Shown here: in pieces, positions 1 through 50,005 of the stretch
How positions within the stretch are numbered: the first letter of the stretch is position 1
Layout: each line of letters begins with the position of its first letter
DNA from: a virus
Virus record (IMG/VR): IMGVR_UViG_3300031825_000373
Location: 1 to 50,005 of that record
Strand: one strand, 5' to 3'
DNA length: 50,005 nt
Position numbers and translations under genes: made by a program
The notes under the pieces: generated by a model
The model's input: only the letters and a program-made list of their open reading frames with translations
Databases searched by the model: none
Told to the model about the DNA's origin: nothing

Positions 1-1887
1 TCATGCCGCGAAGTCTCCGGCGCCCCGCGATCTGGAAACGCGGAGCGTGGTCACGCCGGCCGCGTCCGGCTCGAGGGCGGCGACGACCAGCCGGTCGCCG
101 GGCCTGACATCCGCGTCGAACAGGGCGCGCGCCAAAGGGTTCACGAGGTGCGTCTCCACCTTGTTGCGGATGCCCCGGCCACCGTTGGAGAGGTCCGCCA
201 AGGCCAGCTCCGCCAGTCGCTCCCGTGCGCTGTCGGAGAGAATGACCTCGATATGTTGGGTCGCCTCCACGTCCTTGAGGATGCCATTGACCATGCCTGC
301 AAGGATCTGCGCCCCGACCTCGGCTCGTACGAAGTCGAAGACGAGCACGTTGTCGCCGATTCGGTTCAGGAGCTCGGGCCGGTTCAGCGCCATCTTGAAA
401 TGACGCTCGATCTCGGTGCGAACCTTGGCCTGAACGACCTCGAAAGCATCATCCGGCGTCACGTTCGCGACGCGTGTGCCGTCCGCCTCGAGACGGTAGA
501 TGCCGAGGTTCGAGGTAAATACGATGAATGCCTCGGAGAAATAGACCCGGTCGCCGCGGCCGGAGGTGAGGACGCCGTCGTCCAGCACCTGGAGGAACTT
601 GTCGAGGATGCGCGGGTGCGCCTTCTCGATCTCGTCGAACAGGACGACGCAGAACGGCTTCTCCCGCACTGCGTTGGTCAGTTCGCCGCCGACGTCGTAA
701 CCGATATAGCCGGGCGGGGCGCCGATCAGCCGCTGATCGGAATGCTCGGCGGAGAATTCCGACATGTCGAAGCGCACGTAGGCCGTATCATCACCGAACA
801 GGAGGCTGGTGAGCGTCTTGGCGAGTTCGGTCTTGCCGACCCCCGTCGGCCCGGCCAGGAATGCGACGCCGCGCGGCCGGCTGCCGCGACGAGGTGCGCC
901 CACGCCGGTGACCGCCCGCTTCACGATGTCCAGCACATGGGTGACGGCATGGTCCTGGCCTTTCACCCGGGCGCGGATGAAATCCGCGCCATGGCGCACC
1001 TTGTCCCGCTCGATGCGCGCCCATGGATCCTCGGTCACGCCCACCTTGTAGCGGCGCACTGCATCGCCGACGCGCTGCAAGCTCAGCCCCTCGGAGCGGC
1101 CGAGCTGGATGATGGCGGAAAGGTCCACCAGCAGCAGCCCCTCCGTCTGCTCCACCAGCGCGTCCAGGGCAGCATCCATCTCGGCCGGGCTAGCCGCCCG
1201 CGCGCCGTCGAGGCCCGGCAGGAGCATCGACGCCAATTGCCGCCTAAAATGATGGTCCGGCGCGGCGACCGGAACGTGGCGAATGCGCGGATTGTCGACG
1301 ACGAGCCAGTCCGGCAGGTCGCCTTCCTTGTCGACGATCCAGATTACGGTGTTGAAGAACGGGCGCGGCGGCGTCCCGCAAGGCCGCGCACGGGCTTGGT
1401 GGGATAGCACCAACGCGCGGGTGAACATCTGATGCTCGGCATTGGACAGCGCGTCGGTGCGTACGACAAGGCGCGAGGCGAAGTCGGCGATCAGGGCGAT
1501 GGGGCCGTCAACCGACGCAATTCCGCCGGCCACGCGCCCCAGCACGTCCGAGAACAGATCCGGCCCAGCCGGTGCAGTCCCGTCGCTCCCGACTGTCAGG
1601 CCGAGCTGCGTCAGGAGCGCCGCACCGGCGGATGGGCTCTCACCGGGTCGCTGGAGGGGGCGAAAACCGGTGACGGGATCGTAGCCGATCACAGAGACAT
1701 AGCCCGCCGCCCGCAGGGCTGTCGTCAGCGCCGAACTGAGCGGGACCGCTGCAACCGTGCCGGGCGCCACCTCCACGACCTGCAAGTCCCGCACATTGCC
1801 GGAGAGAACGAACTGCGGCTTGAGCGGCAGAAAGCGGACCAGATCACGCAGCCAGCGCGGCGCCTCATAGGCAGTTGATGCGGACAC
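1..1887 (-). CDS. AAA+ ATPase with ClpA/ClpB D2-type core (host gene)
   Basis: This 628-residue protein carries one ATPase core of the AAA_2 (ClpA/ClpB second domain) type. Walker A GPTGVGKT lies near residues 345-352, and Walker B VVLFDEIEKAH near 414-424. The Clp-typical segment GAPPGYIGY sits between them and a ClpB-like small C-terminal domain follows. The first 300 residues resemble a second, degenerate ATPase-like domain (LIADFASRLV, FFNTVIWIVDKEG) without a clear Walker A. There is no Clp N-domain or ClpP-binding tripeptide that I can recognise. Such proteins remodel or unfold other proteins using ATP; the substrate is unknown. The start is GTG at 1885-1887, and TGA lies at the window edge. 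The gene is outside attL, so it belongs to the host chromosome, and its operon partners are not visible. Confidence 0.85.
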   Translation of the reverse strand: MSASTAYEAPRWLRDLVRFLPLKPQFVLSGNVRDLQVVEVAPGTVAAVPLSSALTTALRAAGYVSVIGYDPVTGFRPLQRPGESPSAGAALLTQLGLTVGSDGTAPAGPDLFSDVLGRVAGGIASVDGPIALIADFASRLVVRTDALSNAEHQMFTRALVLSHQARARPCGTPPRPFFNTVIWIVDKEGDLPDWLVVDNPRIRHVPVAAPDHHFRRQLASMLLPGLDGARAASPAEMDAALDALVEQTEGLLLVDLSAIIQLGRSEGLSLQRVGDAVRRYKVGVTEDPWARIERDKVRHGADFIRARVKGQDHAVTHVLDIVKRAVTGVGAPRRGSRPRGVAFLAGPTGVGKTELAKTLTSLLFGDDTAYVRFDMSEFSAEHSDQRLIGAPPGYIGYDVGGELTNAVREKPFCVVLFDEIEKAHPRILDKFLQVLDDGVLTSGRGDRVYFSEAFIVFTSNLGIYRLEADGTRVANVTPDDAFEVVQAKVRTEIERHFKMALNRPELLNRIGDNVLVFDFVRAEVGAQILAGMVNGILKDVEATQHIEVILSDSARERLAELALADLSNGGRGIRNKVETHLVNPLARALFDADVRPGDRLVVAALEPDAAGVTTLRVSRSRGAGDFAA

Positions 1888-2361
1888 CTCGGACGCCCCC
1901 GTCGATCATATGTCGAAGCCCGTGACCGGACTCAAGCCTGACGGCAATCGTAAAGGCAATTCGACGGGAGTTCGACAGTTGCCTCAACCTGGAGGAAACA
2001 CCAGCACGTGCCATGCTATGGGGGCGGGCGCCACGGGGCGGGAGGACTTATACGCCACCCCATTGATTGCTTGCCGGCATCCAACTGCCACACGTGCTCC
2101 TTCCATCGGTGCCTCTCGATGCCGCTGTGGGCGCCGTCGCGGACCATGGTGCCGCCGTTGCCGGGGTTTGCTGTCGGTGCACTCGTCAGGAATTCGATGC
2201 TTCGCCGCGCCGATAGTCAAGGTGGAGCCGGATAGGCTGCGCATCCGCAGAGGACGCAGGCATTTGGTGGCGTGGCGACTCGGTGGCGACTCGCGGCTTC
2301 TGATGCCCCATCCGAGCGCGGGCGTCAGGAGAGATTGTCTAAATTTCTGAATGGCTTGTGG
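1888..2361. other. Host intergenic stretch without a convincing gene
   Basis: Between the host ATPase and attL the open frames on either strand are short and low-complexity in translation, with no recognisable domain, so I call no gene. Near 2298-2327 there is an imperfect inverted repeat (CTGATGCCC with GGGCGTCAG) about 35 bases beyond the tRNA-His 3' end in tRNA orientation. It could be the tRNA terminator, but there is no T-run. Confidence 0.5.
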
Positions 2362-2406
2362 TGGTACAGGTGGGTGGGTTCGAACCACCGACCTCCGGTT
2401 CCACAG
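2362..2406 (-). other. attL: 3' fragment of tRNA-His(GTG)
   Basis: Read on the minus strand, this is the 3' half of a tRNA: anticodon loop CTGTGGA (anticodon GTG at 2404-2402), stem ACCGG, variable loop AGGTC, T-arm GGTGG/TTCGAAC/CCACC, acceptor strand CACCTGT, A73 and encoded CCA (2364-2362). The matching 5' half is absent: bases beyond 2406 do not pair with the anticodon stem. This is the expected remnant when a phage integrates into a tRNA gene with the crossover in or near the anticodon arm and supplies its own 3' end at the other junction. U72 and A73 in a His tRNA match the divergent alphaproteobacterial tRNA-His that lacks G-1. The intact gene should lie just past the integrase. Confidence 0.88.
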
Positions 2407-2478
2407 TGTGACGTACTCTAGAGCAAGCGATTGAGGGGATTGGGAAAAACCCAGTCCTCTCTGTGCCTTATTGGGCCA

Positions 2479-2501
2479 CAACTCCACTAAATCTCACTGT
2501 C
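2479..2501 (+). promoter_or_regulatory. Motif A copy upstream of RNA polymerase genes
   Basis: The sequence ACTCCACTAAATCTCACTGT is one of at least seven related intergenic copies of ACTCCACCAAATCACACTGA. It lies between attL and the GTG start of the RNA polymerase N-terminal gene. A role as promoter or leader element is inferred from its repeated position upstream of genes. Confidence 0.5.
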
Positions 2502-2526
2502 TCAATTACTTACATCAGGTGAGAAC

Positions 2527-3339
2527 GTGGCACACTTTAGGCACACTGAGCCGCACATCGCGGACATCGAGAAGCAGATCAGGTGGGAGATGCACGGGGT
2601 CGAGCGGGGCGCTGAGCGCGTCCGCGAGGCCATGGCCGAGGCCAAGCATCTGGGCGACACCGACGTGGGCATGAAGCTCATCGCCAAGGTCGCACCCAAG
2701 CTCATCGCCAAGATCAGGGAAGCCCAGACCGAGGCCACCCTGGGGGTCAACTCCGGCAAGCGAGGCGCGCCCCAGCAGTGGTGGTGGCTGATCCTCACCA
2801 TCGACGCCGAGCAACTGGCGGTCATCGTCCTCAAGTCCCTTTTCACGCAAAGCCCGCGTGAATTTACGTTCAACCTATCGGTGACGTCGGTGGCCAACGC
2901 CATCTCGAAGCACTCCCACACCCAGATCGACTACGAGGAGTGGAAGGCGACCGAGAAGGAGAAGGCCAAGGAAGCGGCCAAGGCCGGTGACGAAGACCAC
3001 GTCGACCAGCACATGCGGTTCCTGCGCTCGACCAAGCAGCTGGATCACCGCGCCTGGGCGAAGTTCACCGCCCGCATTCAGCGGGTCCGCAAGGAGAAGT
3101 GGCCCATCGACGCTGGTGTCCAGTTCGGCGCCAAGATGGTCGAGCTGCTGTGTGACGCGGTCCCCGACTGGTTCAGCGTCCAGGACAACCGCCTGAAGGG
3201 CGGACAGCACGAGAAGGCCATCGTCTTCAGTGACGAGGCCAAGCTGACCATGGCCGACCTGATGGAGCGCAATGAGGTCTCCCGACCCATGCTCCTGCCG
3301 ATGATCTGCCCGCCCGCCCCCTGGCGCCGCGCTTCCTGA
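2527..3339 (+). CDS. T7-like RNA polymerase, N-terminal (promoter-binding) part, separate ORF
   Basis: This 270-residue protein aligns with the N-terminal domain of T7 RNA polymerase from about T7 residue 30 to about 266. Shared landmarks include the early helical region (KLIAKVAPKLIAKIREA against T7 PLITTLLPKMIARINDW), a TSVANAIS segment matching the T7 AVASAIGRA helix, and the C-terminal CPPAPW matching T7 VPPKPW. In T7 this part contacts the AT-rich upstream promoter and refolds on entry into elongation. The start is GTG at 2527 with AGGTGAG just upstream. The reading frame stops at TGA 3337-3339, right after the PPxPW motif, and the polymerase domain continues in another frame from 3368. 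It is the first phage gene after attL. Confidence 0.82.
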   Translation: MAHFRHTEPHIADIEKQIRWEMHGVERGAERVREAMAEAKHLGDTDVGMKLIAKVAPKLIAKIREAQTEATLGVNSGKRGAPQQWWWLILTIDAEQLAVIVLKSLFTQSPREFTFNLSVTSVANAISKHSHTQIDYEEWKATEKEKAKEAAKAGDEDHVDQHMRFLRSTKQLDHRAWAKFTARIQRVRKEKWPIDAGVQFGAKMVELLCDAVPDWFSVQDNRLKGGQHEKAIVFSDEAKLTMADLMERNEVSRPMLLPMICPPAPWRRAS

Positions 3340-3367
3340 CCCCAGCTCCAGCTCGAAAGGACACACC

Positions 3368-5077
3368 ATGTCGCGGAAGAAGCGCGCCTATGAGGGTGGC
3401 TACTATTTCATCAACCAGGACCTCATCCGGTCGGGCCTGTACGAGCACACCACGGCGCTGGAGGACCCCATCTCCGAGGAGACGCTGGAGGGCCTGAACA
3501 TCGTCCAGGCGACCCCGTGGGCGATCAATGGCTGGCTGCTCGACACCATGCGTCAGGCGTACCTTGAGGGTGCCTACCTGGGCGACCTTCCGTATGCCGA
3601 CGAGGTGCCCATCCCCCGCAAGACGGATGAGGAATGGGAGGCCATGGAGGACGTCGAGAAGTCCCTGTGGAAGCAGGAGCTGGCCGACATCCACGCGATC
3701 AACGCCCGCATGATGGGCCGTCGCCACAGCTTCAACCACCGGCTCGACATCGCGCAGCAGCTGCGGGACCAGACCATCTGGTTCCCCCACTTCCTCGACT
3801 TCCGCACCCGCCTGTACCCCATGTGTCAGGACCTCCACACCCAGTCCGATGACGCGGGGCGGGCTCTGCTGCGGTTCGGAAAGGGCAAGCGCCTGGGCAA
3901 GCGTGGGCTGTACTGGCTGGCTGTACGCCTCGCCAACACCTACGGTCAGGACAAGCTGCCCTTTGACGAGCGCGTCGAGTGGGTCCGTAAGCACCATGAC
4001 CTGATCCTCGACAGCGGACGTGATCCGCTTGACGGGCAGCGGTTCTGGGCCGCGACGGACGCGAAGGGCAAGCCCGTGGCCGACGAGCCCTGGAATTTCC
4101 TGGCGACGTGCCGCGAGTGGTACGAGGCGCACCTTCTCGACGATCCCAAGGACTACGTCTCCTACCTCCCGATCCAGATGGATGGCTCCTGCAATGGGCT
4201 CCAGCATCTGTCGGCCATGGGCCGGGACCGGGTGGGTGCCACCGCGACCAACGTGGCGGCTAACACCGAGCGTCAGGACATCTACCTGATGGTGGCCGAC
4301 GTGGTGATGAAGCTGGTCAGCGAGGACGCCGTGGAAGGCAACGCCCTGGCGCACCAGTGGGTCGGGAAGATCGGCCGCAAGACCGTCAAGCGGGCCGTCA
4401 TGACGACGCCCTATGGCGTGACCGAGCGGGGCATCTCCGACCAGATCAGGAACGACGGCCACGTCAAGGACATGGACGACAAGGGCGCCGCTGCGGCTTT
4501 CCTGAGAGACAAGATCGTGCTGGCCCTTGAGCAGACCGTCGTGTCCGCCAAGACCATCATGGCCTGGATACAGGAGGTCGCGAAGCGTCTGTCCGAGGCG
4601 GACATCCCGTTCCGCTTCACCACGCCCTGCGGCTCCAAGGTCGAGCAGTCCTATGTCCAGCTCCAGAAGACCCAGGTGACGACCCTCCTGGGCAAGCTGG
4701 TGCTGTGGAAGCCTGACCGCTTCGCCGGTCTCAATGACCGCAAGCAGATGCTGGCGAGCGCCCCGAACGTCATCCATGCGTTCGACGCTGCCCATCTCAC
4801 CAAGACCGTGCTCCGCATGGTCCGCGAGGCCACCGACGAGGTGTCCTTCTCCATGATCCACGACAGCTATGGCGTCCATGCCTGCGACGTGGACCTTCTG
4901 CACCGCTGCATCCGCGAGGAGTTCGTCGCGATCTACCAGACGGACTGGCTCCAGCGGATTGAGGATGAGGTCAGGGCGTATGCCCCTGACGTCGACATCC
5001 CGAGCTATCGGGACTTCGTGACTGTGGGCGACTTCGACGTGAGCGAGTGCCTGAACAGCCCGTTTTTCTTCGCCTAG
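3368..5077 (+). CDS. T7-like RNA polymerase, catalytic part, separate ORF
   Basis: This 569-residue protein contains the polymerase domain of a single-subunit phage RNA polymerase. It opens with AYEGGYYF, matching T7 GITGGGYW just after PPKPW. It carries motif A MDGSCNGLQHLSAM with the first catalytic Asp, motif B KTVKRAVMTTPYGV with the Lys and Tyr, motif C MIHDSYGV with the second catalytic Asp, and the C-terminal foot FFFA (T7 FAFA). The DNA-reading specificity loop (about residues 415-445) differs strongly from T7, so promoters should differ. The gene has its own SD (AAAGGA at 3356-3361) and ATG 28 bases after the N-terminal ORF stops. Together the two ORFs give 839 residues, against 883 in T7. 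No catalytic residue appears to be missing. Confidence 0.93.
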   Translation: MSRKKRAYEGGYYFINQDLIRSGLYEHTTALEDPISEETLEGLNIVQATPWAINGWLLDTMRQAYLEGAYLGDLPYADEVPIPRKTDEEWEAMEDVEKSLWKQELADIHAINARMMGRRHSFNHRLDIAQQLRDQTIWFPHFLDFRTRLYPMCQDLHTQSDDAGRALLRFGKGKRLGKRGLYWLAVRLANTYGQDKLPFDERVEWVRKHHDLILDSGRDPLDGQRFWAATDAKGKPVADEPWNFLATCREWYEAHLLDDPKDYVSYLPIQMDGSCNGLQHLSAMGRDRVGATATNVAANTERQDIYLMVADVVMKLVSEDAVEGNALAHQWVGKIGRKTVKRAVMTTPYGVTERGISDQIRNDGHVKDMDDKGAAAAFLRDKIVLALEQTVVSAKTIMAWIQEVAKRLSEADIPFRFTTPCGSKVEQSYVQLQKTQVTTLLGKLVLWKPDRFAGLNDRKQMLASAPNVIHAFDAAHLTKTVLRMVREATDEVSFSMIHDSYGVHACDVDLLHRCIREEFVAIYQTDWLQRIEDEVRAYAPDVDIPSYRDFVTVGDFDVSECLNSPFFFA

Positions 5078-5098
5078 CAACTCCATCAAATCACACAC
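5078..5098 (+). promoter_or_regulatory. Motif A copy after RNA polymerase
   Basis: ACTCCATCAAATCACACAC begins directly after the RNA polymerase stop codon, 23 bases before the kinase-like gene. It matches the motif A family. Confidence 0.5.
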
Positions 5099-5120
5099 TC
5101 ACCAGGGACAGGACAGGGAC

Positions 5121-5948
5121 ATGAAGGCAGTTGATGAGATGATGAAGATGAAGCACTTCCCCGATCTGGCGTACCCGATGCGGTTCCAGCAAATGCAGCG
5201 GGAGCGGATCGCAGCCTTCCGCGCGGCGCTAAACCTGCGACCGCAATCGTTTCCCGAGGCCGGGCTTCTCGAAAAGGCGCGCTTGAACGTTCTGCGTGAC
5301 GTCTACGGCCGGTTCGCCCCTCCGGTGGACCCGCTGGCTCCCGTCAAGAAGCCGCAGCTGTACGTCAAGTCCGCATTCTCGGAGTCCAACGAGTACATGC
5401 GCCGTCTCCGGAGGCGTGGCTTTGAGGAGATCGGTGGGGGTGCTTACTCGACCGTGTTCACCCGGCCTGGGTGGGACAAGGTTCTGAAGGTCTGCCGACA
5501 TGCTCGGGACTACTGGCCCGCCTATGCCAAGTGGTGCCAGCAGACGAAGAGCCCACACGCCATCCGGGTCTATAGTATCAAGCACCACAAAGGCTTCTAC
5601 GTCGCCATCATGGAGAAGGTGAAGCCCGCCCGAGACCAGCACAAACTCAGCGATCTGTCCTCCTACATCTGGGACTGCGGAAGCAAGGCTCCGACGATGG
5701 TCGCAACGTCGCTGAAGAATGCCGCAATAGCTGGTCAGACCAAGATTGTGGCCAAGGAGTATCCGAAGCTTCCTGCCTTCCTGCGGCTGGTGAGAAGGCT
5801 TGGGACTGATCTCCATGCGGGAAACTGGGGCACTCGGGAGGATGGCACGCCAGTGATCTTCGACCCCGTAACAACCGAAATCCCCCCGAAGTTCGCCTCG
5901 AAGTTCCACAACACCAAGCGCTTCCGTAGCACGGCCCCACGGGCTTAG
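5121..5948 (+). CDS. Protein kinase-like phage protein
   Basis: This 275-residue protein has the hallmarks of a protein-kinase fold. There is a glycine-rich loop GGGAYSTVF near residues 102-110, a likely ATP-binding lysine in VLKVCR near 121, a catalytic-loop-like DLHAGNWG near 229-236 and a DFG-equivalent IFDP near 246. The HxxN arrangement resembles small phage kinases more than eukaryotic-type kinases. In T7, kinase gp0.7 shuts off host transcription and lies before the RNA polymerase gene; here the gene follows the polymerase. The N-terminal 95 residues are not recognised. The start is ATG at 5121 after GGACAGGGAC. A host target is not deducible. Confidence 0.72.
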   Translation: MKAVDEMMKMKHFPDLAYPMRFQQMQRERIAAFRAALNLRPQSFPEAGLLEKARLNVLRDVYGRFAPPVDPLAPVKKPQLYVKSAFSESNEYMRRLRRRGFEEIGGGAYSTVFTRPGWDKVLKVCRHARDYWPAYAKWCQQTKSPHAIRVYSIKHHKGFYVAIMEKVKPARDQHKLSDLSSYIWDCGSKAPTMVATSLKNAAIAGQTKIVAKEYPKLPAFLRLVRRLGTDLHAGNWGTREDGTPVIFDPVTTEIPPKFASKFHNTKRFRSTAPRA

Positions 5949-5955
5949 TGCGCCC

Positions 5956-5983
5956 AACAACTCCAGCAACTCTCACAGTGAGG
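5956..5983 (+). promoter_or_regulatory. Motif A copy upstream of endolysin
   Basis: ACTCCAGCAACTCTCACAGT, followed by GAGGA, lies between the kinase-like gene and the endolysin. It is a diverged motif A copy, and its tail also supplies the SD for the next gene. Confidence 0.45.
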
Positions 5984-5988
5984 ATCAC

Positions 5989-6489
5989 ATGAACTACCCC
6001 TGGATGGACGTCGCCAAGAGCCTGATCGGCACCAAGGAGATCAAGGGTCCGAAGGACAGCCCGATCATCATGGGCTGGGCCAAGGAGATGAAGCAGTGGT
6101 ATCCCGACGACGAGACCGCATGGTGTGGCCTGTTCGTGGGCTACTGCATGTTCAAGGCCCTGCCGCAGGAGCCCCGCCCGAAGAACATCCTCGGCGCGCG
6201 CCAGTGGGAGAAGTTCGGCGTCAAGCTGGTGAAGCCCGTCTATGGCTCGGTCGTCACCTTCTGGCGCGGCTCTCCGCAGTCCGGCTTCGGTCACGTCGGC
6301 TTCTATGTCGGTGAGGACGACGAGTCCTATCACGTCCTTGGCGGCAACACGGAGGACTCCGTGAAGGAGGCCCGGATGCCCAAGCGTCGCTTCACGGCGG
6401 CCCGGTGGCCCGGCCTGTTCGACTATCCCGACATGAAGGGCACGATCCTGAAGAACCTCGAAGGTGGTCTCTCGACCAACGAGGCGTGA
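5989..6489 (+). CDS. Endolysin, TIGR02594/NlpC-P60-like cysteine peptidase
   Basis: This 166-residue protein resembles the TIGR02594 group of phage peptidoglycan hydrolases. A nucleophile cysteine lies in TAWCGLFVGYC near residue 46, and a histidine in GHVGFYVGED near 101, followed by HVLGGNTED. These enzymes cleave peptide bonds in murein. There is no signal peptide, so export would need the holin at 40944. It sits where T7 carries lysis or inhibitor functions early in the genome, far from the holin and spanins, as is usual in T7-like phages. The start ATG at 5989 has GAGGA upstream. Confidence 0.8.
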   Translation: MNYPWMDVAKSLIGTKEIKGPKDSPIIMGWAKEMKQWYPDDETAWCGLFVGYCMFKALPQEPRPKNILGARQWEKFGVKLVKPVYGSVVTFWRGSPQSGFGHVGFYVGEDDESYHVLGGNTEDSVKEARMPKRRFTAARWPGLFDYPDMKGTILKNLEGGLSTNEA

Positions 6490-6518
6490 CCTCGGGCTCC
6501 AGCGAAACGCACTGTCCG

Positions 6519-6545
6519 ATTTATTCACTCCTACTGCCTAGACGG
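6519..6545 (+). promoter_or_regulatory. Motif B copy, putative phage RNA polymerase promoter
   Basis: An AT-rich tract (ATTTATTCA) is followed by CTCCTACTGCCTA at 6528-6540 and then GACGG. This 13-base core is identical at 12733 and 47822. The layout (AT-rich upstream part, fixed core, purine at the likely +1 at 6541) is like a T7-type promoter. It precedes the replication genes. Confidence 0.65.
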
Positions 6546-6581
6546 TACACACCGCCTGGGCATCAACCTGAAAGGATCAAC

Positions 6582-6737
6582 ATGCTCGGGATCACCATTC
6601 GCATCGGCGCCGCCTACGACACCGTCTCCACGAAGGACGGGGCAGTGTTCGACCGCTCCCGCATGGACAACACCAAGAAGCGCAAGCTGGCTCGCATGGT
6701 CCGCGACATTTACGCGCTTCACATCGAAGGAAACTGA
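6582..6737 (+). CDS. Small hypothetical protein
   Basis: A 51-residue basic protein starts at ATG 6582 with AAAGGA nine bases upstream. It is the first gene after a motif B copy, and its TGA overlaps the SSB start codon (ATG at 6737), so the two are probably co-translated. No family is recognised. Confidence 0.6.
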   Translation: MLGITIRIGAAYDTVSTKDGAVFDRSRMDNTKKRKLARMVRDIYALHIEGN

Positions 6738-7348
6738 TGGCCAAGAAGAAGTTCCTTGCTCGCGTCCCCCGTGGGATTGCTGCTTTCGCCTACATCCACA
6801 AGCCCGACACCGGCCACAAGTACAGCACCAACAAGTTCAAGGTGACTGTCGTGCTCGACGGCGACACGGACATGGAGGCAATCCGCGCCAAGGCGCTGGA
6901 GGCTGCGGCCCACGAGTGGGGTGACAAGGTTCAGGAAGGCGACATCGTCATGCCCTGGCGGGACGGCAATGATCGCAAGCAGGAAGAGTTCCACGGCAAA
7001 ATCCTCCTGACCGCCAGCTCGAAGTTCGCCCCGACCGTGGTGGACTCCAAGCGCAAGCCCCTGAAGAAGGGCGTCCAGGTCTGGTCCGGTGACGAGGTCG
7101 CCATCGTCGTGAACCTGAACCCCTACGAGAAGACCGAGAAGGTCCGCGAGGGGAAGAAGATGGTGGAAGTACAGACCTTCGGTGTGTCCGCCCAGCTCAA
7201 CATCGTCCAGCTGATCGCCAAGAACAGCGGCGGTGGTGGCCTCAATCTCCTCGAAGACGAGGAGGGCTTCGAGAACGACGACGTCGATGACGCCGACGAG
7301 ACCGATGCCGACGTGGCGGACGACGAAGACAACGATGGGGATTACTGA
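6737..7348 (+). CDS. Single-stranded DNA-binding protein, T7 gp2.5-like (DUF2815)
   Basis: This 203-residue protein has an OB-fold-like body beginning MAKKKFLARVPRG and a long acidic tail from about residue 175, rich in Asp and Glu and ending NDGDY. In T7 gp2.5 the acidic tail with a terminal aromatic residue contacts DNA polymerase and the helicase; that function is inferred here from the same design. The primase-helicase of this phage ends in the same four residues. The next gene begins inside the tail coding sequence. It acts at the replication fork and in recombination. Confidence 0.85.
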   Translation: MAKKKFLARVPRGIAAFAYIHKPDTGHKYSTNKFKVTVVLDGDTDMEAIRAKALEAAAHEWGDKVQEGDIVMPWRDGNDRKQEEFHGKILLTASSKFAPTVVDSKRKPLKKGVQVWSGDEVAIVVNLNPYEKTEKVREGKKMVEVQTFGVSAQLNIVQLIAKNSGGGGLNLLEDEEGFENDDVDDADETDADVADDEDNDGDY

Positions 7349-7778
7349 CCTCATCGCTGGGGTGAAGTCGCAGATGGAGAGGCTGGCCCAGGCTGGCCTC
7401 TTCTATCTCTGGATCGGCGGCAAGCCGGTCCCTGCGGGTCGCCCCAGGGTTTCCAAATGGGGTGTCTACTACCCCGCTCCGTACACCCGATGGATCAAGG
7501 CCAGCAAAGGCTATGTGGACGACCTGTCCTCAGTGCCGACTGACCAGCCCATCGCAGTGATGATCGAGATCATCTGCCCACCCCTCAAGACGTCGAAGAA
7601 CCCGGCCCCGATGGGAGACCTGGACAACTTCGCCAAGGGGCCTCTCGACCTCCTCACCAAGTCCCAGAAGGCGTGGCTCGACGACCGTCAGGTCATGTTT
7701 CTCGGCACCGCAAAGCGGTTCGCCGGGAGCGACGAGGAGCCGGGCTTCAGCATCTGGTGGTGTCAACTCGAAGGATGA
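7335..7778 (+). CDS. RusA-family Holliday junction resolvase
   Basis: A 147-residue protein with GKPVPAGRPRV near residues 29-39 and the RusA signature GDLDNFAKGPLDLL near 93-106, followed by DDRQV with a further conserved acidic pair. RusA enzymes cut four-way DNA junctions. In T7 the gene after the SSB is the unrelated resolvase gp3, so this looks like a non-homologous replacement in the same position. The chosen start ATG 7335 overlaps the SSB gene by 14 bases; a longer frame upstream would run through the SSB tail and is not needed. Confidence 0.88.
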   Translation: MGITDLIAGVKSQMERLAQAGLFYLWIGGKPVPAGRPRVSKWGVYYPAPYTRWIKASKGYVDDLSSVPTDQPIAVMIEIICPPLKTSKNPAPMGDLDNFAKGPLDLLTKSQKAWLDDRQVMFLGTAKRFAGSDEEPGFSIWWCQLEG

Positions 7779-7783
7779 ACAAC

Positions 7784-8023
7784 ATGGGAAACATCAACTA
7801 CCTCGTCGGCCTCGCTCCGCAGTTGCGGAAGATCGTCACCCACTGCCAGGACAACGGCTTCATCACGAGCCTCCAGGCCGCGCGTGACCTGAACATCACG
7901 TCCCTGCATCGCCGCCTCTCGGACCTCCGTGAGCGTGGCTACGTGGTCCACAAGACCACCACCAAGAGCCGCAAGGGCGTCGTCTACGCCCGCTACTACA
8001 TCAGCACCCGTCCCATCTACTGA
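7784..8023 (+). CDS. Small winged-helix DNA-binding protein
   Basis: About 79 residues predicting a winged helix: a helix pair (FITSLQAARDLNITSLHRRLSDLRER split over a turn) followed by a basic wing (GYVVHKTTTKSRKG). ATG 7784 has AAGG nine bases upstream and is preferred to ATG 7775, which abuts that SD. Comparable small proteins replace or regulate DNA metabolism genes in many phages. The specific role is unknown. The stop overlaps the next start. Confidence 0.68.
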   Translation: MGNINYLVGLAPQLRKIVTHCQDNGFITSLQAARDLNITSLHRRLSDLRERGYVVHKTTTKSRKGVVYARYYISTRPIY

Positions 8024-8601
8024 TGGACCTCATTGTGCCCCACGAGTGGTGGGGCGTTCTCTCTACGGTCCAGCGCGCTTCGCGAGGGGCCTTCCTGGCC
8101 GGTGGCGCTCTGCGTGACCTACGGACCCGCCGCCCGGTCAAGGACGTGGACATCTTCGTCGGTCCCGACGTGATGCAGGACCTCCTCGACACGTCTCTGG
8201 GGTTCCGGGGCTACCGCAAGACCACCATCGCCCACGCCGAGTATTTCTCCGACGACGAGAGCCTTCAGCTTGCGACTGTCTACGAGAAGGACGGCGAGCT
8301 TCCGATCAACATCATCCAGCTCTCCCGGCCGATGAGCCTACGTGAGGGGCTGGAGCGCCTGGACTGGGGCTTCTGCCAGATCGGCACCGATGGCGGCGAC
8401 ATCATCGCCACCGAGGCGCACGAGAAGGACATCCGACAGAGCACCATGACGCTTTGCCGGTGCCAGTCATCCGACCAGTATAAGCGGTCCATCGAACGGT
8501 CTGACCGACTGCGTCAGAAGTACGTCAACTGGCGCGTGGTGATCCCTCCGCAGTTCGACGAGTACCGCCGCACGATCTTCGACCCGGCACTCGGGTTCTA
8601 A
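8023..8601 (+). CDS. Nucleotidyltransferase-like protein (poly(A) polymerase/CCA enzyme head fold)
   Basis: A 192-residue protein with the class II nucleotidyltransferase head signature: GGALRD near residues 27-32 and DVDIF near 40-44, giving the expected GG...RD and DxD metal-binding pattern. It lacks the long neck, body and tail domains of host CCA-adding enzymes. The substrate (tRNA, RNA end, protein or small molecule) cannot be told from sequence. It is in the replication block, with tight one-base overlap to the preceding gene. Confidence 0.72.
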   Translation: MDLIVPHEWWGVLSTVQRASRGAFLAGGALRDLRTRRPVKDVDIFVGPDVMQDLLDTSLGFRGYRKTTIAHAEYFSDDESLQLATVYEKDGELPINIIQLSRPMSLREGLERLDWGFCQIGTDGGDIIATEAHEKDIRQSTMTLCRCQSSDQYKRSIERSDRLRQKYVNWRVVIPPQFDEYRRTIFDPALGF

Positions 8602-8617
8602 CTCACAAGGACATCAC

Positions 8618-8851
8618 ATGACAGGGAATGACGCTGCTCCGGCAACGGAGCGGGCGCCCTTTGGCGTGCGCGCTGGGGCAAACAAGTTCGGGTTCGTCAA
8701 GTGCCCCTTCTGCGGCCACCGGGGAACCGAGCTGGTCGACGAAGCAACCGGCACGCGGGTCCGCTTCTTCATGTTCAACGACGAGGCGTCGGCGCGGGAG
8801 CACCGGATTTCCGGCCTGTGTCAGCCCTGCCAGGACGGGGGGTTCCACTGA
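8618..8851 (+). CDS. Small zinc-finger protein
   Basis: A 77-residue protein with CPFC near residue 28 and CQPC near 70, consistent with one zinc ribbon. SD AAGGA lies ten bases before ATG 8618. The TGA overlaps the next ATG by one base. Function unknown. Confidence 0.6.
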   Translation: MTGNDAAPATERAPFGVRAGANKFGFVKCPFCGHRGTELVDEATGTRVRFFMFNDEASAREHRISGLCQPCQDGGFH

Positions 8852-9588
8852 TGGGCAACGCTCTGACCACCTTCCAGACGCCCACCTTCGGGCACGACGG
8901 GAACACCCACCACATCCGCGTGGTGGACATCGGGGGAGAGCCTTGGTTCCTGGCGACCGACGTCTGCAAAGCGCTCGGCTTGCCTTTCGGAAACGGTGCC
9001 GGTGGCGTTGGACGCTACCTGTACAATTTGGCGGAAGACGAACGACGGCTCATCGCTAAGTGCGATCTGATCGCCCCTAGCACATTCCCTAACCGGGGAG
9101 TGACGGCCATCTCCGAGTCTGGCCTCTACAAGCTGATCCTCCGCTCGGACAAACCCCAGGCCAAGCCGTTTCAGGACTGGGTCACTCGCGTCGTCCTCCC
9201 CGCCATCCGCAAGGACGGTGGGTACATCCAGGGCGAGGAGAAGGTCGCGAAGGGGGAGATGTCGGAAGACGAGCTGGTCTTCCGCGCGATGGAGGTGATG
9301 AAGCGGAAGATCGACCGTCTCACCGCCGAGAACAAGGTGATGTCGGACGAACTGAACCTCGTCACGGTCGACGAGTGGCGCAGCCTGCATCACATCTATC
9401 TCCTCCACGGCGAGAAGGTGAAGGTTGGGAAGCTGGCCAGCCTTATGGCCACCGGCCTGGGTGTCCGGCTGGAGAAGCAGACGCGCAAGGTGCGTATCGC
9501 CAATGGTGAGACCCGCGAGACCCAGATCAACGTCTACCCCCGCGCCATCCTGGACAAGGCGGGTGAGCAGCTGGGGATCATCTCGTGA
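8851..9588 (+). CDS. Bro-N domain protein, putative antirepressor
   Basis: A 245-residue protein. Residues 10-120 match the Bro-N domain: GEPWFLATDVCKALGL, then GVTAISESGLYKLILRS, and a final WVTRVVLPAIRKDGGY. A coiled region follows (about 145-175) and then a basic C-terminal domain. Bro-N proteins in phages are commonly DNA-binding antirepressors, so it could counter the XRE repressor at 48201, although in the prophage the two are 39 kb apart. The start ATG 8851 is set by translational overlap with the zinc-finger gene; the longer frame upstream is a shadow. Confidence 0.8.
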   Translation: MGNALTTFQTPTFGHDGNTHHIRVVDIGGEPWFLATDVCKALGLPFGNGAGGVGRYLYNLAEDERRLIAKCDLIAPSTFPNRGVTAISESGLYKLILRSDKPQAKPFQDWVTRVVLPAIRKDGGYIQGEEKVAKGEMSEDELVFRAMEVMKRKIDRLTAENKVMSDELNLVTVDEWRSLHHIYLLHGEKVKVGKLASLMATGLGVRLEKQTRKVRIANGETRETQINVYPRAILDKAGEQLGIIS

Positions 9589-9749
9589 CCCCCCAGGACA
9601 TCGAAGCCCAGGCCAAAGCAGAGCTTGAGGCCGAGGAACACCGCGCCGCCGTGGAAGCGGCGAAGCAGCACATCCGAGAGAAGCGCGCCGCCCAACGCTG
9701 GTGGCACGCCCTGTTCCCCTACACCATTGAAATCAAACGGAGAACGTGA
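9585..9749 (+). CDS. Small charged hypothetical protein
   Basis: A 54-residue helical, Ala/Glu/Arg-rich protein starting at GTG 9585 (GTGA overlap with the Bro-N stop) and ending at TGA 9747-9749, which overlaps the next start. The tight overlaps on both sides are the main support. No family is recognised. Confidence 0.5.
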   Translation: MTPQDIEAQAKAELEAEEHRAAVEAAKQHIREKRAAQRWWHALFPYTIEIKRRT

Positions 9750-9931
9750 TGATCGACATCAAGGACGTCGAGAAGCAGGCGCGCGAAGAGCTGAACAAGG
9801 AGCTGGCCGAGAAGGCCAAGGACAAGCTCAAGTCCAAGCTCAGGCAGATCGCCCAGGCGGAACGCATCCTCCAGAACCATCGCGACGAGTACGCCGCGCT
9901 GCGGCTGGAAGTCGGCGCCGATGTGGGCTGA
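9749..9931 (+). CDS. Small coiled-coil hypothetical protein
   Basis: A 60-residue protein, almost entirely Lys/Glu/Ala-rich helix with a predicted coiled coil. ATG 9749 overlaps the preceding stop, and its 3' end overlaps the next gene by 11 bases. Function unknown. Confidence 0.55.
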   Translation: MIDIKDVEKQAREELNKELAEKAKDKLKSKLRQIAQAERILQNHRDEYAALRLEVGADVG

Positions 9932-10502
9932 CGACCGGGAGCGGTTCCTTTCGCTCCCCGTCACGCTGAACATGGCGGGCTGGACGTCGGACACCTACCG
10001 GCTCCAGCAAGCTGGCTGGTCCCTCACGGCGGATCAGGACATGCGAACCATGACCATGCAGATGGCCATGAAGCACGAGCAGATGGGCCTCTTTGGGGTG
10101 TCTGCCCGTCTCCCGTGGGAGTATCTGCGGGATGACCCTCAGTTCCTCCGTCATGCGGAACTGCCGGTGCGCTGGGTGGGGCGCGACATCATCATCCAGA
10201 TGATGGGTAAGCCCGACTTCAACTTCCAGCCCATCGACGCCGTCCCTCAGCTGCGTGTCAGCCAGCGGAAGCGACTGGAGGACTTCGTCCATTTCGCTCC
10301 GGCTCTCACCAGGACGAACCAGATCATCGTCCCGGAGGAGAGCGTCGAGGAGCTGATGGATCGCATCCTCAAGCTCCAGCAGCCCGACCGCACCGAGCGC
10401 TTCAAGCGCCTCGCCAAGGAGGCCCAGGACGAGGGCCGTCACATCGACATCCAGCCTTCCAAGGCCAAGTTCCAAGCCCAGATCATCTCTCTCGCCGCAT
10501 AG
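9921..10502 (+). CDS. Conserved-looking hypothetical protein
   Basis: A 193-residue protein starting MWADDRERFLSLPV, with no domain I recognise. It has a mixed alpha/beta composition with a charged helical C-terminus. It lies in the replication block between a coiled-coil protein and small genes ahead of the primase-helicase. Codon use matches its neighbours. Confidence 0.6.
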   Translation: MWADDRERFLSLPVTLNMAGWTSDTYRLQQAGWSLTADQDMRTMTMQMAMKHEQMGLFGVSARLPWEYLRDDPQFLRHAELPVRWVGRDIIIQMMGKPDFNFQPIDAVPQLRVSQRKRLEDFVHFAPALTRTNQIIVPEESVEELMDRILKLQQPDRTERFKRLAKEAQDEGRHIDIQPSKAKFQAQIISLAA

Positions 10503-10510
10503 GACAACCC

Positions 10511-10690
10511 ATGGACGAAAAGACCCTGTTCGAGCAGACCGCCGCGCGTGTCCTCGACCTGACCAAGCACAACGACGGCAGCTACGTGTCTGCCTCCACG
10601 ACCCAGGCGTATTACGGCTGGTGCCTCCGGGCCTCCATCATCTCCAACGCCAAGATCAAGACCACTCGCGTCAAGAAGACCGCTGAGTGA
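10511..10690 (+). CDS. Small hypothetical protein
   Basis: A 59-residue protein (begins MDEKTLFEQTAARV) in frame from ATG 10511 to TGA 10688-10690. Codon use and third-position GC match neighbouring genes, and the preceding stop is 8 bases away. The SD is weak. Function unknown. Confidence 0.5.
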   Translation: MDEKTLFEQTAARVLDLTKHNDGSYVSASTTQAYYGWCLRASIISNAKIKTTRVKKTAE

Positions 10691-10719
10691 AACCGCGCGC
10701 AATCTGAAGGAAAGTTGAG

Positions 10720-11091
10720 ATGAGCAAGTTCAAGAAGGGTGACGTGGTGGTCGCTATCGAGGGATACCCCGGTGCATTCACCAAGGGAAAGCAGTACACG
10801 GTATCTCACGAGGATCAAATGGGTGTACACGTCGTGAAGAGCGACAGTGGAAGACCAGACTGGTACTTCCCTAATTGCTTCGACAGGAAGCCGACCGTCC
10901 CCCACCTCGTGATCGCCAAGACCGACACCGGCTACGCCCCCAACGAGAACCCCAAGGTCCACCAGGGCTTCGACGCAGCTGCTGCTGAGGCCAAGCGCCT
11001 TGCCAACACCATCGGTGGCGAGTTCGTGGTCTTCGCTCCGGTCGCCAAGGCCGTGGCCCCCAAGGTGGAAGTCGAGTTCACCAAGCTCTGA
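10720..11091 (+). CDS. Hypothetical protein with SH3-like N-terminus
   Basis: A 123-residue protein. The first 50 residues (FKKGDVVVAIEGY, then GKQYTVSH) look like a small beta-barrel of the kind that begins with KxGDxV. The rest is Ala-rich. SD AAGGAAAG precedes ATG 10720. It sits immediately before the primase-helicase. Function unknown. Confidence 0.55.
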   Translation: MSKFKKGDVVVAIEGYPGAFTKGKQYTVSHEDQMGVHVVKSDSGRPDWYFPNCFDRKPTVPHLVIAKTDTGYAPNENPKVHQGFDAAAAEAKRLANTIGGEFVVFAPVAKAVAPKVEVEFTKL

Positions 11092-11092
11092 C

Positions 11093-12718
11093 TTGAGCGA
11101 GTGGGTCGAGACACACATCCCGTGTCCGTGCGGTGAGTCCTCAGACGCCTACAGCGTCGCCGAGGATGGTCACGGACACTGCTTCTCCTGCGGGAAGACC
11201 TTTCAGCCTGAAGGGTCTCCCGCCCCCTCCACCAAGAAGAAAGGACAGCGTCCGCTGATCCCGTTTGGCCAGTACAAGGCCCTGCAAGCGCGTGAGATCA
11301 GCGAGGAGACCTGTAAGAGATACGGCTACTTCATCGGCAAGGACGACACCGGAAAGTCCGTCCAGGTGGCTCCCTATCGCAAGCGGGGGAGTGGTCAGGT
11401 CGTAGCGCAGAAGGTGCGCGGGCCAAACAAGACTTTCTACACCACGGGCGACTTCTCCGACGTCGAGCTGTGGGGCTCCCGTCTCTGCCGCAAGGGTGGT
11501 AAGCGCATCCTCATCGTCGAGGGTGAGATCGACGCCATGGCCGCGAGCGAAATGCTCGGGACGTGGCCCGTGGTCTCCATCCCCAACGGCGCCCAGGGTG
11601 CAGCCAAGTCCCTCGCCGCGAACATTGAGTTCCTGGAGAGCTACGAGACGGTCGTCCTGTGCTTCGACATGGATGACCCAGGCCGCAAGGCCGTCCAGGA
11701 GTGCATCCCGCTTCTGCCGCCCGGCAAGGTGGCGGTCATGGAAATCCCCTTCAAGGACCCCGACGAGATGCGCCGGGCAGGGGAGGTCAAGGCGTTCGTG
11801 ACGGCCTTCTGGGAGGCACGCGAGCAGCGTCCTGACGGCATCGTCCGCATGTCGGAGATCAAGGAAACCATCCTGAAGCCGATTGAGATCGGCCTTCCGT
11901 GGTTCTCCGAGACCCTGACGTCGCTGACCTATGGCCGTCGCCTGGGCGAGACCTACGCCTTCGGCGCGGGCACCGGCATCGGCAAGACGGACCTTCTCAC
12001 CCAGCAAATCCAGTACGACGTGGATGTCCTGAAGGAGAAGGTGGGCCTGTTCTTCCTGGAGCAGCAGCCCGAGGAGACCGCCAAGCGTGTCGCCGGGAAG
12101 TTCGCCGGGAAGCGGTTCCATGTGCCTGACGGTAGCTGGACCGAGAAGGAGCTGACCGACGTCATCGACCGGCTCGACCGGGACGACCGTATCTTCTTCT
12201 ACCGCAACTTCGGCGCCACGGACTGGAACGTCATCAAGGGCGTGATGACCTACCTGAACCAAGCGCAGGGCATCCGCATCTTCTATCTCGACCACCTCAC
12301 GGCGCTCGCCGCCGCCGAGGAAGACGAGAAGAAGGGACTGGAGCGGATCACCGCCGACATGGCGATGCTGGCCCAGCGACTGGGGATCATCATCCACTTC
12401 GTGTCGCACCTCGCGACGCCGGAGGGGAAACCCCACGAAGAAGGTGGTCGGGTCATGATCCGGCACTTCAAGGGCTCTCGTGCCATTGGCTTCTGGGCGC
12501 ACTTCATGTTCGGCCTGGAGCGTGACCAGCAGCACCCGATGGAAGCCTTCCGGTCCATCACCACGTTCCGATGCCTGAAGGATCGGTTCACCGGCCGGGC
12601 AACCGGCAAGGTGATCTACCTGGGCTACGACGATGCGGCCGGTCGTCTGTTCGAGACCGAGGCGCCTACCGAGGATGATCCGATGGATCACCTCCAAGAG
12701 GAGGACGGGGACTACTGA
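11093..12718 (+). CDS. Primase-helicase, T7 gp4-like
   Basis: 541 residues, close to the 566 of T7 gp4. In order: an N-terminal zinc finger (CPCG ... CFSCGK, residues 10-32); a TOPRIM primase core with IVEGEIDAM and LCFDMDDPGRK; and a RecA-like helicase with Walker A GAGTGIGKT and Walker B IFYLDHLTAL. The C-terminal tail is acidic and ends EEDGDY. It unwinds DNA and synthesises primers at the fork. I place the start at TTG 11093, just after the preceding stop, because it gives the zinc finger at the expected distance; the upstream part of the longer frame is a shadow of another gene. The tail matches that of the SSB. Confidence 0.93.
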   Translation: MSEWVETHIPCPCGESSDAYSVAEDGHGHCFSCGKTFQPEGSPAPSTKKKGQRPLIPFGQYKALQAREISEETCKRYGYFIGKDDTGKSVQVAPYRKRGSGQVVAQKVRGPNKTFYTTGDFSDVELWGSRLCRKGGKRILIVEGEIDAMAASEMLGTWPVVSIPNGAQGAAKSLAANIEFLESYETVVLCFDMDDPGRKAVQECIPLLPPGKVAVMEIPFKDPDEMRRAGEVKAFVTAFWEAREQRPDGIVRMSEIKETILKPIEIGLPWFSETLTSLTYGRRLGETYAFGAGTGIGKTDLLTQQIQYDVDVLKEKVGLFFLEQQPEETAKRVAGKFAGKRFHVPDGSWTEKELTDVIDRLDRDDRIFFYRNFGATDWNVIKGVMTYLNQAQGIRIFYLDHLTALAAAEEDEKKGLERITADMAMLAQRLGIIIHFVSHLATPEGKPHEEGGRVMIRHFKGSRAIGFWAHFMFGLERDQQHPMEAFRSITTFRCLKDRFTGRATGKVIYLGYDDAAGRLFETEAPTEDDPMDHLQEEDGDY

Positions 12719-12723
12719 TCCCC

Positions 12724-12750
12724 GTTTTCTGCCTCCTACTGCCTAACCCC
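12724..12750 (+). promoter_or_regulatory. Motif B copy, putative phage RNA polymerase promoter
   Basis: TTTTCTGC is followed by CTCCTACTGCCTA at 12733-12745, then AACCCC. It has the same core as at 6528 and 47822. It lies in a 41-base gap just before the DNA polymerase start. Confidence 0.68.
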
Positions 12751-12759
12751 AAGAGGTGA

Positions 12760-14520
12760 ATGTCAGACGTTCTCATCGCTGACAGCGAGACGAACGGCTT
12801 CCTCGATACCATGACGAAGATTTGGACTATCCAGATCGGTGAAGTGGATAGTGATGAAGTCGTCGTCTACGCTGACCAGCCAGGATTTCCGCCTCTTCGG
12901 GAGGCGGTGAAGCGACTGAAGAAGGCCAAGACGGTCGTCTTCCACAACGGCATGAAGTTCGACATCCATGCCATCAACAAAATCTTCCCCGGCACACTGA
13001 AGCCCGAACAGGTCTACGACACCCTGGTGGTGTCCCGACTGCTCGACCCGCAGAACCGGAAGCACAGCCTGAAGGAACTGGGCCTGAAGCTCGGCGTCTT
13101 CAAGGGCGACTATGAGGGTGGCTTCGACAAGTTCAGCGACGAGATGGTGGTCTACGGCCGTCAGGACATCGTCGTCGGCAAGGCCATCTACCTCGACCAG
13201 CAGAAGCGCATGGCCGGGTGGGACTGGAGCTTCGCCGTCTGGCTGGAGAACCTGTTCGCCTATGCCATCTCCCTCCAGGAGCAGAACGGCTTCCTCCTCG
13301 ACACCAAGGCGGCTGTCGCACTGGCGGCCGAGCTGCGTCAGGAGAAGCACGACATTGAGCGCGAGCTTCAGGACATCTTCCCGCCCATCGTCCACGAGCG
13401 GATCAGCGAGAAGACCGGCAAGCGCCTCAAGGACAAGGTCGAGGTCTTCAACCCCGGCTCCGGCAAGCAGATCGCCGAGCGGCTGAAAGCCAAGTATGGC
13501 TGGAAGCCCAAGAAGTTCACCCCCTCGGGCGCCCCTGCGACCGACGAGAAGGTCCTGTCGGCTCTCCCCTACGTGGAGGCCAAGGCTCTGCTCCGGTATC
13601 TCCGGGTGCAGAAGCAGCTGGGCCAGATCGAGGACGGTGACAACGGCTGGTTGAAGCTGGTCACGGCTGCGAACCGTGTCCACGGCGCGGTGAACACCAT
13701 CGGTGCCTCGACGGGCCGGTGCTCCCACTTCAAGCCCAACATGGCCCAGGTCGACAAGAAGGACCTGCGGATGCGCGCCGTCTGGTGCGCTCGGGACGGC
13801 TGGAAGCTCGTGGGCTGCGATGCCGAGGGCTTGGAGTTCCGAATGCTGGGGCACTACATCGCCCCGAAGGACGGCGGTCAGACCATCGACCGCGTGCTGA
13901 ACGGCAAGAAGGAAGACAAGACCGACATCCACTCGGTCAACCAGAAGGCCGCCGAGCTGTTCCTGCGGGACAGCGCCAAGACCGCCATCTACGCCATGAT
14001 CTACGGCGCCAGTGATCCGAAGCTCGGGTCCACGGTGTTCGACGATGCACGCGAGGCGGGCAAGGAGCGGCCGAAGGGAACCGCCAAGGTCCACGGTGAG
14101 CGCCTGCGCAAGGCTCTCGGCCAGGGTATCCCCGGCCTGGACAAGCTGATCGAGGACGTCTCCCGCAAGGCCAAGAAGCAAGGCTGGCTGAAGGGCATCG
14201 ACGGCCGGAAGATTTACATCAAGTCCCCCCACAGCGCCTTCAACTACCTGCTTCAGGGTGGTGGTGCCGTGGTCATGAAGCTGGCCCTGGTGATCTTCCA
14301 CTTCGAGCGCCTGCCTACCCTCGACTGGGAACACGGTGTCGACTTCGCCTACTGCGCGAACGTCCACGACGAGGTTCAGTCCGAGGTCCGTCCTGAAATC
14401 GCTGAGGCGTTCGGCTCCACCATGGCGGACTGCATCCGCGAGGCTGGTGAGCGCCTGGGCATCCGTTGCCCGCTGGCTGGGTCCTTCGACATCGGCCTCA
14501 ACTGGAAGGATACGCATTGA
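12760..14520 (+). CDS. Family A DNA polymerase, T7 gp5-like, without thioredoxin-binding insert
   Basis: A 586-residue replicative polymerase. The 3'-5' exonuclease has motif I ADSETNG, motif II FHNGMKFD and motif III YGRQD. The polymerase domain has motif A CDAEGLEFRMLGHY near residue 352, motif B AKTAIYAMIYG near 405 and motif C VHDEVQ near 536. T7 gp5 has 704 residues. The gap includes the roughly 76-residue thioredoxin-binding loop in the thumb: here the segment between FPPIVHERI and VFNPGSG is only about 15 residues. Processivity must therefore not depend on host thioredoxin in the T7 manner. ATG 12760 follows AAGAGGTG. Confidence 0.93.
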   Translation: MSDVLIADSETNGFLDTMTKIWTIQIGEVDSDEVVVYADQPGFPPLREAVKRLKKAKTVVFHNGMKFDIHAINKIFPGTLKPEQVYDTLVVSRLLDPQNRKHSLKELGLKLGVFKGDYEGGFDKFSDEMVVYGRQDIVVGKAIYLDQQKRMAGWDWSFAVWLENLFAYAISLQEQNGFLLDTKAAVALAAELRQEKHDIERELQDIFPPIVHERISEKTGKRLKDKVEVFNPGSGKQIAERLKAKYGWKPKKFTPSGAPATDEKVLSALPYVEAKALLRYLRVQKQLGQIEDGDNGWLKLVTAANRVHGAVNTIGASTGRCSHFKPNMAQVDKKDLRMRAVWCARDGWKLVGCDAEGLEFRMLGHYIAPKDGGQTIDRVLNGKKEDKTDIHSVNQKAAELFLRDSAKTAIYAMIYGASDPKLGSTVFDDAREAGKERPKGTAKVHGERLRKALGQGIPGLDKLIEDVSRKAKKQGWLKGIDGRKIYIKSPHSAFNYLLQGGGAVVMKLALVIFHFERLPTLDWEHGVDFAYCANVHDEVQSEVRPEIAEAFGSTMADCIREAGERLGIRCPLAGSFDIGLNWKDTH

Positions 14521-14744
14521 CACCTGATGGTTATGCCATCTGGGATACCCAGAAGTTTGTGTGGTTTGAGACCCCAAATGGGAAGAAATTCTGGAGCACT
14601 CGTGCTGCTGCGGCAAATGCTTGGAACCTTCACTATCGTCTCAACATCACCCCGAGGTTTGTGAAGCAGTCTCGCTTCATCACGGTGCCCGTTTACTTCA
14701 AGGCTCCTGAGCCCAAGCCGGACGCTGATGATCGCTCTTATTGA
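14517..14744 (+). CDS. Small hypothetical protein overlapping polymerase and exonuclease
   Basis: A 75-residue protein from TTG 14517 (four-base overlap with the polymerase stop) to TGA 14742-14744, overlapping the exonuclease start by 17 bases. It is rich in aromatic residues (DTQKFVWFETPNGKKFW). Coupled translation is likely. No family is recognised. Its slightly lower GC than its neighbours is notable. Confidence 0.6.
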   Translation: MTPDGYAIWDTQKFVWFETPNGKKFWSTRAAAANAWNLHYRLNITPRFVKQSRFITVPVYFKAPEPKPDADDRSY

Positions 14745-15570
14745 TGGCGACCTCGCCATCTACATGGCGTCCGCCGCTGCCCAGACCACGATTGATCTGG
14801 GTGACGGTCTGGGCGATGAGCCCATCGTCGACACCGAGAAGGCTGTATCCACTGGCCTCCGCATGATCGACGAGTGGCGGCAGAAGGCCGGTGCCGACCG
14901 TGCCATCGTCTGCCTGTCGACCGGGGACAACTTCCGCAAGAAGATACTCCCCACCTACAAGTCCAACCGCAAGGCTCCCAAGCCGCTCGCCTATCAGGAT
15001 GTCCTGGAGGCGGTCGAGCTGGAATACGAGACGTGGTCCGAGCCGGGCCTGGAGGCGGACGACGTCATGGGCATCGCTGCCACCAGCGACCGTGGCGACT
15101 TCGTCGTGGTGTCCCGCGACAAGGACATGAAGACCCTCCCGGCCAAGGTGTTCAACCCCGACCACGACACCAAGCCCGTCCGCATCCGCCTCGGCGTGGC
15201 CGACCAGATGTGGATGAAGCAGACCATCTGCGGTGATCCCGTCGACGGCTATGCGGGCATTCCCGGTGTCGGTGATGTCGGCGCCCAGTCCATCCTCCTT
15301 GGTCCCCATCGGCTCCTGAAGAAGGCCACGCCGATCACGCGGGGCAAGAACAAGGGCAACATGAAGGTGTCCTGGGAGAAGGGCGGTCCCTGCGACCTCT
15401 GGACCTGCATGGTCGACTACGCGGCCAAGGCCGGAATGACCGAGCAAGAGCTGGTCACGATGGCTCGGGTGAGCCGCATCCTCAGGGCAGGGGACTTCGA
15501 CAAGGATCGTCGAGTGGTCCGGCTCTGGAAACCCAATGGATATGAGGAGTTGAAGCTTGGGAGTTTGTGA
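14728..15570 (+). CDS. 5'-3' exonuclease, T7 gp6-like (FEN/PIN fold)
   Basis: 280 residues. Acidic residues of the FEN active site are visible in LIDGDLAIY at the N-terminus, LEADDVMGI near residue 108 and VVSRDKDMKTL near 127. A helix-hairpin-helix-like GIPGVGDVGA follows near 175. In T7 this enzyme removes RNA primers and degrades host DNA for nucleotide supply. The order helicase, polymerase, exonuclease is as in T7. The stop region overlaps the next gene. Confidence 0.9.
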   Translation: MIALIDGDLAIYMASAAAQTTIDLGDGLGDEPIVDTEKAVSTGLRMIDEWRQKAGADRAIVCLSTGDNFRKKILPTYKSNRKAPKPLAYQDVLEAVELEYETWSEPGLEADDVMGIAATSDRGDFVVVSRDKDMKTLPAKVFNPDHDTKPVRIRLGVADQMWMKQTICGDPVDGYAGIPGVGDVGAQSILLGPHRLLKKATPITRGKNKGNMKVSWEKGGPCDLWTCMVDYAAKAGMTEQELVTMARVSRILRAGDFDKDRRVVRLWKPNGYEELKLGSL

Positions 15571-15892
15571 CGGGTGTGCTCATGACTCGAAGAGGGCCGA
15601 TGCACATCCATGTCAAGAATGCACTCTGGGCAAGAACGGTGTCCCCACGATGTGGGAACGTGAAGGGCCGAAGGCTCTCGACGTCCAGGAAGGCGGGTCC
15701 CACTACAAGGACATGCCGATCCAGCCTATCGAATACATCCTTGCCAACAACATCCCGTTCACCGAAGGCAACGTCATCAAGTACGTCTCCCGGTGGCGGA
15801 AGAAGAATGGCGTGGCTGACCTGAAGAAAGCCCGGCACATGCTTGATGTGCTCATCGAACATGAGGAGGAGCCCCAGCGTGCGGCTGGCTGA
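15557..15892 (+). CDS. DUF3310 protein with N-terminal zinc-binding segment
   Basis: A 111-residue protein. The C-terminal half is the DUF3310 motif: GGSHYKDMPIQPIEY, then VIKYVSRWRKKNG and DLKKARHMLD. The N-terminus has CDGC and CQEC, a likely zinc site. DUF3310 proteins are frequent in phages and often lie next to nucleotide metabolism genes; the biochemical role is not established. The start is TTG 15557, inside the exonuclease 3' end. Confidence 0.82.
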   Translation: MGVCDGCAHDSKRADAHPCQECTLGKNGVPTMWEREGPKALDVQEGGSHYKDMPIQPIEYILANNIPFTEGNVIKYVSRWRKKNGVADLKKARHMLDVLIEHEEEPQRAAG

Positions 15893-16208
15893 GTATCAGG
15901 AACAGACCGAGAAGTACGCCGTCTATCCCGAAAACATGGCGTTTCAGTACCTCGTCACCGGCCTCGTGGCCGAGGTGGGCGAGCTAGCCGGTCATCTCGC
16001 CAAGCGTTATCGCGGCGATGAGAACTATCGGGACCTGAAGAAGACCCACGACCTCCTCGTCAAGGAGCTGGGCGACATCCTCTGGTTCGTTGCGCGTCTG
16101 TCGGATGGCCTCGGCTATCGCCTCGACGACGTCGCCATCCTGAACCTGGAGAAGCTTAAGAGCCGCGCCGAGCGTGGCGTCCTCAAGGGAAGCGGGGACA
16201 ATCGCTGA
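15879..16208 (+). CDS. MazG-like nucleotide pyrophosphohydrolase
   Basis: A 109-residue all-helical protein with the MazG/dUTPase-like pattern EVGELAGHLAKR and, after a linker, KELGDILWFVARLSD, giving the ExxE...ExxD metal-binding set. Such enzymes hydrolyse nucleoside triphosphates to monophosphates. GTG 15879 has GAGGAGGA eight bases upstream and is preferred over the upstream ATGs. Its stop overlaps the homing endonuclease frame. It forms a nucleotide-metabolism run with the reductase and ThyX. Confidence 0.82.
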   Translation: MRLAEYQEQTEKYAVYPENMAFQYLVTGLVAEVGELAGHLAKRYRGDENYRDLKKTHDLLVKELGDILWFVARLSDGLGYRLDDVAILNLEKLKSRAERGVLKGSGDNR

Positions 16209-16606
16209 TCCGTCTTGATACAGACCTCGCGTATATCGCGGGGTTCATTGACGGTGAGGGGTGTATTTCTATTGGGTCAAATGGCTCAATATCAATATCG
16301 ATCATCAATACATCTCTGAAAACACTCGAATATATCAGGGATGCGTTTGGGTTCGGATCGGTTTCCGAGAGGAAACAGAAGGTCAATAAGACCCAATACT
16401 GCTATCGAGCCTATGGGAATAACGCTGTGATTATTCTCAAGTCTATCCTTCCCTTCTTGATCGACAAGAGGGCTCAGGCGGAAACCGCCATTGAGTTCTC
16501 TGAGGTTCGTGGACCAACCTTCATCCCTGGTGTCAGAGGCCGCCGCGCGGACCCAAACCGGGAGGCGTACATTAAGAAAATCAAGGAGTTGAAACGTGCG
16601 GCCTGA
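16205..16606 (+). CDS. Free-standing LAGLIDADG homing endonuclease
   Basis: An open frame of 133 codons with YIAGFIDGEGC near residues 10-20, the classic single LAGLIDADG motif, ending in a basic helix. The DNA is visibly more AT-rich than its neighbours. No ATG, GTG or TTG precedes the motif in frame. The only candidate start is CTG 16205, overlapping the MazG stop, with GGGGA six bases upstream. The 3' end overlaps the reductase start and supplies its SD (AAGGAG). It probably targets the neighbouring reductase or MazG locus. With a single motif it would act as a dimer. It may be under-translated. Confidence 0.78.
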   Translation: MIRLDTDLAYIAGFIDGEGCISIGSNGSISISIINTSLKTLEYIRDAFGFGSVSERKQKVNKTQYCYRAYGNNAVIILKSILPFLIDKRAQAETAIEFSEVRGPTFIPGVRGRRADPNREAYIKKIKELKRAA

Positions 16607-18626
16607 GCCGTCATTTCGAGCACAGCTAATTACCCGCAGGACATACTCAAGGCCCAAGAACGACCAGGGCACCGAGTTCGAGAGCTGGACAGAGACCGTG
16701 GACCGCGTGGTCGGTCACCAGCGCTGGCTCTGGGAGCGCGCCAAGGGTTCCCCGCTTGACGCCGTCGAGGACTACGAGCTGGGCACGCTGCGTCGCTTCA
16801 TGCTGGAGCGGAAGCTGACCACTTCGGGCCGCACCCTGTGGCTCGGCGGCACGGCTGTCGCCCAGACCCGCGAGGCGTCCCAGTTCAACTGCTCCTTCGA
16901 GCACGTCGAGACCATCCACGATGTGGTCGACGCCTTCTGGCTGCTGCTCCAGGGCTGTGGCGTCGGCGGCAAGCCCATCAACGGCATCCTCAATGGCTTC
17001 GTGAAGCCGGTGGAGGTCCAGGTCATCCGCTCCACCCGGACCATTCAGGACTGGGAGCAGGGGCGCCGTGGCCTGGAGCACAACGACGTCGGCACCTATG
17101 AGCTGGGTGGCAAGACCCACTGGCACCTCACCGTGGGCGACAGTGCAGCCGCCTGGGCGAAGGCCGCTGGTAAGCTTCTGGCGATGAAGCAGCGGGTCGA
17201 CGTGGTCGTCCTGGACTTCTCACAGGTCCGCGCCGCTGGCATCCGCCTCAAGGGCTACGGCTGGATTTCGTCCGGTGACGAGACGGTATCCAAGGCGTTC
17301 GAGGAAATCTGCAACATCCTGTCCCGCCGCGCGGGCAAGCTGCTGCGCAAGCTCGACATCCTCGACGTGATGAACTGGCTGGGCACCACCCTGTCGTCCC
17401 GGCGCTCTGCCGAGATCATGGTGATGGACGCGGCCGATCCCGAGGCCGAGGCGTTCGCCGTCGCGAAGAAGGACCACTGGGCCAACGGCCAGCCCCAGCG
17501 GGCTCAATCGAACAACAGCCTGATCTTCTACTCCAAGCCGACCAAGCTGGAGCTGAAGGGTCTCTTCCAGATGATGATGGATGCCGGTGGCTCCGAGCCC
17601 GGCTTCATCAACGGTGAGGAAGCCCTGCGTCGTGCCCCGTGGTTCAAGGGCGTCAACCCCTGTGCGGAAATCCTCCTCGGGAACAAGTCCTTCTGTAACC
17701 TCGTCGAGGTCGACATGGGCAAGTTCCTGGATGATCCGGACGGCCTCATGCGGGCGGTCTACATCGCCGCTCGGACCAACTACCGCCAGACCTGTGTGGA
17801 CCTCCGGGACGGTGTGCTCTCGGCCTCCTGGCACGAGCTGAATGAGTTCCTGCGCCTCTGTGGTGTCGGTCTCACCGGCATCGTGAAGTGGCTGGACGTC
17901 CGGAAGGTGTCTCATTCCAAGCAGGAGATCGCCGCCCGTCTGGAGGAGCTTCGATGGAATGCCCAGCGCGGCGTCAACAACATGGCCGACGCACTGGGAC
18001 TTCCGCACGCCAAGGCCGTCACCACGGTCAAACCGTCCGGCACCCTCTCGAAGATCATGGACACGACCGAGGGCGTACATCGTCCGCTCGGCAAGTACAT
18101 CTTCAACAACGTCAACTTCTCGAAGCACGATCCCCTGGTGCCCATGCTTGTGGACGCTGGCTACCGTGTCTTCGACAACCCGTATGACACCACTGGAGCC
18201 GTTGTGACCCTCCCGGTTGCTTACGAAGACGTGGCGTTCTCTCGGGTGGAGAAGAATGGCGTGGTACTGGAGGTGAACACCGAGAGCGCCATTGAGCAGC
18301 TGGAGCGCTACAAGCTCCTGATGCAGAACTACGTGGACCACAACTGCTCTATCACGGTCAGCTATGACCCGAGCGAGGTCCCGGAGATCGTCGAGTGGCT
18401 GTACGAAAACTGGGACACCTACGTGGGCGTGTCCTGGCTGTATCGGAACGATCCGACGAAGACGGCAGAAGATTTAGGATACCCTTATCTTCCTCAACAG
18501 GTTGTAACGGAGGACGAATACAAGTCCTACGTCGCAACAATTCTTCCGGTGAGCCTTGACGGTGCTAACTCTTTTGAGGAGCTTCAGGACCGTGAGTGTG
18601 CTACCGGAGCGTGCCCAATCCGTTGA
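16596..18626 (+). CDS. nrdJ: Class II (adenosylcobalamin-dependent) ribonucleotide reductase
   Basis: A 676-residue monomeric-type ribonucleotide reductase making deoxynucleotides. The active site is visible: the first redox cysteine in FNCSF near residue 97, the finger-loop NPCAEI near 353 with the radical Cys and Glu, the second redox cysteine in SFCNL near 365, and the C-terminal CX4C pair in CATGACP. No allosteric ATP-cone is evident. Class II enzymes need vitamin B12. GTG 16596 follows an SD lying in the homing endonuclease. The last about 170 bases are less GC-rich than the rest and overlap an endonuclease VII-like gene. Confidence 0.9.
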   Translation: MRPEPSFRAQLITRRTYSRPKNDQGTEFESWTETVDRVVGHQRWLWERAKGSPLDAVEDYELGTLRRFMLERKLTTSGRTLWLGGTAVAQTREASQFNCSFEHVETIHDVVDAFWLLLQGCGVGGKPINGILNGFVKPVEVQVIRSTRTIQDWEQGRRGLEHNDVGTYELGGKTHWHLTVGDSAAAWAKAAGKLLAMKQRVDVVVLDFSQVRAAGIRLKGYGWISSGDETVSKAFEEICNILSRRAGKLLRKLDILDVMNWLGTTLSSRRSAEIMVMDAADPEAEAFAVAKKDHWANGQPQRAQSNNSLIFYSKPTKLELKGLFQMMMDAGGSEPGFINGEEALRRAPWFKGVNPCAEILLGNKSFCNLVEVDMGKFLDDPDGLMRAVYIAARTNYRQTCVDLRDGVLSASWHELNEFLRLCGVGLTGIVKWLDVRKVSHSKQEIAARLEELRWNAQRGVNNMADALGLPHAKAVTTVKPSGTLSKIMDTTEGVHRPLGKYIFNNVNFSKHDPLVPMLVDAGYRVFDNPYDTTGAVVTLPVAYEDVAFSRVEKNGVVLEVNTESAIEQLERYKLLMQNYVDHNCSITVSYDPSEVPEIVEWLYENWDTYVGVSWLYRNDPTKTAEDLGYPYLPQQVVTEDEYKSYVATILPVSLDGANSFEELQDRECATGACPIR

Positions 18627-19033
18627 GCATCTGTGAGTTCTGCTCCTCCGGTTTCGACCGGGGGACAGGACGTGGATCAAATCGGAGGGTGACATGCACT
18701 TCATGTCAGAACGAGCCCAACTTCAGCAAGCTCTTGGACAAAAACAAGAACCTGAAGAGGGTATACGGGATCACACTATCTGAATATCGACAGATGTTAG
18801 CAGATCAAGGCGGAAAGTGCCTTGGGTGTGGTTGCATTCTCAAGGAAGTGTCTAGTCGTCCAAAATCGGGTGACAAACGGGACAATCATGAGACCGTAGT
18901 GGATCATGACCACAGCTCTGGAAGAGTTCGTGGACTGCTTTGTCATAACTGCAACGTGGCCATAGGTCATATGCAGGATGATCCAGAGATTGCTTTTCGG
19001 ATTGGACGTTACTTGGAACAGGCACATCGCTGA
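18596..19033 (+). CDS. HNH endonuclease, recombination endonuclease VII type
   Basis: A 145-residue protein with zinc-binding CEFC/CTSC and CLGCGC/LLCHNCN pairs around the catalytic DHDH segment (VDHDHSSGRVRGL), as in phage T4 endonuclease VII and related free-standing HNH enzymes. The start GTG 18596 lies inside the reductase gene (31-base overlap). The DNA is AT-richer than the surrounding genes, suggesting recent arrival. It could serve as junction resolvase or as a homing endonuclease acting on the reductase locus; RusA already supplies resolvase activity, which favours homing. Confidence 0.85.
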   Translation: MCYRSVPNPLSICEFCSSGFDRGTGRGSNRRVTCTSCQNEPNFSKLLDKNKNLKRVYGITLSEYRQMLADQGGKCLGCGCILKEVSSRPKSGDKRDNHETVVDHDHSSGRVRGLLCHNCNVAIGHMQDDPEIAFRIGRYLEQAHR

Positions 19034-19131
19034 TGGCCCTGGACCCAGACGAGTATCCCCGCCTCGCTCTGCTGCACTTTGGAATGCTGATCGCCGCCTT
19101 GGCGGTCAGCGTCCATTGGATGCCGCACTGA
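19033..19131 (+). CDS. Very small putative membrane protein
   Basis: A 32-residue frame (MALDPDEYPRL followed by a hydrophobic stretch of about 16 residues) with ATG overlapping the preceding TGA. The overlap and membrane-like composition are the only support. Confidence 0.35.
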   Translation: MALDPDEYPRLALLHFGMLIAALAVSVHWMPH

Positions 19132-19149
19132 GCCAACCCCAAGAGACCC

Positions 19150-19830
19150 ATGGCAAAGCGACAGCGCAACGCGAAGTTCGCGGCTGCGGAGGCATCCCGC
19201 GTGCCCCCGCTCCGTCCCCTGAATGAGAAGCAGGACGTCTACATCCGGGCCATCCACGCCAATCCCGTGGTGGTCTCGACCGGCTTCGCCGGGACCGGCA
19301 AGACCTTCATCGCCGCCACCATCGCGGCCGACTGGTATCGGGACGGTGTGATCGACCAGATCACCCTGACGCGACCCAACGTTGCCGCTGGTCAGCGCAT
19401 CGGCTTCTTCCCCGGCACCCTGGAGGAGAAGATGGACCCCTGGATGGCTCCCCTGGTGGAGCGCATCAAGAGCCGCCTGGGGGCGGGCACCTACGAGTGC
19501 GCCGTGAAGAACGGCAACATCCGCGTGAGCCCCTTCGAGACCATGCGCGGCGCCAGCTTCAACGGCGTCACCATCCTCGACGAGGCACAGAACGTGACCC
19601 CTCACGAGATGCAGATGTTCCTCACCCGCTACGAGAGCGGCGTGATGGTCATCAACGGCGATGTCCAGCAGTCGGACCTGAAGGAGACGAGCGGTCTCGC
19701 CCACCTCCTGAAGCTCTGCCGTGCGGGTCTCCTCAGCTTCCCCGTCATCGACTTCAACGACCCCGAGGACATCGTCCGTTCGGACATCGTCCGCGACGTC
19801 ATCCTCGCATACGCAAAGGCTCCTGCATGA
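19150..19830 (+). CDS. phoH: PhoH-like ATPase
   Basis: 226 residues with Walker A GFAGTGKT near 44-51, Walker B VTILDEAQN near 138-146, and the PhoH-typical LTRPNVAAGQRIGFFPGTLEEKM in two adjoining segments. PhoH proteins are RNA-associated ATPases common in marine T7-like and other phages; their role during infection is not settled. Clear SD and ATG. The ATGA overlap couples it to the next gene. Confidence 0.92.
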   Translation: MAKRQRNAKFAAAEASRVPPLRPLNEKQDVYIRAIHANPVVVSTGFAGTGKTFIAATIAADWYRDGVIDQITLTRPNVAAGQRIGFFPGTLEEKMDPWMAPLVERIKSRLGAGTYECAVKNGNIRVSPFETMRGASFNGVTILDEAQNVTPHEMQMFLTRYESGVMVINGDVQQSDLKETSGLAHLLKLCRAGLLSFPVIDFNDPEDIVRSDIVRDVILAYAKAPA

Positions 19831-20165
19831 GCTTCGCCTTGGAAGCCCTCGCGGCTTCCGTCCTCTCTCTGTGTTTCATCGGCGGTGTCGTGGGTATGGG
19901 CGTGCTCGCCTACGACAAGGTCCGCGCGCTTCCGAAGCTCGACGATCCCTCGGTCTACAGCGTGATCGTCAACGGGCAGGAAGCCCTGGAGTTCAAGTTT
20001 CCGACCGGCCAGCAGTTTCTCATGCCCACCGAAGCGGTGGCCTGGATGCTCGGCCTCGCTCCCGCTGAGCCGGAAGGCCAGCACACCGACTGCGTCTCCA
20101 ACACCACCATGGGCTTCGTCGACTTCGAGAACGACGAGGATGAAGCCCGCAAGCGAAAGGCATGA
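19827..20165 (+). CDS. Membrane-anchored hypothetical protein
   Basis: A 112-residue protein with one N-terminal transmembrane helix (about residues 8-28, VLSLCFIGGVVGMGVLAY) and a soluble tail ending in acidic then basic residues. ATG 19827 overlaps the phoH stop. No family is recognised. Confidence 0.6.
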   Translation: MSFALEALAASVLSLCFIGGVVGMGVLAYDKVRALPKLDDPSVYSVIVNGQEALEFKFPTGQQFLMPTEAVAWMLGLAPAEPEGQHTDCVSNTTMGFVDFENDEDEARKRKA

Positions 20166-20377
20166 ACATGCGTCTCCTCAACATGACCGTTGCGTCCGTC
20201 CTCACCTCCTTCCAGAAGAACCTGAAGGACCTGGAAGCCATCGCCGAGGCCAAGGCCCGCGAGGCTGAGACCATCCGCCAGCGCATCCAGCGTGAAGCCC
20301 AGAAGGCCGGTGCGGCCGACGCCGAGCGCGATCACGCGCTTCGCGTCCACGCCAAGATCAAGGAGCTGATCGACTGA
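20162..20377 (+). CDS. Small coiled-coil hypothetical protein
   Basis: A 71-residue protein with a long helix (about residues 15-70) rich in Ala, Glu, Arg and Lys. ATG 20162 overlaps the previous stop; ATG 20168 is an alternative. The stop overlaps the next ATG. Function unknown. Confidence 0.55.
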   Translation: MNMRLLNMTVASVLTSFQKNLKDLEAIAEAKAREAETIRQRIQREAQKAGAADAERDHALRVHAKIKELID

Positions 20378-20586
20378 TGGGGTTCAAAGACCCGTTCGGT
20401 CACAAGATCAAGGTGGGTGATAAGATCGCTCACGTTCGTCGCTACGGAAGCGGACGTTACCTCGACATCGTCAAGGGCACCGTCGAGGGCTTCACCAAGA
20501 CTGCGGTTCGCTACTCCGACAAGGACTTTCTGCTCCACCTCGGACAGCCTCATCTGATCTTCGTGGATGTGTCCGCCCGTGATTGA
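20377..20586 (+). CDS. Small beta-rich hypothetical protein
   Basis: A 69-residue protein beginning MGFKDPFGHKIKVGDKIAHV, with a KOW/SH3-like opening. It is translationally linked to both neighbours by overlap. Function unknown. Confidence 0.55.
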   Translation: MGFKDPFGHKIKVGDKIAHVRRYGSGRYLDIVKGTVEGFTKTAVRYSDKDFLLHLGQPHLIFVDVSARD

Positions 20587-21238
20587 CGTCGAACTACTCG
20601 ACTGGATGGGGGACGACGTGGCCGTGGTGAACGCGGCCCGTGTCTCCTTCGCCAAGGAGAGCGAGTATCACTGGGACGAGGACGACTGCGAGTTCTACCT
20701 GAAGCAGGGGGACAAGGGCCTCCTCGACTTCCTGGCCCGCAAGAACCACTGGTCCCCCTTCGCCCACGTCACGCTCAAGTTCCGGGTCAAGGCTCCGATC
20801 TTCGTTGCCCGCCAGCTGGTGAAGCATCAGGTGGGCCTTGTCTGGAATGAGGTGTCCCGCCGCTACGTGGACACGACGCCGACCTTCTATGTCCCCGATG
20901 GGTGGCGGAAGAAGGCTGAGAACGTCAAGCAGGGCTCCAGCGAGGAGACCGTCGACATCTCCGACATCATCTCCATCAACGGCTTCTACGAGACGATGGC
21001 GTCTGCATATGAGCAGTTGAAGGCTCGTGGTGTCTGTCCTGAGCAGATCAGGATGCTCATGCCGCAGAGCATGATGACGGAGTGGATTTGGACCGGCTCG
21101 CTTCTCGCGTTCAGCCGGGTCTGCAAGCTGCGTCAGGCCAAGGACACCCAGGCCGAGACCCGCATCGTCGCCGACCACATCGCATATGAGACTGAACAGG
21201 TCTTCCCGGACTCCTGGGCGGCCTTACAGCGACACTGA
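20567..21238 (+). CDS. thyX: Flavin-dependent thymidylate synthase ThyX
   Basis: 223 residues. The ThyX signature appears as KHQ-x7-S within VKHQVGLVWNEVSRRY near residues 84-99, where the first and third positions of the usual RHR are Lys and Gln. Upstream HWSPFAHVTLKF and downstream RMLMPQSMMTEW are typical. It makes dTMP from dUMP using FAD and folate. The start may be ATG 20567 or GTG 20579; both overlap the preceding gene. A terminator hairpin follows within a few bases. Confidence 0.93.
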   Translation: MCPPVIDVELLDWMGDDVAVVNAARVSFAKESEYHWDEDDCEFYLKQGDKGLLDFLARKNHWSPFAHVTLKFRVKAPIFVARQLVKHQVGLVWNEVSRRYVDTTPTFYVPDGWRKKAENVKQGSSEETVDISDIISINGFYETMASAYEQLKARGVCPEQIRMLMPQSMMTEWIWTGSLLAFSRVCKLRQAKDTQAETRIVADHIAYETEQVFPDSWAALQRH

Positions 21239-21239
21239 G

Positions 21240-21270
21240 GGAGGGGGCTTCGGCCCCTTCCTAATTTTTC
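21240..21270 (+). terminator. Rho-independent terminator after thyX
   Basis: A nine-pair GC-rich stem with a TTCG loop (AGGGGGC and GCCCCTT arms) is followed by TAATTTTTC. It ends the replication and nucleotide block. Confidence 0.85.
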
Positions 21271-21286
21271 ATTTAACTGGGACAAG

Positions 21287-21787
21287 ATGTACGTAAACAG
21301 ACCGAAAAAAGGACGACCTGTTGGATCAGGTAGGGCCAACAGATGGATAGAAGAGCTTCTGAGTACGAACGATCATAAGGACGGTTGTGTGGAGTGGCCA
21401 TTCAGTAAAACTGAAAGTGGGTATGGGTTTTTCACAAACGATGGCGTTCGTTATCGGGTAAATCGCTTTGTATGTAGAAGGGTCTATGGTGAGCCTTCGT
21501 CAGAGGACTTGGACGCAGCTCATTCTTGTGGGAACCGTCTATGTGTTAATCCGAGCCACCTCAGGTGGGCAACCAGAAAGGAAAACTGTGCAGACCGTCT
21601 GATACACGGAACCGAGAACGTCGGTGAGAAAAACGGACAAGCAAAGCTGACTGAAGAGGATGTTCGGGAGATACGTGCGCTTCTCGAAAGTGGGATGAAG
21701 CGGAAGCTGATTGCAGATAGGTTCCATATATCTCTGAGCCACCTGGATGCGATACGAGCCAGGACTAAATGGGCCTATTCTAATTAG
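21287..21787 (+). CDS. Free-standing HNH homing endonuclease
   Basis: A 166-residue protein. CVEWPF near residue 34 starts an HNH_3-type domain that continues with AAHSCGNRLCVNPSHLRWAT near 78-97, carrying the conserved His and Asn residues. The C-terminal part (EEDVREIRALLESG, then KLIADRFHIS) is a helix-turn-helix DNA-binding module. The coding sequence is clearly AT-richer than the phage average. It is placed between the thyX terminator and the next promoter-like element, so it interrupts nothing. ThyX or an adjoining gene is the probable homing target. Confidence 0.85.
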   Translation: MYVNRPKKGRPVGSGRANRWIEELLSTNDHKDGCVEWPFSKTESGYGFFTNDGVRYRVNRFVCRRVYGEPSSEDLDAAHSCGNRLCVNPSHLRWATRKENCADRLIHGTENVGEKNGQAKLTEEDVREIRALLESGMKRKLIADRFHISLSHLDAIRARTKWAYSN

Positions 21788-21805
21788 CAACTCCTACTGG
21801 AAGAA
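21780..21805 (+). promoter_or_regulatory. Degenerate motif B copy ahead of the structural genes
   Basis: TCTAATTAGCAA followed by CTCCTACTG (21791-21799) and GAAGAAAC. The nine-base core is shared with motif B, but the CCTA part is lost. It is in the right place to start the structural operon. Confidence 0.4.
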
Positions 21806-21816
21806 ACTATCCTCCG

Positions 21817-22023
21817 ATGAACACACCCCTTAAAGATAAACTCTCTGAGTTACGGGGCATGTCAGCCTACGAGCTTATCACCCGCATGGATGCTGGCTTT
21901 CCGCCCCGCTGCATTGGTCTCAATGAGTCCGTCGAGTCCGCCCATCGCTATGCGGGGCTGAGGGACTTCATCGACGAGTTGGTTGAGATCAAGAAGGAGG
22001 AAGAGACCTCTGACGACGAATGA
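21817..22023 (+). CDS. Small hypothetical protein at start of structural block
   Basis: A 68-residue protein (begins MNTPLKDKLSELRG) with an acidic C-terminus. Its 3' end contains AAGGAGG, which serves the next gene. Function unknown. Confidence 0.55.
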   Translation: MNTPLKDKLSELRGMSAYELITRMDAGFPPRCIGLNESVESAHRYAGLRDFIDELVEIKKEEETSDDE

Positions 22024-22435
22024 CGTTTGGTGCCGTGTCGAGTACCGGCATCAGACCGTAGTCCAGTTTCTCCAGGATCAAGGCTATCCCCAGCCCTGGA
22101 CCGAGGAGATGTTCGCCAAGGCCCTCGTGGTTCGTGTCTTCGACGACCTCGGGACCATCGGCTACTTCTGGGGACACTGGATCGACAACGGGTGCATGGC
22201 CATCCATGCCTGCGTCGACCGTCTCCGACATCGTGATTGGCTCACCAAGGACGTCGTCCGCCAGCTTCGCCAGATAGCATTCTGGCTGGGGGCTGATGAG
22301 CTGTTCACGTCCATCCGCGACGATGTTCCCAAGGCACCCAAGGTTCGACTTCTGCTCCGACGATTGGGGTTCGTAGAGGACCCTGGACGCTACGGCGAAG
22401 ATCACGGCTTTACTTTGAACCTTTGGGAACCCTGA
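21983..22435 (+). CDS. T7 gp13-like / GNAT-fold-like protein
   Basis: Up to 150 residues. The pattern VRVFDDLGTIGYFWGHWID, then VVRQLRQIAFWLGADELFTSI and LLRRLGFVED resembles a GNAT acyltransferase fold, as in the T7 gp13 family that precedes structural genes. T7 gp13 is needed for virion assembly and is not a known enzyme. The start is uncertain: TTG 21983, or CTG 22010, which is nine bases after the strong SD AAGGAGG. Confidence 0.6.
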   Translation: MRSRRRKRPLTTNDVWCRVEYRHQTVVQFLQDQGYPQPWTEEMFAKALVVRVFDDLGTIGYFWGHWIDNGCMAIHACVDRLRHRDWLTKDVVRQLRQIAFWLGADELFTSIRDDVPKAPKVRLLLRRLGFVEDPGRYGEDHGFTLNLWEP

Positions 22436-22647
22436 TGGGAAGCCTTTTCGATATTCCTGAGCCGACCGTTCCGGCTCCCCCGCCACCCCCGCCTGATCCG
22501 CCGAAGACCTCGGTGACTGATCCGGACGCGGTCTCGAATGCCCGCAAGCGGGCCTCGGCAGAGATGTCCCGTCGTGGACGCTCCAGCCTGAAAATCCCCC
22601 TTGGTGGCGCGTCCAGCGTCGGAAGCGGCGTGGCCATTCCGAAGTGA
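22435..22647 (+). CDS. Small proline-rich virion or assembly protein (T7 gp7.3-like position)
   Basis: A 70-residue protein with a poly-proline segment (residues 9-25) and a Ser/Arg/Gly-rich C-terminus (RRGRSSLKIPLGG). Small proteins with this ending lie before the portal in many T7-like phages, where gp7.3 is a virion-associated protein. Assignment by position and composition only. ATG overlaps the previous stop. Confidence 0.55.
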   Translation: MGSLFDIPEPTVPAPPPPPPDPPKTSVTDPDAVSNARKRASAEMSRRGRSSLKIPLGGASSVGSGVAIPK

Positions 22648-24182
22648 CCGAGACGAGCGCCAAGGCTCGGTATGACGAACTGAAAATCCGCCGAGAGCCG
22701 TTCCTGCGACGGGCTCGCGAGTGCTCCAGCCTGACAATCCCGTCCCTGATCCCCCCGGAAGGCCACAACCCCTCAATGGTGTTGCCCCAGCCGGAGCAGG
22801 GTCTGGGGTCACGGCTTGTCGTGAGCCTTGCGTCCCGCCTGATGACGGCCCTCCTGCCTCCTGGCCGCAACTGCCTGCGACTTGGCATCTCCCCTGAAGC
22901 TCTCCTGGAGACCGGCGCTGATGCCGTCCCGGAGGACCTGGAGATTGCCATGGTGAAGACCGAGCGTCTGATCCACATGGAGATCGAGCGGAAGGCATGG
23001 CGTCAGCCGACCAATATGTCCCTCCAGCACCTTATCGTCGGCGGTAACGTGGTGGAGTACCTTCAGCCTGACAACACCATTCGCATCTTCCGCTTCGACC
23101 AGTTCGTGGTCGTCCGGTCTCCATCGGGTGAGGAGGTCGAGTTCGTCATCGCAGATGATCTTGATCCTGACGCTCTGTCTCCTTCCCTGAAAGCCCTGTA
23201 CGAGACGTCAACGCCTCCTCAGGCTTCAGCCGCTGCTCGCCGCGTCACCCTGTACACTTGGGGTGTCCGAGCTGGCGACCGATGGACTGTCCACCAGGAG
23301 CTTGGTGAGACGAAGGTCCCCAAGTCGAGTGGCCGGTACCAGCACAGCAGCCTCCCCTTCCTGTTCCTGCGTTGGCAGGCGGTCGCTGGAGAGGACTACG
23401 GCCGGTCCAAGGTTGAAGAGCACCTTCCTGATCTGAAGACCCTCGACGGCTTCCAGAAGGCCCTGCGTGATGGCGTGGCGATGGCCTCGCGGAACATCAC
23501 CCTGATCCGGCCGAACGCCGCAGCGGGTCTGAACCTGCGACGCAAGATCGCCCGAGCGAACAACGGCGAGTACGTCATCGGCAATCCCGAAGACGTCAAC
23601 ATGCTCCAGTTCGCTAACACGACCGGCATCCAGGTCACTCAGACCGAGCTGGCCCTGCTCCGACAGGAGCTTTCCGCAGCCTTCCTCATGCAGCAATCTG
23701 GTGTCCGAGACGCAGAGCGCGTCACGGCAACGGAAATCCGCATGGTGGCTCAGGAGCTGGAAGGCGTTCTCGGTGGCACCTACTCCATGCTGTCGCAGGA
23801 GATGCTGTCCCGTCGCGTCAACCGTCTGATCTACCAGATGCAGGCCAAGGGCGGTCTGCCCGAGTGGCCGGAAGGCACCATCGAACCTGTCATCCTGACC
23901 GGCCTGGAGGCCCTTGGCCGTGAGGCCCAGATGCAGAACGTGGTGGCGGCCCTCCAGATGCTCGGCGCGGTCAAGCCCGAAATCCAGGAAGAGTACGTGA
24001 AATGGCCCGTCTTGCTGAAGAAGGGCTTCAACGGACTGAACCTCTCCGACGCCGTGAACACGGAAGGGGAGGCGCAAGCCATCCGCGCACAGCGCGCTCA
24101 AACCCAAATGCTCACTGACGCCGTTGGTGCTGCTGCTGGCCCGCTCGCGAACGCGGCGGCCGGTCAGATGGCCCCGGCCTAA
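22644..24182 (+). CDS. Portal (head-tail connector), T7 gp8-like
   Basis: 512 residues against 536 in T7 gp8. The sequence opens with TSAKARYDELKIRREPFL and continues through SLIPPEGHN, GSRLVVSLASRLMTALLPPG and the later ATEIRMVAQELEGVLGG, all characteristic of podoviral portals. Twelve copies form the DNA channel at the capsid vertex. GTG 22644 overlaps the preceding gene by four bases. Confidence 0.95.
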   Translation: MTETSAKARYDELKIRREPFLRRARECSSLTIPSLIPPEGHNPSMVLPQPEQGLGSRLVVSLASRLMTALLPPGRNCLRLGISPEALLETGADAVPEDLEIAMVKTERLIHMEIERKAWRQPTNMSLQHLIVGGNVVEYLQPDNTIRIFRFDQFVVVRSPSGEEVEFVIADDLDPDALSPSLKALYETSTPPQASAAARRVTLYTWGVRAGDRWTVHQELGETKVPKSSGRYQHSSLPFLFLRWQAVAGEDYGRSKVEEHLPDLKTLDGFQKALRDGVAMASRNITLIRPNAAAGLNLRRKIARANNGEYVIGNPEDVNMLQFANTTGIQVTQTELALLRQELSAAFLMQQSGVRDAERVTATEIRMVAQELEGVLGGTYSMLSQEMLSRRVNRLIYQMQAKGGLPEWPEGTIEPVILTGLEALGREAQMQNVVAALQMLGAVKPEIQEEYVKWPVLLKKGFNGLNLSDAVNTEGEAQAIRAQRAQTQMLTDAVGAAAGPLANAAAGQMAPA

Positions 24183-24191
24183 CGAGGACCT

Positions 24192-25025
24192 ATGGTCGAC
24201 CAGACCGAACAGACTGAAGACAAGCCGCTTGTTCCCGGCACCCCCGAGTACGATGCGGCGATGATCGCCAAGTTCCGTGGTGAGGAGACCCCTCCCGCCA
24301 CGGGTGGCGAACCGGAAGACACGTCACCCAAGCGGCCCGACGACATCCCTGAGAAGTTCTGGGATGCCGAGAAGGGCGAGGTGGACGTGGCGAAGCTCCT
24401 GAAGAGCTATGGCGAGCTTGAGGCCACCAAGGGTGCGCCCAAGGAAGACAAGCCTGACGACGCCCCTGCTGGTGACACTGCGGCTGCTGACGCGGCCAAG
24501 GAGACCGTCGAGAAGGCGGGCCTGGACTGGGACACGATCCTGGCCAAGGTGCGCACCAATGGTGACATTGACACCTCCGACTACGAAGCCCTGGAGAAGT
24601 CGGGCATCCCCCGCTCTCTGGCGGAAGAGGTGATCGAAAGCCGCAAGGCGAACGTCGAGCGTGAGCGTGTCGCTGCCATTGAGTACATCGGTGGTGAGAA
24701 GGAGGCGACTGACCTTCTGAAGTGGGCGGGTGAGAGCCTGTCCCCCGAGGACAAGGCCGCCTACCAGGGGATGCTGGATGGTCCGCACTGGCGTGTCGCT
24801 GTCGACGCGCTCAAGGCCCGTCGTGCGTCCACCTCCAAGACCGCTGATGAGCCCCAGCTGGAGACCGGCCGCAGCACCGGCACCGTTGGCACTGTCGGCT
24901 ACACCTCCCGCGAGGAGATGAAGGCTGATATGGCGAACCCGCTGTATTACGACCGCACTCCGGCCGGTGAGCGCTTCCGCGCCCAGGTCTACAAGCGTGC
25001 GGAGCTGGCGACCTACCGTCGCTGA
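24192..25025 (+). CDS. Scaffolding/capsid assembly protein, T7 gp9-like
   Basis: 277 residues, strongly acidic and hydrophilic, with the recurring motif DIPEKFWDAEKGEVDVAKLL, shared by scaffold proteins of many podoviruses and siphoviruses, near residues 52-71. It lies between portal and capsid as expected. It guides procapsid assembly and leaves the mature head. Confidence 0.92.
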   Translation: MVDQTEQTEDKPLVPGTPEYDAAMIAKFRGEETPPATGGEPEDTSPKRPDDIPEKFWDAEKGEVDVAKLLKSYGELEATKGAPKEDKPDDAPAGDTAAADAAKETVEKAGLDWDTILAKVRTNGDIDTSDYEALEKSGIPRSLAEEVIESRKANVERERVAAIEYIGGEKEATDLLKWAGESLSPEDKAAYQGMLDGPHWRVAVDALKARRASTSKTADEPQLETGRSTGTVGTVGYTSREEMKADMANPLYYDRTPAGERFRAQVYKRAELATYRR

Positions 25026-25153
25026 CAACAACATGGCCGCGTCCTCTGGTCGTTAGACTACGGCGCGGTCCTCTATCACTACCCTCCCCAGCCCCTTCAT
25101 AGAGCTTTTCGCTTGAAGTCGCGTGCATCACTGCGCGCGTCGAGGGGCATTAT

Positions 25154-25229
25154 TGCCAAGTAGCTCAGTTGGTAGAGCAGGTGACTGTTAATCACCGGGT
25201 CGGAGGTTCGATCCCTCCCTTGGCAGCCA
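25154..25229 (+). tRNA. tRNA-Asn(GTT)
   Basis: A complete cloverleaf: acceptor TGCCAAG/CTTGGCA, D-arm GCTC...GAGC, anticodon stem GGTGA/TCACC with loop CTGTTAA, T-arm GGAGG/CCTCC with TTCGATC, discriminator G and encoded CCA (25227-25229). It sits between scaffold and capsid genes on the same strand, so it is embedded in the structural transcript. Confidence 0.96.
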
Positions 25230-25427
25230 AATTCTCCTGTCTAGCCCACAGGAAATCAGGTGTGGCTCCTCATCTCGCGTAATCGGTCGGCTAACCGAGC
25301 GTTGGAACTGTCTCCCCTGAGAAAACACGAAGTACACGCGGCCCGCTACGGCGGAGAACCGTGGAGGAAACGTGCGTTCTGAAACCCGAACTTTTTCAAA
25401 AACAACACCGTTTTCTGGGATTTTACA
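25230..25427 (+). promoter_or_regulatory. Long leader between tRNA-Asn and capsid gene
   Basis: About 200 bases without a recognised gene. CCTGT/ACAGG at 25236-25252 forms a small hairpin right after the tRNA. A strong SD (GGAGG at 25363-25367) serves GTG 25372, which opens a short frame not in phase with the capsid gene. The capsid start TTG 25428 has only a weak SD (TGGGA). A T-run and A-run (TTTTTCAAAAAC at 25392-25403) lie between them. Confidence 0.5.
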
Positions 25428-26429
25428 TTGGTTGACTCTACTCCGTCCCGTTTCCTTCAGGGTCAGGCCGCTGGCGCGACCACGTCGGATATGCGGACGC
25501 TCGCTCTCGACATCTTCGGTGGCGAGGTAATCACCGCGTTCGATCTTGCGACCATCACTGCTGACAAGGTCCAGACGCGCACCCTTTCGGGTGGAATGCG
25601 TTCGGCTCGCTTCCCCAAGATTTGGAAGGCGACCGCTGAGTATCACACCGCTGGTAAGGAACTGCTCGGCAACGAGATCGAGACCGGCGAGATCACGATC
25701 ACCCCGGATGAGCTGCTTGTGGCTCACACCGCGATCTACGATCTCGACGACATCCTCTCGCACTTCGAGGTTCGTGGTCAGTTCAGCTCTGAGCTGGGCC
25801 GTGCCCTTGCCCGCGTCTACGACAAGAACAACTTCCGCCAGATCGTCCTGGCCGCCCGTCGTGCGGCTGATGGTCCGTTCCCCGGTGGCAACGTCATTCA
25901 GGACGCGGCCCTCGTGAACACTGGCGCCATCGACGGCAAGGCGTGGGTGGATGCCATCCGCAAGGCCAACAAGGCGCTGTTCAACAAGGACGTGCCCGAG
26001 TCCGAGACCCGCTACATGGCGGTGAACTGGGACGTGTTCGATGCGATCAAGTACGCGAAGGATGCCAACGGCAACTACCTCGTGCTCGACCGCAACTACA
26101 CCGGCACCCCCAGCTCGGGTGGTATCACCGCTCGTGAGGAGACCCTGCGGATCGATGGCGTGACCATCTACAAGACCCGCAATGCGCCGACCGCCAACGA
26201 GGCGGCCGATGCCACGGTCTACTCCAAGTACCGTGCCGACTACTCCAAGACCACGGCTGTCCTCTGGACGCCGATGTCCGTCGCCAACGTGAAGATGCGC
26301 GACATCACTCTGGAGACGACCCGCGACGTCCGCCGTCAGGAGGACTTCATGGTCGCGTCCATGCTTGCCGGTCACGGCACGCTGCGTCCGGAGTGCGCCG
26401 TCGAGTTCCGTACTGGCGCTCCTGCGTGA
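25428..26429 (+). CDS. Major capsid protein, T7 gp10-like
   Basis: 333 residues against 345 in T7 gp10A. Diagnostic stretches are LDIFGGEVITAFD (T7 LKVFGGEVLTAFA), TRTLSGGMRSARFP, LLVAHTAIYDLDDILSHFEVR and the C-terminal MVASMLAGHGTLRPE (T7 IIAKYAMGHGGLRPE). The start TTG 25428 gives the usual N-terminal length; there is no ATG or GTG in frame upstream before a stop. A terminator follows directly, and no frameshift extension like T7 gp10B is seen. Confidence 0.94.
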   Translation: MVDSTPSRFLQGQAAGATTSDMRTLALDIFGGEVITAFDLATITADKVQTRTLSGGMRSARFPKIWKATAEYHTAGKELLGNEIETGEITITPDELLVAHTAIYDLDDILSHFEVRGQFSSELGRALARVYDKNNFRQIVLAARRAADGPFPGGNVIQDAALVNTGAIDGKAWVDAIRKANKALFNKDVPESETRYMAVNWDVFDAIKYAKDANGNYLVLDRNYTGTPSSGGITAREETLRIDGVTIYKTRNAPTANEAADATVYSKYRADYSKTTAVLWTPMSVANVKMRDITLETTRDVRRQEDFMVASMLAGHGTLRPECAVEFRTGAPA

Positions 26430-26435
26430 CCCCAA

Positions 26436-26478
26436 GAGGGCGGCTCTTAGCTTCGGCTGAGGGTCGCCCTCTTTTTTT
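26436..26478 (+). terminator. Strong terminator after the capsid gene
   Basis: Outer stem GAGGGCG/CGCCCTC, inner stem TTAGC/GCTGA closed by a TTCG loop, then seven T. Its position equals that of the T7 late terminator after gene 10. Confidence 0.93.
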
Positions 26479-26490
26479 CCAAAAGAGGCA

Positions 26491-27093
26491 ATGAGCAACA
26501 AGCTAAGGGCGGTCAACCGATGCCTGAAGGCCATCGGTGAGGCATCCGTCAACTCTCTAAATTCCGGTGTTCCCGACGCTGAGGTTGCCCTGAGCATCCT
26601 CCAGGAAGTCACCGAAGATGTTCTTGAGACCGGGTGGCACTGCAACACCAACTACGGCGTCAAGCTCGTGCCCGACTCGAATGGCCACATCATCGTTCCC
26701 CCGAGCTTCCTCCAGGTTGACTCGACTGCGCGGAGCGCTCGACTGGATGTGACCGTTCGGAAGGACCCGAATGACACGGTCCTCAAGCTGTTCAACATCA
26801 CCGAGCAGACCTTCGTCTTCTCCGGTCCCGTCATCGCCGACGTGATCGTCAACCTGGACTATGACGGCCTTCCCCTGGCCCTCCAGAATTACATCTCGGC
26901 GCGCGCGGCGCGTGAGTTCCAGGAGAGCCAGATGGCCTCCGTGTCCCTCGACGGCTTCACTGTCCGTGCCGAACAGGCCGCCTGGGCAAAGCTCCAGGAC
27001 TACGAGGCCGAGGCCGAGGACAGCAACTGCCTCACCGACAGCGCCTACATGCGCTACGTGCGCGGCCGTAACAGCCCGATCTCGGGTCTCTGA
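26491..27093 (+). CDS. Tail tubular protein A, T7 gp11-like
   Basis: 200 residues against 196 in T7. The opening pattern VNRCLKAIGEASVNSL, the central LPLALQNYISARAAREFQESQMAS and terminal YMRYVRGRNSP fit gp11 proteins that form the adaptor ring beneath the portal. AAAAGAGG precedes ATG 26491. The stop overlaps the next start. Confidence 0.93.
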   Translation: MSNKLRAVNRCLKAIGEASVNSLNSGVPDAEVALSILQEVTEDVLETGWHCNTNYGVKLVPDSNGHIIVPPSFLQVDSTARSARLDVTVRKDPNDTVLKLFNITEQTFVFSGPVIADVIVNLDYDGLPLALQNYISARAAREFQESQMASVSLDGFTVRAEQAAWAKLQDYEAEAEDSNCLTDSAYMRYVRGRNSPISGL

Positions 27094-29429
27094 TGGGCAA
27101 GCCCATTGAGCAGGCAATCCCCACGATCTTCAGTGGGGTGAGCCGACAGCCCGACTCCGTCCGGTTCCCCGGTCAGGTCCAGGACGCCGAGAATGTGTCG
27201 TTCTCCGTAGAGACCGGAGGCTTCAGCCCCCGGATGCCCCTGAAGCTCATCAGCAAGATCAGCGGCATGGCTCCCGGCGCGGCGCGGCGTCTCCATATCG
27301 TCAACCGCGACGTCACCGAGAAGTACGCCATCGTGCTGTCCTATGGCAGTCTGCGCGTCTTCGACCAGAACGGCTCAGAGAAGGTCGTGAACACCACTCC
27401 CGAGGGGGTGGCTTGGCTGTCGGAAGACCCAAGCAAGTTCAGCATCCTGACCGCCGTGGACTACACGTTCATCGCGAAGAGCACCGTCACCGTCCTGATG
27501 GATCAGGTGAACCTCGCTCCTGCCGCGCCGAGCGATGCTGTCATCTACGTCGCCACCAACTTCTTCTCCGGGACTGACTCATTCTCGGTGACGATCAACG
27601 GCACGACCTCCAGCGTCAACGCCGCCACCTACGGCTCCAACTGGAACCAAGCGTCGTCGAGCGGCATCGCCACCCAGCTGGCGAACAAGCTGACCTCGGA
27701 CCTGGGCACCGGATGGACCATCAACCGTTCCGGCTCCTACATCTTCGTCCGCAAGAACGACGGGGCGGCCTTCACCATTGAGCAGCAGTCCGGCAACGGC
27801 GACAGCGGCATCAAGCTGTACCAGTCGACCGCGTCCAACGTCGCTGAGGCGCCCGAGCGTGGTCGTCACGGCATGATGCTGAACATCAAGGGCGTCACCG
27901 GGGAGGGCTTCTGGATCAAGTTCGAGGCCAACAACACCACCTTGGGCTACGGGGAGGGTGTCTGGCGCGAGACCATGGAGCCAGGTAAGCCCTACAAGCT
28001 CCTGCCCGAGACCCTTCCCTGGGGATTGGTGCGAGAGGCCGATGGCAGCTTCACCCTGAAGAAGCTGACGTGGAACGACAAGACCGCTGGTGGCGAGAAG
28101 GAAGTCCCCGCACCTGACTTTGTGGGCGACAAGATTTCCGACATGGTCTTCTCCCGCAACCGGCTGGGCATCGTCTCTGGTGAGACCTGCTACTTCTCGG
28201 CGGCTGGCGACTATTTCAACTTTTGGCCCGAGACGTCGACTGAGCTGGTAGACTCCGATCCATTCGGCATGACCAACACCACCAACTCGGTGTCCCGGTT
28301 CTACTACGCGGTTCCGTTCCGGCGCTCGATCTTTGTCATGGCGGACAACGCCCAGTTCGAGATTGGTGGCGACATGCTCACTCCGGCCCAGGCCGTGATT
28401 GACTTGGCGACCGCCTATTCGGCCTCGACCGTCTGTCGTCCCGTCGCCGTGGGTGACGAGCTGTACTTCCCCGCCGACAGCGAGGGTGAGACCGCTCTGC
28501 TCTCCTACGTCTACAACGACCGAACGGTGTCCGAGACCGCGAACGACGTCACCAAGCACGCCCGAGGCTTCGTCCCGAAGCCCGTGGTGGAGATGGTGGG
28601 TGATCCCATCGGCGGTCAGGTGCTCGCCTTGAGTGCAGGCGCCAGGACCGACCTCTACTGCCATCGGTTCTTCTACCAGGGCAACGAGCGGGTCCAGTCC
28701 GCATGGTCACGGTTCCGGTTCCCCAGCCTCAACATCCTCTCCATCGCTCGGCTCAACAACCGGGTGATGCTCCTGGTGGAGTTCCGAGGGGCGGTGTGGC
28801 TGGCGAGTATGCTCCTCAACGACGAGCGCCTGGAGGGCTACAGCTGGGTTCCCCGGCTGGACTACCACCAGACCCTCACTGGGACCTACAGCCCGACGAC
28901 CGACCGGACCTCGTGGTCCCTGGGCTTTGCACCACAGAACCCCATCGCCGTCACGTCCGACCTGTTCCCCGAAGGCAAACGTATGCTGTCCGTCCCGCTG
29001 ACGGTCAGCGGCACCACGGTGAGCGCCAAGGGAGACTGGACGGCGGCACCGATGATGATCGGGGAGGGCTTCTCCTCCTTCGTCCTGTTCTCGAAGCAGT
29101 TCCTGCGGAACGACCAGGGCACGGCCATCGTCAATGGGCGTCTCCAGCTGCGTCACATGACCCTTCGGTACACCGATGCAGGGTTCTTCAATGTCACGGT
29201 GACGCCCTATGGGCGCGATCCGAAGACTTGGACGTTCACTGGTCGCCGGGTGGGTGACTTCCTGAACCGTATTCAATCGTACCCGATCACGTCGGGCAAG
29301 TTCCGCTTCTGGATCAACTCCAACAGCGAAACAACGGAGATCAAGGTGTGGAGCGACAGCTTCCTGCCGTACACGATCACCTCGGCCGCGTGGATTGGTT
29401 TCTTCAACGAAGTGTCAAGACAAGGATAA
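27093..29429 (+). CDS. Tail tubular protein B (nozzle), T7 gp12-like
   Basis: 778 residues against 794 in T7. It opens IPTIFSGVSRQPDSVRFPGQ and contains VFSRNRLGIVSGETCYFS and LSSG-type nozzle repeats characteristic of gp12. Six copies form the tail nozzle to which fibres attach. It directly follows tail tube A with one-base overlap. Confidence 0.93.
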   Translation: MGKPIEQAIPTIFSGVSRQPDSVRFPGQVQDAENVSFSVETGGFSPRMPLKLISKISGMAPGAARRLHIVNRDVTEKYAIVLSYGSLRVFDQNGSEKVVNTTPEGVAWLSEDPSKFSILTAVDYTFIAKSTVTVLMDQVNLAPAAPSDAVIYVATNFFSGTDSFSVTINGTTSSVNAATYGSNWNQASSSGIATQLANKLTSDLGTGWTINRSGSYIFVRKNDGAAFTIEQQSGNGDSGIKLYQSTASNVAEAPERGRHGMMLNIKGVTGEGFWIKFEANNTTLGYGEGVWRETMEPGKPYKLLPETLPWGLVREADGSFTLKKLTWNDKTAGGEKEVPAPDFVGDKISDMVFSRNRLGIVSGETCYFSAAGDYFNFWPETSTELVDSDPFGMTNTTNSVSRFYYAVPFRRSIFVMADNAQFEIGGDMLTPAQAVIDLATAYSASTVCRPVAVGDELYFPADSEGETALLSYVYNDRTVSETANDVTKHARGFVPKPVVEMVGDPIGGQVLALSAGARTDLYCHRFFYQGNERVQSAWSRFRFPSLNILSIARLNNRVMLLVEFRGAVWLASMLLNDERLEGYSWVPRLDYHQTLTGTYSPTTDRTSWSLGFAPQNPIAVTSDLFPEGKRMLSVPLTVSGTTVSAKGDWTAAPMMIGEGFSSFVLFSKQFLRNDQGTAIVNGRLQLRHMTLRYTDAGFFNVTVTPYGRDPKTWTFTGRRVGDFLNRIQSYPITSGKFRFWINSNSETTEIKVWSDSFLPYTITSAAWIGFFNEVSRQG

Positions 29430-29439
29430 GAGCAACAGC

Positions 29440-29982
29440 ATGGGTCCGATCATGCCGATGCTGATGATTGGACAGGCTGTCCTGGGAGTGGTGACGGGCT
29501 TTGCGCAAATGAGCGCGGCCCGTTCTGCCCAGCAGGCGGCCAACGAAGCTGCCACTCGTCAGATCAAGGCAACCTATGACGAGGTCTCCCGACAGCAGAA
29601 GGAGGTCAACCGCATCGCGGTGGAGCAAGCCTCCGACCGCATCCGGGCGGCCAACGCCGAGCTGGGCACGGTTCGCACCTCTGCTGGCGAGCGCGGCGTT
29701 TCCGGGACGACCATGGTCTCCTTCGCGCGGGCTATCGGCGCCCTGGAAGGTGTCGACCTGTCCCGTATCGAGAAGAACCGTCAGTCCAACATCGCAGCCG
29801 GTGAGGCCGCGAAGCGGGACGCACAGAACAACTACATCACCGCCGTGACCATCGCAGCCAATCAGGCTAGCGCCGCGACCACCTCTGCGTGGCTCGGTAT
29901 GGCGGGTTCCGGTCTTCAGATCGGCGCGAGCTACGCTGGCTATCAGCAGCGTCAGTCCTACTACCAGAACAAGAGGGCTTGA
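29440..29982 (+). CDS. Internal virion protein B, T7 gp14-like
   Basis: 180 residues against 196 in T7. Ala- and Gln-rich helices follow a hydrophobic N-terminus (MLMIGQAVLGVVTGFAQM), and the segment GTVRTSAGERGVSGTTM is typical of the family. gp14 is ejected from the virion and forms the outer-membrane part of the DNA ejection channel. ATG 29440 is chosen over the longer frame, which overlaps the nozzle gene. Confidence 0.88.
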   Translation: MGPIMPMLMIGQAVLGVVTGFAQMSAARSAQQAANEAATRQIKATYDEVSRQQKEVNRIAVEQASDRIRAANAELGTVRTSAGERGVSGTTMVSFARAIGALEGVDLSRIEKNRQSNIAAGEAAKRDAQNNYITAVTIAANQASAATTSAWLGMAGSGLQIGASYAGYQQRQSYYQNKRA

Positions 29983-32387
29983 TGGCCAAGGAAATCCGCT
30001 CCGGCCGCACACAGGTCCAGACCCCCGGTCTCCCTGCCGCCCCAAGTGAGCGCTCCAAGCTCGTTGCCCAGCCGGTTCCCGAGTTCAAATCCAGCCGCCT
30101 CGGCCTCGACGGCCTGAGCCAGTCCTTCGCCAACTTCTTCGGCGCGACCAGCAAGGCCGCCGAGACGTTGATGCAGGCTGTCGAGCTGGGCGACCGCAAG
30201 CGGATCGAGCAGGAGAACATGGCGCAGAAGCGTCAGGCCGTGGGTGATGCCCTGACGGGCAAGGCCATGGATCAGGCCGGGTCCGAGGACTACGACTACT
30301 ACGACACCTACCGCACGGTCCTCGCTGAGAAGACCGGATCGGAGGCTGTCCGCGAGTTCAAGGACTGGTATCAGAAGGACTTCCTCCAGAAGACCCCTGA
30401 CTCCGACCTCGCCCAGGCGCGACAGGAATGGGCCATCAAGAACCTCACCGGGTCCAACGACCACGAGTTCGAGGGGATGTCTCTCTCGGCCTTCTACAAG
30501 GGCACCGAGACGATGCTGGGGACCCACATGGAGTCCCGCCTCAAGGCTCAGTTCGCCAAGGGCAAGGACAACCTGGAGGCCGTCATCGACGCTGATGCCG
30601 GCAACGGGTCCATCTCGCCCGAGCGCATCGCCTTCTACATCCAGGCGGCTCAGAAGCTCGACCCCCTGAATGCCCACGAGGCGGCGCCCATGGTGGCGAA
30701 TGCCTTGTCCGTCGCTGTGCAGAACCACCCCGACAAGTCCCAGGCCATCCTCTCGGTCCTCGACCGGGAAGGCACGGGCATCAACGGGAAGTCCTTCGCG
30801 GCGTCCTTCCCTGACTCCTACGCCAAGCTCCAGCAGAAGGCTGTCACCAGCTTCGAGCAGACGAACACGATGGCGGAATGGGAAGCGGTGAATGGCCTGC
30901 GTGAGCGCGCCATGAAGCTGAAGGAGATGAACGACGACGACCTTGCGGCCTTCGGTGAGGACCTGATCCGGACCCGGAACCGCTACGGCGCCGCCAACGA
31001 CATCAAGTCCCTCCAGGGTCTCCTGGTCCACGAGGCTGACCGCCGCGCGACCGAAGGGGCCAACTTCGCTCACGTCCAGCAGATGCTCATGGGAGCCACG
31101 CCGACCGACGTCGACGTCCTCAAGAAGAACCTGCCGGACTACATGAAGAAGGTCATGGGGATCGACAACATCCTGAAGGCCGACCCCACCCAGGTGAGCC
31201 AAATCCTGGTCAAGGCCGGGACGGTCGTTCCCGAGGACTTCAAGGCCCAGGTGTCTGGCGCCCTGGTCAACTTCGACAACCCCGCTGGCCAGATGGCTGC
31301 GGCCAATCTCCTCTTCTCAATTGAGAAGCAGCGGGACCAGAAGTTCGCGGCCAACTACCTGACCGACGAAGCATACCGCTATTACAAGCACATCTCCGAC
31401 GAGCAGGTGCTGACCAACGAGCCCATCGAAGCCACGCTCGCGCGTGTCGGTGAGCTGCGGCGGACGGCAAAGCCGGTGGAGTCCTGGGCTGCGGTGGTGG
31501 GCAAGCCTCCGGGTGAGACCAGGGTCGAGGTCGACAAGAAGCTCAACGCCGCCATCAAGACCACTTTCGGTGGCTCTGGTGCGTTCGGCACCGGCTTCTT
31601 CCGGTCTGACGTGTTCGTGCCTCCGGACATCCGGGAGCGGATCACCGACTATGCCATGGCGGTTGTCTCCGAGCGCGGCGCCCAGGGCGTCGAGTGGAGC
31701 AAGGCTGTGGAGGAGGCTGTGGGTCGCATGGCGAACCGGGCCGACGTCATTCCGCAGAACGGGACCTACGTCCTTCGGATCAACGACAACCAGAACGACG
31801 CCTACACCGAGAACGGCGTGACCGTCCCTCGGACCAAGCTCGGCCTGGAGGTCTACAACCCGAAGACCGGGAGCAACGTCAACACGGTCAAGGTCTATGA
31901 AACCCAGCTCGACCAGCTGGTGCAGAAGGCCCCGTTCTTCCTGAAGAATGGCACGGCCGACGACGTGTCCCTGATCGAGCATCCCTTCGCTGTCGCCAAG
32001 GGCTCCTATGCGGTCGCCCAGAACGGCAACTACCGGGTCTTCGAGCCGGGTGAGAAGGTCGAGCTGTGGTCTCACGAGGTCAGCATGACCGATGGTCGCT
32101 GGGAGAAGGTCAAGGACGGCAAGGAGGCCGTCATCCCCGACAACGAGACAGCTCTGAACGCCATGTTCCAGGGCCGCCTTCCGAAGGGCTTTGGCTTCGT
32201 CCGCATCCCCCTGAGCGACAACAAGACCGGCTGGATGCTCGCCTATCGTCCCAACTTCGGGCAGGACGAAGGGATCACCCTGGAGGAGCGTGAGAAGGCA
32301 TTCCAGCCTCCTGCGGCACCTCCTCCCATCCGTCAGGTTGTCTTCGCCCCCAGAACCCCATCCCAACGCATTGCTGAAGGGAAATAA
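29982..32387 (+). CDS. Internal virion protein C, T7 gp15-like
   Basis: 801 residues against 747 in T7. Largely helical, beginning MAKEIRSGRTQVQTPGLP, with the family-typical AIKNLTGSNDHEFEGMSLSA split over a turn and a beta-rich C-terminus. Identified by content and by its fixed place between gp14-like and gp16-like genes. It is ejected to form the periplasmic part of the DNA conduit. The start ATG overlaps the gp14-like stop. Confidence 0.88.
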   Translation: MAKEIRSGRTQVQTPGLPAAPSERSKLVAQPVPEFKSSRLGLDGLSQSFANFFGATSKAAETLMQAVELGDRKRIEQENMAQKRQAVGDALTGKAMDQAGSEDYDYYDTYRTVLAEKTGSEAVREFKDWYQKDFLQKTPDSDLAQARQEWAIKNLTGSNDHEFEGMSLSAFYKGTETMLGTHMESRLKAQFAKGKDNLEAVIDADAGNGSISPERIAFYIQAAQKLDPLNAHEAAPMVANALSVAVQNHPDKSQAILSVLDREGTGINGKSFAASFPDSYAKLQQKAVTSFEQTNTMAEWEAVNGLRERAMKLKEMNDDDLAAFGEDLIRTRNRYGAANDIKSLQGLLVHEADRRATEGANFAHVQQMLMGATPTDVDVLKKNLPDYMKKVMGIDNILKADPTQVSQILVKAGTVVPEDFKAQVSGALVNFDNPAGQMAAANLLFSIEKQRDQKFAANYLTDEAYRYYKHISDEQVLTNEPIEATLARVGELRRTAKPVESWAAVVGKPPGETRVEVDKKLNAAIKTTFGGSGAFGTGFFRSDVFVPPDIRERITDYAMAVVSERGAQGVEWSKAVEEAVGRMANRADVIPQNGTYVLRINDNQNDAYTENGVTVPRTKLGLEVYNPKTGSNVNTVKVYETQLDQLVQKAPFFLKNGTADDVSLIEHPFAVAKGSYAVAQNGNYRVFEPGEKVELWSHEVSMTDGRWEKVKDGKEAVIPDNETALNAMFQGRLPKGFGFVRIPLSDNKTGWMLAYRPNFGQDEGITLEEREKAFQPPAAPPPIRQVVFAPRTPSQRIAEGK

Positions 32388-33685
32388 TGGCCTACGCTGA
32401 CTACAGCGGTCAGCCTTTCGACGCCAAGAAGAAGCGTGAGGAAATCCTAGGCGATCTCCAGGACCGCCTCTTCCAGCGTTTCCGCAGGGCGGGAGCGGTG
32501 CCCATGACCTCCGAGGTCACGCGCATCCTCCCTCCTCCTGCGACCGGAGCTGATCTGCTGGCAAACGTCCAGTCCGAGGTGACGCGAGCCTATGTGACCG
32601 AGGGTCCTCGCTTCCTCGACCGACACTCGACGTCCTCCGAGGACACCTACCGCTCTCGCCGCTTCGACTTCATCTCGGGCCAGGAGGGCATTAACCTCAC
32701 CGCCTACGATGACCGCACCGGCAAGCGCGTGACGAACGGCCCGGTCCAGGGCAACGTCACCGTGGGTGTTGGCTTCAACATGGACCGCTCGGGCGCCAGG
32801 GAAACCTGGAAGGCCGTATTCGGGGACAACGTCTCATTCGACGACGTGCGCTCCGGCAAGACCAGCCTGTCCAACGATCAGGCCAAGGCCCTGTTCGAGC
32901 ACGACATGATGTACTTCGAGGGCGTTGTCTCCAAGGCGGCCGGTGGGCGCGCCCTGACGGAGAACCAGCGGCTTGCCCTGGTGTCCATCGCCTACAACAC
33001 CCCAAGCCGCGTGGCCGGTTGGGCGAACGTCATCCAGTCCGGTGACGATCAGGCGTTGACGCAGGAAATCCTCTACAACTCCTTCGCGAAGGATCACCCG
33101 CTTTCCAAGGGGCTCCAGTCCCGACGCTACCGCGAGGCCGCTCTGTTCGGAACCATCTCGGAAGCCAAGGACAAGCTCCCGACCTTCTCGACCTACCAGA
33201 AGTTCGACCCTGGCCAGGACATGGACGTCAACACGTTCAAGTCCAAGCACTACACATGGCAGGACTTCCGGAACGACCGCTTCCAGGACGCCAAGGTCAG
33301 CAGTGGTCTGGTGGGTCTCCTGGACACCGTCTCCGACCAGTTCGGCGGGAAGCTGAAGCTCACCTCGGGCTACCGATCCCCCGACTACAACGCCAAGGCA
33401 TCGTTCTCCGGCAAGGACGGTCCCCACACCCACGGCTACGCTGCGGACATCGACGTCTCCAGCTACAGCGACGAGCAGAAGCGCCAGCTGGTGTCTCTCC
33501 TGGTCGCCAACGGCGCGCGCGGTGTGGGTCACTACAGCAACGGTTCGATCCACGTCGACCTTCGCCCGACTGCGGGCAAGGGGCCGGGTGGTCTCGCGCT
33601 GTGGTGGAACAAGAACGAGCCCTACACCAACGGTCAGTCGTGGTTCGCTGAAGGCGTGGACCAAGGCTTGACACCCAAATCCTGA
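32387..33685 (+). CDS. Two-domain virion-associated murein hydrolase: lysozyme plus M15 peptidase
   Basis: 432 residues in two enzyme domains. Residues about 85-270 resemble a phage lysozyme (GH24-like), with the catalytic-type Glu in ISGQEGINLTAYDD and the glycine-rich NVTVGVGFNMDRSG; NQRLALVSIAYNTPS follows. Residues about 295-410 are an M15/VanY-type zinc peptidase, with metal ligands in HTHGYAADIDV and SIHVDLRP. The protein would cut both glycan and peptide bonds. Its place between gp15-like and gp16-like genes argues that it is packaged and used at entry. No signal peptide is present. Confidence 0.85.
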   Translation: MAYADYSGQPFDAKKKREEILGDLQDRLFQRFRRAGAVPMTSEVTRILPPPATGADLLANVQSEVTRAYVTEGPRFLDRHSTSSEDTYRSRRFDFISGQEGINLTAYDDRTGKRVTNGPVQGNVTVGVGFNMDRSGARETWKAVFGDNVSFDDVRSGKTSLSNDQAKALFEHDMMYFEGVVSKAAGGRALTENQRLALVSIAYNTPSRVAGWANVIQSGDDQALTQEILYNSFAKDHPLSKGLQSRRYREAALFGTISEAKDKLPTFSTYQKFDPGQDMDVNTFKSKHYTWQDFRNDRFQDAKVSSGLVGLLDTVSDQFGGKLKLTSGYRSPDYNAKASFSGKDGPHTHGYAADIDVSSYSDEQKRQLVSLLVANGARGVGHYSNGSIHVDLRPTAGKGPGGLALWWNKNEPYTNGQSWFAEGVDQGLTPKS

Positions 33686-33700
33686 GGAACCTGAAACCGA

Positions 33701-36700
33701 ATGTGGACTGCCTCTCCGACGCCGGATGAGGTCCAGACTGAGAATGCTCGGGGGGCCATGATGATCCCCCGAGTTTCCATCGTGGACAAACCGTTCAGCC
33801 CTGACGACGAGGGGGGCTTTGGCTCCGCTTTCGGAGCGGCCTTCCTCCGACAGAACACCCTGATCTCCGCTCTCCACGAGATGACGGACGGAGACACCGC
33901 CACGGCCGAGGAAGTGCTTTCCGGCCGGGCCTCCAATTTCAACCCCTACACCTACCTGCGCGAGAACGTCGACAAGGACACCCTCGCCAAGGTCCAGCCC
34001 TTCGTGAGCCGTGGTGACTTCGAGGCGGCCATGTCGCCCCGTCAGGTCCAGGCCATCGTGGCGGACATCCAGTACGACGAGGAGCTTCAGAAGCGCGAGG
34101 GCAGCTCATTCCTGGGCTCACTCGCCGGGTCCTTCGTGACCTCCCTCATCGACCCCACCACCTACATTCCCGGCATCGGACTGGCCGCCAAGGGCTCGAC
34201 CCTGGGCAAGATCGGCCTCAGCGCTGCCAACGCAGTGCTCTCTGCCGGTATCTCCGAAGCCGCCCTCCAGGCCACGCAGCGCAACCGCTCGGCGGCCGAG
34301 ACCATCATGGGCATTGGCACAGCCGGTGTCCTCGGCGCTGGCGTCGGCGTGTTCGCTCACGCCCTCGGCCGCTCTTCGCTGCTGAACCCCGAGCACCCCA
34401 ACAACCCCCTCCGGACGGAGAACCTGACGGCCAACGGCGAGATCGTCCGGACGCCTGATGGTCACTTCTCCGACGACCTGTCGAGCGCCGAGCTGGGCTC
34501 CATGCGTGAGCTGGCTGAAGGCGGTTCCATCGGCGCGGCGCGCGTCGACGCCAACGAGATGCTGGCGGGCCGGGTCCTCCGCAATGAGCCCACCACGCCC
34601 ATCGGCAAGGCCCTGCGGACGGTGGACGACTTCATCAACTCCAAGACCATCGTTGGTCGTGTCGTGCGTGCGTCCTCTGACGCGGCGCGTGCCATTGGCC
34701 TGCGCATCATGGACCCCGGTGGCATCCTCCTCGACCTCCATCTCAACGGGAAGGCGGTCAAGCCCTCGGCCGAGATGCTGAAGGCGGACTACATGACCGA
34801 GGCCCACCAGTTGGTCGTCGGTCTGGAGGCCAGCACCCGAGCGGTGAACATGAAGGTCGCAGAGCTGCCCGGCTACAGTGGCCCGAAGACCACCCACGAA
34901 GACGTCCTCAAGCTCACCCAGCGGCGCCTCTGGGGCGTCGAGGACACGGCTGTGGAAGACGCTCTCTCGGCCAAGTACGGCGATCAGGCGTTCGAGATCA
35001 TCGCCGCCCAAGCTGACACCAACGTCGCCAAGGTCCACGGTCTCAACGACATCTGGGAGGCCCGGCTGGTCAAGGAAGGTGTCCTCCAGGACGCCGAGAA
35101 GATCGGCACGCTGACGACCGAGGTGGACAAGGCCAAGTCCGAGATCGAGACCCTGAAGGCTCAGAAGGAAGCGCTCGACCCCGAAGTGGGTGGCGGCGCC
35201 GAGATCGACGCCCAGCTGGCCGACGCCCGTGCTCGCCGGGACCGCTTCAAGAAGGAGCTGGTGTCCGAGACGTCCAAGGCCAAGCCCCTGGGCCGCCAGT
35301 ACGGTCACGCCCAGATGTGGAACCGCGACGTCCTCATCGAGAACCCCGACGAGTTCCGAGGCTTCCTCCTCGACGCCCTCGCGACGAAGCCCGATGCCGA
35401 ATGGCTGATGGAACGCTTCGATCTCGACCAGGGTGGACTGGAGAAGCTGGCCACCCAGGATCAGGCCAAGTACCGCGAGGTGCTGACCGAGTGGGCCGGG
35501 GACCAGTTCTATGTCGAGCTGACCCAGGCCGAGCACGCCGCCAAGGCCGCCGAGGAAGCCTTCAAGACGTCCAAGCTGGACCTGAAGGAGAGCCTGCGCG
35601 CTGTCGGCGTGATGAAGCGCGAAGAGAAGGACCTGACGGTTAAGCAGGCCCGCGCCAAGCGGGACCAGTTCTGGTCGCAGCTCCAGGCCACTCGCGCACG
35701 TCGTGACGAGCTGGAAGGCGCCAAGAGGGAGTTCCTTCACGCCGCCCAGGCGAACCGCCAGCAGGCGGCTTTCCGGGAAGCGAATGGACCTTCTCCGTTT
35801 GGTGCTCGACGTGACCAGCTGGTTGCCCAGGGCGACAAGGTCAATGACAAGCTCCAGGCTGCACTCGACGATGTCCTGACGGACCCGGCGACGCCGCAGG
35901 GACGCGCTTTCGACGCAGGCGACGTGGTCCAGCTGACCATGAAGCAGGGCCAGAAGAACGACGCCATCGCTCAGACGGAAGCCCGCGCTCGACAGGATCG
36001 GGACCACGTCTCGATTGCTTCGGCGCGCTGGCAGGGCAAGACGGAGGAAATCTCCCGCCAGCTCGACAAGGTTTCCAAGAAGCTCGCCGCCATGGAAGCC
36101 CGTGCGGCTGATCTGGACGCGCGCCTCGCGGCCTTCGAGAAGGCTCAGGAGTTCGTGCGGGTCAAGAAGGAGGCCCTGAACGAACGCTTCTTCTACGCCA
36201 AGGAGCAGACCAAGCTCGACTTCAAGACCCTGCGGGAAGCCAAGAAGGCGCTCCGCAAGGCCAAGGGCGCAACGCCCCTGGAGGAGGTCGTGGATGACAT
36301 CTACCGGAACCTGTCGAACACTGGCCGACTGCCTTCGGGCATCATGGACCGTATTGGCACGACCGGGGACCGCACCACGGGCCGCCTGAAGGAGCGCATC
36401 CTGCATCTCGATCAGGCCCAGCGTACCGAAGCTCTCCAGAAGGGGTGGCTGAAGGACGACCTCGCGAACATCCTGCATGGCCAGTACGACCAGCTTTCGG
36501 CTGAGCTGGCGCTGCGGGAAGGTGTTGGTTATGGGCCGGGCCGCCAGTTCACCTCTTGGAACGACGTCATGGACACCGTCATGCGGGACTATGACAACCT
36601 GATCCAGGAGGCTCCCGACCGGAAGACCAAGGACAAGCTCCACGCCCAGAAGAGGATCATCCTCGACGACCTGGAGGAAGCTCGCAACCGGCTGAAGGGC

Positions 36701-37963
36701 AGGGGAGACGACGACGGTACGACCATGGGCTGGGCTCGGTGGATTTCCGCCAAGTTCCGCTCCGCGAACTACCTGCGGTACGGCTCAGGCTTCCTGGTGC
36801 CGTCCCTCACCGACCTCGCAGCGGTCCACCTCCGGCACGGTTCGCTGGCCAAGGTGATCTTCAAGCATGGCCGTGAGGCCGTCGAAGAGATGCGGTCACT
36901 CCACGCCGAGAACCCCTCCCAGTTCCAGGCGTTCATCGCATCGCTGGAGATGGGTATGGGCTCGGCCGCCATGGCTCGCCGCTTCGGCACCGAGGACCTG
37001 ATCCACGGCGCCAACAGCAACTATGGCATCGGCTACGGCGTCACCCGCAAGATCACCGGAACCATCGACAAGGGCGCGGAGCGCATGAGCGGACTGGTGT
37101 CGCAGCTCTCGGGCCTGCCCATCTGGAACCGCTTCTGGAAGACCGTCTCGGGTATCGCCATGGCGCACAAGCTGCGTGACATGACGGTGGGATACCACAG
37201 CCTGAAGCCGAGCGACATCGCCGATCTGGCGTCCCTGGGCATCGGTCGTTCCGAGGCTGAGCGGATGGCTTCGTTCATCAAGCAGTATGGTGTCACGGAG
37301 GAAGGCCGGTTCGATCCTCATCTTGAGGAGTGGAACAGGACCGCCGAAGGGTCCGCTGCTGCGCGTGACTTCCGCATCGCCATCATGCGCGACATGGACC
37401 GGGCCGTGGCGACACCTGGCATCGGGGACACCCCGAGGCTCATGTCGACGTGGTGGGGCAAGCTCTGGCTTCAGTTCCAGACCTTCGCCTTCGCCTCCCT
37501 GAACCGGACGATCTACCCCCTGACACAGCGCATGGTCTCCTTTCAGGAGAAGCAGGCGTTCATGTCTCTGGGCATCCTGATGGCCGCCTCGACGTTCGTC
37601 ATGATCGGATCGGACCTCCGAAATGGGCGTAACCCATCCGAGCGGTTCACCCAGGAGCAAGCCACCAAGACGCTGCACGACATCATCGACAGGTCTGGCT
37701 TCCTTGGATGGACAAGCCCGTATGCCGACAGCCTCCTGAAACTGACCTCGGGGATCACTGGTTACGGAGGCACCTCGCGGTTCGCACGGAACAACGCACT
37801 GTCCAGCATCCTCGGGATCAACGCGGCCCTGGTGTCGGACATCCAGTCCGCTGCAGGCTCTCTCGCCAGCGGTGGTGATCCGAACGTGGTCAACAAGCTG
37901 CTCGTACTCGCGCCGTTTAGCGCACAAACCCGATTGTTCTACAACCAATTGCTAAAGGAGTGA
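33701..37963 (+). CDS. Internal virion protein D, T7 gp16-like
   Basis: 1420 residues against 1318 in T7. The N-terminal 300 residues contain hydrophobic helices (SFLGSLAGSFVTSLIDP, VLGAGVGVFAHALG). The middle (about 460-870) is a long charged coiled-coil region, and the C-terminus (about 1240-1420) has the conserved MSTWWGKLWLQFQTFAFASL and a closing AQTRLFYNQL. The transglycosylase domain found at the N-terminus of T7 gp16 is not evident; the separate hydrolase upstream probably takes that role. It forms the inner-membrane end of the ejection channel. ATG 33701. Confidence 0.9.
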   Translation: MWTASPTPDEVQTENARGAMMIPRVSIVDKPFSPDDEGGFGSAFGAAFLRQNTLISALHEMTDGDTATAEEVLSGRASNFNPYTYLRENVDKDTLAKVQPFVSRGDFEAAMSPRQVQAIVADIQYDEELQKREGSSFLGSLAGSFVTSLIDPTTYIPGIGLAAKGSTLGKIGLSAANAVLSAGISEAALQATQRNRSAAETIMGIGTAGVLGAGVGVFAHALGRSSLLNPEHPNNPLRTENLTANGEIVRTPDGHFSDDLSSAELGSMRELAEGGSIGAARVDANEMLAGRVLRNEPTTPIGKALRTVDDFINSKTIVGRVVRASSDAARAIGLRIMDPGGILLDLHLNGKAVKPSAEMLKADYMTEAHQLVVGLEASTRAVNMKVAELPGYSGPKTTHEDVLKLTQRRLWGVEDTAVEDALSAKYGDQAFEIIAAQADTNVAKVHGLNDIWEARLVKEGVLQDAEKIGTLTTEVDKAKSEIETLKAQKEALDPEVGGGAEIDAQLADARARRDRFKKELVSETSKAKPLGRQYGHAQMWNRDVLIENPDEFRGFLLDALATKPDAEWLMERFDLDQGGLEKLATQDQAKYREVLTEWAGDQFYVELTQAEHAAKAAEEAFKTSKLDLKESLRAVGVMKREEKDLTVKQARAKRDQFWSQLQATRARRDELEGAKREFLHAAQANRQQAAFREANGPSPFGARRDQLVAQGDKVNDKLQAALDDVLTDPATPQGRAFDAGDVVQLTMKQGQKNDAIAQTEARARQDRDHVSIASARWQGKTEEISRQLDKVSKKLAAMEARAADLDARLAAFEKAQEFVRVKKEALNERFFYAKEQTKLDFKTLREAKKALRKAKGATPLEEVVDDIYRNLSNTGRLPSGIMDRIGTTGDRTTGRLKERILHLDQAQRTEALQKGWLKDDLANILHGQYDQLSAELALREGVGYGPGRQFTSWNDVMDTVMRDYDNLIQEAPDRKTKDKLHAQKRIILDDLEEARNRLKGRGDDDGTTMGWARWISAKFRSANYLRYGSGFLVPSLTDLAAVHLRHGSLAKVIFKHGREAVEEMRSLHAENPSQFQAFIASLEMGMGSAAMARRFGTEDLIHGANSNYGIGYGVTRKITGTIDKGAERMSGLVSQLSGLPIWNRFWKTVSGIAMAHKLRDMTVGYHSLKPSDIADLASLGIGRSEAERMASFIKQYGVTEEGRFDPHLEEWNRTAEGSAAARDFRIAIMRDMDRAVATPGIGDTPRLMSTWWGKLWLQFQTFAFASLNRTIYPLTQRMVSFQEKQAFMSLGILMAASTFVMIGSDLRNGRNPSERFTQEQATKTLHDIIDRSGFLGWTSPYADSLLKLTSGITGYGGTSRFARNNALSSILGINAALVSDIQSAAGSLASGGDPNVVNKLLVLAPFSAQTRLFYNQLLKE

Positions 37964-37974
37964 GGGAGGCTACG

Positions 37975-37996
37975 GTCTCCCTTCTCCTTGGGAGAC
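37975..37996 (+). promoter_or_regulatory. Hairpin enclosing the tail fibre SD
   Basis: GTCTCCC and GGGAGAC form a seven-pair stem with an eight-base loop, and the right arm contains the SD of the gene that starts at ATG 37998. It could limit translation of the fibre. There is no T-run, so it is not a typical terminator. Confidence 0.4.
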
Positions 37997-37997
37997 T

Positions 37998-40016
37998 ATG
38001 GCTTACTCTCGCGTTTCTTACACTGCCAATGGTGTTCAGACCGACTACACCTTCGGCTTCACGTATCTGGACCGCTCCCACGTCAAGGTGACCGTAGGTG
38101 GCGTTCCGTTCACTTCATTCATCTTCCTCGACGACCACACCCTTCGCTTCAGCCCAGCCCCCGTTGGGGAGTTGGTTATCTACCGCGCGACGTCGCCGGA
38201 AGCTCGGATGGTCGACTATGAGGCTCCGTCCCAGCTCAACGAGAGCGACCTGAATGTCGACTCGGAACAGGCGTTCCTCCTCACCCAGGAAGCACTTGAT
38301 GCCGCATCCATCGCCGAGGAGAAGGCGGACTTAGTAACTGACCGCGTCAACAACATCGACGGTACTGTGGCAGAAGAGGCAACAGAAGCCGCGCGGGTTT
38401 ACGCGGAGCAGGCCGCTGGTGACAGGGCGGCGGTACACACAGATCGCCTCGCCGTGGAAGTGGCCGCCACTAGCGTCGAGTCTGCCAAGACGACCGCCCA
38501 AGAAGCCGCTTCCGCTGCCGCCGCTGCCGCACTCGCTGCTACTGCGGTATCCAAGGACAAATGGCTGGGTGGTCTCGATCAGGTGACACCTGCGTTCCTG
38601 AACCAGCTCTCCATTGTGTCTCCGGCCGACACCGGGACCCACACCGGACGTACCGCCACCTCTCCTGACGCCGATGTTTCCGGTGTTCCGAACAGCGGTA
38701 TATACAGTGCATACGCCCTCACTGTTGGCGCATGGCGACGCGATGGTGATGTGAACCCTCTCGGGGCCGCGTCCCCCTCCCAGGTGGTGGCCGGTCTGGC
38801 CACGAACCTGACCGTCACCCCGGAAGGTGACAAGGCAGCTCTGGATGCCCGCATCAAGGGCGTCGTGATCTCCGAGACCGGGGCGGACAACCCCTATCTT
38901 GCGCCGTTCACCGTGATCGGCCCCGATGGTCTGCCTTGGCTGCTCGCTGCGTTCCAGCGGGATGGCCGACTGATGGCGAAGCTCTCGACCCTCAGCGAAG
39001 TGCCAGTGGAGGCTCTCGGAGCCGCAGCCACTCGCCTTCTCCCTGACGGGGTGGAGATGTACGTCACCGGGGTGGACAACCCCTACGTGATCGTCTGGGA
39101 CGCCTCTGGGGACATTCTGGGAGGCTTCCTGCGGGATGGCTCTCTGAAGGCAAAGCTCTCCTCTCAGTGCCTCTGGCCCGACACCCTCGCAACCGATGCC
39201 CACATCTTCTCCGGCCCCGGTGTGATCTTCCATGGCGATAGCCTGGGGCAGGGACTGGGCACGGCGGACTTCCAGGCGGCCTTCCCCGGTGTGGAGTTCA
39301 TCAACGACTGTCGCGGCTCACAGACCAGCACCGAGATTGCTGCACGACAGGGCGGGAAGGACCTCATCGTCTCAGTCACCGGAGACGTCATTCCGGCCAG
39401 TGGCGGCGTTGCCCTGACAGCCATCTCCGACGACGTGATCCGGAACGCGGGCGCCTACAGCCCGTCCGCAGGCAGCTTCCAGGTGCTCCTGGCCGGTGTT
39501 GCTGGGAGCCTCTCGGCCACGGCGGCTAACGCCTACACCTTCACCCGTAATGCGCCCGGAAGTGCCACGTCGTGCCCACCCAACTCGGTCATGACGTTGG
39601 TTAGCGCGGCACAGTACGCCTACCACACCATGTACCTGTGGGTCGGCCACAACAACATCGGTGCCTCCCAGGTTGTCGTCGACGACATCATCAGCATGAT
39701 CCGCTACCACAAGGCACGGGGCATGAAGCGTTACCGCGTGATGACGCTGGTCAATGACAACTATAACAACGCCGGTGCCAACGCGCTGATCCGAAAGACC
39801 TTCGGTCACCACGTTCTCGACATGCGCCAGATCATCCTTGATCGAGGTCTCGCCGACTGTGGCATCACGCCCACCAGCGAAGACACTGCGGCGCTGGCTA
39901 TTGGGAACATCCCTCCGTCTCTCAAGGCGGACTCCATTCATCTGACCGGAACTGCGCATCAATTCTGTGTGCGTCCGGCCATCATCCGTGACATGCAACT
40001 TATGATGGGGCTCTAG
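37998..40016 (+). CDS. Tail fibre/spike with T7 gp17-type anchor and SGNH esterase domain
   Basis: 672 residues. Residues 1-140 match the T7 fibre anchor (SYTANGVQTDYTFGFTYLDR and LRFSPAPVGE). An Ala-rich coiled segment follows to about 185. Two similar repeats of about 40 residues (around 287-330 and 351-392; each with DNPY and DGxxxAKL) lead into an SGNH hydrolase domain. That domain has block I FHGDSLGQG near 412, block III VGHNNIG near 549 and block V DSIHLTG near 644. SGNH domains remove acyl groups from polysaccharides, so the fibre probably deacetylates a host capsule or O-antigen. The SD is in a hairpin. Confidence 0.85.
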   Translation: MAYSRVSYTANGVQTDYTFGFTYLDRSHVKVTVGGVPFTSFIFLDDHTLRFSPAPVGELVIYRATSPEARMVDYEAPSQLNESDLNVDSEQAFLLTQEALDAASIAEEKADLVTDRVNNIDGTVAEEATEAARVYAEQAAGDRAAVHTDRLAVEVAATSVESAKTTAQEAASAAAAAALAATAVSKDKWLGGLDQVTPAFLNQLSIVSPADTGTHTGRTATSPDADVSGVPNSGIYSAYALTVGAWRRDGDVNPLGAASPSQVVAGLATNLTVTPEGDKAALDARIKGVVISETGADNPYLAPFTVIGPDGLPWLLAAFQRDGRLMAKLSTLSEVPVEALGAAATRLLPDGVEMYVTGVDNPYVIVWDASGDILGGFLRDGSLKAKLSSQCLWPDTLATDAHIFSGPGVIFHGDSLGQGLGTADFQAAFPGVEFINDCRGSQTSTEIAARQGGKDLIVSVTGDVIPASGGVALTAISDDVIRNAGAYSPSAGSFQVLLAGVAGSLSATAANAYTFTRNAPGSATSCPPNSVMTLVSAAQYAYHTMYLWVGHNNIGASQVVVDDIISMIRYHKARGMKRYRVMTLVNDNYNNAGANALIRKTFGHHVLDMRQIILDRGLADCGITPTSEDTAALAIGNIPPSLKADSIHLTGTAHQFCVRPAIIRDMQLMMGL

Positions 40017-40927
40017 TGGGCGCTCGTTTCCACGTTTCTGATCTTCTTTCCGCTCCGCCGTTCGGCCGCTACGAGGAAATCCCCGGCGTATCGCCGGGAA
40101 CCCTCGCACTCTTCGATCCAACCCTGAATGCCGGAGCCTTCGTTGGCGTCCCGGCGACGGGTGGGGTGATCCCGAACGCTGCAAGGGTCCAGGCAGCGTC
40201 GATCCTGGGGGTGAGCGATCCGTCCACCCTCAACTTCACCCACACCTGGGCTCGTGAAGCCTCCAACGTCCTCTTCCTGGAGCGATCTGGCAAGGGTGGC
40301 CTCCACAGCATCATGTCCCAGACGCTCCAGACGAGCGCGGCGGGCAACTATGCTCGGATTGCGGTGCCGAATGCGATCCGCGACTACATCTTCAATCTGG
40401 TCAGCTCCGCCGGGGATACCGGTTGCCTGTACGCATTCCTGGCGACAAGGCCCACGCGGTCTCAGATTGGATCGCCTCCGGTTGCACAGTTCTTCATCGG
40501 CAACGTCTCCAGCGTGAACAACTCCCTGGTCCGCAATTCGTATGGAACCTACCTTGGAGCAGGGCAGAGAGGGTCCAACCAGACGCTCCTCGACGGCAAC
40601 GTCTATGTGTCGGCGGGCGGTTACAGTGCGTGGGCTGGCACGCGTCCCGCTTCGGCGGCGAGCATGTCCATCCAGCTCGGGTACGGTGGCATCGACGCCT
40701 TCAACAGCGGCACCATCGGCCTGAATAAGCTGCCATCCTGCTTGTACTATTACTTCAAGCTCGAAGACCTTTCGAAGACCAAGCGCACTCACGGCGGGGT
40801 CGGAGGCACCTTCGAGGAGGAATATGCGGCGGCCTACGCGGCCGACCTCGCACGTCTTCAGACTTACTTCGCCCCCGGAGGTGCTTTTGCCGGGGACACC
40901 TACACCAATCCGTCCGCCTACCCGTAA
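40016..40927 (+). CDS. Second tail appendage or receptor-binding protein, unrecognised
   Basis: 303 residues, beta-rich with many Gly, Ser and Asn, and no signal peptide or membrane segment. It begins with GTG 40016, overlapping the fibre stop. Position and composition suggest a fibre partner, second spike or chaperone. No domain is recognised, so the role is inferred only from context. Confidence 0.55.
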   Translation: MGARFHVSDLLSAPPFGRYEEIPGVSPGTLALFDPTLNAGAFVGVPATGGVIPNAARVQAASILGVSDPSTLNFTHTWAREASNVLFLERSGKGGLHSIMSQTLQTSAAGNYARIAVPNAIRDYIFNLVSSAGDTGCLYAFLATRPTRSQIGSPPVAQFFIGNVSSVNNSLVRNSYGTYLGAGQRGSNQTLLDGNVYVSAGGYSAWAGTRPASAASMSIQLGYGGIDAFNSGTIGLNKLPSCLYYYFKLEDLSKTKRTHGGVGGTFEEEYAAAYAADLARLQTYFAPGGAFAGDTYTNPSAYP

Positions 40928-40943
40928 GAACTGAGCTAGTCCT

Positions 40944-41165
40944 ATGAACCCTGAGGTGAACGGTCTCATCGCTGACGGAGTGCAGGCCCTGGTCGACACT
41001 CCCTCCACCACCACGATAGCCCTGGGGTCGATCACCTCTCCCCTTTGGCTTCCCCGTATTGCTGACGTCTCGGCCTTCGCGGCCACCCTCATGCCCATCC
41101 TGGGTGTGACGTGGCTGGTCATTCAGATCGTCAGTAAGATCCATGAGATGCGGAAGGGTAAGTGA
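40944..41165 (+). CDS. Holin-like small membrane protein
   Basis: 73 residues with a hydrophobic segment (about 44-64, FAATLMPILGVTWLVIQIV) and a charged basic C-terminus (KIHEMRKGK). It is at the T7 gp17.5 holin position, just before spanins and terminase. Holins permit the endolysin to reach the wall. Confidence 0.72.
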   Translation: MNPEVNGLIADGVQALVDTPSTTTIALGSITSPLWLPRIADVSAFAATLMPILGVTWLVIQIVSKIHEMRKGK

Positions 41166-41470
41166 AAGCCCAAGCTCTCTCTGTGCTCAGGTTCCTGAAC
41201 CTCCTCGAACCTGGGCGCAACATGCTGTCCATCACGAAGACGTCCATGTGGGTCTCCCTCGTGGCCATCGTGGTGTGTCTCTTCAACGGAGTGGCGGACC
41301 CTATCGGTCCCCTCTCCACCTTCTTTGCGTCCTCCTCCCTCTACGCATGGCGCCGCTTCGTCTTCTGGAAGACAGGCCAGCGAGGCACTGGTGGAGGCTT
41401 TGCCCACGGCTGGGGTCCACGACCCGAGCTGGATACGGAGAACGATGATCCTGGAAACCGTGCTGGCTAG
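41162..41470 (+). CDS. Membrane protein of the lysis cassette
   Basis: 102 residues, GTG start overlapping the preceding stop. One or two hydrophobic helices (SMWVSLVAIVVCLFNGV and PLSTFFASSSLYAW) are followed by a Gly-rich tail. It may be a second holin or antiholin; no family is recognised. Confidence 0.55.
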   Translation: MKAQALSVLRFLNLLEPGRNMLSITKTSMWVSLVAIVVCLFNGVADPIGPLSTFFASSSLYAWRRFVFWKTGQRGTGGGFAHGWGPRPELDTENDDPGNRAG

Positions 41471-41804
41471 CACCGTCATCGGGAAGCTGAAGTCCTACCT
41501 GCTTCCCATCGCTGTCGGAGCCGGACTGGTCCTGTCGGTGTGGTTCGCCTGGAACCACTACGAGAACCTGAAGGAGGAGCGCAACGCCCTCCGCACCCAG
41601 GTCGAACAGGTCACAGCCGAGAACGTCCAGCTGAAGATCACCCAAAGCGTCCTTGAGGACCGCGCCACCGAGATGGTCGAGCGCACCAAGGAGCTGAACG
41701 ACATCAAGCGTGAGATTTATGAAATCCCTTCGTCTAGCGTGCCTGCTGACATTGGCCGTGCTCTTGAGCGCCTGCGCCAGCGTGAGTCGGCCCGAAATCC
41801 CTAA
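41445..41804 (+). CDS. Rz-like inner-membrane spanin
   Basis: 119 residues: an N-terminal transmembrane helix (YLLPIAVGAGLVLSVWFAW, about 18-36) and a long periplasmic coiled coil (about 38-90), the layout of i-spanins. A lipoprotein gene is embedded out of frame in its 3' part, as in lambda Rz/Rz1. It fuses inner and outer membranes at lysis together with Rz1. Confidence 0.85.
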   Translation: MILETVLASTVIGKLKSYLLPIAVGAGLVLSVWFAWNHYENLKEERNALRTQVEQVTAENVQLKITQSVLEDRATEMVERTKELNDIKREIYEIPSSSVPADIGRALERLRQRESARNP

Positions 41805-41955
41805 GAGCCTCTTGACCTGCGCTCCGTCCCCCGCCGTCCCCGGCGAGAACGCATCCAGCCGCAAGGTGGCCACCTACATCGTCGACCTCTACGACGCCCA
41901 CAAGGACTGCGAGGGCAACCTTGCAGCCGTTCGCCGGATCACCGGCAATGAGTAA
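41719..41955 (+). CDS. Rz1-like outer-membrane spanin lipoprotein
   Basis: 78 residues from ATG 41719 with a lipoprotein signal peptide ending in lipobox LLSAC (MKSLRLACLLTLAVLLSAC). The remainder is short, with proline near the N-terminus. It starts within the Rz-like gene in another frame. A GTG nine bases upstream is a possible alternative start. Confidence 0.85.
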   Translation: MKSLRLACLLTLAVLLSACASVSRPEIPKSLLTCAPSPAVPGENASSRKVATYIVDLYDAHKDCEGNLAAVRRITGNE

Positions 41956-42250
41956 GGTCCAGGCCCTCAAGGAAGCCCTCCTTGACGAGCTGATCTCCCA
42001 GGTCTCCGAAGGCCCCGTGGTGATCGACAAGGAGACCGGCGATCCTGTCCGTGTCTCTCCCCCGGCTTCCCTTCTGTCGGTCGCTGCGAAGGTCGTGAAG
42101 GACTTCGCTGACGAAATCCCGAAGCAGGAGGATGAGGACAAGAAGCGGGAGACCCTGATGCGCTTCATGGAGGCCCGCAAGGTCAACCGATCAGCGCCCG
42201 TACCGATGATCGAGACCAAGGTGTCGGAGGCCGAAACGGTCCCCTTCTGA
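41948..42250 (+). CDS. Terminase small subunit, T7 gp18-like
   Basis: 100 residues against 89 in T7 gp18. A helical, DNA-binding-type protein located directly before the large terminase, beginning MSKVQALKEALLDEL. It overlaps the Rz1-like stop. It recognises concatemer DNA for packaging. Confidence 0.82.
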   Translation: MSKVQALKEALLDELISQVSEGPVVIDKETGDPVRVSPPASLLSVAAKVVKDFADEIPKQEDEDKKRETLMRFMEARKVNRSAPVPMIETKVSEAETVPF

Positions 42251-42251
42251 C

Positions 42252-44144
42252 GTGCTTCACCCGCTCCTTGTAACCGTCGAGCACGACGGCGAGCTGGTTC
42301 AGGTCCCCCACTGGTTCACCAAGCCGGAGGCAGACTGGGAAGCCTATGAGTCCTTCCCGGTCTTCCTGACCCGCGTCTGGGACCACCTTGGCCTTCCGAA
42401 GCCCACCAGGGCACAGCTCGAAATCGCTCACCGCCTCCAATATGGCTACGACAGCTATGAGGCGAAGACCCTCCCGCAGGAGGCGCTGGAACATCTCCTC
42501 AACGCTCCGCGAGAGGACATCATCCGGGCCTTCCGTGGCCTGGGCAAATCCTATGTCACCGCTGCGTTCGTCATCTGGCGGGCCATGCGCAATCCCCGCG
42601 ACGAGAAAATCCTTGTCGTGTCGGCCACCAGCTCGAAGGCCAAGGAGTTCGTCTCCCAGGTCAAGGGCATCATCACGTCCATGCGGATGTGCCAGTGGCT
42701 GCTGGAGGGCTCCCGCGAGCTGAACGCTCCCCGCCGCGACACGGCCGAGGAGTTCGACGTCGCCGGGTCCAGTCTGTCTCAGTCCTACTCCATCGCCGCC
42801 CGAGGCATCACCGGCCAGATCACCGGGTCTCGCGCCACGCTGCTGGTGGCGGACGACATGGAGATCGAGAAGAACAGCAAGACCGAGGAGGCCCGTGCCC
42901 GCATCCTCAACACCGTCCGGTCGGACTTCGAGCCGATCACCAAGACGGAGTGGGGCAAGGGCGACCAGATTTTCCTGGGCACCCCTCAGACCGAGGAGTC
43001 CGTCTACAACGTCCTCGTGATCGAGATGGGCTTCCGGTGCATGTGCATTCCGGTGCGCTATCCGAGCCAGGAGAAGCGGAAGAACTACGTCATGATGACC
43101 GCTGGGCGTGTCCCTGTGGACATCCTGGCGCCGTACCTCCAGGCGATGTTCGACGAGGGGCTACTGGCCTATGGCCTGCCCACCGACAGCCGCTTCAGTC
43201 ACGACGAACTGCTCAAGACCGAGAGCAAGGGCCTGTCGGCCTTCGCCCTCCAGTACATGCTCGACACGTCCCTCTCGGACGCCGAGCGCTATCCCCTCAA
43301 GCTCCACGACCTGATCGTCTTCTCGACCAACCCCGAGAAGGCCCCGAGGACGGTCCAGTGGGGCCTGGACAGTGACCGCAAGAACCTCATCAAGGACATG
43401 CCCAACATGGGCTTCTCTGGTGACTACACGCTGCGTCCGCTGTTCACGGACAACGACTGGAGGGACTATGACCAGCTGATGATCTACGTCGATCCGGCCG
43501 GTCGAGGTAAGGACGAAACCGCCTGGGCTGTCCTGGGCCAGCTCAACGGCCTGATCTACCTGATCGACCTCAAGGGCGAGGTGGGTGATCCCCATACGGC
43601 CATGCAGCGCATCGCCCTGGATGTGAAGAAGTACCGGGTCCGTGAGGTGGTCGTGGAACCCAACTTCGGGCAGGGCATGTGGGCAGTCGCCTTCAGTCCC
43701 ATCCTGGAGCGGGTCTATGCTGGCAAGTGCTCTGTCCTGGAGTCCGAATGGGCCAAGGGTCAGAAGGAAGTCCGGATCATCGATACCCTGGAGCCTGTGC
43801 TGACCGCCCATCGTCTGGTGGTCAATGAGGCTGTCCTGAGGGAGGACCTGAAGCAGGACGACCGCACCTACAGCTTCATGTACCAGCTCACTCACATCAC
43901 CCGTGAGCGAGGCTCCCTGAGCCATGATGACCGTCTGGATGCTGTCGCCGGTGGCGTCGCCTACTACATGGCGTCCATCGGTGCGGACACCCGGAAGGCC
44001 GTCGAGGCCCAGAAGGAGTCGGAGCGTGAAGAGCTGATCGAAGCGTTCCAGGCTGCGCTGGACGGGGAGGGGAGCCTTTGGGACGGTCGCAGGATGGTCC
44101 TTGACGGCATCCCCTCGGATGTCTGGACGGACGCCAACTGGTGA
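42252..44144 (+). CDS. Terminase large subunit, T7 gp19-like
   Basis: 630 residues against 586 in T7. The ATPase has a Walker A-like FRGLGKS near residues 97-103 and Walker B TLLVADDMEIE near 197. The nuclease domain has MIYVDPAGRGKDE near 410 and HDDRLDAVAGG near 558. It cuts concatemers and pumps DNA into the procapsid. GTG start 42252. It is the last gene of the late operon, so the right end of the linear genome should lie just downstream. Confidence 0.95.
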   Translation: MLHPLLVTVEHDGELVQVPHWFTKPEADWEAYESFPVFLTRVWDHLGLPKPTRAQLEIAHRLQYGYDSYEAKTLPQEALEHLLNAPREDIIRAFRGLGKSYVTAAFVIWRAMRNPRDEKILVVSATSSKAKEFVSQVKGIITSMRMCQWLLEGSRELNAPRRDTAEEFDVAGSSLSQSYSIAARGITGQITGSRATLLVADDMEIEKNSKTEEARARILNTVRSDFEPITKTEWGKGDQIFLGTPQTEESVYNVLVIEMGFRCMCIPVRYPSQEKRKNYVMMTAGRVPVDILAPYLQAMFDEGLLAYGLPTDSRFSHDELLKTESKGLSAFALQYMLDTSLSDAERYPLKLHDLIVFSTNPEKAPRTVQWGLDSDRKNLIKDMPNMGFSGDYTLRPLFTDNDWRDYDQLMIYVDPAGRGKDETAWAVLGQLNGLIYLIDLKGEVGDPHTAMQRIALDVKKYRVREVVVEPNFGQGMWAVAFSPILERVYAGKCSVLESEWAKGQKEVRIIDTLEPVLTAHRLVVNEAVLREDLKQDDRTYSFMYQLTHITRERGSLSHDDRLDAVAGGVAYYMASIGADTRKAVEAQKESEREELIEAFQAALDGEGSLWDGRRMVLDGIPSDVWTDANW

Positions 44145-44148
44145 CGTT

Positions 44149-44523
44149 TCACTTCGGCTGGAAGATGTCGTCGCAGAGCGAACCCCAGCCGAAGCCTCCG
44201 GTGGTCCTGTAGACCCCGATGTCGATCACCTTGTTCCCCTTGGAGACCACCTTGATCTGGCACTCCAGGGGGAAGTCCACCCCACCGCTCATAGGGACGT
44301 TTGTGGGGTTCACCATGGGGATCGTGACGTTGTCCCGACCAGAGGACCAGATGGCCACCACTCGGCCGTCCTGAGCCTTGTACGTGGACGCAGGAGGCCC
44401 GTTGTCGACGAAGAAGTCATCAGCCGAGCGGCCCAGGTATCGCTTCGCCAAGTAGCTGTTGGCGTCGGCCATGGCGGTGGACGTGGCGATGACCAGGAGG
44501 GTGGAGGCTAGAAGGAGCCGCAT
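44149..44523 (-). CDS. Secreted small protein, probable moron
   Basis: 124 residues with a clear signal peptide (MRLLLASTLLVIATSTAMA) and a compact exported domain containing GRSADDFFVDNGPPASTY, IWSSG and a final disulfide-type Cys pair (LECQI ... SLCDD). The GxPxxxY pattern recalls small host periplasmic or outer-membrane-associated proteins. It is the only protein gene on the minus strand within the phage, convergent with the terminase, so it needs its own promoter and could be expressed from the prophage. Its function is unknown. Confidence 0.75.
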   Translation of the reverse strand: MRLLLASTLLVIATSTAMADANSYLAKRYLGRSADDFFVDNGPPASTYKAQDGRVVAIWSSGRDNVTIPMVNPTNVPMSGGVDFPLECQIKVVSKGNKVIDIGVYRTTGGFGWGSLCDDIFQPK

Positions 44524-45049
44524 GGGAGTCGTTCCAGGCAGGTAGGGTTTACGCGGCGTTAACATGGTGTGGGCTGGGGGGCCAAGTTGAAAATGGTGCT
44601 CCGATTTACGGACACATATTCCCCCCGCGCGAACCAGCGGCGCCCCCCGTGGCCCGGCCTCGACCGGCTGGCGGGCGCCGCGCGCGCCCACATGGCGCGG
44701 CTGCGCGGGGTAATGGCACGCCCGAGCTATTCCGTGGGCGCGAGGGCTAGGTGGGCAGGCGCGGGAAAGGCTCCCGGACATGGGCAGGCTGGCACACATC
44801 CGACACACTGGCAGGGTTGACCGCACGCAAACCGTTGCAGGCTCAACGCTTGGCGAGGTGTGAGCACCGGTCTAGTGGTGCGGCACATGGTGGTGTGTCG
44901 AGGGGCTGCTTAGGGCATAACCCGTTGGGATCGTTGTGTGATCCGTGCGCGGTGCATGGTGTGGCGCGGGGCTGGTCCGCTTGATTTCAATCGGTGTGCA
45001 CAGATGCGCGCCCCTGTTTTTTCGCTCGACATATCAAGCACATGCGGCG

Positions 45050-45058
45050 TTATCCACA
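45050..45058 (+). promoter_or_regulatory. Perfect DnaA box
   Basis: TTATCCACA matches the DnaA box consensus exactly, in the gene-free left-end region. It is a single copy, so it may be chance. Confidence 0.35.
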
Positions 45059-45078
45059 GGTTCACCCAACGATCCCGC

Positions 45079-45103
45079 TTGCTAAATCAAATCACACTGT
45101 CAG
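45079..45103 (+). promoter_or_regulatory. Motif A copy at start of early region
   Basis: GCTAAATCAAATCACACTGT keeps the AAATCACACTG core of motif A. A shorter second copy, GCAAATCACACAC, follows at 45118-45130, just before the first early gene. Confidence 0.5.
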
Positions 45104-45142
45104 ACTAGTCACACAAGCAAATCACACACCGGAACCGCGCCG

Positions 45143-45298
45143 ATGCTCTCCGACCTTCTCCCGACGCTCCTTGTGTTCGTGCCCTTCGCAATCTGCGGGT
45201 TTCTCCAATACCTGAACCACCGCAAACACGTCCGGCTGATGAATGACCGGATTGCATGGCGCGCCGAGAAGCAAGCGCGACGTGACCGGCTCGCCTGA
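45143..45298 (+). CDS. Small early membrane protein
   Basis: 51 residues: an N-terminal transmembrane helix (LPTLLVFVPFAICGFLQYL) and a basic Arg/Lys-rich cytoplasmic tail. It is the first gene of the early region. The stop is followed immediately by motif A. SD-like GGAACCG lies upstream. No family is recognised. Confidence 0.55.
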   Translation: MLSDLLPTLLVFVPFAICGFLQYLNHRKHVRLMNDRIAWRAEKQARRDRLA

Positions 45299-45325
45299 CA
45301 ACTCCACCAAATCACACTGAGGAGC
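45299..45325 (+). promoter_or_regulatory. Motif A copy
   Basis: ACTCCACCAAATCACACTGA, followed by GGAG, lies between two early genes. It is identical over 20 bases to the copy at 45603. Confidence 0.6.
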
Positions 45326-45332
45326 GCGCACC

Positions 45333-45545
45333 ATGTCCGACGAACTGCTTACCCTTGAGAACGCGGAACGCTACGTCGCCACGACCTTTGAGGGCATTCC
45401 GACCATGAGCCACATCGCGACCGTAGACGGTACCGTCATCATCGTTGTCCGGTTCATCAGGGACGGCGCCACCTTTGAGGCAGAAGTCTGGATCGATGAG
45501 GGACAGCTTTACGGGGAATACGGCGGACTGCCTTCCAGCCTCTGA
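45333..45545 (+). CDS. Small early hypothetical protein
   Basis: 70 residues, acidic and beta-rich (begins MSDELLTLENAERYV), with no known family. ATG follows GGAG after motif A. A 53-base repeat with a hairpin lies directly downstream. Confidence 0.6.
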   Translation: MSDELLTLENAERYVATTFEGIPTMSHIATVDGTVIIVVRFIRDGATFEAEVWIDEGQLYGEYGGLPSSL

Positions 45546-45549
45546 GGGT

Positions 45550-45602
45550 GACGCCAGCTAGGGGAGCCTTACGGGGCTCCCACGGCGGGCACCATGCCTG
45601 AC
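45550..45602 (+). repeat. 53-base direct repeat, copy 1, with hairpin
   Basis: Nearly identical (about four differences) to 46549-46601. The core GGGAGCC/GGGCTCCC forms a strong hairpin with no T-run. It follows the 70-residue gene and abuts a motif A copy. Confidence 0.85.
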
Positions 45603-45626
45603 AACTCCACCAAATCACACTGACGA
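45600..45626 (+). promoter_or_regulatory. Motif A copy
   Basis: ACTCCACCAAATCACACTGA at 45603-45622, 17 bases before the next start codon. Confidence 0.6.
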
Positions 45627-45639
45627 AGGAACTGTAGCC

Positions 45640-46542
45640 ATGGCCAATCACTCCGCCGTTGCCCACGCATGGGCGCACCGCACGGGACGTCAGACGAAGG
45701 GCTTCAATGTCTTTTATGAGCGGGACACCATCTATTCCTATGGTTACCACTTCGCCATTGCTCGCCATTACGTTGACGCGCATGGTAACGCCTGTGTTCT
45801 CTTCAATCGGAACCACTATTCGCCCTCGACAAGCCAGCATCAGCATTACGTCGCCAGCGCTTGCCGCCACCTCCCGACCTATCAGGTTGCTAACCCGTGC
45901 CGTGATCCGAGCCGCGCCGATTGGGAGGCTTTCATTCAGGAGGCGCAGGACTGGGCGGACAAGGCGAAGCGTGCGCGGAAGTATGGTGATAGCTACCTGC
46001 GTTATGCGGCGGGGTATCTGGCCGACGCCAACGCCTTTAACGAAGCGTTCGCCCTCGGTTGCCCTACCGTCTCCCTTGAGACGCTTGGCCTTGTCACTGC
46101 GGACATTGCGGCGCGCCTTGAAGCCGAACGCCTTCGTCAGGCTCAAGAGGCGGCACAGCGTGAAGCCGAACGCCATGCACGTCAGGAAGCCACTCGGAAC
46201 GCATGGCTTGCCGGTGAAGAGGGTGTGTACTGGCATGGTCGCTCGCTCACTGGCGGCGCCTTGCTGCGGATCACAGGCGAGGAGCTTGAGACGTCCCTAG
46301 GTGCCTCTGTGCCTCTCTCCCACGCAATCCGCGTGTTCCGGTTCGTGTCCGAATGCCGGGCCAAGGGGGCCGATTGGAGGCCGAACGGGAAGAGCGTGCA
46401 TGTCGGCCACTTCACGGTTGATCGGGTCTATCCCAACGGGGATTTCAAGGCCGGTTGCCACCTCATTGAGTGGTCCGAGACGGAACGCCTTGCGCGCCAG
46501 CTGGGCCTTTTGACGCCCGACAACTCCACCAATTCACACTGA
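45640..46542 (+). CDS. Early hypothetical protein of 300 residues
   Basis: The N-terminal part is rich in aromatic and His residues (TGRQTKGFNVFYERDTIYSY, HYSPSTSQHQHY). A charged helical coiled coil (about 165-190) follows, and then a C-terminal domain ending WSETERLARQLGLL. No family with known function is recognised. Codon choice differs somewhat from the late genes (more CTT, GCC-GAA mixtures). It is bracketed by the 53-base repeats and motif A copies; its last eight codons overlap motif A. Its place in the early region suggests host takeover, by inference. Confidence 0.7.
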   Translation: MANHSAVAHAWAHRTGRQTKGFNVFYERDTIYSYGYHFAIARHYVDAHGNACVLFNRNHYSPSTSQHQHYVASACRHLPTYQVANPCRDPSRADWEAFIQEAQDWADKAKRARKYGDSYLRYAAGYLADANAFNEAFALGCPTVSLETLGLVTADIAARLEAERLRQAQEAAQREAERHARQEATRNAWLAGEEGVYWHGRSLTGGALLRITGEELETSLGASVPLSHAIRVFRFVSECRAKGADWRPNGKSVHVGHFTVDRVYPNGDFKAGCHLIEWSETERLARQLGLLTPDNSTNSH

Positions 46543-46547
46543 GCGGG
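46518..46547 (+). promoter_or_regulatory. Motif A copy overlapping a gene end
   Basis: ACTCCACCAATTCACACTGA covers the last codons and stop of the 300-residue gene, then GCGGG. Confidence 0.5.
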
Positions 46548-46548
46548 A

Positions 46549-46601
46549 GACGCCAGCTAGGGGAGCCTTGCGGGGCTCCCACGGCGGGCGCCATGCCCGG
46601 C
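46549..46601 (+). repeat. 53-base direct repeat, copy 2, with hairpin
   Basis: Second copy of the repeat at 45550-45602, with the same GGGAGCC/GGGCTCCC hairpin. It starts 999 bases from copy 1. Confidence 0.85.
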
Positions 46602-46614
46602 AATGGAGGTTCCT

Positions 46615-46947
46615 ATGTTCGATTTCATCTTGGGCGACGGCTACCCCTATCCGTATCCGGAAGGCATCACCGAAGAAGAACACGAGGAGATCGTGGGCGA
46701 GATGGATGTGGAGGCCATGCGCCTGCATGGTGTCGACTCTGTCGAGTGGCGGTTTGAGTGGACAATCCAGTTCGTGGATCAAGCCTCATACGACGCCGCC
46801 AAGGACGCGACTGGCTGGGAGTCTTTCGACGCGCGAGCGCTGATCCTGTCGATCCCTACAGAGCATCCGGGACGCGGTGGAATGCCCGGCATCATCGTGA
46901 AGGACAAGTCGTTCGCCCGCTGGATGATCGTGAAGGGGGAGGCTTGA
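46615..46947 (+). CDS. Early hypothetical protein, acidic
   Basis: 110 residues, starting MFDFILGDGYPYPYPEG, with an acidic N-terminal half and a basic C-terminus. GGAGG at 46605-46609 sets the start at ATG 46615 rather than ATG 46603. No family is recognised. Confidence 0.6.
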   Translation: MFDFILGDGYPYPYPEGITEEEHEEIVGEMDVEAMRLHGVDSVEWRFEWTIQFVDQASYDAAKDATGWESFDARALILSIPTEHPGRGGMPGIIVKDKSFARWMIVKGEA

Positions 46948-46950
46948 GCC

Positions 46951-47016
46951 ATGATCGACGGCTTTGACGACATCCACCCTGCGGAGATGCCGCGCCCCGT
47001 GAGCTTGGAGGGCTGA
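46951..47016 (+). CDS. Possible 21-residue peptide
   Basis: ATG 46951 to TGA 47014, with GGAGG upstream inside the preceding gene. Its own 3' end has GGAGG that serves the next gene. Short enough to be chance or a leader peptide. Confidence 0.25.
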   Translation: MIDGFDDIHPAEMPRPVSLEG

Positions 47017-47018
47017 CA

Positions 47019-47348
47019 ATGAGCGACGCTAATCGTGAGCTTGTGGCGGCGCTCCATATCGCCAAGACCGCGCTACAGAACGCGGCCGTTCACATGCTCC
47101 AAGGCCCGGACTGGTGCCCGAACGCCTATGCCTCCATTGGCGCCGCTGTCGAGCATATCGAACGCGCCATAGAGAAAGACGCTCTTGTGGCGGCTGTAAC
47201 CCGTCACGGATGGGTCAAGAAGAAATTCGGTGAAGAGAAAAAATGGTACCGTCCGGCCGAAGATGATGGCGCGCGTTATCTGGATCACCTCAGGGGCCTC
47301 CGCAACATCTGCGAAGACTACGGCATATCTATTCATGAGGGGGTGTGA
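47019..47348 (+). CDS. Early hypothetical protein
   Basis: 109 residues, helical N-terminal half (NRELVAALHIAKTALQNAAV) and a basic middle (VKKKFGEEKKWYRP). GGAGGG precedes ATG 47019. No family is recognised. Confidence 0.6.
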   Translation: MSDANRELVAALHIAKTALQNAAVHMLQGPDWCPNAYASIGAAVEHIERAIEKDALVAAVTRHGWVKKKFGEEKKWYRPAEDDGARYLDHLRGLRNICEDYGISIHEGV

Positions 47349-47350
47349 CC

Positions 47351-47578
47351 ATGCGCGGCATCGTCATCGCCCAGTGCGGACCTCTCTCCCTCACCTCGTG
47401 GGGGCAGGGAACCGCGTACACGCTGCGACATGCGGCCGAAGGCTCCTCGGTGTTCATCCAAGGGGACGACGCGGCCACCTTCCGGGAAGAGCTGGAAGCC
47501 GAGGAGAACGCGCGGCCGACTGTGAACGCACTCCCCGAGATGTGGGACCGATACGCCCACGTTGCTGATGCTGACTGA
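47351..47578 (+). CDS. Early small hypothetical protein
   Basis: 75 residues from ATG 47351 (GTG 47345 is an alternative start). Begins MRGIVIAQCGPLSL; acidic C-terminal helix. No family is recognised. Confidence 0.55.
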   Translation: MRGIVIAQCGPLSLTSWGQGTAYTLRHAAEGSSVFIQGDDAATFREELEAEENARPTVNALPEMWDRYAHVADAD

Positions 47579-47629
47579 CGCCGAAACGGAGCCCTTGCGC
47601 CGTCGCGTGGGAATGGTCTCCCGCGCCTG

Positions 47630-47842
47630 ATGAGGCAGACCCCTCGACATCACCTGTCGCCAACCGCGAGGCTCGACGTGAAAGAGCAAGAGGACCGGCC
47701 GCGTCACCTGAGGCGCTACACCGAGACCTATCTGGGGCCGAAAGGCCGCCTGCATCCCTATGACCGAGTTGGGTTATGGGCAGTCGCGTTCCACCTACTT
47801 CTGATGGTGGCTATTTTTTGCCTCCTACTGCCTAGGGGGTGA
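47630..47842 (+). CDS. Small early membrane protein
   Basis: Up to 70 residues with a C-terminal transmembrane helix (GLWAVAFHLLLMVAIFCLLL). GTG 47678 has GAGG upstream and may be the real start, giving 54 residues. Motif B overlaps its last codons. No family is recognised. Confidence 0.45.
   Translation: MRQTPRHHLSPTARLDVKEQEDRPRHLRRYTETYLGPKGRLHPYDRVGLWAVAFHLLLMVAIFCLLLPRG
47812..47840 (+). promoter_or_regulatory. Motif B copy upstream of immunity region
   Basis: TATTTTTTGC, CTCCTACTGCCTA (47822-47834), then GGGGGT. This is the best match to a T7-type layout, with a G-run at the likely +1 (47835). Confidence 0.7.
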
Positions 47843-48200
47843 GAAAGGTTAACTCTTAGAGTCCACCGAGAGGGTCACATTACGACCCCCTGATTGTTCT
47901 CCTCCCTGATGCCACCGATGGATGAACTGAGGATGGTTCCTGTAGGTCAGTTATGCGGTATTCGCATGACAGAGGGGCTGACCTCCCGCAATTCCTCAAT
48001 CTCACAGCTTCCGAAGCAGTGGAGCTGCCGTTGGAAAGCCTCTGTCCCAACGGTAGGATGGCTGAATGTTCTCGTTGTGTTCTCATCAGGGTGGGAGACG
48101 GTCAAGGTGGAGCTAGTTGGTTGTAAGTCATTCGATTGTGATGACGATGACACTAAGGCTATGCTTGTGGGGAAGCACGACTCACCCGGAGAACATGGCA
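47843..48200. promoter_or_regulatory. Immunity-region leader with several dyads
   Basis: No convincing gene in about 360 bases before the repressor. Dyads seen: ACTCTTAGAGT (47852-47862); AGGTCAG/CTGACCT (47944-47950 and 47978-47984) enclosing ATGCG/CGCAT (47953-47957 and 47963-47967); and CCGTTGG/CCAACGG (48028-48034 and 48047-48053). Operators or a structured RNA are both possible. A long plus-strand open frame crosses the region, but its translation is not protein-like. Confidence 0.5.
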
Positions 48201-48548
48201 ATGGCATTTTCTCATCCGCAGTACGCCTCAGCAGACGCTGTAGCCTTGCGGAAGCAGGCTGGTGTGTATCTCAAGCATCTGCGCGAGGAAGCCGAGCTGA
48301 CGCAGCTCCAGCTCGCCAAGGAGCTTGGCTTGGACTATGCCCAGATGGTCTCCCATGTGGAGATCGGGAAGGCGCGCGTCCCGCCAGACAAGATCATTCC
48401 ATGGGCGCAAGCGGTGAAGAGAGACCCGCGCGAGGTGGCTCGGGAGCTGCTGAAATTCTACGACCCCTACATGTGGCAAGCCCTGTTCGGGGGAACGTCG
48501 TCAGGATCGAAGACTACCGGCCAGCACACCGCAGGAGCCGACAGCTGA
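48201..48548 (+). CDS. XRE-family HTH transcriptional regulator (putative prophage repressor)
   Basis: 115 residues. A helix-turn-helix of the XRE/Cro type spans about residues 20-75 (LKHLREEAELTQLQLAKELG, then YAQMVSHVEIGKARV). ATG 48201 is eight bases from GGAGA; ATG 48195 is too close to it. It has no peptidase domain, so RecA-driven self-cleavage is not expected. Its place next to the integrase and after a long leader with dyads makes it the likely lysogeny regulator. Confidence 0.82.
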   Translation: MAFSHPQYASADAVALRKQAGVYLKHLREEAELTQLQLAKELGLDYAQMVSHVEIGKARVPPDKIIPWAQAVKRDPREVARELLKFYDPYMWQALFGGTSSGSKTTGQHTAGADS

Positions 48549-48829
48549 CCGAGCTTAACTCGCTGCGCCAGCTGATCCAGCTGGAGGCCGCATCATGCGG
48601 CTTTACGTCTGTCGAATGGGAAGAGGTGGAGGTGATCCATGAGGAGGACGGGGAAGTGTCCCTGTCGATCCCAATGGGCTCCACCAGCCTCGCCATCGTT
48701 CCCTCTCCCTCGAACCTCGACGTGTACGACCTGATCCGCTTCGGGGAGACCACCACGGTCCTCCTCCAGGCGGCCACGATCATTTCCGTCATGAGCCGAC
48801 TGCGAACCTGCCTGCAAGCGTGGGGATGA
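48473..48829 (+). CDS. Hypothetical protein overlapping the repressor gene
   Basis: About 118 residues from GTG 48473, overlapping the repressor 3' end by 76 bases in another frame. It contains VVRIEDYRPAHRRSRQ, then a helix (LNSLRQLIQLEAASCG) and a beta-rich rest. The start is uncertain, as there is no clear SD. It is tightly followed by the integrase, so the three may form one operon. Confidence 0.55.
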   Translation: MASPVRGNVVRIEDYRPAHRRSRQLTELNSLRQLIQLEAASCGFTSVEWEEVEVIHEEDGEVSLSIPMGSTSLAIVPSPSNLDVYDLIRFGETTTVLLQAATIISVMSRLRTCLQAWG

Positions 48830-48832
48830 CCG

Positions 48833-50005
48833 ATGACTGTCCAGCTCTACAAGCGGCCCAACAGCCCCTACTGGTACTTCGACCTTGCCGTGAAGGGGGT
48901 GCGTAAGCGCACCTCGACCAAGCGCACGGTGAAGCGTGAGGCCCAGCAGGTGGCCGAGGAGGCGCTACGGCGTGCCCTCGACAAGTCTCAGCTTGGCCGC
49001 GATCTCCAGCAAATCACAGTGAAGGATGCGATTTACAACTACTACCTCGCAAAGCGCCGGGGACAGTTGGATGACCGTCGCTACAAGGATTTGGAGTACG
49101 TGGCCCGCAAGGTGCTCGGGGAGGTGAAGGGCATCAAGGGCCTGCGCTCCGGCATCCACATGGATGAGCTGACCCACAACATGCTGGTGCAGTATCGCAC
49201 CGCTCGGATGGGTGAGAAGGCCGCCATCCGAACCATCGATCATGAGATGCGGCTGCTCTCTGCGGCCTATCACATGGTGGCCGGGGACTTCCTCGTGACG
49301 GCGGGTCTCAAGTTCCCCATTGAGCGTCCCAAGGGCCAGCCTCGGTTCCTCACAGACGACGAAGAGACCGCCCTTCTGGCCGAACTGAACCCGAACCGGG
49401 CTATCCCCATGTCCCGCAAGGGAAAACCGGGGAGGTCCTATTTTCTGCCTCCTACTGCCCAAGCGTTTCACCAGCGGCAGGACAACTACGACCTCGTGGT
49501 GATGCTGCTGGACACCGGGTGCCGCTACAACGAGATCGCCCAGCTCACCTGGGACTTGGTCGACGCGGTGGACTGGCAGTGGCTCCATATCTTCCGCTGG
49601 AAGGTGGGCAACGAGGGCAAGCTGGCCATCACCAACCGGATGCGTGAAGTGCTCCAGCGGCGGTTCAAGGACCGTCGCAACAGCCACTACGTGTTCCCCG
49701 GCTGGAAGCGCGACACCAAGGAGGATGAGCCCCGTCAGTCCACCCTCGCCATCCGCAGGGCCATGGAGAAGATCGGGATCAACCACCCGGCCAAGGTGAA
49801 GCGGTTCGGAAGGCGTGACGTGCGGTCCCTGAGGGACACCTTCGCGTCCAAGCTCCGCATGAAGGGCATGAGCCTCGACCGGCTCCAGAAGCTCCTCGGG
49901 CACGCCTCGCCTGAGATGACCCAGAAGTACGCCAACCTCACCGTGGACCACGCCTCGACTGAGGCAGCGGCCATCCTCAACAGCCTGAACGGAGACACCC
50001 AGTGA
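48833..50005 (+). CDS. int: Tyrosine-family integrase
   Basis: 390 residues. The N-terminal part has an Arm-type DNA-binding segment (YKRPNSPYWYFDLAVKGVRK) and a SAM-like core-binding domain. The catalytic domain shows the first Arg in LLDTGCRYNEIAQL near residue 229, a Lys in FRWKVGNEGK, box II RSLRDTFAS near 328, LGHASPEMTQKY near 353 and the nucleophile Tyr in QKYANL. At box II, Arg stands where His is usual. It would recombine attP with the tRNA-His gene. The gene ends exactly at the window edge; attR should follow. Confidence 0.93.
   Translation: MTVQLYKRPNSPYWYFDLAVKGVRKRTSTKRTVKREAQQVAEEALRRALDKSQLGRDLQQITVKDAIYNYYLAKRRGQLDDRRYKDLEYVARKVLGEVKGIKGLRSGIHMDELTHNMLVQYRTARMGEKAAIRTIDHEMRLLSAAYHMVAGDFLVTAGLKFPIERPKGQPRFLTDDEETALLAELNPNRAIPMSRKGKPGRSYFLPPTAQAFHQRQDNYDLVVMLLDTGCRYNEIAQLTWDLVDAVDWQWLHIFRWKVGNEGKLAITNRMREVLQRRFKDRRNSHYVFPGWKRDTKEDEPRQSTLAIRRAMEKIGINHPAKVKRFGRRDVRSLRDTFASKLRMKGMSLDRLQKLLGHASPEMTQKYANLTVDHASTEAAAILNSLNGDTQ
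49439..49466 (+). promoter_or_regulatory. Motif B copy inside the integrase gene
   Basis: TATTTTCTGC followed by CTCCTACTGCCCA (49449-49461), one mismatch from the core. In the unintegrated phage it would point across attP toward the RNA polymerase genes. Confidence 0.5.

Follow-up and report, generated by a model that had tools for sequence, protein, structure and literature searches.

The window analysed here, the whole 50,005-nucleotide stretch of a virus record, carries between a mazG-like gene and a class II ribonucleotide reductase (RNR) gene what is, judging by its sequence, a genuine and intact LAGLIDADG endonuclease gene whose product is predicted to cleave DNA. We consider it probable that this is a free-standing homing endonuclease gene (HEG) encoding a single-motif, homodimeric protein, that genes of its kind home into the 5' ends of class II RNR genes, and that the window copy is translated from a CTG codon. 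The interest of the gene lies in its membership of a recurrent clade located where two genes overlap, within the opening codons of an essential gene with which it appears to trade start sites.

The endonuclease gene and its product

The frame is open from stop to stop over 16160-16606 on the plus strand and encloses the motif YIAGFIDGEGC, from which a preliminary description of the window had recognized a LAGLIDADG endonuclease; Pfam, phrog_5046, PDB profile and AlphaFold/Foldseek results all agree with that identification. The Pfam families LAGLIDADG_3 and LAGLIDADG_1 match at E 1.9e-6 and 5.4e-5, with scores of 28.5 and 24.4 bits that exceed the curated cut-offs of 22.5 and 23.1 bits, phrog_5046 matches at E 5e-21, and a profile of the clade described below finds I-MsoI (E 1e-10), I-CvuI (3e-8) and also I-CreI in the PDB. 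The AlphaFold model (pLDDT 85.3, pTM 0.80) has its helices and strands in the expected order, alpha-beta-beta-alpha-beta-beta-alpha, and Foldseek aligns it to I-CvuI, I-MsoI and I-CreI with a probability of 1.00 and TM scores mostly of 0.6-0.7. The acidic residue of the motif, E18, is invariant across the clade, and a single motif in 133 residues implies, by analogy with I-CreI, that the protein would act as a homodimer. Pfam gives no match to the HNH domain of the MobE family anywhere in the endonuclease. The phrog_5046 label, "HNH endonuclease", covers this LAGLIDADG family and is repeated in several phage records; it appears to be an annotation slip.

In composition the frame stands apart from its surroundings, with 48% G+C as compared to 61-62% for mazG, RNR and the whole window, and a GC3 of 0.58 as compared to 0.82 in mazG and RNR alike. 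Shuffles of the stretch remained free of stops in 27 of 20,000 cases, and the window copy differs from its relatives by about 0.43, 0.33 and 0.70 at codon positions 1, 2 and 3, third-position differences being roughly twice those at second positions. A chance open frame is ruled out by the homology and this codon-position pattern. Of 33 residues on which the other clade members agree throughout, two are changed in the window copy (1-4 in the others), and the protein seems to be without visible decay. The preliminary description had named a frame disrupted in all relatives as the observation that would count against the gene; reading frames are intact in all relatives of the clade.

The neighbouring genes overlap the endonuclease gene at both ends (Table 1). 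For mazG, the mechanically called open reading frame starts at TTG 15843, and GTG 15879, which is preceded by GAGGAGG, is the likelier start. As had been noticed, the 3' end of the endonuclease gene supplies the Shine-Dalgarno (SD) sequence of the RNR gene, the body of which picks up again at P-S-F-R-A-Q-L-I-T-R-R.

Table 1. Features of the mazG-endonuclease-RNR junction, in window coordinates
Feature	Position	Strand	Basis or score
mazG-like pyrophosphohydrolase gene, product ending ..GSGDNR and stop	15879..16208	+	Pfam MazG, E 2.7e-7
Predicted RNA hairpin enclosing GGGGA and CTG	16183..16218	+	-11.9 kcal/mol, z -1.6 (modest)
SD-like GGGGA, 6 nt before CTG	16194..16198	+	Sequence, anti-SD duplex
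Proposed relic of the old RNR start, GGG ACA ATC GCT GAT CCG TCT (x-T-I-A-D-P-S)	16195..16215	+	
CTG, proposed start codon, overlapping the mazG stop TGA (16206-16208) as CTGA	16205..16207	+	
LAGLIDADG homing endonuclease gene, free-standing, 133 aa, single motif, I-CreI/I-MsoI type	16205..16606	+	
9-bp hairpin in the DLAYIAGF codons, 18 nt after CTG	16223..16245	+	-14.7 kcal/mol, z -4.65
AAGGAG, K-E codons of the endonuclease gene and SD of RNR, 7 nt before GTG 16596	16583..16588	+	
Class II RNR gene, GTG start within the endonuclease gene, 11-nt overlap	16596..18626	+	Pfam RNR_Alpha, Ribonuc_red_lgC

Relatives and their association with RNR genes

Relatives were collected by scans of viral contigs, and those 45-52% identical to the window endonuclease form a clade comprising, in our locus numbering, L001 (its contig is also L053), L079 (also L129), L125, L126, L127 (with a near-copy, L128) and L130. 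A class II RNR gene lies directly downstream of the endonuclease gene in every member, the window included, and its start overlaps the endonuclease gene by 11 nt (window, L125, L126), 31 nt (L079), 41 nt (L130), 65 nt (L127) or 83 nt (L001). The upstream gene varies, being mazG in the window and L001, and open reading frames of 159 aa in L079, 60 aa in L125 and L126, 71 aa in L127 and 152 aa in L130. Since RNR is the constant neighbour and the upstream gene is not, the target of the endonuclease is most likely the 5' end of the RNR gene. No named phage with a clade endonuclease beside RNR was found among the matches listed, and bacterial and archaeal genomes yielded just four distant relatives, at 29-36% identity.

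On a tree of 91 RNR proteins, seven rows of which have the endonuclease, its presence needs six changes, at least five of them forced by well-supported branches. L001, which has the gene, and L057, which lacks it, are sisters with a support of 100 and short branches. L001 and L079 are 41% identical in the endonuclease and 78% in RNR, and the window and L001 50% and 63.5%, respectively, so that endonuclease identity is decoupled from RNR identity. The picture is that of a free-standing HEG, with patchy presence at a fixed site and empty sites in close relatives.

The preliminary description had regarded free-standing LAGLIDADG genes as unusual in T7-like phages. This view finds little support: in addition to the RNR-linked clade, relatives are common in viral contigs, and at least ten of them, 30-37% identical, mark a second place of repeated insertion, immediately ahead of a T7-type 5'-3' exonuclease gene (L029, L039, L138-L140, L145, L146, L148, L149, L155, L159, L174).

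An uninterrupted site and the insertion junctions

The preliminary description had proposed that the junction be compared with relatives lacking the gene, and L057 provides such an empty site. The uninterrupted sequence there is ..GGTGACAACCGCTAA/TCCATCTCTTCG, of which ..GGTGACAACCGCTAA is the end of mazG, and RNR starts within this mazG end, as it does in L055 and, with other codons, in L073. The L057 RNR gene begins ATG GTG ACA ACC GCT AAT CCA TCT CTT CGT (M V T T A N P S L R). In L001 the endonuclease gene begins GTGACGACCGCTAAC, read as GTG ACG ACC GCT AAC GCA TAC or (M) T T A N A Y, and RNR resumes at CCCTCCCTTCGG, CCC TCC CTT CGG or P S L R, with a new ATG at 1164 within the endonuclease gene. 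The comparison thus places the insertion between the RNR codons for N and P, and by this alignment the L001 endonuclease gene opens with five codons that are the former RNR start. What the pair shows, as we read the sequences, is that the endonuclease gene took the RNR start region and that RNR restarts in the endonuclease 3' end. The earlier placement of the gene ahead of the reductase is right in that it lies directly upstream, and understated in that the insertion is inside the first codons of RNR. This capture of the start is seen in one close pair, L057 and L001, with a weaker parallel in L079, whose endonuclease start AGGAAATAAATGACAACA resembles AGGAAACACATGACAACA, the RNR start of its sister L087; lineages beyond L001 and L079 are without a close empty relative.

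In the window mazG ends AGC GGG GAC AAT CGC TGA, and both RNR starts of L055 and L057 are lost, ATGG having become GCGG and the former start GTG (in the mazG sequence GGTGAC) being GGG. In the former RNR frame the left flank translates as x-T-I-A-D-P-S and then stops, the counterpart in the L057 RNR gene being GTG ACA ACC GCT AAT CCA TCT or V-T-T-A-N-P-S, and on the right RNR resumes as P-E-P-S-F-R-A-Q. Because the first part of this putative relic also codes for mazG, only TCCGTCT is independent of it. With the old RNR start codon lost and the endonuclease in another frame, CTG (or ATC 16208) is what is left as a start. The window flanks share CTGATCCGTCTT (16205-16216) and CTGAGCCGTCAT (16603-16614), identical at 10 of 12 positions; a pair as good arises in about 9% of shuffles when the register is free, and as a target-site duplication the repeat is suggestive only, being insignificant unless the register is fixed beforehand. 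We infer that the window insertion came about as the L001 insertion did. A search of the loci with a degenerate RNR 5' motif, a pattern that proved too strict, gave no match. L085, which has no endonuclease, carries TTG at the mazG stop (cgTTGA, 3763-3766), where the window has CTG, and its RNR itself appears to start at this TTG.

The start codon

The preliminary description had stated that the frame lacks ATG, GTG and TTG. This is correct from the preceding in-frame stop up to YIAGFIDGEGC and not beyond, the first in-frame GTG being at 16427 and TTG at 16457 and 16589; since all of these follow the catalytic motif, they cannot start a functional endonuclease. CTG 16205 would be the sole plausible start, with ATC 16208 as the alternative, and its overlap with the mazG stop and the SD-like GGGGA are present as described. 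The CTG and its SD-like element occupy the position homologous to the starts of the relatives, which fall 6-12 residues before the same Tyr. The GGGGA/anti-SD duplex (-7.0 kcal/mol, as compared to -8.0 for the RNR SD) is stronger than in most window genes checked. Within the clade the start is GTG in L001, ATG in L079, L125, L126 and L130, and TTG in L127. Its distance from the upstream stop is -4 in the window (CTGA) and in L126 (ATGA), -14 in L001, -1 in L125, 0 in L130, +1 in L127 and +17 in L079. Starts that overlap the upstream stop or lie within 1 nt of it, in five of six lineages, are the rule in the clade and make translational coupling probable; coupling at stop/start overlaps is an established phenomenon (PMC6728339). 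The stable 9-bp hairpin downstream of CTG recurs in L130 and, imperfectly, in L079, three of the six lineages in all, and none was seen by eye in L001, L125 and L127.

In E. coli, initiation at CUG reaches 0.86% of that at AUG, and CUG accounts for 0.024% of bacterial starts (PMC11497404); it is so weak and rare that the window copy may be hardly expressed. Early decay, in which the insertion removed an ordinary start or mutation turned it into CTG, leaving the endonuclease practically silent, could account for this, and we regard it as unlikely. It would fit the weakness of CUG, below 1% of AUG activity (PMC11497404), the degeneration that is the rule after fixation in the invade-degrade-lose cycle of homing endonucleases (PMC13405050), and the singularity of the window copy: of approximately 80 family members scanned (one truncated at a contig end excluded), all others show a canonical start before the motif, that of L150 being 38 codons away, and only the window has no ATG, GTG or TTG there. 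Against it, 133 of 133 codons are open, the catalytic residues are kept, conserved sites show no excess of changes, the SD-like element is well spaced, and CTGA lies where L126 has its ATGA, although a very recent loss would look identical.

A sequencing or assembly error, base 16205 being miscalled in a real ATG, GTG or TTG so that the gene is an ordinary free-standing HEG, strikes us as quite improbable. The window comes from a single metagenome-derived virus record, an exact 32-base search for near-identical sequence found no sibling contig, and the TTG of L085 lies in the same place, but the CGC in question is the Arg codon of mazG and is the same in L001, L055 and L057 (CGCTAA), so that nothing suggests a miscall. 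A fusion of MazG to the endonuclease, made by a programmed frameshift at the mazG 3' end, might be read from the frame being open back to 16160, inside mazG, but is very improbable: the window and L001 differ in their offset to mazG, L001 possesses a GTG of its own, genes other than mazG precede the remaining relatives, and there is no in-frame X-XXY-YYZ heptamer within 16160-16208. LAGLIDADG proteins occur most often in introns and inteins. An intron- or intein-encoded endonuclease, to which this background and the frequent inteins of RNR genes (PMC3653736, PMC10448857) would lend weight, is scarcely credible here, since the endonuclease is a separate reading frame with its own stop, RNR has a different frame and an SD and GTG of its own, and an Rfam scan found no group I intron at the locus.

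A proposed route of insertion and expression

In the scheme that we favour, that of a free-standing HEG, homing would be directed at class II RNR genes in T7-like and related phages. The endonuclease gene would insert within the first codons of RNR. It would thereby come to be initiated from the RNR start region, which overlaps the upstream gene's stop codon, and RNR would restart from a ribosome-binding site and start codon within the endonuclease 3' end. The product would then cleave the RNR 5' end of co-infecting phages where it is uninterrupted, and repair would copy the gene in. In the window, ribosomes finishing mazG would reinitiate at the CTG of CTGA at low frequency, probably with low output, and the predicted hairpin over the SD-like element and CTG would heighten the dependence on mazG translation. 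By analogy with T4 mobE, limited translation through reinitiation is likely, and it is plausible that the weak start limits toxicity (PMC2988022); the weak start may be adaptive or a by-product of insertion. A tentative extension, about which we are rather doubtful, is that the mobile cassette begins at the conserved LAY..GF without a start of its own, borrowing the start region of the invaded RNR gene and donating a ribosome-binding site and start codon in return. If so, an ill-fitting borrowed frame would lead to near-cognate starts such as CTG, and the HEG would have a splicing-free route into the coding sequence of an essential gene.

Relation to known systems

The I-MsoI, I-CvuI and I-CreI endonucleases are encoded by group I introns in organellar rRNA genes. 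The window endonuclease resembles them in fold (by model and profile), in the acidic residue of the motif (E18) and in the K of LPYLIEKK, and differs in being free-standing and in a phage. Isolates that carry members of phrog_5046 (Gordonia Bibwit, Mycobacterium Skinny, CcrRogue) are actinobacteriophages and Caulobacter and Sphingobium phages; their proteins, annotated as LAGLIDADG or "HNH", belong to the same family, but they are about 22-35% identical and the features named at the matches are genes for methyltransferases or capsid proteins, with no RNR. RNR genes are already recognized as hot spots at which introns, inteins and HEGs occur (PMC3653736, PMC10448857). A close parallel in arrangement is MobE of the T-even phages and Aeh1, likewise a free-standing endonuclease beside or in an RNR gene (PMC2988022, PMC3653736), and in T4 the mobE AUG overlaps the nrdA stop, with coupling proposed as a brake that limits MobE (PMC2988022). 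MobE is, however, an HNH enzyme associated with class Ia nrdA/nrdB, whereas the window endonuclease is of the LAGLIDADG type and lies at a class II RNR gene; mobE has an AUG start (UAAUGA) where the window has CTG, and the Aeh1 mobE splits nrdA in mid-gene where here only the first RNR codons are displaced. The nrdA intein of ICP1 gp203 is also a LAGLIDADG endonuclease targeting an RNR gene (PMC10448857), but it is in frame and removed by protein splicing, whereas the window gene is separate and has its own stop. A podovirus RNR gene among our loci (L265, 1495-4572; MW202615.1) has approximately 1 kb of extra in-frame sequence, which is probably an intein.

Neither a free-standing LAGLIDADG clade at class II RNR genes nor start capture was found in the openly accessible papers that were searched. 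The usual statement is that free-standing homing endonucleases keep to intergenic sites, since splicing cannot remove them (PMC13405050), and the scheme above offers a testable account of how a selfish gene without splicing could enter coding sequence with its expression capped. With its near-cognate CTG at a CTGA overlap, the window would add a natural example of such a start to a family whose other scanned members start ordinarily.

The phage and other features of the window

A single-subunit RNA polymerase at 3368-5077 (E 2e-111), a T7-type terminase and a nozzle protein mark the phage, on gene content, as T7-like. A Phage_integrase gene lies at the right end (48833-50005, plus strand, E 6.6e-19), and integrase and polymerase together suggest that this is probably a temperate T7-like phage. 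The plus strand also carries a tRNA-Asn(GTT) at 25154-25229, between structural genes, and, near the right end and upstream of the open reading frames leading to the integrase, a type II hammerhead ribozyme at 47579-47644 (Rfam RF02276, 48.3 bits, cut-off 37).
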